This document shows, piece by piece, positions 1 through 64,000 of a stretch of 64,000 nt of DNA. Position 1 is the stretch's first letter. Every line of letters starts with the position of its first letter. Made by a program: the position numbers and the translations under genes. The stretch comes from a virus: positions 29,236-93,235 of IMG/VR virus record IMGVR_UViG_3300030002_000003. One strand, given 5' to 3'. The notes beneath the pieces were generated by a model. The model was not told the DNA's origin. It ran no database searches and saw only the letters and a program-made list of their open reading frames with translations.

Positions 1-1439
1 TACCTGGAGGGTATAGCACTCCTGCTGATATTATAGCAAGAGCTGAAAAAATGCAAACAATTAACGATAAAATACTAATGCCAAAAGAAGGACAAAGAAA
101 ACTTGCTGGATTAGATAAGAAAACTGCTGAGTTAAATAGACTTAATATATCGAAGCAAGCTCAATTGCTTAACATGAATACCATGCTTAATCAACAACTA
201 CAGGGAGGAATTCCAGCAAATTCACAATTACCTAGATATGACGATGGAGTTACTTCATCTAAGAAACAAAAAGTATCTACCGATGTAATGCAAGGCGGAA
301 GTACAGTTGGTATTCCTAAAGTAGATGTAACTGGTGTTCCAGAGGGAGATTATATTGATATACAAGTTCCAGTAGCTAAGGGTCAAACTATAGCTAGACA
401 AGGAGTGTCTTTTGCAAATAAAGCCGCTCTTGATAAATGGGGACTAAATGTTGACTTTGGTGTTAAAAATGGAGCAGTTGATGAGGTAATGGCTGGGAAT
501 TGGACTGGACAAATGAATAAACTAGATCCTAATTACAAAACTGGAGGGAGTTCTGGGTATACGGACGGAATTAAGAACCTTAGGATTTATAAGGATCAGG
601 CAGCTAAATATGCTGTAGCTGGATCACCTGCGGCAACTACTGCTCAGTCTCAAATAGACCCATCTTATAGTCTATCTAACTATGGACTTAATGGAGGAAA
701 GCAAGCTCCGTCGACTATGACTGGATTTGGTACTAAACCAACAGTTAATAATATAGTTAGCCCTACATCGTCTCCTAGCATAGATGTATCAGGAGTAGGA
801 TACGGGAATGTATTTTCTAGTCTATCTGCAATGGCACCTGCATTGAACAATATGTTCTCGGGTCCAGCTGATGTTGCTAAGCCAGTATACGAGCAATATC
901 TAAATACTAACAATAGATACAATATGGCTCCAGCAATGAAAGATGCTGAAGAGCAACGCAGAATAGCTGCATATAATAATAGATCTATAAATACAAGTAC
1001 TGGAGCAGGCATGGCATTCAGATCAGCAACTCCATCTATAGATATATTGTCTGATATACAAGATAGAGCAAATACCGCTAATATTGGTTATAAGAATCAA
1101 TACAATGCAGTCGCCAATGAAAATATTAGAGCTAATACTAACGAACAAAGAAGAGTAGATGACCTTAATGCTAGAAATCAAGCCTCTGCTAGAAATATCA
1201 AGCGAACTGGATTGTCTCAAATGGCAGAAGGAATTCAAACTAATCAACTTATGTCTAATCAACGTAAGGATGATATGTTTAAATCATTAATATTCTCTAG
1301 ATATAATACTGCAATGTCTGACGCAGATAAAGCCTCATTAGATGCTTCTATAGCAAAGATGTATGGTGGTCAAGATAATATAAATATTGGCAAATTTTTT
1401 AAAAAGAAAACAGGTATTAGAAAACCTACAAATAAATAA
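1..1439 (+). CDS. late structural or virion-cargo protein, 5' end outside window
   Basis: The frame is open from the window edge (PGGYSTPADIIARAEK precedes the first internal Met at position 51), so the real start lies upstream and this is a 3' fragment of at least 479 residues. The protein is rich in Asn, Ser, Gly and Ala, has a central low-complexity part (GSPAATTAQSQ region) and a helical, Arg/Asn/Gln-rich C-terminal third ending in a basic tail (KFFKKKTGIRKPTNK). No catalytic motif is visible. It lies 2 bases upstream of the next gene and two genes upstream of the virion RNA polymerase; in crAss-like phages this position holds structural or capsid/tail cargo proteins. Function is inferred from position only. 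Confidence 0.75.
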   Translation, partial: PGGYSTPADIIARAEKMQTINDKILMPKEGQRKLAGLDKKTAELNRLNISKQAQLLNMNTMLNQQLQGGIPANSQLPRYDDGVTSSKKQKVSTDVMQGGSTVGIPKVDVTGVPEGDYIDIQVPVAKGQTIARQGVSFANKAALDKWGLNVDFGVKNGAVDEVMAGNWTGQMNKLDPNYKTGGSSGYTDGIKNLRIYKDQAAKYAVAGSPAATTAQSQIDPSYSLSNYGLNGGKQAPSTMTGFGTKPTVNNIVSPTSSPSIDVSGVGYGNVFSSLSAMAPALNNMFSGPADVAKPVYEQYLNTNNRYNMAPAMKDAEEQRRIAAYNNRSINTSTGAGMAFRSATPSIDILSDIQDRANTANIGYKNQYNAVANENIRANTNEQRRVDDLNARNQASARNIKRTGLSQMAEGIQTNQLMSNQRKDDMFKSLIFSRYNTAMSDADKASLDASIAKMYGGQDNINIGKFFKKKTGIRKPTNK

Positions 1440-1441
1440 AA

Positions 1442-3340
1442 ATGGGAATAAATTTATACGATAATCCAGCACAAGCTAAGTTCATAAATACGTATGTTCC
1501 TATTCAGTTTGAGAACTTATATAGAGTTGCCGATAAAGCACAGAAGAATCTAGACGAGAATGAGAAGTTAATGGATGACACTACTCTTAACTACTCTAGC
1601 TTAAACACCATGTCTGATGCAGATAAGGCTAAATGGGACTCTGATATCTATGGACCTATAAAGAACTTTGTTGATACTAAGTTTAATAGCGACCAAGCAA
1701 TGAAAGATCCTACGCTACAGTCTGAATATAAGGCTATGGTAAGGAGATTAAAGAATAATCCAACTACATCTGCTTTGATGACCTCTGCTGTTAATATGAG
1801 AGAAGTGGCTAAGAAGTCTGACCCTAGATGGGGTGAATATGAAAAGAATAAACTTAGGGCTCATGATACATCTGCTCAAGGTGTATTTGATGGAAGTAAT
1901 ATTCAATACGAAGGATGGGATAAAGTAGAGGAAGAGATATTTAAAGATCTTCCAAAGGATGGTACTCATCAAAAAGCATTATCTACTGGTAATTGGGAAG
2001 TTAGCGGTACTACTGATACTGACTTAAAAAATGTTCTAGCAAATACAAAAGACTATTTAGCTACTCATCCATTTATAAACGCAGCCGTAGAAAAAGATTT
2101 ACAGGATGGAAACATACCTAAATCTTATTACAGTACTGACTCCAAAGGAAATGTACTTGTAGATCCTTCTACTGGACAACCATCCGTAGATAAATTTAAA
2201 TATGCAGAAGACAAGATATATGCTTTAGCTAAAGCTAGGGAACACTTAGACTATAAGTATATAGGAGATAAGATTAGAGCTAATAGGCCTACATACTCAG
2301 GCGCAGAAAGTCCTCAGCAGTATTCTATAGTTCAAGAGGAGAATAACCTATTAGGAGGACAAGTGCAATCTAATTTAAGAACCGCATATCTAGAAGCTAT
2401 TGGAAAACAGGTAATTAGAAAAGATGGTCAACTTCAGGCTAACACTAGGGGCCCATTAGGATCTATAGGGGCAAGTTATTGGACTGCTAATTCAAATGCG
2501 TCTAGACTTGAAGGCGATGTCGCTAAGGCTAAAATAACTCTATCTAGAACAGAAGATCCAGCCGCCAGAGCAAACATAATGAATGTGTTAGCAGGAAAGG
2601 AAAAGGCGTTGTCTAATGCACGCGAGTCCGTTTCTAGGCTGCAAGGAGATTTCGATAATCAGATAGCAGCAGACGTTAGTTTACATAAATATCCAACAGC
2701 AATTGGAGGAAGACAGCTTAAACCAGTACTTACTAAAGATCAGGTAGCTGAGGCCTATAAAACTAAAATGACTCCAGCGTTTATATCTCAATGGTATAAT
2801 ACTAGTATAGGAACTCCATTCCAATTAAAGAATCAAAGAGGCGTAGTAGCCAATACATACACAGTTCCAGGTTCTGAGAAGCTAACATTTGTAGATAGAC
2901 ATAAAAAGCTACCACTAACAACTACTGGTGCTCATACAGATAAATCTGTACACGCCATGAATACTCTTATGAGTTCTGGCAGACTAAGTAATAAAATATC
3001 ATTCGCTCCTACTTCTACTGCAATTAAGTATTCTGACAATATAGAAAACTATGGGTCTGCATACATAGATAAAGGATCTGCGCTTCAATCAGGACTTACT
3101 CCTTATGATATTTCTACACTAAAGAAGAGTGGTATGATTTCAGAACAAACAGTAGAGGTTAGTCCTGCTACAGGAACTGGAGCTACTGCAAAACCAGCAA
3201 AAACGGTTACATACTTAGTTATTCCAACTACGTATAATATACCAGCAGAATCTACATCTCCTGGATATGAAGCTGCAAGAGTAGACCAAAAGAATCCAAA
3301 TTTCATAGCTAATCCAGCTCATTACGGATTAAACAAATAA
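1442..3340 (+). CDS. conserved late protein preceding the virion RNA polymerase (structural or cargo)
   Basis: 632 residues, mostly charged and helical in the first half (alternating Lys/Asp/Glu runs around residues 30-170 and 340-400) and richer in beta-formers and Thr/Ser towards the C-terminus. Start ATG follows the previous stop by 2 bases, so the two are translationally linked. No signal peptide, membrane segment or enzyme motif is seen. Position directly before the giant polymerase gene suggests a virion protein, perhaps ejected with the polymerase; that is inference. I do not recognise a named domain. Confidence 0.75.
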   Translation: MGINLYDNPAQAKFINTYVPIQFENLYRVADKAQKNLDENEKLMDDTTLNYSSLNTMSDADKAKWDSDIYGPIKNFVDTKFNSDQAMKDPTLQSEYKAMVRRLKNNPTTSALMTSAVNMREVAKKSDPRWGEYEKNKLRAHDTSAQGVFDGSNIQYEGWDKVEEEIFKDLPKDGTHQKALSTGNWEVSGTTDTDLKNVLANTKDYLATHPFINAAVEKDLQDGNIPKSYYSTDSKGNVLVDPSTGQPSVDKFKYAEDKIYALAKAREHLDYKYIGDKIRANRPTYSGAESPQQYSIVQEENNLLGGQVQSNLRTAYLEAIGKQVIRKDGQLQANTRGPLGSIGASYWTANSNASRLEGDVAKAKITLSRTEDPAARANIMNVLAGKEKALSNARESVSRLQGDFDNQIAADVSLHKYPTAIGGRQLKPVLTKDQVAEAYKTKMTPAFISQWYNTSIGTPFQLKNQRGVVANTYTVPGSEKLTFVDRHKKLPLTTTGAHTDKSVHAMNTLMSSGRLSNKISFAPTSTAIKYSDNIENYGSAYIDKGSALQSGLTPYDISTLKKSGMISEQTVEVSPATGTGATAKPAKTVTYLVIPTTYNIPAESTSPGYEAARVDQKNPNFIANPAHYGLNK

Positions 3341-3354
3341 TATAGCAATTTCTG

Positions 3355-6300
3355 ATGAAGAGACCAAAAATAGATAAAAGAATTATAACTCCAGGTGCAA
3401 TGGCAGACTATGCTAAGAGGGAAGCCTCTTGGTCTGGTATGCTTATGAGCGCAGGTGATTTGAGCGTCGGCAATTACAAAAAGGTTGCTCCAGAGGCTCC
3501 TGAGGTAGATACCGAGGCTCAAGACAAAGAGATTGCTAGAAAAGTTGATGTAGCTGTTGCTGAAAAACTAAAAGCAGCCGAGGCTGGGAAAGTAGATACG
3601 AATCTTATTCCTAAAGAGGATAAAGCTACTGAAGCTCCAACTAATCCTTTAGAACAGAAGCAATGGGAAGTTAATCAGAATAACTGGTTTGAAGCATACA
3701 AAAATAAGTTAGGCCCAAAATCATATCCATTGACTACTGGTCCATCTGAGACTCCTTTGTTTGACTCAATGAAGGAAGGGGCTAAAAATACCATAAACTT
3801 TGTAAATACTGGCCTTAATCAGATATTTGACTTTCCTGCAACCTTGTCTGATATTGGCTCACATGCAGTTAAATTCGCCGCTAAATCTGCAAATGAGATA
3901 GATCAATTTGGGAAGGCTAATTATTTCTCTGACTCATGGAAAGCTACTGCAAATGGATTTGATGATTCACATATAAGTAAAGCCGCTGGAGAGCAAGTTG
4001 AAGTATTAGGTCAGGCTAGAGACGGAATAGAAACTATGTCTGATGTAATTAAGACTGACCCTACTATGCAAGAAGCCCTTCTAGCTTATAATGAGTGGAG
4101 TAAAAGACCAGATAAGATGGATGATGGAAATGGAATGCCAGTTTGGGATCAAGTTCAATCAGATCTTAGGCCTGCATTCGATAAACATTATAGTACTATC
4201 AAGAAATATATAGAGGCTAGAGATAAGTTTAGTCCTAATATGTTTAACACCGGTGAATCATTTGAAAAGACTGCTCATAAGGCTGGCTTATTAGATGGTA
4301 TTGGTAACTTTGTAGATCAATTAGGAAATTCTATTACTGGCGTAGATGAAAATAATTCATTAGCAGGGAATGTTAGTAGATCTGGAAGTGGCGCATCTAA
4401 TGCAGAAGCGTATCCAAAAGGATTCACTCCATATATGCAACCTGATGGCAAACCCGTTCCTAACTACGCGCTTCCATCAACAGAAGAGCTTTTTGGTAAA
4501 GGTCCTGGATATGACATGCGTGCTACAAATGGGTATCTGAATGCTATGAATAAAATAAATCTTCAGGATATGAAAACTGAAGAAGACGTTGCATGGCACA
4601 TGAGACAAAAGAAAGCTCGTGGAGACGCTTCTAATGCATTCCTTGTTAAGCAAAATCAGAACGATAATATACTGTTTTCTATGCCTTCTCAGGTAGGTAT
4701 ATCTTCAGGCGATGTAACTACTCAATTTGCTTCTACAGGCCTGTCAATGGCTTTAGGTGCAGCCTCAGGGGTATCTAAGAACCCATTTATAAAGGGTGCT
4801 ATTACCGCTGTTAATTTTGGTTCCAATTTAGCCTTAAATGCATACCAACGTAAGCATGAAAACTGGATGGAGCTTGATGATAATCATAGAACTAAGGTTA
4901 ATGAGTATCTAGCTAAGAATGGCGGTGGCGACAGCAATATGCTGTATAACCAATCGGACGATAAGATATTAAAACCATTATTAACTGATGGTGCTGGTGG
5001 GGACGAGGTAAATAAAGCTAGACAGGAGTTAAAAGAAAACGGAGCATTATCTACAGAGACTAGAGCTATTATAGAAAGAGGTATATTATCTAGACGTATC
5101 AAGACATCTGATAAAGTAACTAATGATGCATTAGCTAATGGTGACGTGAAATTGAAAGAATACATGAAGCAGAATGATGCTTTCATGTGGACTGATGTTG
5201 CAGAGTCTATGATTATGTCTATCCCATTTGGAAGTGGAGCTACTAAGGCAATAGAGCTCGCTGCTAAACCAGAAGCATCTGCGGCTGCTAAATTTGCTGC
5301 AAAAACTATAGAAATGGCTGAAGGCAAGTACACTAAAACTATTGGAAAGATAATGCAACATGGAGCTATGATAGTTCCAAAGATAGCTGCAGCTCATACT
5401 GTAGATGCCTTAGGTGAAGCTTTTGAAGAATCAGGTCAATACGTAAATGGTCAGAACTATATAAAGAATCATATGAATGAATATGATTCATATATTGGGT
5501 CATTGATAGAAGGTACTAATTCTGGTATATCTGGTATCAAAATGATACTTGGAGAGAATGTAGACAAAAATTACTATGATAAAGATCAACTAGAGATGAA
5601 TGCTAAGGCTGGATTCTATATGGGACTTATTATGCCTCTTCCGTTTACTGCATTTCATACCGCTACGGAAATAAGGGAAAATTCTAGAGAGAATAGAGCA
5701 AAGTCTTATATAGATGGAGGTATTGGGGCTCAAATAGACTCTGAATCAAGAATTACTAAAGCTAATTTCTATGTAAACGCAGCTACAAAGGGGATGGGCG
5801 ATGCTGTTGAAAATCATATAGAGAATCTTTCAGCTAATAACAAAGACCCATATAAAAAGAGACAATTCCAAGACGAAGCTAAATTCGCTAAAGAGGTTCT
5901 TTCTGTTGCAGATAGCCCACAGGTAACTAAGTTTGCTAAAAATAATGGAAAATATGGATCAGAAGATCATAAATTACTCACCTCTTTAATAGTTGACCAT
6001 AGTGCGGCATATGAGGATGCTGTAAAAAAGGTTGATGAATCTAATTCTATACTTGATAAATCTAGTAAGACTGACTTTGAATCTGACTTTACATTCCAAT
6101 CTGCATTTAATCAAATAAATAGTAGGAGAGAGGATGGGAGTGAGGCTATTATACCAAAAAATGTTCAACAGGAGTTGCATTCTCTAATGGCGGAAAAGCA
6201 GGCAACGGAGGTTTTAATTAACTTTAAAGAACTTAGTGACGCTCATGACATAGATAGAAAAGATAAAACTGTAAACTCTCCACAGAATAAGCAATTTAAG

Positions 6301-9300
6301 TCTGATTTAAAATCAAGACTTATGTCTATAAATAATAGAATAAATTCATTTGCTGATGTGATGAGTATACCTAAGGAAGAGTTCAATGATCTTCCAATGG
6401 CTAAGTCATCTAATGAGAGTAAAACTGCTCTATCAACAGGAATAGCTGCTCAGGAAGGATCTAGATACGATTCTGACGTTGTTAATGCTTTATCTGGCTA
6501 TGAATCTAAAAGAAATTCAAACGGAGAGCAGTCATTCAAAAAGATGAGTGATGCTAAACATACTGCTACAGTTTTAGATTATTTAGATAAATATAGAGCT
6601 GCTAGACAGTCAGAGGACGAGACTGAAGACAATTTGCAGTCTCGGGAGGCTGAGAAGGCCTCTAAGGACGATTCTAAGACAGTTTTAGAGGAAAATGGTA
6701 TTCCGCATCCAGGAACTCATGAAGAACCCGCTACGGAGCTAGAAATGGCACCAGCAGAGGAGCCGTTAACTACGGTAACTTCATCGGTTGAGCCAACAGA
6801 AGAGACTAAGCCTGTATCTACTGAGGCACCGCAGGTTCAAGAAGAACCAATTAAAGAGGTATTACCAGAAGAAGATGTAGAGACTAGTTCAAAGGAAACT
6901 CCAGAATCATCTGATGTAACTCCAGAGCCTGCTCCAGAAGTACAAGAAGAACCACTAGCTCCGACCGAACCAAAAGGAGAACAGTCTGTAGAGGCTGAAG
7001 AAAAAGCTACTAAAGAAACAATATCTACTGAAAAGCAAGCAGGTAGAAATACCTTTGCGTATGCCAGTAGAATGTTTTATGGCGTTACGGCTAATGCAGT
7101 TGCACCTAAAAGTATAAATGGACAAAGAGTCAAATCACACGAAGAATTAGGTAAATTACTCGCTACTAATGATTTCTTGGTTGACACCGAGATTGAATTT
7201 ACTATGCAGGATAAGAATCCTAATATAGGTGGGTTTATACCCGGTCATAGAACTACTTATGATCAAGCGGCTATTATTGCTGTCATAAATAAGAAGAGCG
7301 GCCCAATGAAGGGTTACTATGTAGCTATGGTTACAGACCCGTCTGCTAATACTGCTACAGTAAGGAGTATGCAAGAAATTATTGCATTGTCTAACTTTAG
7401 ACGAGGAATAATAGAATCTATAGCATCTAATGAGACGCTTCCTTCTGATAAAAAAGTAAAGGTTGTAGCTTCTGTAGTAAAGGTAAATGATGGAGAAATC
7501 AAAACTCTTCTAGTAGATGGTCAGTCCGTTATACACGAACAGCGTAATATAGCTGACGTTCCTGGATTTGGGCTACCAATGAAAGACGGTAAGGTGGTAT
7601 GGAGTGAAGTGTCTAGCGAAACCATTGGATTGCACCTTGGAAAAGGAGATCGTGGAGATAGAGCCATTATGGATGCAGATCAACATGTCGTTTCATATGT
7701 TAAAGATGAGAGTAACTCAGGTAATGCGTTCATAAGCGTAACTACTCCAGTAAGAAAAGATAAGAGAGAAATTAAGGTTAATCAAAAACAAATTAAACGT
7801 GAGACTCAAGAGGTAATTGATTTAATATATGACTTAGTTATAAATAAAGCTGCATCTGATGCAGAACGTATATATACCAGTCACAAAGGAAAGCAATTAG
7901 ATACTGGTGTATCTGCATTCTCATTGTTAGATAAATTAATTAACTTCGGCGAAAAGACTATAGTTCAAGAATCTAGAACTGAAGAGGAGCGTAAATATTT
8001 ACTTCCAAAACAATTCTATATTAGCTCTGACTCGGCTGCTAGGTTTATTGTATATGGAGAAGACTCTATGACTTTAGATCAAGCTAAAACTGAATCTGGA
8101 GCTAAGATTATAAAAGACTTCATAGTTGGTGGAATGCACTGGAACTTAGAGAAGAATCACCTATCTATAGAGGGTACCCCAGTAAGAGTTAATCAACTAT
8201 TTCCTCAATTAGACTATCTGTTTAATGAAACTAATCTTGGAATAGATAAAGTTGAGTTTGCAAAAGGATTTACAATAACTAAAGAAGACGTCAATAGTTT
8301 AACATGGGCTGCATGGATGCTAAAGAACGGTAAGATTACAACTGATGCTATTGATGGTATTTTTGGCAATCCGTATCTTCACGTGGAGTCATATGATGTA
8401 GTTCCAAAGAATAGTATTAGTACTCCAGTGTCGTCAGATGGTGGTTTAAGGGGCCTAGGAGCCTCTGAGAGCGTCGTAAATAACTCAATTAATGATTCTG
8501 TTCAACCAGATAAATCGTTCGTTACAGAGCCTACAGTAGAGCGTGAGATATCACCAGATTCTTATGACGAGCTTCCTTCGTTTGACGATCTGATGAATTT
8601 TGATCTAGAGGGAGCTCCAAAAGAAGTTAATGGTCCAGTAACCAAAGAGATGAACTCTGATATAGAGTCCGCTTGGTTGATGGACAAGTTAGGATTAAAC
8701 GAGGACGAAATCGATATTAGAGACGAAATTATCAAATTAGCTCATGATAGACGCGCTATGGGGCTTATGGCAGAGTCATCTATAGTATTATGGAATAAGG
8801 GCGAAGCAGGTACTGCGTATCACGAAGCATTCCACAGGGTATCGTTATTGCTATTAAATCAATCTGAAAGAAACAGAATATACAGTTTGGCCAGAAACTC
8901 AAACTCTGAGTTAACTAACGCTACTGAAAAACAAATAGAAGAGCACTTAGCTGAATTATTTAGAGAGCAGATGCTATCTCCTACTCACGTATCTGACGTA
9001 CTAGGAATTAGAAAGTTCTTTAGAAAAATCGCTAATACAACAAGAAGGTTCTTGGGTATGACTCCTAGAACCATAAACAGATTATTTAAAGATATCCAAC
9101 TTGGCGCTTACTCTGACGTAAAAGTAGATAGATCTAGCTTAAATAGATTCAAAGAGGCTTATACTGAAGGTGCTGAATATGGAATCAAAGAACTTAAGCT
9201 TAGAAATATAGGCACTTACTCTGAATTGTTCGCAATTAGAGATTCTTTAGTATATGCAATGTTCCAATTGAATAACGTTGCTGCTATCGGTGATATAAGC

Positions 9301-12300
9301 GACCTAGATATGGGTACACTTAAGTCCTGGATAAAGAAAGTTTCGGCTGATAAATCAAACGAATCGAGGTCTGCGTTATTTACTGAAATAGATGAAAGAT
9401 TTGAAGACATATTTAAGCCAAAGATAAATCAATTCTTGGCCGCAATGGACATCAAAGAAGTAGATGAAGACAACAGAACAGAAAGCGATTCTAATCAAAT
9501 AGCTGATGAGGCCGCTGATCACTCTAAAGCCTCTTATGAAATATCTAAGGCTGATAATACTAGGGCGTCTGTTAAGATGTTTATAGCTACTATGCCTAAC
9601 TCTGAGATGATAGATGGCAAACCTACTGTATCGTTAGAACCTTTAACTGGAATACCTACATTCGTACCATTTGTTCCTTCATGGAATAAGATGATTAGCG
9701 AATTAAGCGACATGAGTACAGTTCCTATGATGATAGAGAAGATAGACCGCTTATCAAAAGTAGATCCTTTCTATAAACTATTACTAGGCAGACTTAATAA
9801 GGTAGATGCTAAGACCGGTAAGATGATGTTAACCGATCAATTTATTACTCAGTTCTGGGGATCGTTGTTCAGTATGCGTCACCAATTTATAAACATTGGA
9901 TATAGGGAAATAGCTGAGTCTAAGGATGATATAAGAAATCTATTCGTAATTAGAGATAGTGATGTTGAAAGAGCTACTAGAGAATTACCTACTCTGTGGG
10001 GACAATCTTTTGCTGAGAATCCATCGTTGTTTCCAACCGATGAAAATGGAGATAAGTCGTTTAATAAAGAGTACGCTCAATCTATAAAAGATAGATACTT
10101 AACTGGACTATTGTCTCAGACTAAACCGTCTAAAGATAAAACTAAACAGATTGATCTTAACGTAGAGGAAAATAGAAATGCCGTACTCGATGAAATAGTA
10201 GACCTATATAATATGGTAGGTATTGCTATTGATAGAGATACATTAAACTACATGCTTCAAGGTAAAAAAGGAACTGCATCAGAAATGGTTGCAGAACTTA
10301 CAAAATACCTAACAGATACTAAATCTGGCAGTATGAGCATCTTGTTCAATAATGTAATGTCGTCATTAATAAAAAATAATGGAGAACTACTTAAATCTGC
10401 CAAGAATAGAAAGTCCGAAATACGTAGAGAGGTTAAAGAGATATTCCTGAATGAGAAGTTTGCAGAAAGACTTGCAGTAGCTCAATCTAAATCTCACAAA
10501 TCATATGTAGAGGCAACTGTTATTGGTGCTGATGGAGCTAAGCTTTATCAAGTATCTCAAAACAATATTATATCTGATACAGTTAGAGAGTTAAATACTA
10601 ATCCGGAATTAGTTAATAATTTAATTAATACTACATATGTAGGTGGATTTGTTAACGCTAATGGAGTTAGTACTGGATCTAGAGTCTTAAGACAATTAAA
10701 GGATGGTACCTCCAAAGGAATAGATTTAAAGACATTTGTTAAACTTACTGAAGAGGGAGCTAGAGACAAAGGACGCGACTACTTATCTATATCTGATGCT
10801 GAGGATTATGTTATGAAAATGTCTGCTTTAGCAAACGATTACATGACTATTCCTACTATGGCGGATAAGAAGACGTATATGTTCGTTTCTGGAGTAGAGT
10901 TAATTCACCAGCCCATAGTATACTCTAGATTTATCAAGCAAGGAGCTGATGGTAAAAACGTTGCTGATATTACTATAGATTTCCCTTCTGAAGCTAAAAA
11001 TCAGTTATCTCAATATATGAGAGCTGAGTTTATGTCGATCAAGAATGCATGGCAAGAATTTAAAACTGGCCAGGATCTTATAAAGGTATACCACTATAAA
11101 TCAAATAGAGACGGCTCTATATCTCATGGAAATGGACTTAGGTTTAGATACTTTGGAAATATATCTGCTGCTGTATTACTTGGAGCCGATGTTATAAATA
11201 AAGATATAAGTTTAAACTCATACTTAGATATAGCTGAAGATACTGGAAATAAGCAAGCGTTTGACGATGTACTTGACAATATAGAAAGATTGATGCTGAA
11301 TGATTACGAAGTTATGAACTCTGTAATAAATGCATCATTAATGAGTGCACTAAAGAAGGAGGTTGCATATGCTGGATCTATAGGGGTTATTGAATACAAT
11401 GGTACTATTGGATCTATAAAAAATAAGCTACTTGATAGAGGCTCCATATCTAGAAAATCCGCAGAAATGGATTCATTGCTTAGTAGCTATGACCCAGTAT
11501 CTGGAAACAAGATCTCTAACTATGGAGAACAAGCTGCTATCTTAGACGCTTTGTCGGAAAACTTAGTAAATGAAATTATATCTGTAATCGAATTTGAGAA
11601 GCTATTTTCTAAAGATCCTGCATTCTACAAAGATACCGATGCTAAGATTAAGCGTCTATCATCTATGCTATCTACTGGTACTAACCTTAGAACTGAATGG
11701 CCAATTGGTCATAACCTTCAAGGCGTAACTACATTTACTTCTGCTGAGGCAGCTGATAATATAGTAGGCAGTAGGGAATACGACAAGGTATTGAATAGAT
11801 TCAAGGCTAATGAGATAAATGAACTTATAGTTGCTCATGGAAAATTATATGTATACGATCTACATGACTTAATTGAAAATCATTCATTACCTGCTGAATC
11901 TAGAGACCAGGCTAAAGAAGATAGGCTTCAAATGCTTCAAAAGTCATTTAAAGAGGAATTTATTGCTGGATCTAAGATAGCTGAAAAGAATTCTGCTGGA
12001 TATGGATTGAATGGAATAGATGAAACTGATGCTACTGTATATATAACTCCTAAGATGTGGAGAAATATGCAAGAAATGCTTGGTGATTGGAACCCTGATA
12101 TGCAAGAGGCTTTTGATTTACTAGAGTCTAAAGAGCAATCATGGGTTAATAATGATGAACAGTATAACAAAGTTGCTAAATTAGCTATGGCTCCGATGAA
12201 GATGATCTACTTTGGTAGTAAGGTTGATTCAGAGAGAGGTTTGGATATTCCAAAGCTTGACAAGATGGCAATGTTCCCATTGTTTAAATTCATGGCTAAT

Positions 12301-15300
12301 GGAGATTTATCTCATCTATATGATACTATGAATAGCAAAACGAAGCCAATCGACATGGTTGCTTTCCAAACTGCTGTTAAAGTAGGTAATATAGAAGCGT
12401 CTAAAATATATACCGATGCATCTAATACGGAGATGGCCGATTTGTCAAATATGGTTACTGATACCCAAGAGTATAAATACTTAAGAAAACAGTTAGTTAC
12501 TGACGCTCACCATCAATCAGAGATGTCTTTGGGTACTCAACCTGCAAAGGCTGCTATGTCTAATATTATTGGAGATAGAGTTTATCAGAATATAATACTC
12601 GACGGGAAGAAAGGTGCTACTGGCAATAGAATCCTTGAGGCGTGGAGAGCTACAAACGTTGCTCTATCTGATAGAGGTGTTGTAGACATGGAAAAAGAAT
12701 TAGGGTTCGTAAAGAATGCTGATACTGGAGTATATGAGTTTAACGAACAGAAGCTTATAGATTTATTCTCTGCCGATGCTGAGAGATCTAAAATGCCTGA
12801 TGATGTTGTAGCAAAACTTAAATCCAATACCAAAGAAAATCCTGTATCGTTACAAGCGTTGCAAGACTGGAAATGGATTCAAAGTAGAGTCACTTCTATG
12901 ATTGGAAAGAATGTTATTGATATAAAGACTCCTGGTGGAATGTTTATTCAAATGACTGCATTCGGGCTTAGAGACGACGGAACTTCTAAGGCAAAAGGTA
13001 TTGGTCAATCAAACTATAAAGGAAGCTACAAGATTAATAATGGAAATAGATTAAGATTCTTGAATGATGATGGATCTATGGATGCAGTGGTTTCTATAAA
13101 CTTATTCAAAGATGTTATTCCCGCTGATATCAAAAAACTTAGCTTTACGAAGCAAGTTGATTGGTTAATATCTAACGGAATAATTGGAAATGATTCAGCT
13201 CCATCTTCTATTGGGTATCGTGTACCAACTCAAGGACTATCATCAATGTCAGCACTTAAGATCGTAGATGTCTTACCTGCAAATATAGAAGATACTATAA
13301 TTCTTCCTACTGAGTTCACCAAACTTACCGGCTCTGACTTTGATATTGATAAGCTTTATATAGCTAGATATAATTTCAAAACTGATTCAGAAGGCGCTAT
13401 TAGAAAAGTAGAGTTCGACGATTCTAGAATTGGGAAGAATGGAGAAGATGCTTATCACTCAAATAGTACTACTGCTTTACAGAATAGACTATTAGATCTA
13501 TTTATGGGCATATTAACAGATCCATCTAATGCTCATGAAACAAGGATGCCATTGGATACTGTTACTGACGAGTTAAAAGGCAAAGGTGGTATATTAGAAG
13601 ATATAGACAAGTTATCAAATGCATCTAGATCTACATATCCATTTGAACATGTAACTCCTGCTTATCAATCTAGAAAGAAAGCTGAGTATGCTGGAGGTAA
13701 AGGTGGTATTGGGCCAATGGCATTAGCAAATGCTCACCATGTTCTTACCCAGGTAGCTAAATTAGAGTTCTTCGATAGAGGCCCTATTAAGAAATTCGGG
13801 ATGAAGGATCTAGGACTTGTGTACGGTAAAGATGGTAAACGTATTCTTGACTGGCTATCTGCCATGATCAATGCATTCGTAGATATTGCTAAAGATCCAT
13901 ATATCATACGTTTGAATATGAATCCATTTACTTACAGTACTGCTGAGTTATTGCTTAGAACTGGACTAGGAAAAGATACTTTCTATTACTTGTCTCAACC
14001 AATCCTTAAGGACGTCGCTGCTGCAGTATTATTGACAAAAGGTAGATATGGTTCAATTAAAACTTTAAGTGCCTATGAGAGGGAGCAAATAGCCATTAAT
14101 GAGGTTAAGCAAACCTATATCAACGCTGCTGTTGATGCTGCTAGAAAGGAAGGTGGTCCTGTTAATGAAAAGATAGCTAAATTGAATGCAATTGAAACTA
14201 ATTTAGATGATTTTGGTAGAAAGATTCTGGCTAATGAGCATATATTTGGTCATGACTTTTTAGTTTCCCAGATATCTGGTGATAGAAATTCATTCGACTG
14301 GAACTATAATCAGATAATGATGATGGAAACATTCGAGGAATTAGCTCCATTCTCTAAAGCATTGGCCGAGCTAGTTAAGTACTCTCAAGTAGATGGTAAG
14401 AAGTGGGGCAACACCCTTATTTCAATGTCTATGTATAATGACAACGTTAATGAGCTTATTGCTAAGGGAAAATCTGGGGTGTTTAGGAATCTACCTGAAT
14501 TCTATTCTAAAACGTTCCTTGGAGCTAAATTGAAGAATGCTATTACAATGTCAAATTCTATTGGCAATTCAATGTTCTTTAGAACTACTCCAATAATGTA
14601 TAACTTCCTTAAAAAGGCTGGAGCATTAACAGGATCTAGAAAACTACTTAGCTCTGAGACTGTAGAGTCTATTGCAGATGCTACTGATTCACTTATTAAG
14701 TCAGAGTTCTTTATCAATAGGGCTAATAAACAGGGAGTTGAAATAAAAGACTTATTCTATGGAGCAGATTCAATGGCTAGACGCCTATATAAAATAAAGG
14801 ATAAAATAGCCAAGGCTGACAAAAATTCATTGTATTTAAGCTTAAAGAATAACGTATTTATCAATCACCTTAAACCAGATATAGCTACAGTTAGGTATAT
14901 TGAAACTAAGGATGAAGCTGGAAATGTTATCTCAAATAGAGACGAGTACAATCAAAGACCTGATCATATTCTTACAGACAGTGCCAACAATTCTGACCCA
15001 AATTACGTTACTATGTTAAAAGAGTATTGGGCAGAGCTATTGGACAGCCCTATAGAGGACGTTAATAAATTTGCTAATGACTTTATATTATATCAATTCT
15101 TCTCTAATGGAGAGAATGGTGCAATAAACCAAGTAAAATTAGGAGAGGACGTTAGAACTGATATAGGATTAGAGAAATTTATTAAAGATAGAATGAAAAA
15201 TATTGCTAATGGTGAATTACCATTTGAATATAATGAAGCTATCAGAAGTATATTTGTTAATAGATGGTATGATGACGACCTAGTTCCTTATGTTAAGCTA

Positions 15301-16923
15301 ACTGAGAACCAAGGGTTAGATATGCAGGCTACTCAAATAACTGGAACTAGGGTAAATAAAATATATAATGCACCTCAAGTTCCTTCACCAGCAATCACTT
15401 CCAACGGTAAGGCTAGACCACTCTTCTTTGTAGATGATCTTGCTAGACCAGTAGGTATAATGAGAGGTGGTGGTAATATGTTTAGTCCATTTGTTAAAGT
15501 ATCTTACGATAATGGTACTTCTGTACCTGATGTAACCCTATTTGAATTAGTAGGCGTAGTTAGAAAAGGAGATGAAGGATTTGGGACTACTAAGCCAGTA
15601 TATGCAGCTATAAATAAATCCAGTGAGAAAGTCGCTGGTAAATCAGTAGTTGAATTTGGCCTAGAGAAATCAATAATACCTGCCAATAAGGTGATGGCTT
15701 ACGGTTCTATAAATAAGTCCGTGTTCGAAAGTAAAGATACTTTACTTCCTCATATACCAAATTTGTTTAATAGATATAATGAAGCGTATCAAAATGCAAG
15801 ATTATCTATAGAGCAAATGGATAGAACTTATAATTTATTTAGCACATTTCGGCCAATTACATCATTTGAATCATTTGAGAAACGTGATGCAGCGGCTAAA
15901 GAAGTTACCGATACTGTAGGTGATTTGTACGATAAAGTAATAAACTATGCTAACATAGCTAAGTCTACTGGTGATTTTGATGCCTACCAAATGTTATCTG
16001 ATATACAATCTGATGATAATGGTTATTCTGAATCACAAATAGCAGCAGCTCTGTATTTATATGCAGACACTCTAAAGTCGCTATTTAATGAGAATGCATC
16101 AGAAACAGAGTTTAAGGCCGTAGATAGCATATATGATAAATTAGGCGCTAAGACCGAAAGCAAAAATGTAAGAATAGTTAAATGGGCTGATCTAAAAGAT
16201 GCTACAGAACCGTATATACGAGTTGGAGGACATGTAGTAAATGTAATATCAACAAGAATAAAAAACTCTGATGAACATTTTGGAAATCCATTTAGTCCTG
16301 ACGCTAGAATACTTGCTAATAATAAAGATTTAATAAAAGCCGACAGTACTAAAGACGCGGTTGAGAAGTATATTGACTGGATTATTTACGGAGGCGGTGC
16401 GTTTCTAGAAGAAGGCACTGGGCATCCAACAGAGCTTAGTGAAAGGGTTGATGAACTTAAATCAAGAAGAGGCTGGATTTTGTCTAAGCTGAAGACAGGC
16501 GAATTTAAAGATAAACCAATCTTATATTACACAGAACTTGGAGAGCCATCTCATGCAACTGCATTAGATTACTTAATCAATAGATATTCATTTAAAGATG
16601 ATTTAATCAACTCTGAAGAATCTAATGATCAAATCACTAATTCCAATGAGATAGTGTCTAAAAACGCACTTAAAGCTCGTGTAGAGGAATACACCAACAA
16701 ACATATGGATGAGAATAAGGCGTATTCTGAATATTTTAACGACTACAAGGAAATTCCAATATCTGAAGGATGGACTGAAGATAAAATAGCATTATCTGAA
16801 AATTCAATAGAAGCTATAAATGGCGGACTTGAATCTATAGGATTACCTAGAATATCTCAAGAGGATTATAACAATATGTCACAAGAAGAATTAGATAAAC
16901 TAAAAGCCTGTTATGGCATATAA
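3355..16923 (+). CDS. giant multidomain virion RNA polymerase polyprotein (crAss-like, DFDID motif)
   Basis: 4,522 residues. What is seen, in order: an N-terminal region to about residue 1120 including a Gly/Ala-rich hydrophobic stretch near 460-495; a Pro/Glu/Thr-rich linker at about 1123-1225; a zincin-like metallopeptidase motif HEAFH at 1823-1827 with a downstream EEHLAE (1862-1867) able to give the third zinc ligand; a long central part; the loop DFDID with Asp3328, Asp3330 and Asp3332 inside TGSDFDIDKLY; and a C-terminal DUF4326-like segment at about 4285-4405 (NPF near its start, SHATALDYL at its end). The DFDID loop is the metal-binding site of crAss-like single-polypeptide RNA polymerases related to YonO and cellular beta/beta' double-psi barrels. 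Known relatives are packaged in the virion and transcribe early genes after ejection. The embedded peptidase may process the polyprotein; this is inference. Arg is mostly encoded by AGA. Stop TAA; the next gene starts 5 bases later. Confidence 0.93.
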   Translation: MKRPKIDKRIITPGAMADYAKREASWSGMLMSAGDLSVGNYKKVAPEAPEVDTEAQDKEIARKVDVAVAEKLKAAEAGKVDTNLIPKEDKATEAPTNPLEQKQWEVNQNNWFEAYKNKLGPKSYPLTTGPSETPLFDSMKEGAKNTINFVNTGLNQIFDFPATLSDIGSHAVKFAAKSANEIDQFGKANYFSDSWKATANGFDDSHISKAAGEQVEVLGQARDGIETMSDVIKTDPTMQEALLAYNEWSKRPDKMDDGNGMPVWDQVQSDLRPAFDKHYSTIKKYIEARDKFSPNMFNTGESFEKTAHKAGLLDGIGNFVDQLGNSITGVDENNSLAGNVSRSGSGASNAEAYPKGFTPYMQPDGKPVPNYALPSTEELFGKGPGYDMRATNGYLNAMNKINLQDMKTEEDVAWHMRQKKARGDASNAFLVKQNQNDNILFSMPSQVGISSGDVTTQFASTGLSMALGAASGVSKNPFIKGAITAVNFGSNLALNAYQRKHENWMELDDNHRTKVNEYLAKNGGGDSNMLYNQSDDKILKPLLTDGAGGDEVNKARQELKENGALSTETRAIIERGILSRRIKTSDKVTNDALANGDVKLKEYMKQNDAFMWTDVAESMIMSIPFGSGATKAIELAAKPEASAAAKFAAKTIEMAEGKYTKTIGKIMQHGAMIVPKIAAAHTVDALGEAFEESGQYVNGQNYIKNHMNEYDSYIGSLIEGTNSGISGIKMILGENVDKNYYDKDQLEMNAKAGFYMGLIMPLPFTAFHTATEIRENSRENRAKSYIDGGIGAQIDSESRITKANFYVNAATKGMGDAVENHIENLSANNKDPYKKRQFQDEAKFAKEVLSVADSPQVTKFAKNNGKYGSEDHKLLTSLIVDHSAAYEDAVKKVDESNSILDKSSKTDFESDFTFQSAFNQINSRREDGSEAIIPKNVQQELHSLMAEKQATEVLINFKELSDAHDIDRKDKTVNSPQNKQFKSDLKSRLMSINNRINSFADVMSIPKEEFNDLPMAKSSNESKTALSTGIAAQEGSRYDSDVVNALSGYESKRNSNGEQSFKKMSDAKHTATVLDYLDKYRAARQSEDETEDNLQSREAEKASKDDSKTVLEENGIPHPGTHEEPATELEMAPAEEPLTTVTSSVEPTEETKPVSTEAPQVQEEPIKEVLPEEDVETSSKETPESSDVTPEPAPEVQEEPLAPTEPKGEQSVEAEEKATKETISTEKQAGRNTFAYASRMFYGVTANAVAPKSINGQRVKSHEELGKLLATNDFLVDTEIEFTMQDKNPNIGGFIPGHRTTYDQAAIIAVINKKSGPMKGYYVAMVTDPSANTATVRSMQEIIALSNFRRGIIESIASNETLPSDKKVKVVASVVKVNDGEIKTLLVDGQSVIHEQRNIADVPGFGLPMKDGKVVWSEVSSETIGLHLGKGDRGDRAIMDADQHVVSYVKDESNSGNAFISVTTPVRKDKREIKVNQKQIKRETQEVIDLIYDLVINKAASDAERIYTSHKGKQLDTGVSAFSLLDKLINFGEKTIVQESRTEEERKYLLPKQFYISSDSAARFIVYGEDSMTLDQAKTESGAKIIKDFIVGGMHWNLEKNHLSIEGTPVRVNQLFPQLDYLFNETNLGIDKVEFAKGFTITKEDVNSLTWAAWMLKNGKITTDAIDGIFGNPYLHVESYDVVPKNSISTPVSSDGGLRGLGASESVVNNSINDSVQPDKSFVTEPTVEREISPDSYDELPSFDDLMNFDLEGAPKEVNGPVTKEMNSDIESAWLMDKLGLNEDEIDIRDEIIKLAHDRRAMGLMAESSIVLWNKGEAGTAYHEAFHRVSLLLLNQSERNRIYSLARNSNSELTNATEKQIEEHLAELFREQMLSPTHVSDVLGIRKFFRKIANTTRRFLGMTPRTINRLFKDIQLGAYSDVKVDRSSLNRFKEAYTEGAEYGIKELKLRNIGTYSELFAIRDSLVYAMFQLNNVAAIGDISDLDMGTLKSWIKKVSADKSNESRSALFTEIDERFEDIFKPKINQFLAAMDIKEVDEDNRTESDSNQIADEAADHSKASYEISKADNTRASVKMFIATMPNSEMIDGKPTVSLEPLTGIPTFVPFVPSWNKMISELSDMSTVPMMIEKIDRLSKVDPFYKLLLGRLNKVDAKTGKMMLTDQFITQFWGSLFSMRHQFINIGYREIAESKDDIRNLFVIRDSDVERATRELPTLWGQSFAENPSLFPTDENGDKSFNKEYAQSIKDRYLTGLLSQTKPSKDKTKQIDLNVEENRNAVLDEIVDLYNMVGIAIDRDTLNYMLQGKKGTASEMVAELTKYLTDTKSGSMSILFNNVMSSLIKNNGELLKSAKNRKSEIRREVKEIFLNEKFAERLAVAQSKSHKSYVEATVIGADGAKLYQVSQNNIISDTVRELNTNPELVNNLINTTYVGGFVNANGVSTGSRVLRQLKDGTSKGIDLKTFVKLTEEGARDKGRDYLSISDAEDYVMKMSALANDYMTIPTMADKKTYMFVSGVELIHQPIVYSRFIKQGADGKNVADITIDFPSEAKNQLSQYMRAEFMSIKNAWQEFKTGQDLIKVYHYKSNRDGSISHGNGLRFRYFGNISAAVLLGADVINKDISLNSYLDIAEDTGNKQAFDDVLDNIERLMLNDYEVMNSVINASLMSALKKEVAYAGSIGVIEYNGTIGSIKNKLLDRGSISRKSAEMDSLLSSYDPVSGNKISNYGEQAAILDALSENLVNEIISVIEFEKLFSKDPAFYKDTDAKIKRLSSMLSTGTNLRTEWPIGHNLQGVTTFTSAEAADNIVGSREYDKVLNRFKANEINELIVAHGKLYVYDLHDLIENHSLPAESRDQAKEDRLQMLQKSFKEEFIAGSKIAEKNSAGYGLNGIDETDATVYITPKMWRNMQEMLGDWNPDMQEAFDLLESKEQSWVNNDEQYNKVAKLAMAPMKMIYFGSKVDSERGLDIPKLDKMAMFPLFKFMANGDLSHLYDTMNSKTKPIDMVAFQTAVKVGNIEASKIYTDASNTEMADLSNMVTDTQEYKYLRKQLVTDAHHQSEMSLGTQPAKAAMSNIIGDRVYQNIILDGKKGATGNRILEAWRATNVALSDRGVVDMEKELGFVKNADTGVYEFNEQKLIDLFSADAERSKMPDDVVAKLKSNTKENPVSLQALQDWKWIQSRVTSMIGKNVIDIKTPGGMFIQMTAFGLRDDGTSKAKGIGQSNYKGSYKINNGNRLRFLNDDGSMDAVVSINLFKDVIPADIKKLSFTKQVDWLISNGIIGNDSAPSSIGYRVPTQGLSSMSALKIVDVLPANIEDTIILPTEFTKLTGSDFDIDKLYIARYNFKTDSEGAIRKVEFDDSRIGKNGEDAYHSNSTTALQNRLLDLFMGILTDPSNAHETRMPLDTVTDELKGKGGILEDIDKLSNASRSTYPFEHVTPAYQSRKKAEYAGGKGGIGPMALANAHHVLTQVAKLEFFDRGPIKKFGMKDLGLVYGKDGKRILDWLSAMINAFVDIAKDPYIIRLNMNPFTYSTAELLLRTGLGKDTFYYLSQPILKDVAAAVLLTKGRYGSIKTLSAYEREQIAINEVKQTYINAAVDAARKEGGPVNEKIAKLNAIETNLDDFGRKILANEHIFGHDFLVSQISGDRNSFDWNYNQIMMMETFEELAPFSKALAELVKYSQVDGKKWGNTLISMSMYNDNVNELIAKGKSGVFRNLPEFYSKTFLGAKLKNAITMSNSIGNSMFFRTTPIMYNFLKKAGALTGSRKLLSSETVESIADATDSLIKSEFFINRANKQGVEIKDLFYGADSMARRLYKIKDKIAKADKNSLYLSLKNNVFINHLKPDIATVRYIETKDEAGNVISNRDEYNQRPDHILTDSANNSDPNYVTMLKEYWAELLDSPIEDVNKFANDFILYQFFSNGENGAINQVKLGEDVRTDIGLEKFIKDRMKNIANGELPFEYNEAIRSIFVNRWYDDDLVPYVKLTENQGLDMQATQITGTRVNKIYNAPQVPSPAITSNGKARPLFFVDDLARPVGIMRGGGNMFSPFVKVSYDNGTSVPDVTLFELVGVVRKGDEGFGTTKPVYAAINKSSEKVAGKSVVEFGLEKSIIPANKVMAYGSINKSVFESKDTLLPHIPNLFNRYNEAYQNARLSIEQMDRTYNLFSTFRPITSFESFEKRDAAAKEVTDTVGDLYDKVINYANIAKSTGDFDAYQMLSDIQSDDNGYSESQIAAALYLYADTLKSLFNENASETEFKAVDSIYDKLGAKTESKNVRIVKWADLKDATEPYIRVGGHVVNVISTRIKNSDEHFGNPFSPDARILANNKDLIKADSTKDAVEKYIDWIIYGGGAFLEEGTGHPTELSERVDELKSRRGWILSKLKTGEFKDKPILYYTELGEPSHATALDYLINRYSFKDDLINSEESNDQITNSNEIVSKNALKARVEEYTNKHMDENKAYSEYFNDYKEIPISEGWTEDKIALSENSIEAINGGLESIGLPRISQEDYNNMSQEELDKLKACYGI

Positions 16924-16928
16924 TAAAT

Positions 16929-19900
16929 ATGAAACACTGTATTAATCTTAAAAGTCCTGATTTTCAGGCATTAGCAAAAGGATCTAACATGCATCCAGCT
17001 GTATTAGCAGCAAAAATGGGTATATGGCAAGATGAAAATAATACGAGTGAATGGCCTACTCTAGATCAACTAACGTCGGAATCTTCCGAATTAGTAAAGG
17101 ATGGAGTAGATTTTGTATTTAGCCAAAATCCAGAGCTGTTAAATATTGGAAGTAAGCAGCTATATTCTCAATACGTAAATAATATATTTCCAGAAAGTGA
17201 AGTTAAATATATTGCTTATCATGGAACTAATAGTGAATTTGATAAATTTAGTTTAGAATTTGAGGGATCTAATGAAAAAGGTGGTAGAGGAAAAGGATTG
17301 AACTTTTCAAAAGATTTGTCTGATAGCGACATGTATGGAGACATTAAGATGCCAGTCGTATTGAATGCTGTAAATAGAGTTCAAAAAGATTCAGAGGCAA
17401 AAGATATTGATTTATCATACATTGATGATGTAGATGAAATTGTTTTATATAATCCAGATCAAATTCACATACTTGGATCTAAATCCGATATCGATGGATT
17501 TCGAAATTTTATAGAAGAGAATAAGCAAGAAACTGATACTATAAAATTCCAACGCTCAAATGTAGAAGTTCTTCCATTGGCTGGAAATGAAGCTCTGTAT
17601 AAAGACAAAAACCTAGTCAATGATAAAGGAGAAATCAAGTTCTTTGACAATTATGCAGCCGGCAAAAAAGCAGAAGCTTCATTTAATAGAAGCACTGATT
17701 ATCAATTCATACTCAAACCGTCTCAATCTAGAACCAAAGAAGGATGGAGATTATTTATAGTTAAACCTATTGTTGAAAGAGATGGTCAAGCTAGAATACA
17801 GTTTCAATCGCCAAATGATGCTGCAGAATCGTTAAATAACGCTGCTAGTGCGTTCGCTAAGTCTAATACAGACGCTATAATCAACGAGAATGCCCCTAGG
17901 AGCTTCACTACGGCCTCTAAATCTCTTTTTAATGCAATTGATCGTCTCAGAATAAAAGCGTCTAAGATCAGCGGATATCAATCCAAGGCTATCGTCTATT
18001 CTATAGCAAAGAATATATCAGATAGGACTGGCATTGAGTTTTCTGTTATATCTCAAGAAGAAGCTGCTGCTATGCATGCAAATTGGGGAGGATCTCCAGG
18101 AATGTATGACTCAGCAAATAAGAAGGCATATTTAGTAGAGGGTCTATTTGACGCATCTACTGCTGTACATGAGATATTCGGTCACCCATTTCTAGACTCA
18201 TTAAAAGAGACTGATGAGGGCAGACAAATCCTATCCGATTTACTGTCTGAGGCTAAACTCAATAGCCTGGTTATAGAGAGTGCAACGAGTAGATATGGCG
18301 AAGACGTTAGTGATGATGAAATAACACTTGCAGCGCTAGATTTATTTATACAAGAGAAAGTAGCTAGCAATAGTGGCCTATATAATGCCATTAAAGCCTA
18401 TTTTAAGGCGTTTACAGACCTCATTAAAGGGGTTATAGGTAAATCATCCAACGACATAGTTTCAATCAAACCTGGCACATCTATTGAAGCCATAGGTAAT
18501 TGGGCTTGGAATGGAGAAGGACGACTTAAATTAATGGACTCGTATCCTGATGGAATTGTTCCAGGGATAGAGGCTGCAATATTTCCATTCAATGCAGACA
18601 ATCACGATGCTACAGATTATGGAATAGGCCTTAATAATGAATTAATAGGTCACATATTAGTTAGTGATGATGGTCGCATCTCTAGCACTATAGGGCAGGC
18701 GGGCGTAGAGCTTGATAAAGAGTATGTTGGAAAGGGATACGGCCTTTCATCATATTTAGCTGTTGCTAAGGAACTTGCCAGTTCAGGAAAAACATTAAAA
18801 TCCGAGGGTCTTGGAAAATCCAATATAAATGAAGCAGCTAGACGAGTTTGGGCTTCATTGATCAAAAAAGGATATGCGGTGGATAGAGGCGATTATTTTG
18901 AAATAGTAAATCTTGAATCTGAATTTAGATCCATGTTGAATGTAGCTGACTCAATAGCCAATACAAATACAGAGACGGAGTTCAATCTTATGCTTGATAA
19001 TGGAGATGTCGAAGGATTTGTAAATTCTATTGCATTAAATGAACATAACTCAGAATTAGTTAAAGCTTGGATATTTGAAAATGATCCAGCTACCTTATGG
19101 GATTTGGCTCATGGAATGAAATCAGACTTAGTTGGGTTCAATGAGCATATATCCAAGAGTAGTGATATACTATTTCAAAGACCTACGGTAGAAGCTAGAA
19201 TTGAACATGCAAAGGATTTAGCTAAACAGAGAGAGTCTATTATGACTGGATTGCAGTCAAGACTTAGCTCCTTGAAGCGTGATAAGACTGCTACTATTAC
19301 AGAAATAGAGGCTTTAGATGACTTACTATTAGATATAAATAAACTATCCAATTCATCTGCGGTAGTTAGATTCCTCGAATACGCAAATAATGAAGGGTTT
19401 GACGTAAATAGAAGACTTGATGCTATGATGGGTCAGTCTAATAAGGCAGAGGAGATTGATGCTGCTAATGTAGTGTCAATTGGAGAGAACTTCTTATCTA
19501 TGTTTAGAACCAATCTAAAGAAGATAAATGAGTTATTAGTCGATGAAGCTAATTTCATAACAAACTCTATGACTCCAAGAGAAATAGATGATTTGAATAG
19601 ATTAGTCAATGGTACTAATAACGACTTCGATAAGATGGCCGCTAAGTATGATACTATCGTCAAGTATGTATATAGACAAGAGCTAGCTAAGATAGCAAAT
19701 CAAGTTGGTGACTCATCTATGCAGAGTGTTATAGATAATGCATATGAGTCAGATCAAGACGTATCTGTAATGTCATTATTTATTGGCAGCCCCGCTAAGT
19801 CCAGACTAGTTCAAATTAGAGCTCTAGATAGAAAGATACTCGATGCTAAGAATGCAGCAAATTTAGAATTAAGCAGAAGCGGTTATGTTGCTAAATTAGT

Positions 19901-22900
19901 AGCATTAAATAATAAGATAAATAAGTTAAGTCCTGTAAAATCATTCACTCAGTTCTATGAAAAAAACAAGGATGGAAAGTTTACTGGATATATAACTCAC
20001 TTTCTTAAATATGGAGAGTTTAATGCTAATTACGAAGCTAAAATAGAGGAACTTGCTAAAAAGTATAATCTTCCTGGAAAGATGGATAGGCCTACTAATG
20101 ATGCAGAATATATAGCCTACAATAAAGAGCTTAATAAGTTCTTAAATGAACATGTAGCTAGAAAGTTTGTTCCCGAATATTACGACGCTAGAGCTAAGTT
20201 ATCTATAGATACAAATGAATCATTAGATCAAGTAAATAATGCTATAAGTAGAATATCTAGAGATTATTTGGATGCTGATGGACACTTAGATACTTCTAGG
20301 ATGTCAAAATCTGAAAAGTATGCTCTGTGGGACGCTAGAAAGACTAAGGAATATTTATCCAGCGATAGATACGCTAATGGAGATATAAAACTAGAATCTG
20401 ACCTTAAGATAGCAAACGAAATAAAAGCTTTCAATGAATCTATAAGCGGTAACCTAAAATACAAAGCAAATGTAGAAGCGTTCGAGAATGCCAAAAAGAA
20501 TGTTAAATTGAATTTATCTCCTGAGAAGTACTTGCAGTGGATAGAGGATAATACAAAGGTTGAGTATGATGAGAAATTCTATGAGCAATTGGCTAAAATA
20601 GAAAAGGCTGACCAAGCTCCTGAATGGCAAGACCTATATGATAAAAAACAGGCTATCTTAAAACGTTTTAAAAACAAAGATACAATGGGTATCAATGTTG
20701 ATATGATGGAAGAGACTAGACAAGGTGGACGATCAGTTAGATCTATTATAGACGAGATAAATGAAACCTTATCCAATAATAAGAATGAAAATGTAGCTAC
20801 AGATGGAGTTAAATTCTCTAGCTTGGCCAGAATGATAACTACTAGGGAGTATAAGCAGAAATTAGCAGATATGTCTAGTATATCGCCAACTGATACAGCT
20901 GGATGGGCCGCAATGGAGCAATGGTATAAGGATAACCATACCCAAGATAGAATGGGTCACGAGGTTCCTAAATCATACTGGATGATGATAGAGCCGAAAG
21001 ATACTACCCTTATTAAGAAAGGAGTTCCTAATTCAACCTGGACTGTTTTAGATGACGAGTCTAAATTTGTCAATAAAGAGTATGATGATGATTTAGCTAA
21101 GAACGGAATGCAGCCATCTAAGAAGTTATACGACAATTCAAAAGTATATAACAAATTAGTTAGTGATCCAACTAGAAAAGAGTTTCATGATACCTTAGTT
21201 TCTATGATGACTGAGGCTAATTCATTTTACTCTTATATAAATAGGCCAAACAACTTAAAGATGCCTCAAATAGCTGAGCATTCATTACTATCTGCGTTTA
21301 GACGTACTGATAGCGGAAAGAGTTTACTTGAGAGAATAAAATCTATTGGCCAACCTAGAGTTGATGATATCCAGTTTGGTGAAAAACCGAAAGAATATAG
21401 ACCCGATGGTAGTCCAATTAAATACATCCCTACTTCATATAGATCTACATTAGGGAATACAAACTCTATATCAAAGGATATGATTCACATGTATGCTATC
21501 TATTATCAAGAAGCCGCTAACTTTAAACACTTATCTGAAGCTTTGCCAGCAATAAAGATACTTCAGGCAGGTATGGATAATACTGTTATATCAAATAAGG
21601 AATCATTAGCTAATGCAGATAAGCTTGAAAGAGATAATGCTGGAGCTAGATGGAGAAGTCTATCTGATGACGTTAGATCTGCTATCGGCCTTAAAAAGAG
21701 TACTGATAGAGTAATGAAAAAAGCTGGGGAAACTCATCTATCATCTAGAGCTAAAGGAATTATAGAAAGAGAAGTGTATGGAGTAGAGTCTACTAAGATG
21801 ATGGTAGGTATACCTCTAACTGGAATAAAATTTGATATAGGGAAACTAGTAAAAGGTGTATTTCTTCCTTGGTTTAGGGCTGTCAATTTAGGTTTTAATA
21901 CTATGGCAATTGCAGCTAATTATACTCAATCGGAACATGCTTTAATGGTAGAATCTACTATTGGCTCTTTAATCAATAAAACAAATTTGCTTAGAGCTAA
22001 TTGGGAAATAGGGAAAAGAATGCCATATCTATTGGCTACACTGACTTCAGATAGGCATACTGATAAGACTTCTACACTGATGAGATTCTTTCAAACTTCA
22101 AATTCGGAAGTTGAATCAGTAAAGGATATTAACGGAGTAAAAGCTTTAAGTTTTATTAAGGAGCACTGGCTATATGGACCATACTCTGCTGGTGACTTCA
22201 TGGTTAAATCTAAGATGTTAACTGCAATGCTAATGGGATACAAATACCATAATGGAGAATTTGTAAGCTTAGAATCATTTATCAATAAGAATTACCCTGG
22301 AAAGATTAATAGGAAGGAAGCTATTCAACTACACGATGCATTAAAAGTAAATTTATATGATGTTCTATCTTCAACAGATAAAGGAGAGTTAGTCATAAAG
22401 GATGAATACAAAGACGCTTTTAACTATAAGCTAATATCTTCCATTACGCTACAATCAATGGACATGGGTAATAGATTAGATGGTATGCTTGCTCCTTCTG
22501 ATAAGAATGCTATAAATGTTAACGCATTTGCAAGTGCTTTGATGATGCACCGTGGATGGTTAGTAAATGCATTCCAAGAAAGACTTGGAGGTCAGATGTA
22601 TAGCTACAGAAAGGAAAGAATGGAAGTTGGCCAATACAGAACTGGATTTACAGATTCTGCTAAAATTCTATTCGGCTATCTATCTGGAAGGTTTCAAAAA
22701 ACTAATCAAATGATGAACGAAATGGGTCAAGCTGAATATGCAAATGCCGTTAGAACTACTGGTGAAATTGCATCAATGTTTATATTTGCAATGGCTACTG
22801 TTATTCTAGGAAATATGCATGACGAGGAACCTGACGATATGGCATTAGAATTAGCTTATACATTTATGATGAGAGCTCTTTACGAACAAAATGCTATGTA

Positions 22901-23264
22901 TTCTCCTGCTGACTTAAGCAGTATTTTACAAAGTCCTACAGCAGCTCAGAATCAATTAAATGAGATGTCCGATATATACGGCATGTTAATAGATGGAGAC
23001 TATATGAAACCGGTTAGAAGTGGTAAATATAAGGATATGCCTAAAATTGAAAAGTCAATAATAAAGCTTATTCCAGGGTATAAAGGATACTACGAGAATA
23101 TAGAAAAAGCTGACTATAAAACTAAGCGTGACTATATGTTAAAAGCAGAAGGTCCAGCATATGGTATAGTTAACAGAATAAATAAAATGACCCCATTGTT
23201 CGGAGCAAAGCCAGAGATTCCAGTTCAAACTCAGTCGTCGGTAAGTTCAAACTCCTCATACTAG
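16929..23264 (+). CDS. giant polyvalent virion protein with ART-like, HEXXGH and GNAT-like segments
   Basis: 2,111 residues, follows the polymerase gene by 5 bases. Visible segments: an ADP-ribosyltransferase-like module of the phage polyvalent type at about 94-185, with YHGTN (97-101), GKGLNFS and the closing EIVLYNPDQIHILG; HEIFGH at 414-419, an HEXXGH arrangement as in dipeptidyl peptidase III-like zinc sites, preceded by an Ala/Val helix; a GNAT acetyltransferase-like stretch near 570-650 with EYVGKGYG (598-605) followed by a helix and a second conserved part; then long coiled or helical regions and a C-terminal part with MMHRGWLVNAFQERL and one hydrophobic segment (IASMFIFAMATVILG). Such large polyvalent proteins are ejected with phage DNA and modify host targets or assist transcription. 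Activity of each module is inferred from motifs only; catalytic residues of the ART module are partly non-canonical. Confidence 0.85.
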   Translation: MKHCINLKSPDFQALAKGSNMHPAVLAAKMGIWQDENNTSEWPTLDQLTSESSELVKDGVDFVFSQNPELLNIGSKQLYSQYVNNIFPESEVKYIAYHGTNSEFDKFSLEFEGSNEKGGRGKGLNFSKDLSDSDMYGDIKMPVVLNAVNRVQKDSEAKDIDLSYIDDVDEIVLYNPDQIHILGSKSDIDGFRNFIEENKQETDTIKFQRSNVEVLPLAGNEALYKDKNLVNDKGEIKFFDNYAAGKKAEASFNRSTDYQFILKPSQSRTKEGWRLFIVKPIVERDGQARIQFQSPNDAAESLNNAASAFAKSNTDAIINENAPRSFTTASKSLFNAIDRLRIKASKISGYQSKAIVYSIAKNISDRTGIEFSVISQEEAAAMHANWGGSPGMYDSANKKAYLVEGLFDASTAVHEIFGHPFLDSLKETDEGRQILSDLLSEAKLNSLVIESATSRYGEDVSDDEITLAALDLFIQEKVASNSGLYNAIKAYFKAFTDLIKGVIGKSSNDIVSIKPGTSIEAIGNWAWNGEGRLKLMDSYPDGIVPGIEAAIFPFNADNHDATDYGIGLNNELIGHILVSDDGRISSTIGQAGVELDKEYVGKGYGLSSYLAVAKELASSGKTLKSEGLGKSNINEAARRVWASLIKKGYAVDRGDYFEIVNLESEFRSMLNVADSIANTNTETEFNLMLDNGDVEGFVNSIALNEHNSELVKAWIFENDPATLWDLAHGMKSDLVGFNEHISKSSDILFQRPTVEARIEHAKDLAKQRESIMTGLQSRLSSLKRDKTATITEIEALDDLLLDINKLSNSSAVVRFLEYANNEGFDVNRRLDAMMGQSNKAEEIDAANVVSIGENFLSMFRTNLKKINELLVDEANFITNSMTPREIDDLNRLVNGTNNDFDKMAAKYDTIVKYVYRQELAKIANQVGDSSMQSVIDNAYESDQDVSVMSLFIGSPAKSRLVQIRALDRKILDAKNAANLELSRSGYVAKLVALNNKINKLSPVKSFTQFYEKNKDGKFTGYITHFLKYGEFNANYEAKIEELAKKYNLPGKMDRPTNDAEYIAYNKELNKFLNEHVARKFVPEYYDARAKLSIDTNESLDQVNNAISRISRDYLDADGHLDTSRMSKSEKYALWDARKTKEYLSSDRYANGDIKLESDLKIANEIKAFNESISGNLKYKANVEAFENAKKNVKLNLSPEKYLQWIEDNTKVEYDEKFYEQLAKIEKADQAPEWQDLYDKKQAILKRFKNKDTMGINVDMMEETRQGGRSVRSIIDEINETLSNNKNENVATDGVKFSSLARMITTREYKQKLADMSSISPTDTAGWAAMEQWYKDNHTQDRMGHEVPKSYWMMIEPKDTTLIKKGVPNSTWTVLDDESKFVNKEYDDDLAKNGMQPSKKLYDNSKVYNKLVSDPTRKEFHDTLVSMMTEANSFYSYINRPNNLKMPQIAEHSLLSAFRRTDSGKSLLERIKSIGQPRVDDIQFGEKPKEYRPDGSPIKYIPTSYRSTLGNTNSISKDMIHMYAIYYQEAANFKHLSEALPAIKILQAGMDNTVISNKESLANADKLERDNAGARWRSLSDDVRSAIGLKKSTDRVMKKAGETHLSSRAKGIIEREVYGVESTKMMVGIPLTGIKFDIGKLVKGVFLPWFRAVNLGFNTMAIAANYTQSEHALMVESTIGSLINKTNLLRANWEIGKRMPYLLATLTSDRHTDKTSTLMRFFQTSNSEVESVKDINGVKALSFIKEHWLYGPYSAGDFMVKSKMLTAMLMGYKYHNGEFVSLESFINKNYPGKINRKEAIQLHDALKVNLYDVLSSTDKGELVIKDEYKDAFNYKLISSITLQSMDMGNRLDGMLAPSDKNAINVNAFASALMMHRGWLVNAFQERLGGQMYSYRKERMEVGQYRTGFTDSAKILFGYLSGRFQKTNQMMNEMGQAEYANAVRTTGEIASMFIFAMATVILGNMHDEEPDDMALELAYTFMMRALYEQNAMYSPADLSSILQSPTAAQNQLNEMSDIYGMLIDGDYMKPVRSGKYKDMPKIEKSIIKLIPGYKGYYENIEKADYKTKRDYMLKAEGPAYGIVNRINKMTPLFGAKPEIPVQTQSSVSSNSSY

Positions 23265-23323
23265 AAACCGTCGCTATATGTGAAAGTAAACTAGTCAAGC
23301 AAAGAAAAAAATCATAGAAAGCG

Positions 23324-23360
23324 TACCCTATTCAGCATCTGTCTGAGTAGGGTATTTTTC
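23324..23360 (+). terminator. intrinsic terminator at the convergent junction
   Basis: TACCCTA (23324-23330) pairs with TAGGGTA (23348-23354), extended by TTCAG/CTGAG, followed by TTTTTC. It closes the plus-strand late block. The stem overlaps the last codons of the convergent minus-strand gene, so the same bases encode its C-terminus. Confidence 0.85.
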
Positions 23361-23921
23361 TAGGTACTCTTTTGCTATTGTTACTCCGTGTGACTCTATA
23401 TAGTCCTTTTCGTCGATAATGTCATTTGATATATCTAGTATTCTGTTATCGTTTGAATGTATATTCATTGATAAGTATCCATTTGACTGTGCTGACCAAA
23501 AACTTGTCATTTTTGACTTTAGCTTTCCATCAATCTTATTACATCTTCCTTGTTTTATCAATTCGAATGATTTTCTGTATTCTATAGGTACTTTTAATGC
23601 ATATATTGTATAGAACTTATTTTTAATTCTATAATTATACATAGAGGTAAAATTATCATTTTTTTCTATAAATGATAAATCAAACTCTTTTCTAATTCCT
23701 GAATCAAATACTAAAAATATATGCTCATCTAGCCATGGTTTATTTATATCACTTGAGAATCCATTTATAAATGAAGTCTCTTGTTTTGTAAAATTTCCTG
23801 GTCCTAGATATGATTGCCATTTCTCACTTTCTTTTGAAACTAGCGGCAGTAAAAATAGTAAAGAGTTATTTATTCTTTCACGTGTTATCATAAAGTAATA
23901 GCTCTGCGCCATCACCTTCAT
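23328..23921 (-). CDS. hypothetical protein, last gene of the minus-strand block
   Basis: 197 residues, soluble, rich in Lys, Ser, Asn and aromatic residues; no signal peptide or motif recognised. Its start overlaps the 3' end of the upstream nuclease gene by 44 bases, which argues for co-translation, and its stop lies inside the late-block terminator stem. Function unknown; co-location suggests a role with the PD-(D/E)XK nuclease. Confidence 0.75.
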   Translation of the reverse strand: MKVMAQSYYFMITRERINNSLLFLLPLVSKESEKWQSYLGPGNFTKQETSFINGFSSDINKPWLDEHIFLVFDSGIRKEFDLSFIEKNDNFTSMYNYRIKNKFYTIYALKVPIEYRKSFELIKQGRCNKIDGKLKSKMTSFWSAQSNGYLSMNIHSNDNRILDISNDIIDEKDYIESHGVTIAKEYLEKYPTQTDAE

Positions 23922-24879
23922 AATACTCTTTACTGTAATCCCATAAATTATTGCTAAAATGCCAATCCATTTGTGTTATTATTTGAGTTAGTTTGTCTAT
24001 GTTTGTTATAATTGTGTCGTCATCTATTTCAAATACCTTGCATGTTGCTCCATCATTTTGTATTGCTACAATATATGTTGAGTGTTTATATTCCTCGATA
24101 TCTAATTTAAGTTCATTTTTAAAATACCAATATATTGCCATCCAGTAATAGGCCATTTGAGTACCATAACTATACTCTTTAAAAGAGTCTTTGAATTTAC
24201 TAACACTTACTGTAGTTTTTAAATCTATTAGTGTTACCTTCTTTGAGTCATGATCAATTATCAATCTATCTATTAATGATTTGCATGGTATTATAGAACC
24301 CTTTCTGACTTCTATTTCCCAATTTATATGAAATTCGTTATGAGTTATTACTCCTGGCGAATTGTCATTTTTGAAAAGTAATTCATTTGCTTTCTTGTGC
24401 AATTGAAGTTTCTCTTTTGTTAGTTTTAAGGCCGATAATTTAGCCCATGATATTGTCTCTTCCTCTGCGTTGCTTGACTTTAGCCATTTAATATAAGGCT
24501 TAAGTTTTAAGGCCATTTCTAGCGCTTTTGCGGCAGTTTCATCTTCGTTCTTACTAGTTGTTACATAATTAGCTTTAAGTGCCTCTGTGGCCTTTAAAAT
24601 GACCGTAGTGGCCTTGCTATTGACATAATCTTCACAGAACTTCTTCTGTTGTGCAGAAGTTGGTATTGAGAAGTCTAGTATTTTGTATTTCTTCTTAAAT
24701 TCAGCATGTTGTAATAGATACATATGAACCATTGTTCCATTCTTCATGGCTACTGATGGCTTGTCTGGTATCTTTCCGTCCATAATATCTTTTGCAAATC
24801 TTGGCGATTCTTCAAACGCTTTGATTAAACTATGATTTACTCTGGATCTGTCTGAATAATACTCTATGTCGATTTTCAT
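23878..24879 (-). CDS. PD-(D/E)XK exonuclease, RecE/YqaJ-like
   Basis: 333 residues. The fold signature is complete: NHSLIKAFEESP near the N-terminus, GTMVHMYLLQ (49-57), Glu188/Glu190, Asp204, IDLKT with Asp219 and Lys221, and the QMAYYWMAIYW helix with Gln241. This is the order seen in PDDEXK_1/exodeoxyribonuclease VIII-type enzymes, which degrade duplex DNA to give 3' single strands for annealing. A nuclease of this superfamily is common in crAss-like replication modules. It is preceded upstream by a strong terminator (24895-24947), so it probably has its own promoter between that terminator and its start, only 20-30 bases wide, or is reached by readthrough. Confidence 0.88.
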   Translation of the reverse strand: MKIDIEYYSDRSRVNHSLIKAFEESPRFAKDIMDGKIPDKPSVAMKNGTMVHMYLLQHAEFKKKYKILDFSIPTSAQQKKFCEDYVNSKATTVILKATEALKANYVTTSKNEDETAAKALEMALKLKPYIKWLKSSNAEEETISWAKLSALKLTKEKLQLHKKANELLFKNDNSPGVITHNEFHINWEIEVRKGSIIPCKSLIDRLIIDHDSKKVTLIDLKTTVSVSKFKDSFKEYSYGTQMAYYWMAIYWYFKNELKLDIEEYKHSTYIVAIQNDGATCKVFEIDDDTIITNIDKLTQIITQMDWHFSNNLWDYSKEYYEGDGAELLLYDNT

Positions 24880-24894
24880 CTATTTTGCATTAAA

Positions 24895-24947
24895 TATGAA
24901 AAAAAATAGCCAATTCATTGCCTCACGGTTTTGAATTGGCTATTTTT
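24895..24947 (-). terminator. strong intrinsic terminator, minus strand
   Basis: A perfect stem AAAAATAGCCAATTCA/TGAATTGGCTATTTTT (24902-24917 with 24932-24947) around a 14-base loop. Read on the minus strand it ends in a run of eight T, the classic form; on the plus strand it is also followed by T-rich sequence, so it may be bidirectional. It lies 3' of the non-coding stretch 24950-25190 and before the nuclease gene. Confidence 0.85.
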
Positions 24948-25190
24948 ATTTTGAATAAATTATTAACTAATGGTGCTTTTACTCTCATACCTTGTTGCTT
25001 TCGATCCAACATGGATTTTCTAGCTCAATATTACCCTCGAACCTCTATATAGCTTCTTTGCTCAGCTTGTTTCCTTACTCACTTTCGAGATTAATTTAAT
25101 CTCTATTGTTTTCTCTACTTTGCGGTAGCACTCTCCCTAATAATTTACTCGAGCTACCCTTAAATCATTCCTCGCTCAAGAAATAATATT
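24948..25190 (-). ncRNA. candidate structured small RNA ending at an intrinsic terminator
   Basis: About 240 bases without a gene between the peptidase stop and the terminator at 24895-24947. It contains GGTAGC/GCTACC (25134-25139 with 25153-25158) and GAGATTAA/TTAATCTC (25087-25094 with 25096-25103). A hairpin-rich transcript directly followed by a stem plus T-run is the architecture of a phage sRNA or of a structured 3' UTR. I do not recognise the family. Confidence 0.4.
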
Positions 25191-25191
25191 T

Positions 25192-26400
25192 TTATTTTTT
25201 AAAGTACGATCCTAATTCATCGCTCCATTCAGAATCTATTTCGTATATCCATACGTCATTTATCCTGTCATAAGCGAAAACTATTCCTGCATCTTCTATT
25301 AAACAGTTTTTGTATACCCCTGCGTCTTCTATGTATGCGTTATGTTGTTTTGCTGAGCAATAGAACATTCCATCATACGTTGCAAAAATCAGTGTATCTT
25401 TTTCTCCACATATTGGACACTCTTCATCATCAAGAAATACTACATCTCCTCCAATTGGTTTAAACATTCTTGAATTTCCTATTTCTATTAATTTCGTTAA
25501 GTTTGTTTCTGCCATCTCAACTATTAGATTTGCTGCATCCATTGAGAAGAAGTTTCTTGTAATTGAATTAGTAAATGCTTTTTTAGCTTTCTTGGCTGTC
25601 GACCTTACTGTGTATGTAGGAACGACATGTTCATGTGCAAACTTAGTATTTCCATGAGTCGTAAACATTTCTGACACGAATCTATAACATTTATCTAAGT
25701 CTTCCATGTCAATGGTTTCTGTGGAAGTATGAGGATTCCAATATCCTGCCGACATATTACATGCCGAAACCGGAAGGCCTCTTCTTTTTAACGTACCAAC
25801 ATCAGTAGACGTTCCTATCGCTTTTGAATATCCATATTTCAATCCTATTTCTAGCATTGTGTCTGTAAATTCTTGGCTTGCTACTGATATTCCATTTGTA
25901 TGTGTGATAAAATCAGAGTTTCCCTTTCTGTCGCATTGCACGACAAAATTACAATCATTGAAAAATGAAATATTTGAGGCATTTGATCCCTTACATCCAC
26001 TTTCCTCAAATCTGAAAAATACTGATTTTACGTTATCAAAATCCTGTAATGCTTTTATACATGTATAGATTCCTGATCGATCGTCCCCACCAATACCCGT
26101 TTGAACTACTTTAGCTCCCACATATTCATTTGAAGCCATTGCAAACAATGTATTTCCATGAACATATACCTTTCTATTCTTTTTAATCGAATGAACTGTA
26201 TCTGTGTGAGCTACTATGCATTTGAAGCCATTTTCTCCTTTTCCTTTTGTTGCGTATATGTTTCCATATGCATCTTTCTGGATTAGGATATTTTTATCTA
26301 TAGAAGTTATTATGTTAATAATAAATTCATTGATTTCTTCGTCTGCATCGAAAGATGATTGCACTGAGACTAATTTTACTAATAATTTTGAATCTATCAT
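25192..26400 (-). CDS. M20/M42-like di-zinc peptidase with C-terminal zinc ribbon
   Basis: 402 residues. The five metal-ligand motifs of the M20/M28/M42 co-catalytic fold are present in order: AHTDTVH (His65, Asp67), GIGGDDRSG (Asp106), FRFEESG (general base Glu132 and ligand Glu133), QCDRKG (Asp157) and WNPHTSTE (His224). Family members remove N-terminal or C-terminal residues from peptides, or deacylate small molecules. A C-terminal extension holds CPIC (328-331) and Cys348/His353, a likely zinc ribbon that could bind nucleic acid or a partner; I know of no standard peptidase with this tail. The start codon overlaps the stop region of the 869-residue upstream gene by 4 bases. No signal peptide, so it acts in the host cytoplasm. 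Substrate unknown. Confidence 0.85.
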   Translation of the reverse strand: MIDSKLLVKLVSVQSSFDADEEINEFIINIITSIDKNILIQKDAYGNIYATKGKGENGFKCIVAHTDTVHSIKKNRKVYVHGNTLFAMASNEYVGAKVVQTGIGGDDRSGIYTCIKALQDFDNVKSVFFRFEESGCKGSNASNISFFNDCNFVVQCDRKGNSDFITHTNGISVASQEFTDTMLEIGLKYGYSKAIGTSTDVGTLKRRGLPVSACNMSAGYWNPHTSTETIDMEDLDKCYRFVSEMFTTHGNTKFAHEHVVPTYTVRSTAKKAKKAFTNSITRNFFSMDAANLIVEMAETNLTKLIEIGNSRMFKPIGGDVVFLDDEECPICGEKDTLIFATYDGMFYCSAKQHNAYIEDAGVYKNCLIEDAGIVFAYDRINDVWIYEIDSEWSDELGSYFKK

Positions 26401-29006
26401 GCTATCATTTTTAATAATCTTTCGTATTCTTGTTCGGCCTTTGTGTTTGAAATGTCAATACAGTTAACTGGAATATTTAATGGCCAAGCTTTCAATTCTC
26501 CATAATTGGCGAATCTTTGGGTTGACATAAATTTCATTCTTTTTATTTCTCCATCAACTTCTACTGCTTTTATTTTTCCGTATCCAAATTCTCCACTCCA
26601 ATTTCTTGACGCGTCTGAAATTGATAAAGATTGATCTAAATTAATTGGATTGTCTTTTAAGCTTTCTGAGCTTTTCATCAATTTTGTTAATTCTTTTACA
26701 AATTCCTTCTTCTCTTCTAATATTTTATAATTAGAACTGTCGCATTTTAGGATTGCCACATGTTTTAAACACTCTTTTGTTATTTCCAATTGAGAGTCTG
26801 TTGGATTTGCTGGTATCGCCAATGTTATTGGTTCTACATTGATCATTTTTATTGTTTTTGGATCGAAATATAAATTTTCTGTATCTTTTAGTGAATAATA
26901 ATTACCAAATTCTACAAAATCGTTTTCCTCTCTTGCATTTTTAAATAAGAACGAGTTTCCTTGTTCTATCTTTTTTTCTTTTTGCAATGGAACTGCTTTT
27001 ATATCTACTTTTAATCCTTCGTAGTATTTCGATTGCCTTTTTGTTGTTGCATCTATAATTATTGTGCATGCTCCCGCTCCCTGGAAATGACTATTTTTTC
27101 GTTCTATCTTAGTAGTGGCCTCTGGTTTAAAATGTCTTATATTTGAACACGTTAATATATTTGCTATATAAGTTTTTTGTGCCTGATTATCTCCTAATGT
27201 ATAAACATTCCCTTGGTTTTCTGCTAGAATTTCTCCATCTGAAGCTATTGTTATATGATTTGCACATATATAATTTTCCCCAAACTTAAAAGCGCTATCT
27301 TTTATTATTTTTCTGCATACTTGGCATATCTCTTCATCTCCTTTTGTTAGGTCTTTTTTAATTACGAGTGGTATTCTATTGAAGCTTTTTGATGTATAAT
27401 AAAGAACATCTTTCTTCATTATAGTTTCCATTGTTTTTGAATCCTCTGGGCGACCAATAAATAATTTGTTGTTTTTTACATATAAGCTTGTGCTCATTGT
27501 ATCAAAATATGGCGGATTTTGGTTTGTAGATTTTACTCCATTGAATTCAATTAGAAAATTAGATAATAACTTCCCTGATTTCATTATAGATTTAGATACT
27601 CCTGACGAGTTTATAAAGAAGAAATTTTCGTTCTCGTTTACAAACGTAATCATTTTCTCTGCTGATGCATCACAATTCGTGAACATTCTATCTACGTAGT
27701 GTTTTTCGGTTGATTTTTCATACCATACTACAGCTCTTCCCATTAGATATTTACCATCTCCTGTTGTTAGTGCTAGCATTTTTATGAAGTGATCGTTTTC
27801 TGCATAGAACTTAATTCTGTTCTTTACAGAAGCCCCTCTCATACATGAGTTGAATAATGTTCCTTCTTTCTCTCCTGATTTCGCGTACTGTAGTTCTGGA
27901 TTATCTAACGCAGCCGTTCCTTTGTAGGAAGATACATTATATAATGCCACGATCTCATCACCTGATACCAGTTTAACTGAAGCTTTTGATTTTGAATTTA
28001 CTCTGTCTTCCTCTATTCTTATCAACGCTGATAAGTCTTCGAAGAATTTATTTGTTTCCGAAAAGTCTTTAACCACTTTCTCAATTTCTGAATCAGATAA
28101 TTGTGCAATTTCTGACTTTATTCGCGTATTTCTTATTGAAACGAATCCACTTACTGGATTAACTGATTCTATTTTTTCAATCTTTGTGTTTAACTCTACT
28201 GAAATTCTATCTCTATCAACCATATCAAATGTTTTAGATATAGATTGGTTTAACGATACTTCGTATAAATCAAAAGCTGACGATATTATGATTGCTTCGT
28301 TTAAGATTGATTTTTCAGTTTTTGGAGTGTAAAATGGATGTGCCGTTCTTAGGACATTTTCCATGTTCTTCGCACTTTGCCAAAATTTATATCCTTTTCC
28401 GCTTGTGTCTTTTGTGAACAATTTTTGTAATGCCTCTCCCATATAATAGAAGGAGTATAGGAACGTATCTCTGTCGAAATCTTTTTGTTCATCTACAGAT
28501 TCTAATGCACTCATTATCGTTCCTGATCTGTCAACGCATCCAGCAATTACTGCTAGTTTTCGTTTTGCTATATTTTTCTCCATTTGAGATCTATTTAGCG
28601 CAGTAAAAACCAATTTTCCTGCATCTTCTGAGTATTCACTTTTGAAGAAATTGAAGTTTCCTTCTTTTACGTATTCCGCCTTTACTCTCGTATTGGCTAT
28701 GACGCGTTTCTTTAATTTGCAATTTTCTGCCTTTCCTACTAGGGCGCTGATTGATTTAGATTTTACGATTTCAATTGATTTGCTTTCGCTGTCTTTTGTT
28801 TTATAAAATCTATCCAAATCTTCATTTCCTATAGTTCCGACACTTATTAATTTCTCAATTAGGTCGAAATATCTCGCAAGTATTGGGCTAGCTGCTCTGG
28901 CTTTGTTGAATATATTCCATGTCCATACATCTTTTTCTTCAAAGATTCTGTAATTGAATTCATTCTGAGCTTTTTTGTCTATCTGTCTTTGATCTTCTGT
29001 GATCAT
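26397..29006 (-). CDS. large early protein of unknown function with central zinc ribbon
   Basis: 869 residues, soluble. A conserved-looking middle part has NSCMRGASVKNRIKFYAEND, MLALTTGDGKYLMGRAVVW and HYVDRMFTNCD around residues 385-455, a pattern I associate with a widespread but uncharacterised phage protein family; next comes CQVC…C…H (about 572-590), a possible zinc ribbon. The N-terminal half is helical and charged. It overlaps its neighbours on both sides by 4 bases, so the three genes (293-residue protein, this, peptidase) form one translational unit. No polymerase or helicase motifs are visible. Function unknown. Confidence 0.8.
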   Translation of the reverse strand: MITEDQRQIDKKAQNEFNYRIFEEKDVWTWNIFNKARAASPILARYFDLIEKLISVGTIGNEDLDRFYKTKDSESKSIEIVKSKSISALVGKAENCKLKKRVIANTRVKAEYVKEGNFNFFKSEYSEDAGKLVFTALNRSQMEKNIAKRKLAVIAGCVDRSGTIMSALESVDEQKDFDRDTFLYSFYYMGEALQKLFTKDTSGKGYKFWQSAKNMENVLRTAHPFYTPKTEKSILNEAIIISSAFDLYEVSLNQSISKTFDMVDRDRISVELNTKIEKIESVNPVSGFVSIRNTRIKSEIAQLSDSEIEKVVKDFSETNKFFEDLSALIRIEEDRVNSKSKASVKLVSGDEIVALYNVSSYKGTAALDNPELQYAKSGEKEGTLFNSCMRGASVKNRIKFYAENDHFIKMLALTTGDGKYLMGRAVVWYEKSTEKHYVDRMFTNCDASAEKMITFVNENENFFFINSSGVSKSIMKSGKLLSNFLIEFNGVKSTNQNPPYFDTMSTSLYVKNNKLFIGRPEDSKTMETIMKKDVLYYTSKSFNRIPLVIKKDLTKGDEEICQVCRKIIKDSAFKFGENYICANHITIASDGEILAENQGNVYTLGDNQAQKTYIANILTCSNIRHFKPEATTKIERKNSHFQGAGACTIIIDATTKRQSKYYEGLKVDIKAVPLQKEKKIEQGNSFLFKNAREENDFVEFGNYYSLKDTENLYFDPKTIKMINVEPITLAIPANPTDSQLEITKECLKHVAILKCDSSNYKILEEKKEFVKELTKLMKSSESLKDNPINLDQSLSISDASRNWSGEFGYGKIKAVEVDGEIKRMKFMSTQRFANYGELKAWPLNIPVNCIDISNTKAEQEYERLLKMIA

Positions 29007-29884
29007 AGGGGTGTGGTGTATTTGATAGTTCCGTCAATTTCTACTCCTCTAAAGGATACTTTACTTACTTTTTTGTCTTCTATAAGTTTCAGTAGTAGTT
29101 TGTTCGACGACTTCTTTTTGTTAGTATATGATAATTCTATCTTTGTTGCATTGTATTCAACATCGATGGTATTTAAAATCTGAGTTTTCGCATTATCAGG
29201 ATAAGCCATAGACTCTCTTGATGTATACTCTACTATTTCTTCTGTAAAGATTTCATATGGATCTACATAAAAACATTGACAAGTATTTAACTTGCTTGCT
29301 CCTTCTACATATCTTCCATCACTTGGATAGAACGCTGTCATTGCTCTATTTTTTGCTCCAGCTAATACGAAATCTATTATTTCCTTTTTGTTAGCATCTG
29401 TAGCTATCATTGTTTTCTGCATGCTTACTGGAACGTCTGGATTCGTTATTGCGATTCCTGCTAACATTCCCTTTGTCATTAAAAATCTGTGTTTAAACAT
29501 AGTATCCTTTGATATTAACATAAAAATGTCTTCTACGATTATTTCACAGTTTGGCATATTTACTGCTGATACTGTTGCCCGTGCTAATTTTGTTTCGAAA
29601 TCGAAATCCAGTTCATCATCTACTCCTATCAATACATCCTTATCTACTATCTTTCCAAATGCTATACATTTGCAATCTAGTAGTCTGTCAGTAAGTGGAG
29701 CGAATGTTTCTTGAAATTCTTCATTTCTATATGCTATTCCGTTTAAGTTACATACCTTTCCATTCATTAATATGCATGGAATTCCAGGCTTAACTTCAGA
29801 AATATGAAACTCCGTGTTCTTTGGAAGCATATCTATTGTGTTTATGCCAGTCTGTACCGGCGGATTCATTTTTTTGAAATTCAT
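29003..29884 (-). CDS. early hypothetical protein, possible degenerate nucleotidyltransferase/ligase-like fold
   Basis: 293 residues. The run EVKPGIPCILMNGKVCNL, then FAPL, then KCIAFGKIVDKD resembles the order of ligase motifs I, Ia and III, and GMLAGIAITNP could stand for motif IV, but the lysine-nucleotide motif KxDG is not intact, so activity as a ligase is doubtful. A second in-frame Met at residue 6 is an alternative start. It is the first gene of the three-gene unit ending with the zinc peptidase and overlaps the next gene by 4 bases. Ligase relationship is a weak inference; otherwise unknown. Confidence 0.7.
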   Translation of the reverse strand: MNFKKMNPPVQTGINTIDMLPKNTEFHISEVKPGIPCILMNGKVCNLNGIAYRNEEFQETFAPLTDRLLDCKCIAFGKIVDKDVLIGVDDELDFDFETKLARATVSAVNMPNCEIIVEDIFMLISKDTMFKHRFLMTKGMLAGIAITNPDVPVSMQKTMIATDANKKEIIDFVLAGAKNRAMTAFYPSDGRYVEGASKLNTCQCFYVDPYEIFTEEIVEYTSRESMAYPDNAKTQILNTIDVEYNATKIELSYTNKKKSSNKLLLKLIEDKKVSKVSFRGVEIDGTIKYTTPL

Positions 29885-29904
29885 GTTTTCTTGTTTTTAA
29901 TTGT

Positions 29905-29974
29905 CGGCTAAGCGAGATTTGAACTCGCATACTATCTATTTCTAGATCTCCATGTACCAATGTGGGCATTAGCC
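29905..29974 (-). tRNA. tRNA-like gene, anticodon not resolved
   Basis: On the minus strand GGCTAA pairs with TTAGCC (6 bp acceptor) and the T arm is canonical: GCGAG TTCAAAT CTCGC. The D region has TTGGTA but only a 3-bp stem (CCA/TGG). The anticodon arm ATCT/AGAT closes a 6-base loop AGAAAT without the usual T33, so no anticodon can be read with confidence. It fills the gap between the primase stop and the 293-residue gene start. Could be a degenerate tRNA or a tRNA-like processing signal. Confidence 0.45.
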
Positions 29975-29983
29975 TTCCGTTAT

Positions 29984-30952
29984 TTAATTAATCATTTGTT
30001 CAAAGATATTTGCTGCTTTCGCATATCCTACCTTTTTCACTAAATCACTAATATCTTTTGTTTTGTACTTCTTATTGATAAAAACGAAGTCTAGATTATA
30101 CTCTTTTGCTAGTTTTCTAGTAAATTGCATTCCAGTTTTGTCTCTATCATAAAATATTACAATTCTTTTGAATCTCCCTTTTATAGTGTCTATTGCGATT
30201 GTAGATATGATTGCGCTTTCGCTCGGTGGAGCTATTGCCTCATACCCCATTTCATGCAGTGTCATAACATCCTTTAAACTTTTGGTGATTATTAATAGAT
30301 CGCCATTTTCTGACAATTGTTCATACCCCTGAATATCTAAATTGCTTAAGTTTCCTCGCCATTTGTCAAATTTCTTTGCTAATGGCCTGTATATCTTAAA
30401 TTTGTTAAACACTTTATAACTGTAAATTGGATTGTCTGATTCGTATTTGCCTTTAACTTCTCCATTTACTAGAAATCTAGATAGAGCATTTACATTGTAC
30501 TCTTCTAAAGTTTCTTTAGATATACCAAACTGTTTCCAGAATAGTAAATCTTTTTCACTAAATGGTCTTCTAACTACTTTTATCTCAGTTGGCCTACTTG
30601 CGAATGTTCGTCTAGTTACCCGTATCTGAATTTGGTCTAGATTCATTTCCTTTTGGATTTCCTCTAAAGTTTCTTTGTATGTTGTGTAACCTCTTAGTTT
30701 CTTTACAAACTTAAATACGCTTCCGCATTCTCCATTTGCAAGATCTTTATATAGTAAAGTTCCGTCTCTATTGCTCACAAATATTCCAAATGAGGGACTT
30801 GGATCTTCCCTCAATGGACTATTATATGATTTCCCAATTTTAAAATCTCCAATGTACCGTTTAAAAATATCGTATTCCGATACCTTGTCCAATATATCCG
30901 AAAATTCTAATCGCTTGGGCTGCGTTTCTAATATAATGTCTGTGTTAAACAT
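29984..30952 (-). CDS. DnaG-type DNA primase (TOPRIM)
   Basis: 322 residues. N-terminal part has the NSPLREDPSPSFGIF and YKDLANGECGSVFKFV pattern of the phage/DnaG primase zinc-binding domain, but the CHC2 cysteines are missing. The C-terminal part is a TOPRIM domain: LLIITKSLKDVMTL, then GYEAIAPPSES, then IVIFYDRDKTG with Asp269 and Asp271. The Glu normally found in the first TOPRIM motif is Lys224 here. It would synthesise RNA primers for the DnaB-like helicase at 32973-33974. Ends 31 bases before the tRNA-like element; starts 12 bases after the stop of the SSB-like gene. Confidence 0.85.
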   Translation of the reverse strand: MFNTDIILETQPKRLEFSDILDKVSEYDIFKRYIGDFKIGKSYNSPLREDPSPSFGIFVSNRDGTLLYKDLANGECGSVFKFVKKLRGYTTYKETLEEIQKEMNLDQIQIRVTRRTFASRPTEIKVVRRPFSEKDLLFWKQFGISKETLEEYNVNALSRFLVNGEVKGKYESDNPIYSYKVFNKFKIYRPLAKKFDKWRGNLSNLDIQGYEQLSENGDLLIITKSLKDVMTLHEMGYEAIAPPSESAIISTIAIDTIKGRFKRIVIFYDRDKTGMQFTRKLAKEYNLDFVFINKKYKTKDISDLVKKVGYAKAANIFEQMIN

Positions 30953-30964
30953 TTCAATTACTTA

Positions 30965-31552
30965 TTAGAATGGACTGTTTGAAGTTGCTCCAAATGTAGC
31001 GGCTGCTGATTTGGTAGTTTGTTCTACGTCCCCCATTTCTGGTCTAACGAAAACGTCAATCTTTAAGTCTTTCACTTTTGATTCGCTAGCTGGGATTTCC
31101 ATGCTTTCGATAAATGTGTATTTGGCGTATTTTGGGAGTGATGTGTATCCCGTATTGCCATATACGACTTTTAGTCTAACTTTCTTTGATTTGTCTGTTG
31201 CATCTAGCATTCCTTTTACCCATTTACCAAATTGGTCAAATGATTCGGCGCTAAAGCTGCTTAATTGTTCTTTTGTATACCAAACTTGTAAGATCTGAAG
31301 TATTCTTCTAACTTGGTTATTGGCTTTCGCTTCTAATTCCTCGGTAGACTGATCAGCTCTTTTTGTTGGTTCATATTCAGTGTGAGTTAACTGTGCTCCG
31401 TTCTTATCGAACGCGAATTCTAGAAATAAATTTCCGTTTGCACTTCTTTCCTGTCTAACTCCTACTAGGCTTACATCTTCATGTATACCTCCTTCTAAGT
31501 ATGAAACATCTTTAGTTTCTATCTTAAAAGCACTATCTGTACTAAATATCAT
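30965..31552 (-). CDS. candidate single-stranded DNA-binding protein
   Basis: 195 residues. N-terminal half is beta-rich, as in OB folds; the C-terminus is a flexible Thr/Ala/Ser tail ending in NSPF, reminiscent of the SSB tip, though without the acidic run. It sits between the primase and the RecA-like ATPase, the place for SSB or annealing accessory proteins in phage replication modules. Assignment rests on context and tail, so it is tentative. Confidence 0.6.
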   Translation of the reverse strand: MIFSTDSAFKIETKDVSYLEGGIHEDVSLVGVRQERSANGNLFLEFAFDKNGAQLTHTEYEPTKRADQSTEELEAKANNQVRRILQILQVWYTKEQLSSFSAESFDQFGKWVKGMLDATDKSKKVRLKVVYGNTGYTSLPKYAKYTFIESMEIPASESKVKDLKIDVFVRPEMGDVEQTTKSAAATFGATSNSPF

Positions 31553-31563
31553 CTTCTTCTCTG

Positions 31564-32307
31564 TTAATCGTTATCTGGTAAAAATACCCTGTCCCAAAAG
31601 GTTGTGATTCTGTTGTCCTCGTCGGATTCAGCGATCACTATTTCTTGTCCCCTTATGTGAGGCTGTCTGGCCTCTACTATAAAGTCTCCTCCTCCATTGA
31701 AATTCAAAATCGTTTGATTCTTCATTCTATAAAGAAATCCTATTGCGTCAGCATCAGCTGCTACTAGCCTTGCTGTTTTACCTGATAAGTCTATAGACAT
31801 TTCGCTTAATTCTTTTCCGTCCTTATTGATCATTGCGTCCTTAACGTGGCAAATCAATATTAATGTAGGGGATAGTGTTTTAAACATGTCTATAACCTTA
31901 AAGAAGGCCTCTCTTACGAAAAGCCATCCAGCTCCATTTGGAAGTTTTCTAACGTCATCGTTGTAGTTCTTTCCTTGTGGAGTTTCTTGGTAAAGTTTTA
32001 AAGCAAGCGGCATAATCATTTCTTCCAACTTAGTTCCATTGTCAATGGTTACATAGTTATAGATATATTTGCCAGCTGCTTTATTTGCTGTTGCAATTGA
32101 TGCGGCTGTTTCAGAAAGTTCTGTTATATTTGCAGCCTTCACTACCATTGCTGATAAGAAATCTGTCCCGTTTTCGAGGTCAATTATAAGGTTATTTTCT
32201 AAAGCAGCCGCGATTGTAGTCTTTCCTGACTTAGGTTTCCCAAAGTACACGAAAAATTTTGGATTTGATATTTTCGGAGTGCTTTTTATCGTTGGTAGTG
32301 TAATCAT
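31564..32307 (-). CDS. RecA-like P-loop ATPase (AAA_24/Sak4-type)
   Basis: 247 residues. Walker A is GKPKSGKTT with Lys29 right after a beta strand (FFVYF), followed by NNLIIDLENGTDFL; a Walker B-like strand TLILICHVKDA lies near residue 150. This layout matches phage AAA_24/Sak4 ATPases, which act as single-strand annealing or recombination motors, often next to SSB. Upstream (32308-32421) carries the shared element at 32369-32381 and TTGATAA repeats, probably its promoter region. Confidence 0.82.
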   Translation of the reverse strand: MITLPTIKSTPKISNPKFFVYFGKPKSGKTTIAAALENNLIIDLENGTDFLSAMVVKAANITELSETAASIATANKAAGKYIYNYVTIDNGTKLEEMIMPLALKLYQETPQGKNYNDDVRKLPNGAGWLFVREAFFKVIDMFKTLSPTLILICHVKDAMINKDGKELSEMSIDLSGKTARLVAADADAIGFLYRMKNQTILNFNGGGDFIVEARQPHIRGQEIVIAESDEDNRITTFWDRVFLPDND

Positions 32308-32339
32308 ATATTTTTATGTATATTCTGACGCTACTGTGA

Positions 32340-32385
32340 TTTGTATTTTGATAAGATTTGATAAGTGGTGATATGATTTGTTAAT
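32340..32385 (-). promoter_or_regulatory. repeat-containing upstream element (copy 1)
   Basis: On the minus strand ACAAATCATATCA (32369-32381) is followed by two TTATCAAA-type repeats, 60-75 bases before the ATPase start. The identical 13-mer with the same repeats occurs again before the gene starting at 34506. Likely an operator, promoter element or iteron set; function inferred from duplication and position. Confidence 0.5.
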
Positions 32386-32421
32386 TATTCACGGCTCTGT
32401 CATTTGTATTTCATCCGAAGA

Positions 32422-32961
32422 TTAGTACAAGTTTTTGATTGTGATCACCAGCGTTTTGATTGTTTCCAATTGAGCTGATGTGTAAACATTACTGTTCGCT
32501 TTGGTGCGAGGGATAATGTTCAAACCAATTTTGAAGAAGTTATCGAAAACTTCTACCTTTTGGCCTCCTGTGTAGAATGATGAACCGGTTTCACGAGTTA
32601 CATATTTTGGTGCAGGTTTGCGAGCTGCTGCGAATGCGGCAAGTTCTGATTCGATTTTATTCCAATCTTTTAACAGATTGTATACTGGATTGTAACCTTT
32701 GCCACATGCGTAGTTAGGATCTTTTACCCAGTTAATATCGTGGTTTTTCGCGGTTCCGAAAGTCAACAATTCTGTTGGTCCGGCATATTCAATTCCTCGT
32801 AGCTCACGACCCGATTTCAATGTGAAAGGGGCATCCATACCGGCAATGGTTAACCATGGGTATTTTGTGGTGATGTTTTTTACAAACTGTGATTTGTAAT
32901 AACCGTTTTTGTCTTGAGCGATCGTTGGCAATTGTACTGCGAAAGTTGATTTATTTGTCAT
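32422..32961 (-). CDS. early hypothetical protein
   Basis: 179 residues, no cysteine cluster, signal peptide or membrane segment. Beta-rich N-terminus (FAVQLPTIAQDKNGYY) and a helical C-terminus. It lies between the DnaB-like helicase and the RecA-like ATPase, so a role in replication or recombination is plausible. Codon use is richer in GC-ending codons than the helicase gene beside it. Not recognised. Confidence 0.7.
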   Translation of the reverse strand: MTNKSTFAVQLPTIAQDKNGYYKSQFVKNITTKYPWLTIAGMDAPFTLKSGRELRGIEYAGPTELLTFGTAKNHDINWVKDPNYACGKGYNPVYNLLKDWNKIESELAAFAAARKPAPKYVTRETGSSFYTGGQKVEVFDNFFKIGLNIIPRTKANSNVYTSAQLETIKTLVITIKNLY

Positions 32962-32972
32962 CCTGGTAATTT

Positions 32973-33974
32973 TTAAATTTTAATTTCTAATTGTGTCTCT
33001 GGCGCTTTTTGTTCTTCTTCTTCAGATTCTTTTAAGTTATTATATTTTAAGTCGTTTATGAACTTAAGTATTTTAACTTCCCCCTCTCTATTCTTTATTA
33101 TGTGTAGGTATATGCAGTCTCTTACAGGGAGGTTTTGAAATCCATAAGATAGGATTCCTAGTATTTCGGGGCGGTGTATTACTATTACGTAATCTGAACC
33201 TTGAAATACTGCATCACTTGACGATAAGTCTGAGCGTTGTGGGTAATGCAATGAACTATTGTTTATCCTCTCTGGACTTTCAATGTTTCTGTTCATTTGC
33301 GATATCTGAATAATGGAGGTTTTGCCAATTTTCTTAGCCTCCATAAGTGTTTTCTCTAAATCTACTATTATTTCTCTTTCTCCACCAGTACCACTACCTT
33401 TAATTAGTAATGTATGGTCTATTATAACAACTAGCCATTTTCCTTTGGCTAGCGTCTCCTGAAAGAAACTAATAGTATTTGCAATCTCTTGTACATTCCC
33501 TGGTGTGTCTACATAGTAAATCGGATAGTTTACTATCTCCTTTGCTTCTGATTCTACACTGGCAATGTCCGCTTCTGATATAGGGCCTGATTCGGCCGCA
33601 CTATATAATTCAGTAGTGGTTTTTTTGAGTTTGTAGGATAATTTTCTACCAACTTGCTTACTCGCTAACATCTCAAATGAAAACGATAATACGATTGTTG
33701 ATTCATCCTGATTTAGATCTATTAGATCAGTTTCTAACGAATTCACAAATGAACTTTTACCACTGCCAGAAATTCCGGCAATTGTATATATTGCATTTGG
33801 CTCTATACCCCCCATTGTTAGTCGGTTTAGTTTAGGCCATCTCGTTACTAACGATTTTGCTTTATTTGTTCTTCTGTCTTTGATATATCTAACAATTTCT
33901 CCTGTTGCTGATGATATATGCCTGTAAGTTAATATCTTTTTATTCGACTTTAGCTCCATACATTTCATCTGCAT
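32973..33974 (-). CDS. DnaB-family (SF4) replicative helicase
   Basis: 333 residues. RecA-type core only: the segment RLTMGGIEPNAIYTIAGISGSGKSS gives Walker A with Lys73, LSFSFEM is the usual DnaB strand, WLVVIIDHTLL gives Walker B Asp186, and TSIIQISQMNR is motif H4. The N-terminal primase-binding domain of cellular DnaB is absent. It unwinds DNA at the fork with the primase encoded two genes downstream. The start overlaps the upstream gene by 35 bases; Met3 or Met6 are alternative starts. Confidence 0.88.
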   Translation of the reverse strand: MQMKCMELKSNKKILTYRHISSATGEIVRYIKDRRTNKAKSLVTRWPKLNRLTMGGIEPNAIYTIAGISGSGKSSFVNSLETDLIDLNQDESTIVLSFSFEMLASKQVGRKLSYKLKKTTTELYSAAESGPISEADIASVESEAKEIVNYPIYYVDTPGNVQEIANTISFFQETLAKGKWLVVIIDHTLLIKGSGTGGEREIIVDLEKTLMEAKKIGKTSIIQISQMNRNIESPERINNSSLHYPQRSDLSSSDAVFQGSDYVIVIHRPEILGILSYGFQNLPVRDCIYLHIIKNREGEVKILKFINDLKYNNLKESEEEEQKAPETQLEIKI

Positions 33975-34506
33975 TTCTAATCACACTTACATCGTTCATG
34001 GCATCAGCATAGAGTAACCACTCTTCTGATAATAACCATTTTGACATCCTCTTCATGTATTGCAATGAATTTCCTGCTTTTCGAGTTTTAACCTCGAAAT
34101 TGAGACACTCAAGCATTGATTCATGCTTACTTAAACTTTTTCCTACTATCTTTTGATAGTATTTTCTGCACCTTGAAATATCACCACGTAGGTAATCCTT
34201 CTGTCCATCTGGTCGAGTCGTTGAAGTTGGATAAGCTTCATAGAATTCATCGAAAAAGTCTCTTTGCTTATACTTCATTTTGAAGTTTTCAGTAAGATGC
34301 AGATTCTTTGTTATTCCATCAGTGTAAGTTGATTCTGTTGTTAGTATATTTTGTTCTTTTAAATTATTAATATCTGTATCATCAATGCGGATAACATTAA
34401 TCAATGATTTGATATCAATTTTGTCTATTAATAATTTAATTAGTACAAACTGATTCATAGTAATTTTAAGGCGTTTAGCCTCGTCCAAATCTATTTCTAT
34501 CAGCAT
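33940..34506 (-). CDS. putative replication initiator or helicase-loader-like protein
   Basis: 188 residues. The N-terminal 80 residues (MNQFVLIKLLIDK…INNLKEQNIL) look like a winged-helix domain; the C-terminal part has FFDEFYEAYP, a pattern found in phage replisome organisers. It is encoded directly upstream of and overlapping the helicase gene, as helicase loaders often are. No ATPase motif. Preceded by the second copy of the 13-base element. Function inferred from context. Confidence 0.65.
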   Translation of the reverse strand: MLIEIDLDEAKRLKITMNQFVLIKLLIDKIDIKSLINVIRIDDTDINNLKEQNILTTESTYTDGITKNLHLTENFKMKYKQRDFFDEFYEAYPTSTTRPDGQKDYLRGDISRCRKYYQKIVGKSLSKHESMLECLNFEVKTRKAGNSLQYMKRMSKWLLSEEWLLYADAMNDVSVIRNADEMYGAKVE

Positions 34507-34534
34507 TCTATTTTTTACTTTAAAGTTAAAAAGG

Positions 34535-34570
34535 GAATATTTGATAAAATTTGATATGATTTGTGTTTGT
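34535..34570 (-). promoter_or_regulatory. repeat-containing upstream element (copy 2)
   Basis: The 13-mer ACAAATCATATCA (34552-34564, minus strand) with following TATCAAA repeats, 46-58 bases before the start at 34506. Identical to the element before the ATPase gene at 32307. Confidence 0.5.
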
Positions 34571-34742
34571 AGGAGTGGTATCGACTTCCGGAATCGGCTA
34601 GTATAAAACTCCCTAAAAATAATTCTAGCATTCTTTTATAGACGCAATAATGCAAATTTTGTCTATATTTTTATTGGTAGATTAGTAATGCATGAGTAAT
34701 TTATGTCGGACTCGATTGCTTGCCGTATTTATTACTAATCTA
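34571..34742 (-). ncRNA. two structured elements: GGAGT hairpin and 12-bp long-stem element
   Basis: First, GGAGT/ACTCC encloses an inner TTCCGGAA palindrome (about 34571-34613). Second, TAGATTAGTAAT (34678-34689) pairs perfectly with ATTACTAATCTA (34731-34742) around 41 bases. The long-stem element resembles others between minus-strand genes at 44619, 45397, 46430, 52331 and 52832. Possible processing site, terminator or small RNA. Confidence 0.45.
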
Positions 34743-34743
34743 T

Positions 34744-34809
34744 TGTTAAAGCGAGGGGATTGGACCCTCTTATCAATTTGTCATATTGATATTCTCCGTT
34801 GCCTTATTT
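34744..34809 (-). tRNA. tRNA-Val-like element lacking a D arm
   Basis: T arm GAGGG TCCAATC CCCTC and an anticodon arm TCAAT ATGACAA ATTGA (loop reads GAC at the anticodon position, Val) are clear on the minus strand. There is no normal D arm, and no acceptor 5' strand pairs with GCTTTAA. It follows the stop of the upstream gene directly. A degenerate tRNA or a tRNA-like processing element. Confidence 0.35.
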
Positions 34810-34811
34810 GT

Positions 34812-35648
34812 TTAAATTCCATTCCATAATGGTGGCGTTATAGTTACTCCTTGATTTCCGAAGTAATGCCTAGTTTCTCCTACATTTCCTAGCCGTGATC
34901 CAATGTAACTCGTACTTCTCAGCTCATTTAATTGTGCGTATATGCTTCGGTTTACTGGGTCGTTAAAAATTGCGCTTGTTTCTGTTGGTTGCGATGATAC
35001 TGGCTCTTCATTAGGAATACTTACTCTTACCGTTTCAGAATCTTCTTTCGTAGATATAACGTAAGTCGCCTTGGTTGGCTCTTGTGCCAATTCTACTAAA
35101 TTGTCTAATTTTTCCATTGCAATCTCATCCAATGTTTTTTGTACGAACTCTTCAGCGCCTAACTTTTCCTGAATTTCAATTGCAATATCTTCGTAAGCTT
35201 CATTAGTCAGTTCGATGGTTTCTATTCCATCTATTGATTTTTCTCCCTTTCCTCCGATATAGATTGTTTTTTCGCTTGACATTCCTTTTAAGTAGTCCCT
35301 AAAGATTTCCTCATCTCTCATGTCGAAGTTATTTATAATCTTGGTTACTTCTATGTCTGTTTTTTGAAACGCTTTTCTTTTGAATAAGTAGCTTACTAAA
35401 CATCCCTTTCCTATTGCCGCTTCTATCGCATCCGTCAGTTTATTGCTGAGATCTGCATTAATTTTGACAATATCGTCACCAGGTATCTTTATGTATTTTA
35501 CTGCTCCAATAGTGGCACCTTCTGCTAAATCTCGTATAGGTTTAGCATAGTCTAAAAAGACTGGCATTACCTTAGATGTTTCGTAGGTCGCGTTAACTAT
35601 CTTTTCCTTTAAGCTGTTAGTTAAAGTATTTGATAATATTATGATCAT
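34812..35648 (-). CDS. early hypothetical protein
   Basis: 278 residues. N-terminal half mixed alpha/beta (VMPVFLDYAKPIRDLAEGA), middle with TIYIGGKGEKSIDGIETIEL, then an acidic helix and a Ser/Thr/Pro-rich linker before a C-terminal segment (VNRSIYAQLNELR). No motif recognised. Ends 2 bases before the tRNA-like element; starts 3 bases after the upstream gene's stop. Confidence 0.7.
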   Translation of the reverse strand: MIIILSNTLTNSLKEKIVNATYETSKVMPVFLDYAKPIRDLAEGATIGAVKYIKIPGDDIVKINADLSNKLTDAIEAAIGKGCLVSYLFKRKAFQKTDIEVTKIINNFDMRDEEIFRDYLKGMSSEKTIYIGGKGEKSIDGIETIELTNEAYEDIAIEIQEKLGAEEFVQKTLDEIAMEKLDNLVELAQEPTKATYVISTKEDSETVRVSIPNEEPVSSQPTETSAIFNDPVNRSIYAQLNELRSTSYIGSRLGNVGETRHYFGNQGVTITPPLWNGI

Positions 35649-35651
35649 TTG

Positions 35652-36122
35652 TTATTCGATTTGAAATTTAACTTTTTCGTTATAAGTGTCCAATTCCTTT
35701 TGGGCAAGTGCTTTTTGCTCGTTTAAGATTACGAGTTCTTTTTCAATGAATTGGCGAGTGAAAGTTACGGATTCTCCGTCTTCTTTCTTTGTTGGAATTC
35801 GCTCAATTTTCGTAATTCGTTCTTTCAGCTGTTGCAGCGTGAAGATTGTCGGATATACACAATTCGTTGGAATCTGACTTGGTTCTGTAAGACCCATGTT
35901 GATTGCCTGAATGTATACTTTCGTTTTAATCAAATTTGCTTCGAATTTTTTAATTTCGGCATATACTGCGGCTAGATCAAATAATGGTTTAGAACCATTT
36001 TTGAATACATTGTATTGATTGATACGAGCCCAGTTTTGTTTGATCCCTTCGATAAGAGATTCGCGTTTTTCGATTAAGATCTGAGAAGTTGATTTTGTTG
36101 CTGGTAATGTTGTTTTTGTCAT
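35652..36122 (-). CDS. early hypothetical protein, coiled-coil
   Basis: 156 residues from the start chosen at 36122 (MTKTTLPATKS), because AATCAAT stands directly before it, as before many genes of this block; an upstream in-frame ATG at 36215 would put coding sequence into the terminator stem. Mostly long amphipathic helices (residues 20-80 and 105-156), consistent with a coiled coil. Function unknown. Confidence 0.7.
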   Translation of the reverse strand: MTKTTLPATKSTSQILIEKRESLIEGIKQNWARINQYNVFKNGSKPLFDLAAVYAEIKKFEANLIKTKVYIQAINMGLTEPSQIPTNCVYPTIFTLQQLKERITKIERIPTKKEDGESVTFTRQFIEKELVILNEQKALAQKELDTYNEKVKFQIE

Positions 36123-36183
36123 ATTGATTATATATTTTAGATTGATACATGTTTTATCTAACCCAAATACATTTCTCCCTGTG

Positions 36184-36250
36184 TTGACTATTGAGTGATC
36201 ATTCCCAATAGTCAAAAAAATCAGTCTCTACGTTTGCAGAGACTGATTTT
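36184..36250 (-). terminator. tandem hairpins with intrinsic terminator, minus strand
   Basis: AATCAGTCTCT/AGAGACTGATT (36219-36229 with 36238-36248) is followed on the minus strand by seven T. A second stem TTGACTATT/AATAGTCAA (36184-36192 with 36207-36215) lies just beyond. Terminates transcription coming from the gene at 36397-36927. Confidence 0.8.
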
Positions 36251-36396
36251 GTATTTTTAAAGTCCAAATTTTATTATAGTTATAGTTTTGTAGAGAGACA
36301 TTAAAGTTGGTGCTATTCCATACAGTGTTACCCAAGGTCAAGCTCTTTAAGTTTTTAAGGTGTTGCCCATCTTTCTTTATTCTATTTCTACTTTTA

Positions 36397-36927
36397 TTAA
36401 TCTTCTTCTATTACTATTACTTGGTCAGCTTGATTAAACATAGCTGCAATGTTATTCGCGGTACTACGTTTGTTGAAGCTTGATTTTGTAAACGAGACTA
36501 CATTTTGTATAGTTGGTTTACGAAAAGATTCTCGGAGTTCGACTGTAATTTCTTGTCCGATTGGTTGTTTGCGCTGCTGCGACAGCATTATTGGTTCCTC
36601 CATCGTTATGTGCGCTTGGTACAAAAGACGGATAATTTCAGTTCTATCACATTCTCCTAAGAGTTCGTCCATTGCTGCACGAGTGAGTTGTTGCACGAAA
36701 AGGAAAACTTCCTTTTTATTACAGATACCATCAATAATGGTTTTTACCGCAGATAGAAAATCTACTCTGTTGTCCGGTATTTTCCAAAGCCATCTTACGA
36801 TAACTCCATGTTTATTGTATGATACTTCGCCACGTCCATCAATTATGAATGTATTTGGCGGATTCATGTACTGGTTGACGAGTTCAGAAAATCGAACTAC
36901 ATCAACGTAAGATAATCCTTTTTTCAT
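36397..36927 (-). CDS. early hypothetical protein
   Basis: 176 residues, soluble. N-terminal alpha/beta part (FIIDGRGEVSYNKHGVIVRWLWKIP), helical middle, acidic C-terminal tail (QVIVIEED). No motif recognised. AGTCAAT lies 3 bases before the start codon. Followed by a strong terminator and, on the other side, separated by 20 bases from the next minus-strand gene. Confidence 0.65.
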   Translation of the reverse strand: MKKGLSYVDVVRFSELVNQYMNPPNTFIIDGRGEVSYNKHGVIVRWLWKIPDNRVDFLSAVKTIIDGICNKKEVFLFVQQLTRAAMDELLGECDRTEIIRLLYQAHITMEEPIMLSQQRKQPIGQEITVELRESFRKPTIQNVVSFTKSSFNKRSTANNIAAMFNQADQVIVIEED

Positions 36928-36947
36928 ATTGACTATGAATTAAAAGG

Positions 36948-37427
36948 TTAATCTTCTAAACGATACAGCTCGCGTTTTGCGTTGTTTGCGTCAATCACAT
37001 TTTCCAACGCTTCCATTTGGTCTGCGATGTCTTTTTGGATTGCTGCTAAGCGGTTGTATTCGCCTTGGTTTGCTGCATTTACGATATCGGTAACTACGTC
37101 GTAGTCAGCGAAAAATGCCTCTTTGTCTTTTTCAGACACTCCCGGATTGTAACGTCCAGATTCAGAGATAAACTCCTGATTGGCAGGTATGGTCATTCCT
37201 TTTTCGCCACCACCGTTTACGATGATAGTGTCAGAATTACCGATGCCTTTGATTGATTTTACTTCGTTTACCACAATTGTTTTGGTGGTATACAGTTTTG
37301 CTTTTGTTTCGATTCTGGCCTCTGGGCCTTTTGATTTGTGAGTGGCATCAAGATCAGCTACTTCGATTGTGTGAATTGTAGCATCAAGATGCAAGATCCG
37401 CTTTGCGGGATTGATATTTTTGTTCAT
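36948..37427 (-). CDS. early hypothetical protein
   Basis: 159 residues. First half beta-rich with many Thr/Val/Ile, middle Gly-rich (IIVNGGGEKGM), C-terminal helix with coiled-coil character (about 115-155). No motif recognised. Codons are more GC-rich than in the replication genes. It is the first gene after the 1.8-kb non-coding stretch 37428-39267. Confidence 0.65.
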   Translation of the reverse strand: MNKNINPAKRILHLDATIHTIEVADLDATHKSKGPEARIETKAKLYTTKTIVVNEVKSIKGIGNSDTIIVNGGGEKGMTIPANQEFISESGRYNPGVSEKDKEAFFADYDVVTDIVNAANQGEYNRLAAIQKDIADQMEALENVIDANNAKRELYRLED

Positions 37428-39267
37428 TTTTTTTAATTTGGTTTTTTAATATTGATTATTTATTCGGGATTTGATTCCCATTGATTGTTTGCATATGTTA
37501 GCGCGTAGCTTAATGATAGAGTCTGTCCAACAAGGCCCTCCTGATCAATTAACAATGTTTGCTTTGAAAAAAAACACCTAATTTACGATTAGATTATGGG
37601 TTTTGCGCCCACTTCAGTTATTAGTTCGATATTTGCCCGTTTAAGGCTGTTTTGCGGCGTTCTAAGCCATTGTAATATTGAAATTGATAAATTGCATAGC
37701 TTTGAATGAAATGCTCTTATATCGCTTTAAAATGCTTTTACTAAGTAGTATGTTAATTATGGGCTGCTCCATCAATTAAATCACTTTATACCATGTTACT
37801 GTCTATTTAGTAATAGATCTATAAACAGATTGGCCTGTGTACAGTATATATTGTGACCGTTTGCCTACCATTTGTCCGTTGTTTTTACTTTTCTGTTTGA
37901 AAACAAAAACAGTGAAAAAGAACCCATAATGTGCGCGAATCTCGTATTAGCTCCTCATATAAATGAATATTGGTGTTCTAAAATCCCTAGTAAGCCCTCG
38001 AATGCTTAGCGCTATTTAATCTTTTGATTGATATTTCTTTGTATTTCCTCTATTTAGTGACGATTTTTTATCTCCCAGGCAAGGGACTACTTCGAGATTA
38101 TTAATTTATCTCGTTTCGCTTTGTGTACAGTTTGGACCTGCTTGCTTTCGGTATTATTCGTTAGACGACCAGCATGTTAAATACTTAGGTTCCTAAACTT
38201 TAAGGCATTCTTAATCTATTTCCTGACCCGTGTCGGTCTTTCTATAAATCGTTGACATGATCTTTTAAGTAACTTCATGTTTCTACTTTGTGTTGGTGCT
38301 TGGCTGCTGCCTCCATTCAATATTCCTCCCCTGAGGATACTTACTAATACACAGTAATACTATGGGTGAATTACTTTCCCTAATTCGCAGCTTTTGATTC
38401 CTAGCGGTAGAATCTGTTGAAATGTATTATCCCATTTCAGGACTTCCGATCTCTGTTGTGTCATCGGGTAACACTCTAGTTCTTTAATTGCGCAATACAT
38501 TATACCTTGTAACGCAGGTTGTTAATTTCCATCTTTTTCTTCTGTCATAAATTAACTAAACTCGACAGGGGCTCTCACTCCTTATTCCTAAAGGAAACTA
38601 TTGAACTGGCCAATACTTGAAGGCTTGAGATATAGTTATGGTGCTGCTTATGTATTTTTCACATACATATCTTGCTAACTATTTTTACTCCTGGTCTTAT
38701 GCTTTCTGGACGGCCTATCTTGGAGTGATACTCAATTTGAGCTGAGTTTTTGAATGGTATATAATTTGTGCCCTCCCACGGTTTCCTTATATCCTTTGTT
38801 TGTGATTCATTTTTTTCCACCATCACTAGTGGCCTGCTTGGTAAAGCATACTATCGGCTTTCGCCTTAATTGTTCTCTAGATTCCAAAGTCATAAAGCCA
38901 ATTCTACTTCCGCGATACACTGCGCAAGCTTAAAGCATGTGTGGATTTTCTCAAAAGCTATTCCGTGCTGTTCAGCCCTTTACGCGTTGTTTCATGGCGG
39001 GGCTGAGTCGTCTACCATCGGGGGTTTCATCGTTTTGGACATTTTATATAGCGGCAGTCCCCAGTCGCATTTTAATTGCATATCTCTACCAAAGTGGCAT
39101 GACAATCTCGTTAGTGATTAATATTATGATAACTTTATGATAGCTACTACCTTTTATATAGCGCCCTGCACTCTATCGACCGAGTAACGCTTCAGCTTTC
39201 TATTGATTCCCCTTTTGCTGATATTTGGTCTCCATTTCCTCTCACACCTGTTTTGTGCGGATTTTGT
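37428..39267 (-). ncRNA. 1.8-kb non-coding, hairpin-dense region (candidate large structured RNA)
   Basis: No convincing gene on either strand over 1.84 kb, although neighbours are packed tightly. Stems are frequent, for example TGAAATG/CATTTCA (38418-38424 with 38433-38439), TATGTAT/ATACATA (38649-38655 with 38663-38669) and GAGAT/ATCTC near 38090. The sequence is less AT-biased than intergenic spacers and lacks simple repeats. Strand is assumed from the flanking genes. Short plus-strand frames at 38870-39140 look like chance. It could contain one or several structured RNAs; limits unknown. Confidence 0.4.
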
Positions 39268-39606
39268 TTATAGAATCTCTCCTGTTTCAATATTCAAAAA
39301 AGCAGATCCGTCACCAGCTTTGGAAATATCCAATAGAGGCTCCTTTAAATCTACTTGTGCAAGATACTCAACGATGATATGTTTTTCTTTGCTAAATCCT
39401 GGTATTTGTTTGAATTCGACCGATACTTCCACTTTTAGTCTTTTGATTTTTCCATCAATTCGATTCAAAGCCTCTTCTAGTGGATCTGTTAGATAAGTAT
39501 CGCCATGTAATTTTACATATAGCGTATCTGCCACCTGTTGTCTCGCTTGGTATAAGCGGTGAATAGTCGCACTTTTCATGCGAATTTTGTCGATTGTCGT
39601 TTTCAT
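39268..39606 (-). CDS. early accessory hypothetical protein
   Basis: 112 residues, charged, with an N-terminal helical part and a beta-rich C-terminal half (KRLKVEVSVEFKQIPGF, HIIVEYLAQVDLKEP). No cysteines or membrane segment. Stop codon is separated by one base from the upstream lipoprotein gene. Arg codons of the CGN type are frequent, unlike in the late genes. Confidence 0.65.
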   Translation of the reverse strand: MKTTIDKIRMKSATIHRLYQARQQVADTLYVKLHGDTYLTDPLEEALNRIDGKIKRLKVEVSVEFKQIPGFSKEKHIIVEYLAQVDLKEPLLDISKAGDGSAFLNIETGEIL

Positions 39607-39607
39607 T

Positions 39608-40021
39608 TTACCCGGTTATTTTACTCCAATTTGCATCTAATTGTGTATCTACTGGTGCTACCTGTAAATATGCAATAGGGATATCAAGAGCCTCGAGCTC
39701 TTCGAATCCACTTAGTCGTTGTTCCGGAGTTTGTTTATTGATTGGTTTTGAAAAGGTTATTTCATGATCATCGACTCGCAGTACGTCTTCTACGACATAT
39801 AGAGTTGGTAGTTCCCCACCATCATATGCCCCACAAAACGTATCTTGATTCGATTCTCCTAGAATATAAGGAATTGGCTCTTGCCGCCTTTCAGTGGCAC
39901 CAACATCTGTATCAGTCGTCGTATAGGCGGTTGATACTCCTTCTGCTTTAAGTGTTCGTCCGAGAGCGATACCGCATCCGAATAACAACATAAATAGCAG
40001 AATGCTAAAAATTGGTTTCAT
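39608..40021 (-). CDS. putative lipoprotein or membrane-anchored exported protein
   Basis: 137 residues. N-terminal hydrophobic segment (IFSILLFMLLFGCGIALG) with a possible lipobox LLFGC, Cys16, followed by a Thr/Asp-rich spacer. The mature part holds a mixed beta region without known motifs. Phage-encoded lipoproteins of this size often block superinfection; this is inference. Not recognised. Confidence 0.65.
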   Translation of the reverse strand: MKPIFSILLFMLLFGCGIALGRTLKAEGVSTAYTTTDTDVGATERRQEPIPYILGESNQDTFCGAYDGGELPTLYVVEDVLRVDDHEITFSKPINKQTPEQRLSGFEELEALDIPIAYLQVAPVDTQLDANWSKITG

Positions 40022-40075
40022 AATGTAATTTTATTTTTGATAAATGTTAATTACTCTGTTGAATTCCTTACTGCA

Positions 40076-41038
40076 TTACTTTGCAGGGTAACCTTTTTCA
40101 ACGTAAGGTTTTCGTCCTTGGCCTCGTTCAATTAATGTACGAGTTTCTGGTGACATTACTGTCACGATTCGGCCAATTGTCCGTTGTACTTTTTTCAAGT
40201 CGGCTTCTTTCAAGACGTCTGTTGCATTAAATCCAAGCAGTTGTTTAACCGCAAAGATGCAATCCTCATCTTGTTTGTACAATTGAGATACTAAACCGTC
40301 ATTCCTTTTCCCTAAGATTCGTTCCAGGTCGCTTCGAACATAGGCCTCTGTCTTTGGATCTGCAATTGTTCTTTTGAGTGAATCTTCAACGATTCGAGAA
40401 ATTTCGGTATCTCCCCATTCCGGTACGTGCTTAGCCACTGATTTGAAGGCAAAGATCGGTCCCTTCATTCTGCATTGCGCAGAGATGTGTTTATCCCATG
40501 TAGGCATAATTGGGCTGTCAGTAATCATGTCTCGAATTTCGGTCCATGCATCAGCTGGCATAAGGTTTTGTCTACCTGCATGTTCGATGTAGATTTTAAC
40601 TGCATCTGGCATACGTTCAGTGAATTTTCGAGATAACATCTCCTGAATAACTTCCATGTAATTCTCGCTCGTTGCGACTGGAATGTCACCTTTGCGAATT
40701 ACAAGCTTCTTAGTCTTGTTTGGTTGTTCTTCAGTTGTGTATGCGATCTCAATTTGAGTGTCGTTCGTCACATTGCGTGCTTCTGGCAACGCTAGCTTCA
40801 AAATGTCAGTATTGAAGTCTCGGCCTGTAAGGGCTTTGAATTCTGGGGCCACTGCTAACAATGTGGCAAATGCTGCCTCATCGATAACCATATCGATAAC
40901 ATCTTTGTTTTCGATTAATTTATTCTTTTTACTGGTGTTTGTTTCCGCCGCTATGCGGATTTCCAGTTGATCGCGATACTTCATGACGTCCTTAATGTCC
41001 ATCATGAATGATGGCCGGTCGTCAACGTGTTTATTCAT
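40076..41038 (-). CDS. early hypothetical protein, mostly helical
   Basis: 320 residues, soluble, helical with charged repeats; no cysteine cluster except two isolated Cys, no ATPase motif. AAAGGAGG lies 6 bases before the start, one of only two clear Shine-Dalgarno sites in this block, implying strong canonical initiation. Codon use includes many CGC, CGG and GCC codons, unlike the AGA-dominated polymerase gene, which suggests a different origin or expression class. Function unknown. Confidence 0.75.
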   Translation of the reverse strand: MNKHVDDRPSFMMDIKDVMKYRDQLEIRIAAETNTSKKNKLIENKDVIDMVIDEAAFATLLAVAPEFKALTGRDFNTDILKLALPEARNVTNDTQIEIAYTTEEQPNKTKKLVIRKGDIPVATSENYMEVIQEMLSRKFTERMPDAVKIYIEHAGRQNLMPADAWTEIRDMITDSPIMPTWDKHISAQCRMKGPIFAFKSVAKHVPEWGDTEISRIVEDSLKRTIADPKTEAYVRSDLERILGKRNDGLVSQLYKQDEDCIFAVKQLLGFNATDVLKEADLKKVQRTIGRIVTVMSPETRTLIERGQGRKPYVEKGYPAK

Positions 41039-41123
41039 TTTTTCCTCCTTTGTTTTTGATTTTGATAATTAAAAATAAGTTTGCTTTTGCTGATTCACAG
41101 CTTATGCTGATTCAATTGTTTTG

Positions 41124-41507
41124 CTAACTTGTGTTTAATATCATATCGCTGCGTGGAGGCCGCCGAGTGCATACAGTGTATGCTGCTTTAGTGGTTGTTG
41201 ACTGAGGTGCTGGTACTACCATTTGCCGTTCCATTGTTGTGTTATTCATTGTAGTATTCATCGCAGGCCGTTCTAAGGCTGTTGCGTATACTTCAAATGA
41301 ATTCAATGGTAAGCAAAATAATTCAGGTGCTACTGCTGGAACATTATTGATTGCCAAAGATTTGCTTACGATTGCATGGTCTTTGTTTTGTGCTATCAAC
41401 GTTGTTTGTTCTGGCATAAACACTCCAAATAGTACACCCAAAAGCATCACGAAAACCGATTTAGCCAAGAAATCCATTCCCGCTAAAAACAATTGATTTG
41501 TCTTCAT
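41124..41507 (-). CDS. single-pass membrane protein overlapping the sigma factor gene
   Basis: 127 residues. One transmembrane or signal segment at about 15-31 (AKSVFVMLLGVLFGVFM) followed by a Thr/Ala/Pro/Asn-rich tail with three cysteines. It starts 47 bases inside the upstream sigma-factor gene. ECF sigma factors are usually followed by a membrane anti-sigma factor, and the layout fits, but no anti-sigma motif is visible. Role unproven. Confidence 0.6.
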   Translation of the reverse strand: MKTNQLFLAGMDFLAKSVFVMLLGVLFGVFMPEQTTLIAQNKDHAIVSKSLAINNVPAVAPELFCLPLNSFEVYATALERPAMNTTMNNTTMERQMVVPAPQSTTTKAAYTVCTRRPPRSDMILNTS

Positions 41508-42060
41508 TTTTTTTACTTTTTTGGTTAATATTTGAAATTATTTTCTCTTTGTATCTGTGAAGATAGTGTTTTATTGTCCCGATACTAAGGCCCAATCTAT
41601 CTGCAATTTCTTGATATGTTAATTCTTCGGTAAATCTCATTTGGATTATCTCCTTTTGTCGACTTCCCATTTTACTGATAGTTTTTGCTAGCATTTCAGA
41701 TTCCTCTTTCTTTATCATTTCCTTTTCAGGATTTGAATAATCAGTATGGACAAATTCTTGCTCTAGTTCATCGTCTATATATAGATCTCCTTGACTCTTT
41801 TTTCCGCTACGAATAAAGTCTATTGAATGGTGATTTGCTATAGTTTTGAGCCACATCTCAAATGAAATGTCTTTTGTGAATTTATCTATGCTTTTAAATG
41901 CCTTTAGGAACGTTTCTGACGTTAGATCGTCTGCTACGTCCTTATTCTTCACTATGTTATATACATTGCAGTAGACTGCTCTATAATGCGTATTATACAG
42001 CATTGTGAATGCCTTCTGTGAGCCAGCCTTGGCTAATTCAATTGCCTCTTTACTTGTCAT
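41461..42060 (-). CDS. ECF-type sigma-70 family RNA polymerase sigma factor
   Basis: 199 residues. Region 2 lies at about 15-85: NTHYRAVYCNVYNIVKN, DVADDLTSETFLKAFKSI and FEMWLKTIANHHSIDFIR, the standard sigma-70 r2 sequence. An acidic linker follows (DDELEQEFVHTDYSNPE). Region 4 at about 125-185 has MGSRQKEIIQMRFTEELTYQ, then EIADRLGLSIGTIKHYLHRY, a typical helix-turn-helix for the -35 element. It would bind host core RNA polymerase and direct it to phage promoters, in addition to the virion polymerase. Overlaps the downstream membrane-protein gene. Upstream is the 0.86-kb structured non-coding region with tRNA-Arg. Confidence 0.9.
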   Translation of the reverse strand: MTSKEAIELAKAGSQKAFTMLYNTHYRAVYCNVYNIVKNKDVADDLTSETFLKAFKSIDKFTKDISFEMWLKTIANHHSIDFIRSGKKSQGDLYIDDELEQEFVHTDYSNPEKEMIKKEESEMLAKTISKMGSRQKEIIQMRFTEELTYQEIADRLGLSIGTIKHYLHRYKEKIISNINQKSKKNEDKSIVFSGNGFLG

Positions 42061-42927
42061 ATATATAAAAATTAAAAACTACAACCCCTCGTAGCAATTC
42101 ATATCTTTTAGGGGACTCCGACTCTGTAACGACTTTGTCTGCGAGTGATATTTTATTAGCGCCCCATCCGAGAGTCGAACTCCGATATGGTGTCAGGCCT
42201 TTTCCATCGAACCAACTTTCATAACTTCTTATTATATTCCTGCCGGTTTATAATCTTTCATTACTTCCGCCCATCTTGGGGCTTATTAGTGGTTATCAAG
42301 CATTTCTGCTCAAATAACCTAATAGAAATACAAGATTCTAACTTGTCACGCCTACAGCGATTCTATTGTTTAGCACCCTCTTGTCTTATCGTTGTAATAC
42401 CGATTCAAGAGTAGGGTCTGGCTGAGAACTCATTTGTATTGTGTTAAAACGTTAAGTTTATTCTTTTTCAAATAAATGTACTGTTTAACCTTACAGCTTT
42501 CTTAAGTCTGCAATACATACAGGATTACTCCACCACTAGCGCTAGCCATGTGATTCTCGTTAATTCGAAGTTTATGTCATCTAATTTATTGATCGCTATC
42601 AATGTTTAGAGCGATATTTTGTAGGGATAAAGCGTTTCACTGCTAAGTCATATCCCTTTACTGTGTGTTAGTACCACCATTACACAGCCTTCTGGTAATA
42701 TTAGCTATTGAGTAGCTAAAGTGGTTTTTCCTTTTCATCATAACTTTAATTACTTTTTATTTAGAATTGGTTTATTTAATATTAAAAATAATAACAAGGT
42801 CTTACTGAAGGATTTAGGAGATTAAGCACCCTGGTGCAAAAGCATATTTAAGAAGCATTCTTTATCTATGTCTATCCTATCCGGCTCTTCCGCTTTATTG
42901 TCAGTCAATGACGCTTGTTATTATTAG
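42061..42927 (-). ncRNA. 0.87-kb hairpin-dense non-coding region next to tRNA-Arg (candidate large ornate RNA)
   Basis: No gene on either strand. Stems follow one another: ATCGCT/AGCGAT (42592-42597, 42610-42615), AGGGATA/TATCCCT (42623-42629, 42651-42657), and ACCAC/GTGGT (42673-42677, 42721-42725) enclosing TTAGCTA/TAGCTAA (42701-42707, 42713-42719), a multibranched layout. Near the sigma gene lies a T-arm-like sequence (GAGTTCGACTCTCGG, minus strand, about 42165-42185) with ATGGGGC, but no full tRNA can be folded around it. tRNA-Arg lies immediately 5' on the same strand. Size, density of stems and tRNA linkage recall GOLLD/ROOL-type phage RNAs. Confidence 0.5.
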
Positions 42928-43001
42928 TGATTCCTAAAGGATTCAAACCTTTAACCGCTGCCTTAGAAAGACAATGCTCTATTCGGTTGAGCTAAGGAAC
43001 C
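42928..43001 (-). tRNA. tRNA-Arg(TCT)
   Basis: Complete cloverleaf on the minus strand: acceptor GGTTCCT/AGGAATC with discriminator A, D arm GCTC…GAGC, anticodon arm TTGTC TTTCTAA GGCAG (anticodon TCT), T arm AAAGG TTTGAAT CCTTT. CCA is not encoded. It reads AGA, the main Arg codon of the late genes, so it supports translation of the giant virion proteins. Confidence 0.92.
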
Positions 43002-43040
43002 ATTACCTGCGTTGAAGAGTCGCAGCCCTCTCGTTTCGGT

Positions 43041-43364
43041 TTAGGCGGCTTTTTCTTCTTTCTCAACAATATAAGCTTGATTTGACTTTGCGTTCGCTGA
43101 TCTCAACTTTGCCAAATCTCTGTTGAGTTTTTTGTTTTTTCCTACTTTCGTTGCTGATAATTTAGCTTTCGCTATAATTGCCTTTTTAGTTGCTTTCAAT
43201 AAAGCTACTGTTTCTTTGTCGATTGGGCGTATTCCTGCCTTTTTTACTCCTTTTTTTGCTGCTCGTTGAGCATGAGTTGAACTAACCTGATGTTTATCGT
43301 TAGCTATCATTGTTACAATGTTTGCTACTCTTCTCATTGCCCTTTTGCATTTCACTTTTCCCAT
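43041..43364 (-). CDS. small basic Lys/Ala-rich protein, possible nucleic-acid-binding
   Basis: 107 residues, strongly basic and Ala-rich (AQRAAKKGVKKAG, KATKKAIIAKAKLSATK), with a short acidic C-terminus (VEKEEKAA). The composition resembles histone-like or ribosome-associated proteins; no defined domain. The start follows TTATCAAA by 0 bases. Lies between tRNA-Arg and the metallophosphatase gene. Confidence 0.65.
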   Translation of the reverse strand: MGKVKCKRAMRRVANIVTMIANDKHQVSSTHAQRAAKKGVKKAGIRPIDKETVALLKATKKAIIAKAKLSATKVGKNKKLNRDLAKLRSANAKSNQAYIVEKEEKAA

Positions 43365-43378
43365 TTTGATAATTGGTT

Positions 43379-43942
43379 TTATTTTTGTTTAATTAATAGT
43401 TCAATTTCTGCTCTTTGCTTCTCTCTTTTCTCAACTATTTGGTCCCATGATATTGGTATACCGTCTAATTGATCCCAACTAACACATGTGTAGTTTAAGT
43501 CTGGATATTCTGTTGCAATATATCCACCTGGTTGATATCTCCAAGCTTTTATGGTCTCTAAGTGAGTATGCGCATGAATATTAAATGCAAACCTATGTAC
43601 TTCCTGCGTATGCATTGGAAAGTGAGTTACCATTGCTCCATGATATTTCATTGCTCCAACAATAGATTCTACGTATTTAAGTAGTTCTGCTGAATGTTGT
43701 TTTAAATCATGATTTCCGCTTATGGATACCTTTCTCCCTAGTATTCTATCTAATAGATAATAATACTTTGAATTTTCCATAGTTGTGTCTCCTACTAGAT
43801 ATAATAATGAACGTTTATGTAATACTGAATTAAGTCTCCTTATTACTTCTTCGTTATATACATTTATATCATCAAATCCGCGTAATTTTGCAATTGCTGG
43901 ATGTCCTAAGTGTAAGTCTCCAATGAATCCTACGTCAATCAT
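43379..43942 (-). CDS. calcineurin-like metallophosphoesterase
   Basis: 187 residues. The metallophosphatase motifs are in order: GDLHLGH (Asp9, His11), LVGDTTMEN (Asp52), SGNHD (Asn77, His78), VTHFP (His107) and NIHAHTH (His123-127). Family members hydrolyse phosphomono- or diesters such as nucleotides, cyclic nucleotides or phosphoproteins. Size and motif spacing fit the small phage enzymes. GGAGG stands 10 bases before the start, inside the upstream 42-residue gene, giving coupled translation. Cytoplasmic; substrate unknown. Confidence 0.88.
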   Translation of the reverse strand: MIDVGFIGDLHLGHPAIAKLRGFDDINVYNEEVIRRLNSVLHKRSLLYLVGDTTMENSKYYYLLDRILGRKVSISGNHDLKQHSAELLKYVESIVGAMKYHGAMVTHFPMHTQEVHRFAFNIHAHTHLETIKAWRYQPGGYIATEYPDLNYTCVSWDQLDGIPISWDQIVEKREKQRAEIELLIKQK

Positions 43943-44063
43943 TCCTGAAGAACCTCCATTTCACTTTTGCTTTTTGTTTCCAATTGTGGAATATTATGTA
44001 ATTTGGATCGTCTAGTATTGCTGTGGATGATTGTATCTTCCTTTCTATTACTTTCTTTGGCAT
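43935..44063 (-). CDS. 42-residue hypothetical protein
   Basis: Small frame MPKKVIERKIQ…WRFFRND, basic and aromatic. It starts one base after the TAG of the upstream gene and overlaps the metallophosphatase start by 8 bases, so it is embedded in a tight gene chain. Position and linkage support expression; function unknown. Confidence 0.55.
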   Translation of the reverse strand: MPKKVIERKIQSSTAILDDPNYIIFHNWKQKAKVKWRFFRND

Positions 44064-44064
44064 A

Positions 44065-44580
44065 CTAAAAAGGTAGATCAGATTCTTGACTAATGCACAA
44101 CTCTTGCCATTCACATTGCTTCATATCAATCAAATCAGAGCCTCTATCAATCATCAGATCAAATATCATTCGCTTTTCTTTTGGTTTTATTCCATTCAGC
44201 ATATTGCTTGCTATTTTTGAGTATACTTTTAGATTTGCCGTTGATATTTTATTTGGCCTAACTTCAATTAATTTTCCTATAAACCAATTATATGCCAGAA
44301 TATGCTTGGAATCATATGCTAATGTTTTCATCCATAGCGTAATATATTCAAGATTTTCCATTGGCTTTATATCTCCATTGAATCTATAAATATTTTTATT
44401 TCCGCTTAATGATATAGCTTGTTTGCCGCCCATTGAATTTATCCAATATTTTGAAACTGGTTGATTTGTTTCAAGTATTAGTGCATTTGCATACTCGTTG
44501 AATGACTTGAATAGGAATTCTATCTTTTTACCAAAGGCTGCTAATGTTATTATTGACCCTTTTTCTATTTTTTCATACAC
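44065..44580 (-). CDS. early accessory hypothetical protein, GTG start
   Basis: 171 residues. The start is GTG at 44580, preceded by AAAATCAATTTAATC, the leader motif of this block; the ATG two bases further on is out of frame. Mixed alpha/beta; no motif recognised. Ends with TAG one base before the 42-residue gene. Confidence 0.6.
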   Translation of the reverse strand: MYEKIEKGSIITLAAFGKKIEFLFKSFNEYANALILETNQPVSKYWINSMGGKQAISLSGNKNIYRFNGDIKPMENLEYITLWMKTLAYDSKHILAYNWFIGKLIEVRPNKISTANLKVYSKIASNMLNGIKPKEKRMIFDLMIDRGSDLIDMKQCEWQELCISQESDLPF

Positions 44581-44618
44581 GATTAAATTGATTTTAATTG
44601 TTAATGTTATTTTAAAAC

Positions 44619-44670
44619 CCTACCAGGGCTAATTGAATAGACGTGCGGCTCTCGCTCACGACCTGGTAGG
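44619..44670 (-). ncRNA. long-stem structured element
   Basis: CCTACCAGG (44619-44627) pairs with CCTGGTAGG (44662-44670) around 34 bases that hold a GC-rich inner hairpin (GTG…CAC). It lies just before the leader of the gene at 44580. One of several comparable elements between minus-strand genes; possible terminator or processing hairpin. Confidence 0.5.
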
Positions 44671-44812
44671 TACGTTCTAAATTATGCAGACATTAAGCCT
44701 ACGTAATTGTTGATTTGGATTGTGTTGTTGCCAGTTAATTAGCGTGTGCAGTCCTATCTGGTTCATCTTATGCCGCTGTCAAATCCAGGCAGCCCCTTAT
44801 GGTTTTTTATAA

Positions 44813-44875
44813 GGAGTGGAGCTGGAGGGGATCGAACCCTCGTCCAAACGGCGAATCCGCAGCCTACGGGCCGTA
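44813..44875 (-). ncRNA. tRNA/tmRNA 3'-end-like sequence
   Basis: Minus strand: GGACGAGGGTTCGATCCC, then CTCCAGCTCCACTCC. The T arm GAGGG TTCGATC CCCTC plus CAGCTCCAC closely resembles the 3' end of bacterial tmRNA (ssrA), but there is no GGAGCTG or GGGGCTG 5' partner before the adjacent gene, so no complete tmRNA or tRNA is possible here. It may be a captured host ssrA end (attachment-site type) or a tRNA-like processing element. Confidence 0.4.
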
Positions 44876-45358
44876 CTATTTTACTATTTCTATGTAGAAA
44901 TTAGCATTAATGTCTGTTGTTAGGAATCTATGCACTTGCAATGACGGTAATAATCTTACCTCCATTATTTTGTGCTCTAGTGAAAAACCTGTCAATTCAA
45001 CACGTTTCCCCCATAGACTCTGTCTGCTTTCCATTGTTGGTCCGATTAGCATATCGTAAAGTTCCTTTTCAACACTTCCTCCTCGTCTTTTAGACAAATG
45101 AATATGTACTGACTTTACTCTGTTTAGCCTCTTTTCCAACAATATTAAGTTGATTCTTAATAATCTTTCTTGTTGAGATAATCCTCTAAGAGAGACTCTG
45201 GTACCTGGATTGCATGAATCCCAGTTTGCATCTACGAAGCTACTTATCGTTTCTTCTTGTAAATGCAGCATTAGCGGCCTTATAGCGGCTATTGCGTCTT
45301 GTTTGTTATCTGCTTCACCGATCAAAGTGATGGCGATCTGTTTTTGATCTTTTGTCAT
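44876..45358 (-). CDS. early accessory hypothetical protein
   Basis: 160 residues, soluble. N-terminal helices, Arg/Lys-rich middle (LSKRRGGSVEKE), beta-rich C-terminus (FLTTDINANFYIEIVK). No motif recognised. Two AATCAAT boxes lie upstream of the start. Stop TAG abuts the tmRNA-like sequence. Confidence 0.65.
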   Translation of the reverse strand: MTKDQKQIAITLIGEADNKQDAIAAIRPLMLHLQEETISSFVDANWDSCNPGTRVSLRGLSQQERLLRINLILLEKRLNRVKSVHIHLSKRRGGSVEKELYDMLIGPTMESRQSLWGKRVELTGFSLEHKIMEVRLLPSLQVHRFLTTDINANFYIEIVK

Positions 45359-45393
45359 TTTTATTATTGATTAATAAATTGATTTAACGTAAA

Positions 45394-45461
45394 AAAGGGA
45401 TAGATGTCGCACGAATATCACGCTTTATATCTATCCCCTTTAGGCTGCCTGGTTAGGCGGC
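45394..45461 (-). ncRNA. long-stem structured element with second GC-rich hairpin
   Basis: GGGATAGAT/ATCTATCCC (45397-45405 with 45429-45437; outer A/T pairs extend it) around 23 bases, followed by GCTGCC/GGCGGC (45444-45449 with 45456-45461). Lies between the small gene at 45482-45595 and the gene starting at 45358, in the place of a terminator or leader. Confidence 0.5.
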
Positions 45462-45481
45462 TCCACCAACTGGCGAGTCGG

Positions 45482-45595
45482 TTATATTCTTTGTTTAGAT
45501 TTGTTATACGGCTCCATTTTGCGTTTTGAACGCTCAATCACTTCTCCATTCATTTTGGCTTCTACTTTCCGTTGATCTTTTAATGTTTTACTCAT
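45482..45595 (-). CDS. 37-residue basic protein
   Basis: Small frame MSKTLKDQRKVEAKMN…KSKQRI, strongly basic and helical. TTCATATCAA precedes the ATG closely, as in other genes of the block. Short, so only moderately supported; function unknown. Confidence 0.5.
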   Translation of the reverse strand: MSKTLKDQRKVEAKMNGEVIERSKRKMEPYNKSKQRI

Positions 45596-45693
45596 TTGAT
45601 ATGAATTTAAAATTGTTAGACGTTTTGTTTTAAAAGAGTTAGCCTATATCCACTCTTAAAGGTATCTGATATATCCCTATCAGTTGAGCTAGT

Positions 45694-45774
45694 GCCGTTT
45701 TTGGGATTCGAACCCGTCAATCCATTGCTGGTTTCCAGAGCCTTAATAGGGCTATCATCCTATTAAGTAACGGC
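45694..45774 (-). tRNA. tRNA-like element, aberrant D/anticodon region
   Basis: On the minus strand GCCGTT pairs with AACGGC and a T loop GGG TTCGAAT CCC is present, giving tRNA-like ends of 81 bases. Between them are a long hairpin TAATAGG/CCTATTA with loop ATGATAGC and a second hairpin CTGG AAA CCAG; no regular D arm is found. If the first hairpin were the anticodon arm it would read GAT (Ile), but the loop has eight bases. Not a standard tRNA. Confidence 0.4.
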
Positions 45775-45891
45775 TTATATTTAAAATGGTACTAACAGCT
45801 AGTTCGTTTCCTACTTAAGCTGCGTTCCCATTTATGGCTAGTAATTTTGAATGGCAAAATAATAATTAACTAGCCGTTATATTGTTAAAAG

Positions 45892-45962
45892 TAGCCCCGC
45901 GTGGAATCAAACCACATTTACCGCGCTGAAAGTGCGATGTCCTATCAGTAGACGACAGGGCC
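45892..45962 (-). tRNA. tRNA-Glu(TTC)
   Basis: Minus strand: acceptor GGCCCTG/CGGGGCT with discriminator A, D arm GTC…GAC, anticodon arm TCGCA CTTTCAG CGCGG (anticodon TTC; one A-C mismatch at the loop base), T arm TGTGG TTTGATT CCACG. The order CTTTCA is typical for tRNA-Glu. CCA not encoded. Confidence 0.8.
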
Positions 45963-46095
45963 ATTTGACTATAAATAGTCATTGTTTAATTCAGGCAATA
46001 ATAATCCTCTCGTTGTAGACTGGTCAGATTATAATAACTATGATAACATATCAGTCCATTATTAGTTCTCCTCTTGAGAGTGACAGCCGTTTTTA

Positions 46096-46398
46096 TTATT
46101 TATTACCTGTAAATTTTTTTGAGATTTCATACCAGTACGGGTATCCATCTTTAGTTTCCTCCCAGCTAAATGATTTTACGATAAATTCGTTCCAATCTTT
46201 TTGCTTGTTGAGTATTGCTGCCGAGTCAATGTTTCTATGAGTATTTCTATCTACCCCTTTTAGGTGTAGCTTTAATTCTCTTGGCAGTAATAATTTCCGC
46301 GAAACATAACTTTTCATTTCTTTTACGAACTTTGATTTGATTCTCAGCCTTTTAAGCTTAAGCTCAAACTCTGGTTTAAATTGTATTTCAATTCCCAT
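46096..46398 (-). CDS. small accessory protein, member of a three-copy paralogous family
   Basis: 100 residues. It shares an N-terminal block (FKPEFELKLKRLRIKSKFV) and a C-terminal block (FSWEETKDGYPYWYEISKKF) with the proteins at 49495-49746 and 50433-50867. The common C-terminal pattern is FxWxxTxxGYxYWxxI. Highly basic. No known domain recognised; repeated copies suggest functional diversification, perhaps against host targets. Start preceded by CATTATCAAA. Confidence 0.7.
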   Translation of the reverse strand: MGIEIQFKPEFELKLKRLRIKSKFVKEMKSYVSRKLLLPRELKLHLKGVDRNTHRNIDSAAILNKQKDWNEFIVKSFSWEETKDGYPYWYEISKKFTGNK

Positions 46399-47720
46399 TT
46401 TGATAATGATTTAATTGTTAATAATAGGTCCCAGCAACTCAATCAAGAGTTGGTCAGCGTTCATGCCTTGACTTCTGCTGGGCAGTAATCTGTTTAACTA
46501 GTATTTTTGGTATTGATCTTTGGTGTTCCTGACCTAAGTCCTTGTTATCCACGTGATTCAAATATCCTAACTATGCGAGATTACTAATGTGCCCGGCTGT
46601 CTATAAAACCTTACCCGTCTAAAACGGTAATGGGAGTTATAACGGTAATGGCAGTGTCCTTCGGATACCATTGCGTGCATTTCACTTACAAATACTACTT
46701 CGTGGCCCTCTGGCTCACTCCACTTCTAAACCTCTATCCATATCTGTAATAGTCTTCGGGTTAATTCTTTCTATCTGCCGTCGCCTTAAGATAGCTATAA
46801 TCTTCTTTCCAGCATTTCACTGAGCTTAGATTAGCGTTGTTTTCTCGGTTTTTATCTGAATTACACAGCATCCAATACTATCGTATTACCGAAAAGGGTT
46901 TACGCATTAATTCAATAATGTTACGTAACATAGATTCTTAATCAATCATCAGCTTACTGCACTTCATTTAGCTGCAACCATTCTATTCATTTCTCTTATT
47001 TGCATTCAATGCTTCTAAGTAGTTGAATAGGTTTTGGTGCCTTCACGCATATGCACCGCGCCTCAAAATTATTACGACTCCATTTCTGGTCCACGTATTT
47101 GAGTGCGAATTTCGTTAATCTTTTCTAATCAACTAATTATTATATAATATCCGTCTACATAACCCAAGTTCGATAATTGACTTATTCCCTACGCTGTAGG
47201 TTCAACTCCTTTCTCTCCCTGTTCACTGGTTCGGTTTGCATCATACTTCCATAGATATTATAAATAACTAGTAATTAACATGAGAATTTCTTCTAAATCC
47301 TTATCAATCGATAATATATAATACTTACTCTTCGTCTCACGACGTCTGGCTGAAGTATAGTACCAGAATATATGTAAAACGTTTGCCCATCCATGTTCTG
47401 TTTTAAGTATTTTATCTTTTACTTACATTGGTTAAGACCACTCTCCGCCTTGCTAGCTCAGCTTACTGTTTTTATTCAGCATCTGCCTCGACATTTTTCT
47501 ATGGGTTTCTCGATTTGCATGCAGCTAGGTGTACATGCCTATTTTCATGATCCATGAATCACTTCTCCGATAACTTATTTTGGTCTGTGTAAAAAATACC
47601 TCTTAATCAGTCTGCCCTTTGGAAGCAGATGCGACATGTTAACAAAAGACACTAACTCACGCTTTCTCCTACTTGTGGTCTGGATACTAAACAATATGGT
47701 TAAATGCCTTTTTTATTTTA
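46399..47720 (-). ncRNA. 1.3-kb hairpin-dense non-coding region (candidate large structured RNA)
   Basis: No gene on either strand. At its 3' end (minus-strand sense) a three-way junction is visible: CCCAGCA/TGCTGGG (46430-46436, 46476-46482) encloses AACTC/GAGTT and GTCA/TGAC. Further stems: the palindrome ATGTTACGTAACAT (46918-46931), GGTGC/GCACC (47036-47040, 47053-47057), CGTC-TCAC-GACG near 47335, TTCATG/CATGAA (47544-47549, 47553-47558), TCTGC/GCAGA (47611-47615, 47625-47629). Strand assumed from neighbours. Could be one large or several smaller structured RNAs. Confidence 0.45.
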
Positions 47721-48155
47721 TTATTTATGCTTTTCAATTTGATACACAAAGAACCACGTAATTCCTATTAATAGGAATATATTGAAGCTTGGTGTAAAGT
47801 AGATAAAGAATAGTATTATTGATATCCATGTAGTATTACAATATGGGCATAATCCTAATGGCTTAGCTAATTTTGCAATTAGCTTAATATACCATTTGGC
47901 CGTTATTTCAACGTCGTACCATCCGGCTCCACATGAGTATTTTTCTATTGTTTTCACTACTTCCGACTTATCTACCATTTTTAGTAGCCATATTGCCCAC
48001 CAGTTGAATATCTGCCCTGGTCCCATGAATGCTTGAAAGCATTGTCCAAGCCATGCTACTGCCAATCCAAATAGGAAAAGCAGTAGCATGGCTGAAATGT
48101 CAATCGACTGTAGCATATATGTATGAGGTGGCGTTGCTGAAACGATTTTCGGCAT
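47721..48155 (-). CDS. polytopic membrane protein with CPYC motif
   Basis: 144 residues. Hydrophobic segments at about 20-42 (ISAMLLLFLFGLAVAWLG) and two near 105-140; between them a loop with LGLCPYCNTTW. CxxC could bind zinc or be redox-active. The start at 48155 overlaps the upstream gene by 56 bases; Met14 (MLQSIDIS) is an alternative start nearer to that gene's stop. Likely an inner-membrane protein altering the host; function unknown. Confidence 0.65.
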   Translation of the reverse strand: MPKIVSATPPHTYMLQSIDISAMLLLFLFGLAVAWLGQCFQAFMGPGQIFNWWAIWLLKMVDKSEVVKTIEKYSCGAGWYDVEITAKWYIKLIAKLAKPLGLCPYCNTTWISIILFFIYFTPSFNIFLLIGITWFFVYQIEKHK

Positions 48156-48504
48156 ATTTTGCTTCTGCTTCAGTAAGGCTTCTTATGGCATTGTCTGATA
48201 CCCAGACCGTGCAGCCTGAATTGCAGAAACGGATATTGTTTTTCCTGAAGCCTTTTCCATTTGTTTCCAGTAGCTTTGCAATTGTTTTTGGATAAACGTA
48301 AGAACATCCGCAATCGGATACTTTTTCGTTCAACACAACAATATCGTCTTTTGCCATCTTTTTTGGTTCCGGCACGATTACTGCTAATTCTTTTTCTTTT
48401 GCTTCGATCTTTTCGATCATTTGAGCTAATGTCAATTTCATTGGTAATTCAATACCGATTAATTGTCCTTTTTCTACTAATTGCTTTTTTGTTACTTTTT
48501 TCAT
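48100..48504 (-). CDS. accessory hypothetical protein with cysteine cluster
   Basis: 134 residues. N-terminal 40 residues resemble a small helical SAP/HeH-type domain (TKKQLVEKGQLIGIELP); the C-terminal half has DCGC and FCNSGC, a possible zinc site. Preceded by AATCAATAAGG. Function unknown. Confidence 0.65.
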   Translation of the reverse strand: MKKVTKKQLVEKGQLIGIELPMKLTLAQMIEKIEAKEKELAVIVPEPKKMAKDDIVVLNEKVSDCGCSYVYPKTIAKLLETNGKGFRKNNIRFCNSGCTVWVSDNAIRSLTEAEAKYAENRFSNATSYIYATVD

Positions 48505-48542
48505 TTTTCCTTATTGATTAAAGAGTTTTTGAATTATTTGTT

Positions 48543-48782
48543 TTAACTTGTTCTAAATGGCAAATGCCATCTTTTTTTGGGTTTTTCTTTGTTCTCTAAA
48601 CCCTTTCCAGGACTTTCGATTGGGCGCTCGTCAGCATAATAATGCACATTTGCTGTGAATTCATTTTTGCCGTCGTCTTCAATTATGAAATCTATTCTAC
48701 TTGGTAATTGTCTTGTGGCATAACACCAACCGCATATCTCGTATAATAAGATTATCAATGCTCTATTTTTAAACTGTTTCAC
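48543..48782 (-). CDS. accessory hypothetical protein, GTG start
   Basis: 79 residues, starting with GTG that overlaps the TGA of the upstream 47-residue membrane protein (GTGA). N-terminal hydrophobic stretch with CGWC, C-terminal basic Pro/Lys-rich tail. Function unknown. Confidence 0.55.
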   Translation of the reverse strand: MKQFKNRALIILLYEICGWCYATRQLPSRIDFIIEDDGKNEFTANVHYYADERPIESPGKGLENKEKPKKRWHLPFRTS

Positions 48783-48922
48783 GATTGAGTCGTTTCAGGT
48801 TCAAAATATACTTTTTCTGGTACTGGTTTATATATTAATAAATAATATAATAATCCAATGAACAATACTGCTATTGTTGCCCAGATCAATGCTGCTTTTA
48901 AGTAAAACTTTTTGTAGTCCAT
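48779..48922 (-). CDS. 47-residue single-pass membrane protein
   Basis: Small frame beginning MDYKKFYLKAALIW with one transmembrane helix (about 10-32) and an acidic C-terminus (KVYFEPETTQS). ATG overlaps the upstream TAA (TAATG), and its TGA overlaps the next start (GTGA), so it is firmly placed in the gene chain. Looks like a holin-size or accessory membrane peptide; function unknown. Confidence 0.65.
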   Translation of the reverse strand: MDYKKFYLKAALIWATIAVLFIGLLYYLLIYKPVPEKVYFEPETTQS

Positions 48923-49494
48923 TATCGGTTGCATCTACAGTTATTAATTACTGGTATGTCGTAGCTTATTTTAAACTGCATATACATGTCATTGTGTTTA
49001 CTGGTTATTGGGTAATATCCATCCATATAGTTGGTGTTAGTATAAAATATACCAAATTCCAAGTTTACTAATGTATGATAACCAATACCTACGTATTCAG
49101 AGAGGAATAGATTATGACTTGCTAGCTTATCAAATTGATTAGGCTTTAGTCTGAATTCAGAGGCTACTATGTTTCCATTGTAATGAATGCCTACTACTCC
49201 ATATAATCTTCCTGTGTTCATTATGTTTAAGCCCGTGCTTAACATAGCAGTACTATATGAGTACTGTCTTTCGCGTCTTCTTGGATTATCAATACCAGCC
49301 ATCATTGTGAATGATAGTGTTGGTTGAAGTATGAAATAACCTGTATTATGGTTAAACATAGCTATTATTGAAGCTCCAGTTTCATTTCCGGTATCAGTCT
49401 TAGGTGCTACAATAGCTCCACCAAATGATAAATAGCCCTGTGCGTTACAAATGAATGATATGCACAATACTAATAATGTTAGATATCTTTTCAT
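48922..49494 (-). CDS. phage-encoded outer-membrane beta-barrel-like protein
   Basis: 190 residues. A signal peptide with hydrophobic core LTLLVLCISFI ends NAQ|G, the typical Bacteroidota cleavage context. The mature protein is made of alternating aromatic/polar strands (YFILQPTLSFTMM, YGVVGIHYNGN, YVGIGYHTLVNLEFGIFYTN, MYMQFKISYDI) as in small OmpW/OmpX-type barrels. Likely inserted in the host outer membrane, where it could block receptors or alter surface properties. Ends just inside the next small membrane gene's start; follows a paralogue-family gene by 0 bases. Confidence 0.7.
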   Translation of the reverse strand: MKRYLTLLVLCISFICNAQGYLSFGGAIVAPKTDTGNETGASIIAMFNHNTGYFILQPTLSFTMMAGIDNPRRRERQYSYSTAMLSTGLNIMNTGRLYGVVGIHYNGNIVASEFRLKPNQFDKLASHNLFLSEYVGIGYHTLVNLEFGIFYTNTNYMDGYYPITSKHNDMYMQFKISYDIPVINNCRCNR

Positions 49495-49746
49495 TTATAA
49501 TTGTTGATATATTTTATCCCAATACTCGTAGCCCTCACTTGTTGCGGCCCATCTAAATGCATGCGTTAACATCGTTGACGAGTTTTTTGCATTTTCTGCT
49601 AATTCTCTTTTATGTTCCTTATCTTTTCCTTTTAGCCCCATCCATTTTGGATTTTTACTGTTCTCTACGAATTTGGTTAGACATTTAAGTTTTTTGAGTT
49701 TCTCTTTGAATTCTGGTTTAATTCGTATTGCTTTCCTTTTTGACAT
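49495..49746 (-). CDS. small accessory protein, paralogous family member
   Basis: 83 residues, very basic. N-terminal block IKPEFKEKLKKLKCLTKFV and C-terminal block FRWAATSEGYEYWDKIYQQL match the proteins at 46096-46398 and 50433-50867. Start is preceded by AAATCAATTAAAT. Immediately upstream of the outer-membrane barrel gene. Function unknown. Confidence 0.65.
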   Translation of the reverse strand: MSKRKAIRIKPEFKEKLKKLKCLTKFVENSKNPKWMGLKGKDKEHKRELAENAKNSSTMLTHAFRWAATSEGYEYWDKIYQQL

Positions 49747-50023
49747 ATTTAATTGATTTAAAATACTTGTAAATTGAAAATAATATTGCCAATCCTAATA
49801 GGATTATAGTTCCGTTACCAATAGGTACCGTATTGCATCCGCAATGCTTCCAATAGCCGTAGTCCCAGCCTTTGCCACATACATAACAGTGTGTTAATAC
49901 TGGATTGCATTGTGTTGTTGCCTGAGTATTTGTTGGATTGTATTCTTCAATTGTAGTAATTGTTGATACTTGTTCTGGTTGTGATTGTAGTTCACTGAAT
50001 GGTATATATTCTTTATCTGTCAT
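49718..50023 (-). CDS. small membrane protein with zinc-ribbon-like cysteines
   Basis: 101 residues. CYVCGKGWDYGYWKHCGC (about 47-64) is a likely metal-binding cluster, followed by a transmembrane helix (GTIILLGLAILFSIYKYF) and a basic tail. The N-terminal half is Gln/Thr-rich. Overlaps the next gene by 29 bases. Function unknown. Confidence 0.6.
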   Translation of the reverse strand: MTDKEYIPFSELQSQPEQVSTITTIEEYNPTNTQATTQCNPVLTHCYVCGKGWDYGYWKHCGCNTVPIGNGTIILLGLAILFSIYKYFKSIKYVKKESNTN

Positions 50024-50026
50024 GAC

Positions 50027-50272
50027 TTACGGTTTTAGCCAGTTGTTTTGTATAATCCAGCAATGTTCTATCGTTTGAACCACTTTACCTTTTCTTCCCC
50101 ACGCATGCTCTATTGTTGCCTTGTCTTCCATTTGCTTCCAGTCATTCTCCATTTCTTGCGGTATGTCAATTTTTTTATTTCCTATCCATTCTGAGTCTTT
50201 TGATTTAATTCTTCCTATTTTGACTAAGTAGTCAAATGGAAGTAATTGTATTGTTTTCTTTTTCTTTGCCAT
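50027..50272 (-). CDS. accessory hypothetical protein
   Basis: 81 residues, basic N-terminus (MAKKKKTIQLLPF), Trp-rich (WIG, WKQM, AWGRKG, HCWIIQNNW). The closing IEHCWIIQNNW is weakly like the family with FxWxxT at the same end, but too divergent to include. Leader AATCAAT present. Function unknown. Confidence 0.55.
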   Translation of the reverse strand: MAKKKKTIQLLPFDYLVKIGRIKSKDSEWIGNKKIDIPQEMENDWKQMEDKATIEHAWGRKGKVVQTIEHCWIIQNNWLKP

Positions 50273-50432
50273 CTTTTGAATGTTATTGATTAATATTCTT
50301 AAATGATTACGTAATTACTAGTCGATAGCTCCAGACTATCGTACACTGTATGCAACATTCTTCTTATGAAAAACTTGAATATCAACTGGTAATGTTTTGA
50401 TTGTATTTATATAGTCGTTAGACTAATATAAC

Positions 50433-50867
50433 CTAATTTCGGCATTTTGTTGCTAATGATTGCCAATGTCTGAATCCAGTATTTCCATTTAATGGATCTT
50501 TTGCGTTTTGCCATAAGAACGCCCTTTTTATTACTAAGCCTGTTGATTTATCTTTTAAAATCAATTCCAGTCTTGTGTCTAAAGCTCCTTGATGTTTCAT
50601 TTCAGCTAATAATGCATGTTTAATACCAAGTCTTAGTAGCTCTTTCTCTACTTCTGGTTGGAATTTGACACATACTGATTTAACCGGCTTAATTGTTATT
50701 ATCTTTTCGTAGGTTGGACATAAATGACCATGATGAGCTCCCCATCCACGATTACAATTCATGCAGAGTTCTCCTGTTCCTGGATGTGGCCCATTGTTCT
50801 CTCTTTGATCTGGATACATTTTAAACAATGTAGCTCCCCTTGGTACTGTAATTACTTGTTTTGCCAT
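50433..50867 (-). CDS. accessory protein with Cys/His cluster, paralogous family member
   Basis: 144 residues. N-terminal extension with CMNCNRGWGAHHGHLC (residues about 35-50), a zinc-binding pattern. The C-terminal 90 residues repeat the family blocks: VCVKFQPEVEKELLRLGI and FLWQNAKD…GFRHWQSLATK. It thus fuses a zinc module to the small family domain. Leader TTAAAATCAATTTATATG precedes it. Function unknown. Confidence 0.65.
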   Translation of the reverse strand: MAKQVITVPRGATLFKMYPDQRENNGPHPGTGELCMNCNRGWGAHHGHLCPTYEKIITIKPVKSVCVKFQPEVEKELLRLGIKHALLAEMKHQGALDTRLELILKDKSTGLVIKRAFLWQNAKDPLNGNTGFRHWQSLATKCRN

Positions 50868-51143
50868 ATAAATTGATTTTAAGGCGTTAATATATAGAAT
50901 TGATACAATGTATCGCTTGAAAGTATAAAGTGGCTTAGAATGGCTTAAAATAGCTATTAGGGCTATATTATACTCATTCTTTCTAAAGTGTGGTATGTGT
51001 GGGTAGTGTGATAATGGTCAATAAGAGATAGTCTAACAAATTCATCCACATTTCATCATAATTTGCATTGAAAATTCTCAATCTTTTTCAATTTTCTCCC
51101 TAATATTACCCACACTATATGTAAAAGTTTAAATAATCATCCC

Positions 51144-51191
51144 AGCAAAGGAATTGAGTAGCTAGCCGAAGCCAACTACTCAATCTTTTGC
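51144..51191 (-). terminator. terminator-like hairpin after the gene at 51199
   Basis: ATTGAGTAG/CTACTCAAT (51153-51161 with 51176-51184), extended by GCAAAG/CTTTTGC, with inner GGC TTCG GCT on the minus strand. It lies 8 bases after the stop codon. No long T-run, so factor-dependent termination or 3' stabilisation are alternatives. Confidence 0.55.
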
Positions 51192-51198
51192 ACTAATC

Positions 51199-51702
51199 TT
51201 ACGGATTCAGAGCGTCAACTACCACTGCTGGTGCTACTACGGATTCTGTTACAGGAGGATTTGGTGCTGTGTACGTACTTGGCTCGTTGTTCACGGGAAC
51301 AATGTACATCATTTGGTCAACAATGCGTTCTGCAATTGCACGACCTGATTCCAATGGCAGTTTTGTCTCATAGTCAGTTTTCACTAACACGCGCATAGAG
51401 GTATGAATACCATCGCGAACCGTACCATCATCTGTCTTTGTTTTGTGAGGCTTCAATCCCTCAATGATTTGATACTCGGCTGAATATTCCAAAGGGAATT
51501 TAACCGAACCTGTACCTTCAATTACTGAGCGATAAAACTCAATTTCAAGTGGTTCAAGGAAGAATAATACTGTATGAGCTTGCGCACCACGTGGAATTGG
51601 CTCCCACATTTTCACTACTGCTTCTACATACTCTTCGCCAGCATTCTGTTTTGCATCTGCCTTAATCTTTTTGATTTGTGCAGAAATAATGTTAAATTTC
51701 AT
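51199..51702 (-). CDS. accessory hypothetical protein
   Basis: 167 residues, beta-rich, with a central LFFLEPLEIEFYRSV and a C-terminal Ala/Val/Pro tail. Uses more GC-rich codons than neighbours. No signal peptide or motif. Followed by a hairpin at 51144-51191. Function unknown. Confidence 0.65.
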   Translation of the reverse strand: MKFNIISAQIKKIKADAKQNAGEEYVEAVVKMWEPIPRGAQAHTVLFFLEPLEIEFYRSVIEGTGSVKFPLEYSAEYQIIEGLKPHKTKTDDGTVRDGIHTSMRVLVKTDYETKLPLESGRAIAERIVDQMMYIVPVNNEPSTYTAPNPPVTESVVAPAVVVDALNP

Positions 51703-52011
51703 AAAGCGTTTATTATTTTAAGGGTAAATAATTGATTTCTTGCCATTCTATTGCAACTCTTCTTAACGGGAGCCTGACGCTTCATAAAAAAAGTCTATAA
51801 TCTCGCTCTACTGGTCGGCTATATGCTGCTCTATGGAGCTTTATTAGTCACATCTATGCAATATATCATCTACCAATAGATAGTAGCTTAGAGGCCATTT
51901 AAACTACATCTACACGCAATATAGAGTGCATGCACGAGAGAGGTACGATACTCGAGTGCATTGTTAGTAAAACAATAACCCTACTTGGCATGTAGCCTTT
52001 CGGGTTAGTCG
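51703..52011 (-). other. non-coding spacer with hairpins
   Basis: No gene. ATTGTT/AACAAT forms a 6-bp hairpin near 51960-51977. Rich in short inverted repeats, but I cannot define a single fold or a known RNA here. Confidence 0.35.
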
Positions 52012-52299
52012 TCAATACTCTTTGACTATTACATGAGACTGTATTGCCACTGAGTCAACAATTACATCTTCATATAACTGATTCTCAATTTCAAATATCT
52101 GGTCCTTAGCATCATCTAGTGATACAGCACTGATTTGTAGATGCTTATTCTCATCCTGTTCTACCATTTCACCTTTGTCGTTTTGTACATACGTATTGTA
52201 TATTACATAATAACGTTCAGTCTTAGTTATTTGATACAGCCCGAACAATACTGCAAATCCTAATACTATAGATAGTATTAATTCTTTCTTTTTAAACAT
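52012..52299 (-). CDS. small membrane-anchored protein
   Basis: 95 residues. N-terminal basic KKK followed by one transmembrane segment (ILSIVLGFAVLFGLY), then an acidic soluble domain of about 70 residues. The leader TTAAAATCAATCTATATG is identical to that of the gene at 52719. Probably anchored in the inner membrane with the domain in the periplasm; function unknown. Confidence 0.65.
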   Translation of the reverse strand: MFKKKELILSIVLGFAVLFGLYQITKTERYYVIYNTYVQNDKGEMVEQDENKHLQISAVSLDDAKDQIFEIENQLYEDVIVDSVAIQSHVIVKEY

Positions 52300-52317
52300 A
52301 TAGATTGATTTTAAATG
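52297..52317 (-). promoter_or_regulatory. translation-leader motif, identical copy 1
   Basis: CATTTAAAATCAAT then CTATATG, 21 bases including the start codon, identical to 52717-52737 and nearly so before the gene at 50867. AATCAAT within 25 bases of the start recurs at about ten genes of this block, where Shine-Dalgarno sites are missing. Confidence 0.5.
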
Positions 52318-52330
52318 ATTAATTAGCTAA

Positions 52331-52380
52331 GCAGCAATAGCGTCTTTTACCAAATCAATGGCAATTGAGGCTACTGCTGC
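52331..52380 (-). ncRNA. long-stem structured element
   Basis: GCAGCA/TGCTGC (52331-52336 with 52375-52380) with inner TAGC/GCTA (52338-52341 with 52370-52373), between the gene ending at 52387 and the start at 52299. Same design as the other long-stem elements of this block. Confidence 0.45.
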
Positions 52381-52386
52381 ATAACA

Positions 52387-52719
52387 TTATCTTCTATCCT
52401 CTACTGCATCAGTTACGATAATTACCGTATCCATGGTATACTTAACATAGACAGAATCTGGAATGTCTTTAGTCAATGTTCTTTCTGCATCATACCTATC
52501 TTTGGCGTAGGTATAACTCTCTACAGTTAAAGAGTCAGCAAAGGTCATAGAACATCTCCATAAAGGCTTATGCTCAACCCTTGTAGGTATCACATGATTC
52601 ATTGCTTTAGCACGTTTGCCTGATTCGGACTGGCATGACGTAGCAACAAAGCAGAACAATAAGGCAAGTCCAGCAATAATAGCGAACTTAATAACATTAG
52701 AACGATTGAACAGTTTCAT
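52387..52719 (-). CDS. putative surface lipoprotein
   Basis: 110 residues. Lipoprotein signal sequence: basic N-terminus, hydrophobic core FAIIAGLALLFCF and lipobox VATSC (Cys29), followed by QSESGK with an acidic residue as in Bacteroidota surface-export signals. Mature part beta-rich, no known domain. First gene of the minus-strand block, hence probably among the earliest expressed. Phage lipoproteins in this position often exclude other phages; inference. Confidence 0.75.
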   Translation of the reverse strand: MKLFNRSNVIKFAIIAGLALLFCFVATSCQSESGKRAKAMNHVIPTRVEHKPLWRCSMTFADSLTVESYTYAKDRYDAERTLTKDIPDSVYVKYTMDTVIIVTDAVEDRR

Positions 52720-53110
52720 ATAGATTGATTTTAAATGAATATTAATGGATAAAGCCTTTTGAGTCCATGCTTGGGGACTAGGTATACGAACCCTATTGAC
52801 ACGTCTTACGTTATACAGACGATATATTATGAGTCTATTACACAGCAGTCATATGCATTCGGCCTAAGCTCCATTCATTAAATGATACACGCGTAATAGA
52901 CTATTGTATGTTCTATTCTTGCAAATGGGAGCGTGATTGGCATTGCCTCTACTGCTACATAATATAAAGGTTGGCCTATATACAATGTAGGAAGGTATCG
53001 TGGCTGCGTTCCAGTTATATCCATGTCTAAATGGATACCTAGGCTCTAGCTCTGCATAACGTACTTGTAGCCACAACGAAAAGAGGATAATATATCATCA
53101 CGACATTAAC
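52720..53110 (-). ncRNA. structured non-coding region upstream of the minus-strand block
   Basis: AGTCTATTAC (52832-52841) pairs perfectly with GTAATAGACT (52893-52902); TATCCAT/ATGGATA forms a 7-bp hairpin near 53020-53040 inside GTGGCT/AGCCAC; CGTCT/AGACG lies near 52802-52821. A minus-strand frame inside (52864-53076) follows the folded parts and looks fortuitous. May be a leader RNA of the first minus-strand transcript. Confidence 0.4.
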
Positions 53111-53326
53111 GAGGAATATGGGTCAATCTGATTCGATTCTGCCCGACTGGGTGGGGGTATTCCATCCCGATTCTGACTACCGGGGGCTTGACGGAGACAG
53201 GTTAGCTCATGCATATATACGACCCATTTTAAAAATTTACTAAAAAAATTTCCAAAAAACCCCCATAAACACTCACTTTCCTGAGATATTAGTTGTATTT
53301 TGCGTAAATATTTGCATTCTGACTAA

Positions 53327-53360
53327 AACCTTTTCAATATATATACGTTATACACTATGA
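53327..53360 (+). promoter_or_regulatory. putative promoter of the plus-strand block (copy 1)
   Basis: AACCTTTTCAATATATATAC, then GTTATACACTATGATA. The same arrangement, CCTTTTC then A/T then TACGTT then a TA-rich end, stands at 55891-55928 before the gene at 55962, and the TATACGTTATA core recurs at 54036-54046. It faces the plus-strand genes and lies about 310 bases before the first one. Confidence 0.5.
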
Positions 53361-53394
53361 TACTGGGACATACCATATGACCAATCGCCCTCAA

Positions 53395-53645
53395 GTAACC
53401 AGTAGGGGTTAGACATCGGATTGTAGTTTCCTAAAGGAAATGAGTTTTCTCCGGTAGTATCGAAAGGGATCTAGTAAGAATTAAGTGCCGCGGGCTACTA
53501 TCAATAATATGATGTGTAGATAAGAAGGAGAGAATGCGACCAGCGGGTGGGTGTAGGCGAAAGCTGACGTACAGACTTAATGATGAGGGGTTTTGAAAAC
53601 CATGCCGAAAGATGGTCCGGCTTTTTCAAGGGGAAAACTATGTTT
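53395..53645 (+). ncRNA. structured leader RNA, group I ribozyme-like core
   Basis: No gene. Read 5' to 3': TTTCC TAAA GGAAA hairpin; GGTAGTA pairing with TACTATC; ATTAAG (possible P3) pairing with CTTAAT; CCGC/GCGG; GGC GAAA GCT; then ACAGACTTAATG, GGTTTTGAAAACC and AAAGATGGTCC, which follow the order P7 5' strand, P3', P8, J8/7, P7 3' strand of group I introns. ACCAT-GCCG-AAAG-ATGGT-C-CGGC alternatively makes an H-type pseudoknot. No exon is evident on either side, and one P7 pair would be C-C, so a free-standing ribozyme, degenerate intron or another leader RNA are all possible. Confidence 0.4.
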
Positions 53646-53671
53646 AATTATTAAGGTATTAGATAGTATAT

Positions 53672-54013
53672 ATGTTATTAAAATGTATTGACAATGAATC
53701 TTTATTTAACTCGAGGCTTAATAAAGCACCCGAACGTATGGATTTGTTTACTAAAAGAGGTATAAAACTATGTACTGGTATTAATAGGCTAGTGGAGTTA
53801 AATAAGCGTTTGTTCATAGAGACCCCTATAAAGAATGTGTATATGGAAAACATGCACAAGGATGGCACTAGGCTGACTCCTGAGGGCCTAGAAGTAGAGT
53901 CGAGGGATAGACAGATCAGGAATATTAAAGTGGTCTTAAAAGAGCTTAAAACAAGCCAGAGGATTATTGGCATGGTATACATTAGGCTAAATGGTTTGTA
54001 TATTATTGAGTAG
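53672..54013 (+). CDS. hypothetical protein, first gene of the plus-strand block
   Basis: 113 residues, basic, helical (NRLVELNKRLFIE, DRQIRNIKVVLKELKT). No motif recognised. Preferred over an overlapping opposite-strand frame because its direction and composition match the block. Its leader is the structured RNA at 53395-53645. Confidence 0.65.
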   Translation: MLLKCIDNESLFNSRLNKAPERMDLFTKRGIKLCTGINRLVELNKRLFIETPIKNVYMENMHKDGTRLTPEGLEVESRDRQIRNIKVVLKELKTSQRIIGMVYIRLNGLYIIE

Positions 54014-54019
54014 TAATGT

Positions 54020-54055
54020 AAACAAAGTTTAATATTATACGTTATAGTATATATG
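54020..54055 (+). promoter_or_regulatory. putative promoter (copy 2)
   Basis: AACAAAGTTTAATATTATAC then GTTATAGTATATATGG shares TATACGTTATA with the element at 53327. It lies directly before, and partly on, the start of the next small gene, so transcription would begin almost at the start codon or the first gene served is the second one. Confidence 0.35.
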
Positions 54056-54205
54056 GTAGTCAAGTTTAATAAGAAGGATCAGAAGATTCCATTCAATAGA
54101 ATAGAAAGGGATGAGAAGTTAGATATTCAATTTGAAGGAGGTTTAAAGAAACTAAAAGAGAAGGCTGCTACCAAAAGGATATTAGAGCACACTAAGAGCT
54201 TTTAA
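54053..54205 (+). CDS. 50-residue basic protein
   Basis: Small frame MVVKFNKKDQKIPFN…HTKSF, Lys-rich and helical. Its TAA overlaps the next ATG (TAATG), the first of a chain of four short overlapping genes. Function unknown. Confidence 0.55.
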   Translation: MVVKFNKKDQKIPFNRIERDEKLDIQFEGGLKKLKEKAATKRILEHTKSF

Positions 54206-54342
54206 TGAGTAACACAGATAGGTGCCCTTGTCACGACATTTACAAGACCAATAAGACTATCAAAAAGAAACCAATACCTTTCGAGGAGTATCACAGAGAT
54301 AGGGTGACTAAGTTAAAGTTATTAAAGAATATATTATGTTAG
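54205..54342 (+). CDS. 45-residue protein with CPCH motif
   Basis: Small frame MSNTDRCPCHDIYKTNK…KNILC, basic, with Cys-Pro-Cys-His near the N-terminus (possible metal site). Overlaps both neighbours. Function unknown. Confidence 0.5.
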   Translation: MSNTDRCPCHDIYKTNKTIKKKPIPFEEYHRDRVTKLKLLKNILC

Positions 54343-54470
54343 GAAGAGAAATTGATAACGATGCATTAGATGGATACTCGACAATCGATAGCTGGCAAAA
54401 TGCTAACGGACGAGGCTTTTGGGGAAATCCAACGACAGGCTTTATAGATGACTGTAATGCAAATGATTAA
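54336..54470 (+). CDS. 44-residue acidic protein
   Basis: Small frame MLGREIDNDALDGYSTIDS…NAND, acidic and Gly/Asn-rich; starts inside the previous gene and overlaps the next by 14 bases. Function unknown. Confidence 0.45.
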   Translation: MLGREIDNDALDGYSTIDSWQNANGRGFWGNPTTGFIDDCNAND

Positions 54471-54624
54471 CGAGTATGCGTACTGTAGTGCGTGCAAGAA
54501 GATGCATTCTAAATATGATGATGATTGCATAGAATTAAAAAAGAATATTTCCAGAGAAGGATATAAGGCATGTGCCGAAAGCCTGACAATGGCATGTATA
54601 TTACACAGAAATAAAAATAAATAA
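54457..54624 (+). CDS. 55-residue cysteine-containing protein
   Basis: Small frame MQMINEYAYCSACKKMHSK…HRNKNK. CSAC and further Cys suggest a small metal-binding protein. Ends 1 base before the next gene; Met3 is an alternative start. Confidence 0.5.
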   Translation: MQMINEYAYCSACKKMHSKYDDDCIELKKNISREGYKACAESLTMACILHRNKNK

Positions 54625-54625
54625 T

Positions 54626-55090
54626 ATGATTGAGAATAACGTTGAAGAAGTAGTAGTAGAAGAAGTAGCCCAAGAGCAATCAGTCAATGATACTGTTATT
54701 GAGAACATGGACAATCGAACATTGGCTAATGTAGTAGCTGATAAATTAGAATATGATTTTGCAACGCTAATATTAGTTAAACCTATGCCAGTAGAGATGA
54801 CATTTAAGACATTAACTGTTCCTGAGGATTCAGGAGAGAAAAGTGAAGATGGTGAAGCTATTATGCAAATGACTATTAAAGAAGTAGAAACGGAATCTTT
54901 ATTTAGAAAAGGAGTGGTACTGTCAATACCCTTAAGCCTTCAGAAACTTAAAGAGAATGGAACATCAACTGGTATTGAATATAACATAGGAGATACTATT
55001 GTTTATCCAAGTAAACGCTCTATGGATTTTGATTTATTTAAAGATTCTGCATTAGTTGCTCCGTTCGAAGTAATCGCCAAACTTAAATAA
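54626..55090 (+). CDS. candidate GroES-like co-chaperonin
   Basis: 154 residues. After an acidic 40-residue N-terminus the order of elements matches GroES-type chaperonins: ILVKPMPVEMTFKTL (strand 1), a mobile-loop-like acidic stretch, RKGVVLSIPLSL, YNIGDTIVYPSKRSM, and a final VAPFEVIAKL. Phage co-chaperonins such as gp31 act with host GroEL on capsid folding. Similarity is by pattern only, so moderate. Confidence 0.55.
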   Translation: MIENNVEEVVVEEVAQEQSVNDTVIENMDNRTLANVVADKLEYDFATLILVKPMPVEMTFKTLTVPEDSGEKSEDGEAIMQMTIKEVETESLFRKGVVLSIPLSLQKLKENGTSTGIEYNIGDTIVYPSKRSMDFDLFKDSALVAPFEVIAKLK

Positions 55091-55091
55091 T

Positions 55092-55340
55092 ATGGAAAAC
55101 GAAAAAGAGATTTTAATACTTCCATCTTATTATCAGATAGGAGACGAGGTAGCGTATATCGCTTTCGATTATAACGAAAGGATTAATGATTCAACTGAAA
55201 AAAAGGAAATGTCAGGTGTAGTGACTAGAGTTATCTTTACAAAAGCAAAAGTGAGATATACTATTCTAGACGATGCTACTGGGTATACATTCGATGTAAT
55301 TTCAGATGATATTATTTATCCAGAGGAATTGGTAGCATAA
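55092..55340 (+). CDS. small beta-rich protein, SH3/Tudor-like
   Basis: 82 residues, ending on the base where RNase HI starts (TAATGG overlap). Five predicted strands (IGDEVAYIAFDY, GVVTRVIFTK, KVRYTILDD, YTFDVISDDIIY). Function unknown; possibly nucleic-acid binding. Confidence 0.6.
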   Translation: MENEKEILILPSYYQIGDEVAYIAFDYNERINDSTEKKEMSGVVTRVIFTKAKVRYTILDDATGYTFDVISDDIIYPEELVA

Positions 55341-55813
55341 TGGACAAAAGTGTAATACATATATATAGTGACGGAGCTTGCTCTGGAAATCCTGGTCCAG
55401 GAGGCTACGCTGCTGTAATATATATGAAATCTGGTAATATATGTGTATGTGGGTCAAGCGAAGATACCACTAACAATAGGATGGAGCTCACAGGGTTCCT
55501 AAATGGAGTTGGAACTGCATTAATTAATAAATCAGAGGAGGAATATAAAATAGTCGTACATACAGACTCAAAGTATGTCGAGAATGCTATAAATTGCGGA
55601 TGGTTAAACAAGTGGGCCAAAAAGAACTATGACAAAGTAAAGAACGTTGATCTATGGGAGATGGTATTTAAGATACTTGACTCTAGGAATACAAATATTG
55701 AAGTGGTCTGGTGTAAAGGGCACTCTGGAGTAATTCAGAACGAACTAGCAGATAAGTTTGCTGTAGTAGCAATGAATGAACGATTAAAAGAAGGTACAAT
55801 TATAGAGATTTAG
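55340..55813 (+). CDS. rnhA: ribonuclease HI
   Basis: 157 residues, the length of bacterial RNase HI. Catalytic set complete: Asp11 in YSDGACSGNPGPGG, Glu49 in NNRMEL, Asp76 in HTDSKYV, His128 in KGHSG and Asp139 in NELADKFA. It cleaves RNA in RNA-DNA hybrids, removing primers laid by the phage primase or R-loops. Followed by an intrinsic terminator at 55832-55868. Confidence 0.95.
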   Translation: MDKSVIHIYSDGACSGNPGPGGYAAVIYMKSGNICVCGSSEDTTNNRMELTGFLNGVGTALINKSEEEYKIVVHTDSKYVENAINCGWLNKWAKKNYDKVKNVDLWEMVFKILDSRNTNIEVVWCKGHSGVIQNELADKFAVVAMNERLKEGTIIEI

Positions 55814-55831
55814 TTATTTGTTTGTATTTAG

Positions 55832-55868
55832 ATAGGCTTGCTGTTAATTCAGTAGGCCTATTTTTTTA
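55832..55868 (+). terminator. intrinsic terminator after RNase HI
   Basis: ATAGGC/GCCTAT (55832-55837 with 55856-55861) with inner CTG/CAG, followed by seven T. Ends the first plus-strand transcript; the next unit has its own promoter-like element at 55891. Confidence 0.85.
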
Positions 55869-55890
55869 TAAAATAATTACATTAGCCTAC

Positions 55891-55928
55891 AACCTTTTCC
55901 AATTATTTACGTTTAGTATAATATAGGA
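55891..55928 (+). promoter_or_regulatory. putative promoter (copy 3)
   Basis: AACCTTTTCCAATTATTTAC then GTTTAGTATAATATAGG, matching the element at 53327-53360. Located between a terminator and the start at 55962, exactly where a promoter is required. Confidence 0.55.
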
Positions 55929-55961
55929 AGTCATCCTGTAAATAATATTACATAGAAAATT

Positions 55962-56471
55962 ATGAATAACATTAAAACAGTAAAAGTAATAAGTCAATTA
56001 ACTGGACTTGAGGTGGGAGATATTTTAACTAGAAAAGATAATCAATCTCCATTTGAGTTGTTAGTTGAAACATGTACTGAAACTTACTCAGCTAAAAGAT
56101 ATATTGTCCTTTCAGAAGAGTTATTGAATCACGACGAGTTCAAGGCTATTGAATGGTTTGTTGAAAAACCTCTTACCAATAGACAACGAATCGAAAAATT
56201 AGAAGGTCAATTGAAAGACGCTGAGGAAAAAATGGAACAAGGTCAGAAGAATTATACTGCGGTCCTAAACGAGAATGAAAAATTACTTGCATTGCTTACT
56301 AAGATAGACAAGCGAATTCAATACAAGCGAGATGAGTTTTCAAAGAAAGTTCAAGAGTTAGACAAAGAATTGGCTGATAAAATATTATGTGGAGAACGTA
56401 TCGAGTGGGCTGACGAAGCACTTACAGTATATGTTAATATGTTAGAATTACTTGATAAAATAGTAGAGTAA
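55962..56471 (+). CDS. coiled-coil hypothetical protein
   Basis: 169 residues. N-terminal alpha/beta part (about 1-60), then a continuous heptad-rich helix at about 70-140 (QRIEKLEGQLKDAEEKMEQG). Function unknown; first gene of the second plus-strand transcript. Confidence 0.7.
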   Translation: MNNIKTVKVISQLTGLEVGDILTRKDNQSPFELLVETCTETYSAKRYIVLSEELLNHDEFKAIEWFVEKPLTNRQRIEKLEGQLKDAEEKMEQGQKNYTAVLNENEKLLALLTKIDKRIQYKRDEFSKKVQELDKELADKILCGERIEWADEALTVYVNMLELLDKIVE

Positions 56472-56474
56472 TAT

Positions 56475-56861
56475 ATGAATAAATTCATAAAGACGGTTCC
56501 ACTAAGTAGCGTTAATTACGAATTCTTAAGAAGTCTAAATGGATTGCTTGGACTTACAGATAGGGAGATTGATCTTCTCTCTATCTTCCTTGACCTAGAA
56601 AATAGAGACTCAAAAGCAAAAGGACAGCGTAAATCAATAGATGGAACTGCTAATAGAAAAGAGATAATGCGTATAACTACAATTACAAAGGATAACCTTA
56701 GTAGATATATAAAGAGACTCAAGGCTAAGAGGATTATAGTCAGGGATTATAAAGAGGACATAAATGTACTGAACAAAGCAATACTTCCAGTTATAATAGG
56801 AAATAAAGTAGTTCAAATAACAATGATTTTAAAAGTAAAAGAAGATGAAATTCAAAACTAA
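56475..56861 (+). CDS. winged-helix DNA-binding protein (putative regulator)
   Basis: 128 residues. LGLTDREIDLLSIFLDL, then TANRKEIMRITTITKDNLSR with YIKRLKAKRIIVRD, follows the helix-helix-recognition helix-wing order of a winged HTH, with a basic recognition helix. Likely a transcriptional regulator of the phage; operator unknown. Overlaps the next gene by 17 bases. Confidence 0.65.
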   Translation: MNKFIKTVPLSSVNYEFLRSLNGLLGLTDREIDLLSIFLDLENRDSKAKGQRKSIDGTANRKEIMRITTITKDNLSRYIKRLKAKRIIVRDYKEDINVLNKAILPVIIGNKVVQITMILKVKEDEIQN

Positions 56862-57093
56862 CGAGGGGCTAGAAAAAAGAAACAATAATTTTATGCATAG
56901 ATTATTTTATAGAACCCCAGAGTCTACATACGAACTGCATGGAGATTTAAAGAAATCAATAGGATATAATTTTGAGTATCCAGATGCATATACAAATAGA
57001 GATATAGAGATTTTTGAAACACCAGTACGTAGAATTACTGTATACACAAAACCTAGATGCTATCAAAGAACACTGATATATATAATCGATTAG
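56845..57093 (+). CDS. hypothetical protein
   Basis: 82 residues, rich in Arg, Tyr and Thr; begins inside the previous gene and overlaps the next by 37 bases. No motif recognised. Confidence 0.55.
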   Translation: MKFKTNEGLEKRNNNFMHRLFYRTPESTYELHGDLKKSIGYNFEYPDAYTNRDIEIFETPVRRITVYTKPRCYQRTLIYIID

Positions 57094-57317
57094 CAGAAAA
57101 GTATGGCATACATAAAGCTGTAATATCAATGATATGTAATCATCCGTTTATATTTGCTTCCAGAAGGATAGCTAATCCAGATGATGAAAAGTCATTTATG
57201 TGTGCATACTTATTTAAGATTAAATTAAAGAAAAGATTCCACAATAAAAAAAGAATGGTATATGACGAAAGAGAAACTAAAAAAAGTGACATTGAATCAT
57301 GCGATAAAAGCATTTGA
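57057..57317 (+). CDS. hypothetical protein
   Basis: 86 residues. N-terminal helix-turn-helix-like part (YNRLAEKYGIHKAVISMIC), basic C-terminus. The pattern of the first half resembles the HTH of phage small regulators or late-expression factors. Overlaps neighbours on both sides. Confidence 0.55.
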   Translation: MLSKNTDIYNRLAEKYGIHKAVISMICNHPFIFASRRIANPDDEKSFMCAYLFKIKLKKRFHNKKRMVYDERETKKSDIESCDKSI

Positions 57318-57432
57318 TTACGCAGTCTGTAATGTAAATTGCAAAGGCAACGCAGCTAAGTCACATGAATGTATTACTAAGAAAGCGGAGTGTCAGACTA
57401 GAAAGAACTTTATTAAAAAGTTAGAAGTTTAA
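57262..57432 (+). CDS. 56-residue basic protein
   Basis: Small frame MTKEKLKKVTLNHAIKAFDY…KKLEV with four cysteines; basic. Starts inside the preceding gene, and its TAA overlaps the ATG of the next (TAATG). Function unknown. Confidence 0.5.
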   Translation: MTKEKLKKVTLNHAIKAFDYAVCNVNCKGNAAKSHECITKKAECQTRKNFIKKLEV

Positions 57433-57695
57433 TGGGTAAGGATATTTTAGCATATATAGATTTGGATGGATATCCAATTGAAACTATATATGATCAGAAT
57501 ATAATAGACATTCCAAAACCTAATCAAATAAGTGAGGATGGTAAATTTAGATTCGTTAGCAGCAGAAAACAATATTTTGGAATAGTATATATATGGAGAA
57601 TAATAGAACAGAAGGAGACAAAAATTACTACTCCTCAGTTGCAGATAAGCACAGAGACTGCAGTGACGGATACTGTTGCCACTTCGATTGCATAA
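57432..57695 (+). CDS. hypothetical protein
   Basis: 87 residues. Beta-rich N-terminal 60 residues and a Thr/Val-rich tail. No motif recognised; part of the overlapping chain. Confidence 0.55.
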   Translation: MGKDILAYIDLDGYPIETIYDQNIIDIPKPNQISEDGKFRFVSSRKQYFGIVYIWRIIEQKETKITTPQLQISTETAVTDTVATSIA

Positions 57696-57748
57696 ACAAA
57701 TTGCCTAACGGTCAATGTTATTTAAAACCAGGAAATGAAATTAATTAA
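57593..57748 (+). CDS. 51-residue cysteine-rich protein
   Basis: Small frame MENNRTEGDKNYYSS…GNEIN with five cysteines in 20 residues (DCSDGYCCHFDC and QCY), likely metal-binding. It spans the end of the previous gene and overlaps the next by 14 bases. Confidence 0.45.
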   Translation: MENNRTEGDKNYYSSVADKHRDCSDGYCCHFDCINKLPNGQCYLKPGNEIN

Positions 57749-58127
57749 TAATCCGCCAGGAGTAAAGATAGACAGGCTAAATTTTAGCGAATCGGCCTAT
57801 ACAAAAGACGATAAACGATGGGACGCTGCAACTCTAGTAGAGTGGTGTAAAGAGAAAGGATATAAAGAGTTTGATCTGCCATTAGCCGGAATAGCTTTAA
57901 ATTACCTGCCATTTTGCGTAGAGACGTTTGAAGATTTTATATGGCAGATGGATAGATGTACTCACTCGGATTTAAAGTATCCAATTATACTAGACAATCT
58001 TGGAGTAATATGCGATGGATATCATAGAGTAGCAAAAGCTATACTAGAGAAGAAGTCATCAATAAAAGCAATTAGAATAGAAGAAATGCCTAACCCAAGC
58101 GGTTATAAAAAAGAAACAAAAGAATAA
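57735..58127 (+). CDS. ParB/sulfiredoxin-like domain protein
   Basis: 130 residues. Near the C-terminus YPIILDNLGVICDGYHRVAKA (about 82-101) matches the strand-DGxHR-helix core of the ParB N-terminal fold, with Asp94, His97 and Arg98. In phages such domains occur as small nucleases, NTP-binding switches or regulators. Ends one base into the dUTPase start. Confidence 0.65.
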   Translation: MKLINNPPGVKIDRLNFSESAYTKDDKRWDAATLVEWCKEKGYKEFDLPLAGIALNYLPFCVETFEDFIWQMDRCTHSDLKYPIILDNLGVICDGYHRVAKAILEKKSSIKAIRIEEMPNPSGYKKETKE

Positions 58128-58660
58128 TGATTGACATAAAGATTAAAAAATTAGACCCGAAAGCAGTAATACCATTTGCAGCTACAGAACATTCAGCAGG
58201 ATTAGATTTAACTGCAGTTAAGGTTGGCTTTAGCCACTCAGAGGATGGAGTTCCAGTATTGGTATATGATACGCAAATAGCAATGAAAATTCCAGAAGGA
58301 CATGTTGGGTTGTTGTTTCCTAGATCATCATTAGCGAATAAGTCTTTAAACATGACTAACTGTGTTGGGGTCGTAGATTGCGATTATGTTGGCAGTATTT
58401 TACTGAAATTTAAAGTAAATACAAATACTACGCCTGTCATTTACGTAGAGGGAGATAGGGTTGGACAGATAATTATAATGCCATACCCAAAAGTTAACTT
58501 TATAGAAGTGGATGAGTTGCCAGAAACCGAAAGAGGCGAAGGCGGTTATGGATCTACAGACAAAATTAAAGAGTCTGAAATCTTAAATGGAGAGATAGAA
58601 GAAACTAATGAAATTCCAGCTGATGCTGAAATACTAGAGAATGTTGAATTAATAAATTAA
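58127..58660 (+). CDS. dut: dUTP diphosphatase (trimeric type)
   Basis: 177 residues. Five motifs in order: HSAGLDLTA (22-30), PRSSLA (65-70), GVVDCDYVG (81-89), GDRVGQIII (109-117) and RGEGGYGST (136-144). It hydrolyses dUTP to dUMP and pyrophosphate, keeping uracil out of phage DNA. An acidic C-terminal extension of about 30 residues follows motif 5. ATG overlaps the preceding TAA (TAATG). Confidence 0.93.
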   Translation: MIDIKIKKLDPKAVIPFAATEHSAGLDLTAVKVGFSHSEDGVPVLVYDTQIAMKIPEGHVGLLFPRSSLANKSLNMTNCVGVVDCDYVGSILLKFKVNTNTTPVIYVEGDRVGQIIIMPYPKVNFIEVDELPETERGEGGYGSTDKIKESEILNGEIEETNEIPADAEILENVELIN

Positions 58661-58671
58661 TAATAAATATC

Positions 58672-58722
58672 ATGGCTAAGAAACCTACTAAAAAACCAAT
58701 GGGTGGTGGCAAAAAATGCTAA
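58672..58722 (+). CDS. 16-residue basic peptide (possible)
   Basis: MAKKPTKKPMGGGKKC with ATG 11 bases after the dUTPase stop. Very short; listed because of the well-placed start and striking composition. Confidence 0.25.
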   Translation: MAKKPTKKPMGGGKKC

Positions 58723-58755
58723 CATGTATTACTGAATAATTATATACTGTGTGTT

Positions 58756-58777
58756 GGCCGTGACTATGTTTACGGCC
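58756..58777 (+). other. hairpin between dUTPase and next gene
   Basis: GGCCGT/ACGGCC (58756-58761 with 58772-58777), not followed by a T-run. Could attenuate or protect the transcript. Confidence 0.4.
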
Positions 58778-58801
58778 GATATCACTAAAAAGAAAAAGTA
58801 A

Positions 58802-59344
58802 ATGAATTCAAAATTATTCGATATCCAAGCTGGAAAAGTTACCATACACGCAGACATGCTAGGTGTGCCTTCGTTTAAGGCAATATGGAACTCTACAGAA
58901 GATAAGGACTATGCTACTAACTTAATCTCTTACATAGTCTTAAAACACCATTATAGCTCACCATATGTAGAGAATATAGGTGATGAGAAGTATAGAGATG
59001 AGAAACTAAAGAAGGAATTATTTCCTGAAGGCTGGGTAGCATCAGAGGAAGTATTATATGCTGAAAGTACATTCTTAGAGTTTTCTAATACACTGCTAGT
59101 ACAATTACTTGATTCATGCAGACATTCTGTATATATCATAAGTACATACTTAAGAGACATGACAGTTAGCTCTATGGATATGAGAACAGTTAAAGAAGCT
59201 ATGGCAGCAATGTCTTCCCTTGATAAGGTAGTTAGGTCGTTAGACTCACTTACTAAACAAGTAAGAAGAGAGGATGTAGAAACTTCGAGAGTACAAGGTG
59301 GATCTGAAATAGGTCACTTTGAAATACCTAAATCTAGACAATGA
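58802..59344 (+). CDS. conserved helical protein near terminase (possible small-terminase role)
   Basis: 180 residues, helical (LLVQLLDSCRHSVYIISTYL and following), acidic-basic mix. Position three genes upstream of the large terminase and helical character fit a small-terminase or packaging accessory protein, but no HTH is evident. Stop overlaps the next start (TGATA at 59341-59345). Confidence 0.6.
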   Translation: MNSKLFDIQAGKVTIHADMLGVPSFKAIWNSTEDKDYATNLISYIVLKHHYSSPYVENIGDEKYRDEKLKKELFPEGWVASEEVLYAESTFLEFSNTLLVQLLDSCRHSVYIISTYLRDMTVSSMDMRTVKEAMAAMSSLDKVVRSLDSLTKQVRREDVETSRVQGGSEIGHFEIPKSRQ

Positions 59345-59820
59345 TATCAAAGAACGTTAAAGTAAAGAATGCCAAGACTCATGAGTATGACGGGCAGAAA
59401 TTTAAGTCAGGGCTAGAGTTATTCTGCTACAAGCAACTAAAAGAGAATGGAATTGAGTTTACGTATCAGCCATCATCATACGTTCTTATAGCCAAGTTTA
59501 AGTCTCAGTTCAGATGCTATGAAGATACCGGAAAAATCACTAGAGACTCCAACAAGAAGATATTGTCATCTACAAAGAGGTTTGATTTAATAGAGAATGT
59601 TAGAGAAATAGCTTATACTCCAGACTTCCAAGCATTAGATGGTAGTTGGATTATAGAGACTAAAGGATTTGCTAATGATGCGTTTCCATTAAGGTGGAAG
59701 TTGTTCAAAGCAAAGTTAAATGAAATGAATTTCACTGGCATAGTAATGAAACCTGAAAGCCAGAAAGAAGTTCTACAATGCATTGATATTATAAAAGAAG
59801 AGTCATGTTGCCATTCATAG
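59341..59820 (+). CDS. DUF1064-like PD-(D/E)XK endonuclease
   Basis: 159 residues. KFKSGLELFCYKQLKENGIE gives the first acidic residue (Glu26), YTPDFQALDGSWIIETKGF gives Asp95, Glu106 and Lys108, and the closing FPLRWKLFKAK is typical of the family. Such enzymes act as resolvase-like phage nucleases clearing branched DNA before packaging. Overlaps neighbours by 4 and 16 bases. Confidence 0.82.
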   Translation: MISKNVKVKNAKTHEYDGQKFKSGLELFCYKQLKENGIEFTYQPSSYVLIAKFKSQFRCYEDTGKITRDSNKKILSSTKRFDLIENVREIAYTPDFQALDGSWIIETKGFANDAFPLRWKLFKAKLNEMNFTGIVMKPESQKEVLQCIDIIKEESCCHS

Positions 59821-60194
59821 CGTTCCCAATTTGTCTGTGCTTGGCATCGATGTTTGCTTATATAGTATGGTCTCTAGACAATATAGCTTACAAGCGAGCA
59901 CACATAAAGGACCTAGAAGAATCGTATTCTAAGCTACTGTCTCAAAAGAAATCGTCTGAAGTTAGACTTGGTCAGATATCAGAGAACTTAGCTCCATTTC
60001 TAAAGGAATTTAAATACGATCCAAAGAAATGTCACTTTCTTGGAAACCCTATAGATTACGTTATATTTGAGGAAGATAAGATAGTATTTCTAGAAATCAA
60101 ATCAGGGGAGTCTACTCTAAGTAGCACTCAAAGGAATATACGAGACCTCATAAAAGACGGTAAAGTATATTTCGATCAAATGAGAATTAAATAA
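59805..60194 (+). CDS. membrane-anchored Holliday-junction-resolvase-like nuclease
   Basis: 129 residues. N-terminal transmembrane helix (4-23), coiled linker, then the catalytic core: GNPIDYVIF (Asp84), IVFLEIKSG (Glu97, Lys99) and STQRNIRD (Gln109). This matches the family of predicted endonucleases related to archaeal Holliday junction resolvases. The second PD-(D/E)XK nuclease in tandem directly upstream of the terminase. Confidence 0.8.
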   Translation: MLPFIAFPICLCLASMFAYIVWSLDNIAYKRAHIKDLEESYSKLLSQKKSSEVRLGQISENLAPFLKEFKYDPKKCHFLGNPIDYVIFEEDKIVFLEIKSGESTLSSTQRNIRDLIKDGKVYFDQMRIK

Positions 60195-60202
60195 ATAATA
60201 TC

Positions 60203-60361
60203 ATGTCAGACGTGTTCTTAGTACTATTAGGAATGGCAGCAGCTCAATTAATTATAACTCCATACGTGATATGGATGTCATATGAAATTGGGAAATTACA
60301 GAAAGAAGTTAAACGTTTAGTTGTACTCGAAGGAATACAACATAAAACAACAATTAAATAA
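60203..60361 (+). CDS. 52-residue single-pass membrane protein
   Basis: Small frame MSDVFLVLLGMAAAQLIITP…KTTIK: hydrophobic helix at about 4-27 and a basic amphipathic tail. Holin-like size; function unknown. Confidence 0.55.
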   Translation: MSDVFLVLLGMAAAQLIITPYVIWMSYEIGKLQKEVKRLVVLEGIQHKTTIK

Positions 60362-60436
60362 ATACGTTTATAACTCAAACTAATTAATTAGTATATTAGT
60401 AAACCCTTTTTTAAACACTAAATATATAATAATAAG

Positions 60437-60568
60437 ATGGAAAATCAAATGACAATCAACTCTATATCATGCCTATCGGCATCAATAGATGCACTTAATA
60501 GGGCTGGAGAAGGAGCTGCAATTGCAGTGGTCGTTGCAAAACTCCTTGAGTTAATCAAAGAGTTATAG
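60437..60568 (+). CDS. 43-residue protein
   Basis: Small frame MENQMTINSISCLSAS…IKEL with an Ala/Val-rich helical C-terminus (GAAIAVVVAKLLELIKEL). Well placed in the chain; function unknown. Confidence 0.45.
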   Translation: MENQMTINSISCLSASIDALNRAGEGAAIAVVVAKLLELIKEL

Positions 60569-60592
60569 ACATTTAAACACATAAATTAAATT

Positions 60593-60859
60593 ATGAATAA
60601 GAATAAAAAGAACCAGGTGCCTGCAGTTGAAAAGCTAGTATTGACTCCTACAAAACAAGAAGTTGTTACTCCAGTTATAGAAGAGGTTAAAGCAGTAGCT
60701 AAACCAAAATATAAACACAAACGCAAAATCAACATTACAAACACTCCAGTTGCAGTACAAGTTATTGCTGAGCCAGTAGTAATTAAAGTAGTATTAAAAC
60801 CTAATTGGTTCAAAGCATTGATCGCTAAAATCAAAGCCTTTTTTACTAAGAAAAAATAA
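60593..60859 (+). CDS. small Lys-rich protein
   Basis: 88 residues, with Lys-rich ends and Val/Pro-rich middle; C-terminal amphipathic helix NWFKALIAKIKAFFTKKK. Stop lies 18 bases before the terminase start. No motif recognised. Confidence 0.6.
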   Translation: MNKNKKNQVPAVEKLVLTPTKQEVVTPVIEEVKAVAKPKYKHKRKINITNTPVAVQVIAEPVVIKVVLKPNWFKALIAKIKAFFTKKK

Positions 60860-60877
60860 AAACTGTTTGTCATCCAA

Positions 60878-63800
60878 ATGATTAATTTTAATAAAAAGAT
60901 AATCAACCCAAACAAGTTTAGAACACCGTGCATGCATTTCCAGCAGCACGGTGTTTACTGTTTCTATCCACATGGTACTACAGAGTACTTGAATTTTTGG
61001 GAAAAGGAGTCAGACTATTGTATAAACGGGTTTACTTCAGCGGACGGAGATTGGATAAGTGGTTATAACTACTGGTATCTAAACTACTGTCCTATTCTGC
61101 GTTTAGTGGAGTTCGAGTATAAAGATAAGCATGGTAATATAAAGAAACGTAGAGAGAAGACTAGAGAGTTTCCAGACTTCTATGACTACGACTACTATTA
61201 CTTTTTAGGCGTAGATGAAGCTGAAGAAGAAGGTAAGCATATGGTCGTTTTAAAGGCCCGTGGTAAAGGCTTCTCATTCAAGGGTTCTGCAATGCTAGTT
61301 AGGAATTTCTATCACGTACCAGAGTCTAAATCATACGCTATAGCCTCTGAATCAGAGTACTTAGTAAGGGATGGTATATTATCTAAGGCTTGGGACCTAA
61401 TGGACTTTGTAGATGAACATACTGCATGGGCTAAGAAGAGACAAGCAGTTAATACTAAGATCCATAAGAGAGCGTCTATACTTACTACTGATGCTATGGG
61501 CAATAAGATAGAGGTAGGGTATAAATCAGAGATAATAGGAGTTACGCTTAAGAATGATGCCAACAAGGCTCGTGGTAAACGTGGTAAATTAATACTATTT
61601 GAAGAAGCCGGTTCATTTAAAGATATTCTACAAGCATGGCAAATTGCTAGACCTTCTGTAGAGGAAGATGGTATTGCCTTTGGATTGATGATTGCATTTG
61701 GTACTGGTGGTGATGAAGCTAGTAGATTCGATGGACTAAAAGAACTATTCTATAATCCATCTGGCTACAATGTAAAAGCATTCCCTAATATATGGGATGA
61801 TGGAGCATCTGGGAATACATGTGCATTCTTTGTTCCAGTATACGCGAATATGTCTGTACTTAGCCCTGACGGTAAACGTCTATTCATGGATAAGTATGGT
61901 AATACTATTCGTGATAAAGCAATAGATTATTCGCTAGAACAAAGACAAAGAGTAATAGATGGATCGTCTGACTCTAGAGCGATAGATAGATATATAGCAG
62001 AGAATCCTATAACGCCTCAGGAGGCTGTTTTAGAGCTCACAGGGAACATATTTCCCAAGAAAGAACTAATGATCCAGCTAGCATCTTTGCGTACGAATAA
62101 GAAGCTCCAGAACTTTAAACAGGTGGGTGATTTAAACTTTATCAATGGCGAGTTGATGTGGACGCCTAAAAAGAATGGAGATATAACCAAATATCCATTA
62201 GGAAAGGATGATGCGCATACGGGATCTATAGTAATATGGGAACACCCAGTTAAAGATGCGCCACATGCATTATATATAGCAGGCTGTCTTACTCCAGGAG
62301 AAAAAGTGTTGACGGAAGAGGGATTGATGAATGTAGAGGACGTAAGTCGATCTAGGCTAGTAGATATAGATGGTAATTATGTAAATCCTAAAGCGTTGTT
62401 GAGATACGAAAAAGAAGATGAAGATATATATAAGATAAGGGTATCTAATACGTATAGGGCGACTACATTTACTAAAGAGCACCCAATATACTCATCCAAA
62501 CACATATTAAATAAACAGAATATGGTTGACGAGAGTTTATTTAATTTCGAGTTTAATAAGGCATCAAGTATAAATGTTGGCGACTGGGTTAAGTACCCAA
62601 ATCTGTATTATAATGGCGATGATAAGGCGAATTCTGATGATGTAAACAATCTGAGGTGGCTCACTGGATTATGGCTTGGAGATGGCTGGACAAAAGGCAA
62701 TCGCATATACATAGCATTTGATATTGCCAATGTGGCTCAAATAGATAGACTCAAGGACTATGTAATAAATGGATTAAAGTCTACATTCAGCCAAAGGATA
62801 AGAAATAATTCTATTGAGTTCTCATTTTATCAAAAAACAGTAGCGTTCTATTTTAATTATTTCTATGGTAAATATGCTCATGGAAAAAAGATTACAGAGC
62901 TTTCTAAAAGATCTTTTAACAATGAAGAGAAGGCGAATTTAATTGCTGGCTATTTAGATTCTGATGGATGTGTTTGCATTGATAAAAGGGGCTATTATTC
63001 AATGGAGTTCGTTAGCTGTAATTTAGATTTGATAGAATCATTTCACGATCTAGCGTTCTCTATTGGACTTGTCGGTAATGTATCTAAATTAAGGAGTGCT
63101 GGAAAATACAATATAGATGGACGCTCTGGAGATCAAAAGGAAGCATATCATCTTAGATTTGGACATAACGACACTATCAAATTTGCAGAGATGCTTAACT
63201 TTGATAGTAGGACTAAATTATCTGTTATAGATAGGACTAATATAAAGACCACTAGGAATAGGCCAAAATCAGGATGTTTTCTTAGTTCAGATATGAAATA
63301 TATCTACTTTCAAATAAAAGATATTGATCATAGTAAATACACCGGTACTGTATATAATTTTGAAACAGATACCCACACATTCTGCTCCTATCATGTACCT
63401 ACACATAACTGTGACCCATATGACCACGATAAGGCTGGCACTAACTCATTAGGGTCTACATTCATATACAAGCGATTTCAGAACTTTGAATCGTATTATG
63501 ATATGCTAGTTGCTGAATATACTGGTAGACCTGATACTGCAGAAGACTATTACGAGAATGTTCGCAAGCTTCTAATGTACTATAATGCTAGGCTTCTATA
63601 TGAAAATGAGCGTAAAGGCATATTCCCTTACTTTACTCAAAAGCATTGTGATTACTTACTAGCAGATCAGCCAGATATTATAAATGATATTATTGGCAAG
63701 TCTACGGTTCAACGCAGGAAGGGTATTCACATGAATGTCCAGATCAAGGATTACGGAGAAGGGCTTATAAAAGAATGGCTAAATGAAGAGTTTGCTCCAG

Positions 63801-64000
63801 GAAAGAAGAACTTAACAAAGATAATGTCAGAAGCACTACTAGAAGAACTTATACAGTACAATACTAAAGGAAACTTCGATAGGGTAATAGCACTGATAAT
63901 GGTAATGATATACAGGCTTCAAATGCATAATACATATGTAAAGAAGCGTGATTCAGAATCCAAAAAGATTAACTTATTTGATAAGCCACTATTCTCTAAA
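60878..64000 (+). CDS. terL: large terminase subunit (TerL) with intein, 3' end outside window
   Basis: The frame is open for 1,041 codons to the window edge; an in-frame TAA at 60857 fixes the start at 60878. ATPase part: MVVLKARGKGFSFKGS (Walker A-like, Lys130), later GKLILFEEAGS (Walker B with Glu), and LMIAFGTGG coupling segment. The nuclease part begins at LYIAG|CDPYDHDKAG, whose Asp is the first metal ligand of the RNase H-like fold. A 375-residue intein (62285-63409) interrupts the gene exactly between Gly and Cys there. TerL cuts concatemers and drives packaging with the portal. Gene order after this point should lead to portal and capsid genes beyond the window. Confidence 0.93.
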   Translation, partial: MINFNKKIINPNKFRTPCMHFQQHGVYCFYPHGTTEYLNFWEKESDYCINGFTSADGDWISGYNYWYLNYCPILRLVEFEYKDKHGNIKKRREKTREFPDFYDYDYYYFLGVDEAEEEGKHMVVLKARGKGFSFKGSAMLVRNFYHVPESKSYAIASESEYLVRDGILSKAWDLMDFVDEHTAWAKKRQAVNTKIHKRASILTTDAMGNKIEVGYKSEIIGVTLKNDANKARGKRGKLILFEEAGSFKDILQAWQIARPSVEEDGIAFGLMIAFGTGGDEASRFDGLKELFYNPSGYNVKAFPNIWDDGASGNTCAFFVPVYANMSVLSPDGKRLFMDKYGNTIRDKAIDYSLEQRQRVIDGSSDSRAIDRYIAENPITPQEAVLELTGNIFPKKELMIQLASLRTNKKLQNFKQVGDLNFINGELMWTPKKNGDITKYPLGKDDAHTGSIVIWEHPVKDAPHALYIAGCLTPGEKVLTEEGLMNVEDVSRSRLVDIDGNYVNPKALLRYEKEDEDIYKIRVSNTYRATTFTKEHPIYSSKHILNKQNMVDESLFNFEFNKASSINVGDWVKYPNLYYNGDDKANSDDVNNLRWLTGLWLGDGWTKGNRIYIAFDIANVAQIDRLKDYVINGLKSTFSQRIRNNSIEFSFYQKTVAFYFNYFYGKYAHGKKITELSKRSFNNEEKANLIAGYLDSDGCVCIDKRGYYSMEFVSCNLDLIESFHDLAFSIGLVGNVSKLRSAGKYNIDGRSGDQKEAYHLRFGHNDTIKFAEMLNFDSRTKLSVIDRTNIKTTRNRPKSGCFLSSDMKYIYFQIKDIDHSKYTGTVYNFETDTHTFCSYHVPTHNCDPYDHDKAGTNSLGSTFIYKRFQNFESYYDMLVAEYTGRPDTAEDYYENVRKLLMYYNARLLYENERKGIFPYFTQKHCDYLLADQPDIINDIIGKSTVQRRKGIHMNVQIKDYGEGLIKEWLNEEFAPGKKNLTKIMSEALLEELIQYNTKGNFDRVIALIMVMIYRLQMHNTYVKKRDSESKKINLFDKPLFSK
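62285..63409 (+). mobile_element. LAGLIDADG intein in TerL
   Basis: 375 codons in frame. Splicing block A: CLTPGEKVLTEEG, starting with Cys1. Block B: TFTKEHPIY with the TxxH motif. Two LAGLIDADG-type helices: LTGLWLGDGW (about 62660-62690) and LIAGYLDSDGC (62939-62971), each with its acidic residue. Blocks F and G: VYNFETDTHTF and VPTHN, followed by Cys of the C-extein. All residues needed for standard class 1 splicing are present, and the homing-endonuclease residues look intact, so the element is probably active both as intein and as mobile element. Confidence 0.92.

Follow-up and report, generated by a model that had tools for sequence, protein, structure and literature searches.

A probable homing intein in nuclease motif I of the large terminase of a crAss-like phage, with a group I intron beside it in relatives

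The large terminase gene (terL) of the crAss-like phage described here contains, at the DNA for nuclease motif I, what is very probably (about 0.87 by our estimate) a mobile class 1 intein with a LAGLIDADG homing endonuclease; that it splices, cuts and homes we infer. A sequence-only reading of this DNA had already proposed an intact homing intein in the nuclease active site of TerL. That it is intact and probably mobile is borne out by relatives with an empty site, conserved residues, the predicted fold and purifying selection on the endonuclease parts of related inteins.

Anatomy of the insert and its site in TerL

The window (the whole stretch analysed, 64,000 nucleotides) corresponds to bases 29236–93235 of a 93,235-base virus record. 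The terL open reading frame starts at 60878 on the + strand, as do all terL features below, and reaches 64000, where it runs off the record end. It is identified as TerL of a crAss-like phage by its match to phrog_6681 (E 9e-141) and its best named relatives are Suoliviridae. The insert (62285–63409) comprises 375 residues, Cys to Asn, in frame between Gly469 and Cys470-Asp471 of TerL. At the 5′ junction GGC (Gly469) is followed by TGT (Cys1, 62285–62287); at the 3′ junction AAC (Asn375) ends at 63409 and TGT GAC (Cys+1 and the catalytic Asp) begins at 63410, so that the flanks read LYIAG / CDPYDHDK. The insertion point and coordinates first proposed, between Gly and Cys-Asp of the first nuclease motif, were exact. 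The N-extein (60878–62284) comprises the ATPase domain and the start of the nuclease domain up to Gly469, as judged by phrog_6681, alignment with intein-free TerLs and the match of an intein-free relative to the T4 gp17 fold. The C-extein (63410–64000) runs from Cys+1 and catalytic Asp471 onward and is cut at the record end. The complete TerL C-terminus is visible in contig L002, which has no differences to the window in 5716 bases; this only near-identical contig may come from the same virus and provides no independent test.

All the residues listed in the sequence-only reading (Cys1, TxxH, the terminal His-Asn, Cys+1 and the Asp of both LAGLIDADG motifs) are present. Splicing block A (CLTPGEKVLTEEG, 62285–62323) opens with Cys1, block B (62471–62482) has the TxxH motif as T63-K-E-H66, block F (VYNFETDTHTF, 63350–63382) contains His364 and block G (63404–63409) is His374-Asn375. 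C1, T63, H66, H364 and N375 are invariant across 29 homologous inteins and H374, D133 and D227 nearly so. The block F residue Asn358, a position occupied by Asp in many inteins, is invariant within the family of the window intein. Between blocks B and F lie two LAGLIDADG motifs, both with their acidic residue: TGLWLGDGW (62663–62689, Asp133 at 62681–62683) and LIAGYLDSDGC (62939–62971, Asp227 at 62963–62965). The Pfam LAGLIDADG_3 model matches intein residues 214–303 with 28.7 bits, above its cutoff of 22.5. The curated splicing models score below their cutoffs [Intein_splicing 17.3 versus 35.8 bits; TIGR01445 (NCBIfam) 19.3 versus 24.5 bits], which are search aids and no defining property of inteins.

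The AlphaFold2 model of the intein (pLDDT 93.6) has a predicted Hint fold, and its closest structures are PI-SceI (the yeast VMA intein, E 1.8e-17), the archaeal VMA intein TliVMA and PI-PfuI. These best structural matches likewise combine the Hint fold with a LAGLIDADG endonuclease, but they come from other host genes, differ in size and, where the structures align, are ~15% identical in sequence to the window intein. Predicted fold and residues (Cys1 and Cys+1 as nucleophiles, TxxH in block B, C-terminal His-Asn) together place the insert among the class 1 inteins that carry a LAGLIDADG endonuclease. A random open reading frame is ruled out by the conservation.

The position of the insert within TerL was located on a model of the intein-free relative L011 (pLDDT 82), whose top match is T4 gp17 (E 1.5e-14) and whose best matches are nearly all large terminases; searching solved structures with the TerL sequence gave chance-level matches only, although the fold search did find gp17. 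The insertion point falls at the end of a predicted strand (residues 464–471), between Gly469 and Cys470. Asp471, Glu534 and Asp626 are invariant in 25 TerLs and, by order and fold, we take them to be the three-acid nuclease site known from gp17. Lying at the strand end before Asp471, the intein would therefore part the first catalytic Asp from its strand. The suggestion that TerL is inactive until splicing is thus a fair one for the nuclease; it does not extend to the ATPase domain, which is uninterrupted.

TerL would be translated as a single precursor, from which the intein would excise itself by attack of Cys1, transfer to Cys+1 and cyclization of Asn375, joining Gly469 to Cys470 and restoring the strand with catalytic Asp471. 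The endonuclease would cut the uninterrupted site in intein-free terL genes of co-infecting phages, and repair would copy the intein in. Such a site would be a good target, being highly conserved in DNA and protein and in a position where imprecise removal would destroy packaging.

Distribution and movement of the intein

The uninterrupted motif is recognizable in 64 of the 80 nearest TerLs from one IMG/VR scan, and 55 of those have Cys at +1; this Cys is thus native to TerL and is used by the intein. GCDPYDHD is uninterrupted in relatives whose TerL is 81% identical to that of the window, so the host protein exists without the in-frame insert. L011, with an empty site, and L141, with a filled one, have TerLs that agree at 97% of 688 residues; to the window TerL they are 81% and 82% identical, respectively. 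Comparing TerLs with and without the insert, the check that had been proposed, thus favours an intein, and in none of the relatives' TerLs do the intein residues appear as part of the normal fold.

An intein profile scan found 51 relatives, of which 50 were read, all at the homologous motif I point (for L138 the aligner placed the 3′ boundary slightly off). The intein-bearing TerLs include some in which CDSYDQD, CDSIDGD or CDPSRG replaces CDPYDHD. In cr118_1 (Besingivirus coli, Suoliviridae) a homologous intein occupies the same point; TerL plus intein is 56% identical to the window and the intein alone 37%. One same-site relative, L095 (3001–4109), has a length that is not a multiple of three and three TAA codons in frame, and is either a decaying copy or an assembly error. 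Different inteins are found elsewhere in Suoliviridae TerLs: before CITPQEA in cr56_1, and at two nearby points in the ATPase GTGG region in cr53_1 and Dulem virus 42 (TerL loci L006 959–4033, L007 959–4138 and L008 1–3320).

The window intein belongs to another subfamily than the inteins found in the TerLs nearest to its own. On the TerL tree, the window falls in a group with five TerLs bearing that other subfamily together with an intron (SH-aLRT 98); in the intein tree the window intein, on a long branch (0.58), groups with those of L092, L137 and L093 (100/100). It is 37% identical to the intein of the nearest TerL relative, L055 (TerL 82%), and 62% identical to that of L092, whose TerL is 59% identical. 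The AU test rejects a tree in which the window intein is grouped with the inteins of its TerL sisters (p 7e-34), and likewise one in which the window TerL is grouped with the TerLs of the intein's relatives (p 5.5e-5). Since both trees reject a shared history, the window intein has moved horizontally. Sliding DNA identity gave no clear converted tract around the window intein, which points to a donor that is unsampled or an event that is old.

A splicing intein with a dead endonuclease is a common late stage of the homing cycle, and the window intein could have reached it, being inherited now only vertically. Its long branch would fit this, as would the related intein of L137, where DSN replaces DSD (Asp to Asn) in the second motif; given L137, not every copy among the related inteins may be active. 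Both Asp residues are, however, kept in the window and in nearly all relatives, and dN/dS is 0.04–0.20 in the middle, endonuclease-bearing part of related intein pairs, which fits selection for a working enzyme. We therefore consider a dead endonuclease unlikely, though a real contender. The intein could also be a regulatory switch, in which splicing is held until a late or stress signal and the TerL nuclease becomes active only at packaging. The interruption of the first nuclease motif would suit such a role, and inteins of phages and bacteria have been proposed to splice conditionally (PMC5050341). Yet TerLs that are 97–100% identical exist with and without the insert, a pattern that a mobile element would produce but a conserved switch would not, and in the window's lineage one intein has been exchanged for another. 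Patchy presence and exchange imply that packaging control is independent of the intein, so the control of packaging by splicing that had been thought conceivable is unsupported and a switch, very improbable to us, is rejected as the main reading. That this TerL family has the insert as an ordinary domain and never removes it can be dismissed almost with certainty: its open frame apart, most relatives have no insert at the exact point, the insert parts the catalytic Asp from its strand, and the intein fold and residues are present.

The adjoining group I intron of related phages

In several relatives, among them cr131_1 and cr7_1, the TerL frame breaks directly after the intein, at TGY GAC CCG T; the window itself has no such interruption. 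The stretch between TGY GAC CCG T and AYGAYCAY is 223–273 nt long in the relatives that have it, which leaves no room for an endonuclease gene. An alignment of 15 copies supports a group I core that spans P3 to P9 and in which P3 and P7 cross: both sides have changed in 25 of 51 pairs, 99.3% of cells are paired and none of 500 shuffles scores as high, with one of five pairs covarying in P7 itself. The exon end CCCGU can pair with a guide GCGGG or GCGGU, the intron follows the U, and a terminal G is present in 17/17 delimited introns. The covariation identifies the element, at the level of predicted structure, as an ORF-less group I intron. Rfam, searched with two terL copies up to E 1, gave no match; its group I model serves as a search aid, and the structural features of group I are present. 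Many viral contigs (L163, L175, L188, L203 and others) have introns with the same core outside terL motif I, so the terL intron is part of a wider family, which Rfam at E 1 did not name in those two terL copies. In cr131_1 and cr7_1 the annotated TerL stops shortly past the intein and the remaining nuclease domain is unannotated (L004 4060–4302, L005 3606–3849), because the intron was not recognized. TerL, a common marker gene for crAss-like phages, is thus often split.

The intron lies downstream of the same-site intein, their insertion points being 10 bp apart. Distinct alleles number 22 with the intein only, 19 with intein and intron, four with the intron only (L161, L170, L182 and L213) and 134 empty, counts that come from separate, biased scans and whose proportions mean little. 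Identical TerL segments (265/265 and 240/240 residues) are found in L128 (both elements), L060 (empty) and L161 (intron only). L123 (both) and L182 (intron only) have one difference in 265 TerL residues and DNA flanks that are 97–99% identical, and L125 (both) and L133 (intein only) have none in 220 residues. The allele state of any single contig may be an assembly error; taken together, these sequences indicate that intein and intron both come and go precisely. The codons GAC CCG are present in 23/23 intron-bearing alleles, compared with 1/22 intein-only and 23/134 empty ones. A reverse transcriptase gene (RVT_1, E 2e-18; phrog_1423) lies just upstream of the intron-bearing terL in L182 (633–1889).

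Judged from these alleles, intein and intron compete for terL motif I, which would be a double homing site. The intein endonuclease would be the nearest candidate for moving the adjoining ORF-less intron. One account that joins these observations, possible but tentative and well short of even odds, is that the LAGLIDADG intein and the ORF-less group I intron 10 bp from it make up a splicing cassette of two layers (RNA, then protein) in which the intein endonuclease moves both by co-conversion and the intron hitch-hikes. Each insertion would split the target, so that an intron-only or intein-only allele would be protected from the other element, and the window phage would represent a lineage whose resident cassette or empty site was replaced by a foreign intein. 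The intron may instead have been moved independently by a free-standing endonuclease and share the site with the intein by chance, to which we give a little less than an even chance. The four intron-only alleles are in line with this, as are homing endonuclease genes adjoining terL in cr56_1, cr115_1 and crAss001 and the collaborative homing by free-standing endonucleases known elsewhere (PMC2814812). However, no HNH, GIY-YIG or LAGLIDADG gene was found among the neighbours tested at L055, L182 and L212, and the intein is also present in 19 of the 23 distinct intron-bearing alleles, in a sampling that is not random.

Relation to known inteins and homing sites

In the sections considered here of the survey by Yutin et al. 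(2021; PMC7886860), TerL of delta-group crAss-like phages typically has an intein, and the worked example is a TerL with two Hint-Hop inteins and a changed code. The window intein has gene and phage group in common with these and is an additional member of a set already reported there; those sections name neither the nuclease-motif point nor an adjoining intron. What is new seems to lie in the relatives, where an intron 10 nt from the intein makes a double homing site. The mycobacteriophage TerL inteins (TerL1-a to -e, TerL6-f; Kelley et al., 2016; PMC5050341) likewise have homing endonucleases and occupy functional motifs of the large terminase, and some have been shown to splice and cut. They are all in the ATPase domain, in contrast to the window intein at the nuclease catalytic motif.

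That a gene can contain both introns and inteins has long been known, for example from nrdE of phage SPbeta (PMC3653736). Haloarchaea, like the window's relatives, have a conserved gene with two closely spaced homing elements; there the two are active inteins, and each interfered with the homing of its neighbour (PMC10643990). The phages differ from the haloarchaeal pair in combining an ORF-less group I intron with an intein, 10 bp apart, with all four occupancy states in close relatives; such an intein–intron double site was not found in the open-licence papers searched. The crAss-like phages thus offer a natural system in which one essential gene occurs empty, with the intein only, with the intron only and with both, sometimes within identical TerL segments, and the coexistence of these states makes competition and cooperation between homing elements directly testable.

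Elsewhere in the window, a permuted tmRNA gene lies on the − strand at 44591–44908. It matches Rfam RF04321 at 44682–44864 (55.7 bits, cutoff 47) and was called independently by ARAGORN, with the tag GNNTIQINNYVGLMSA.
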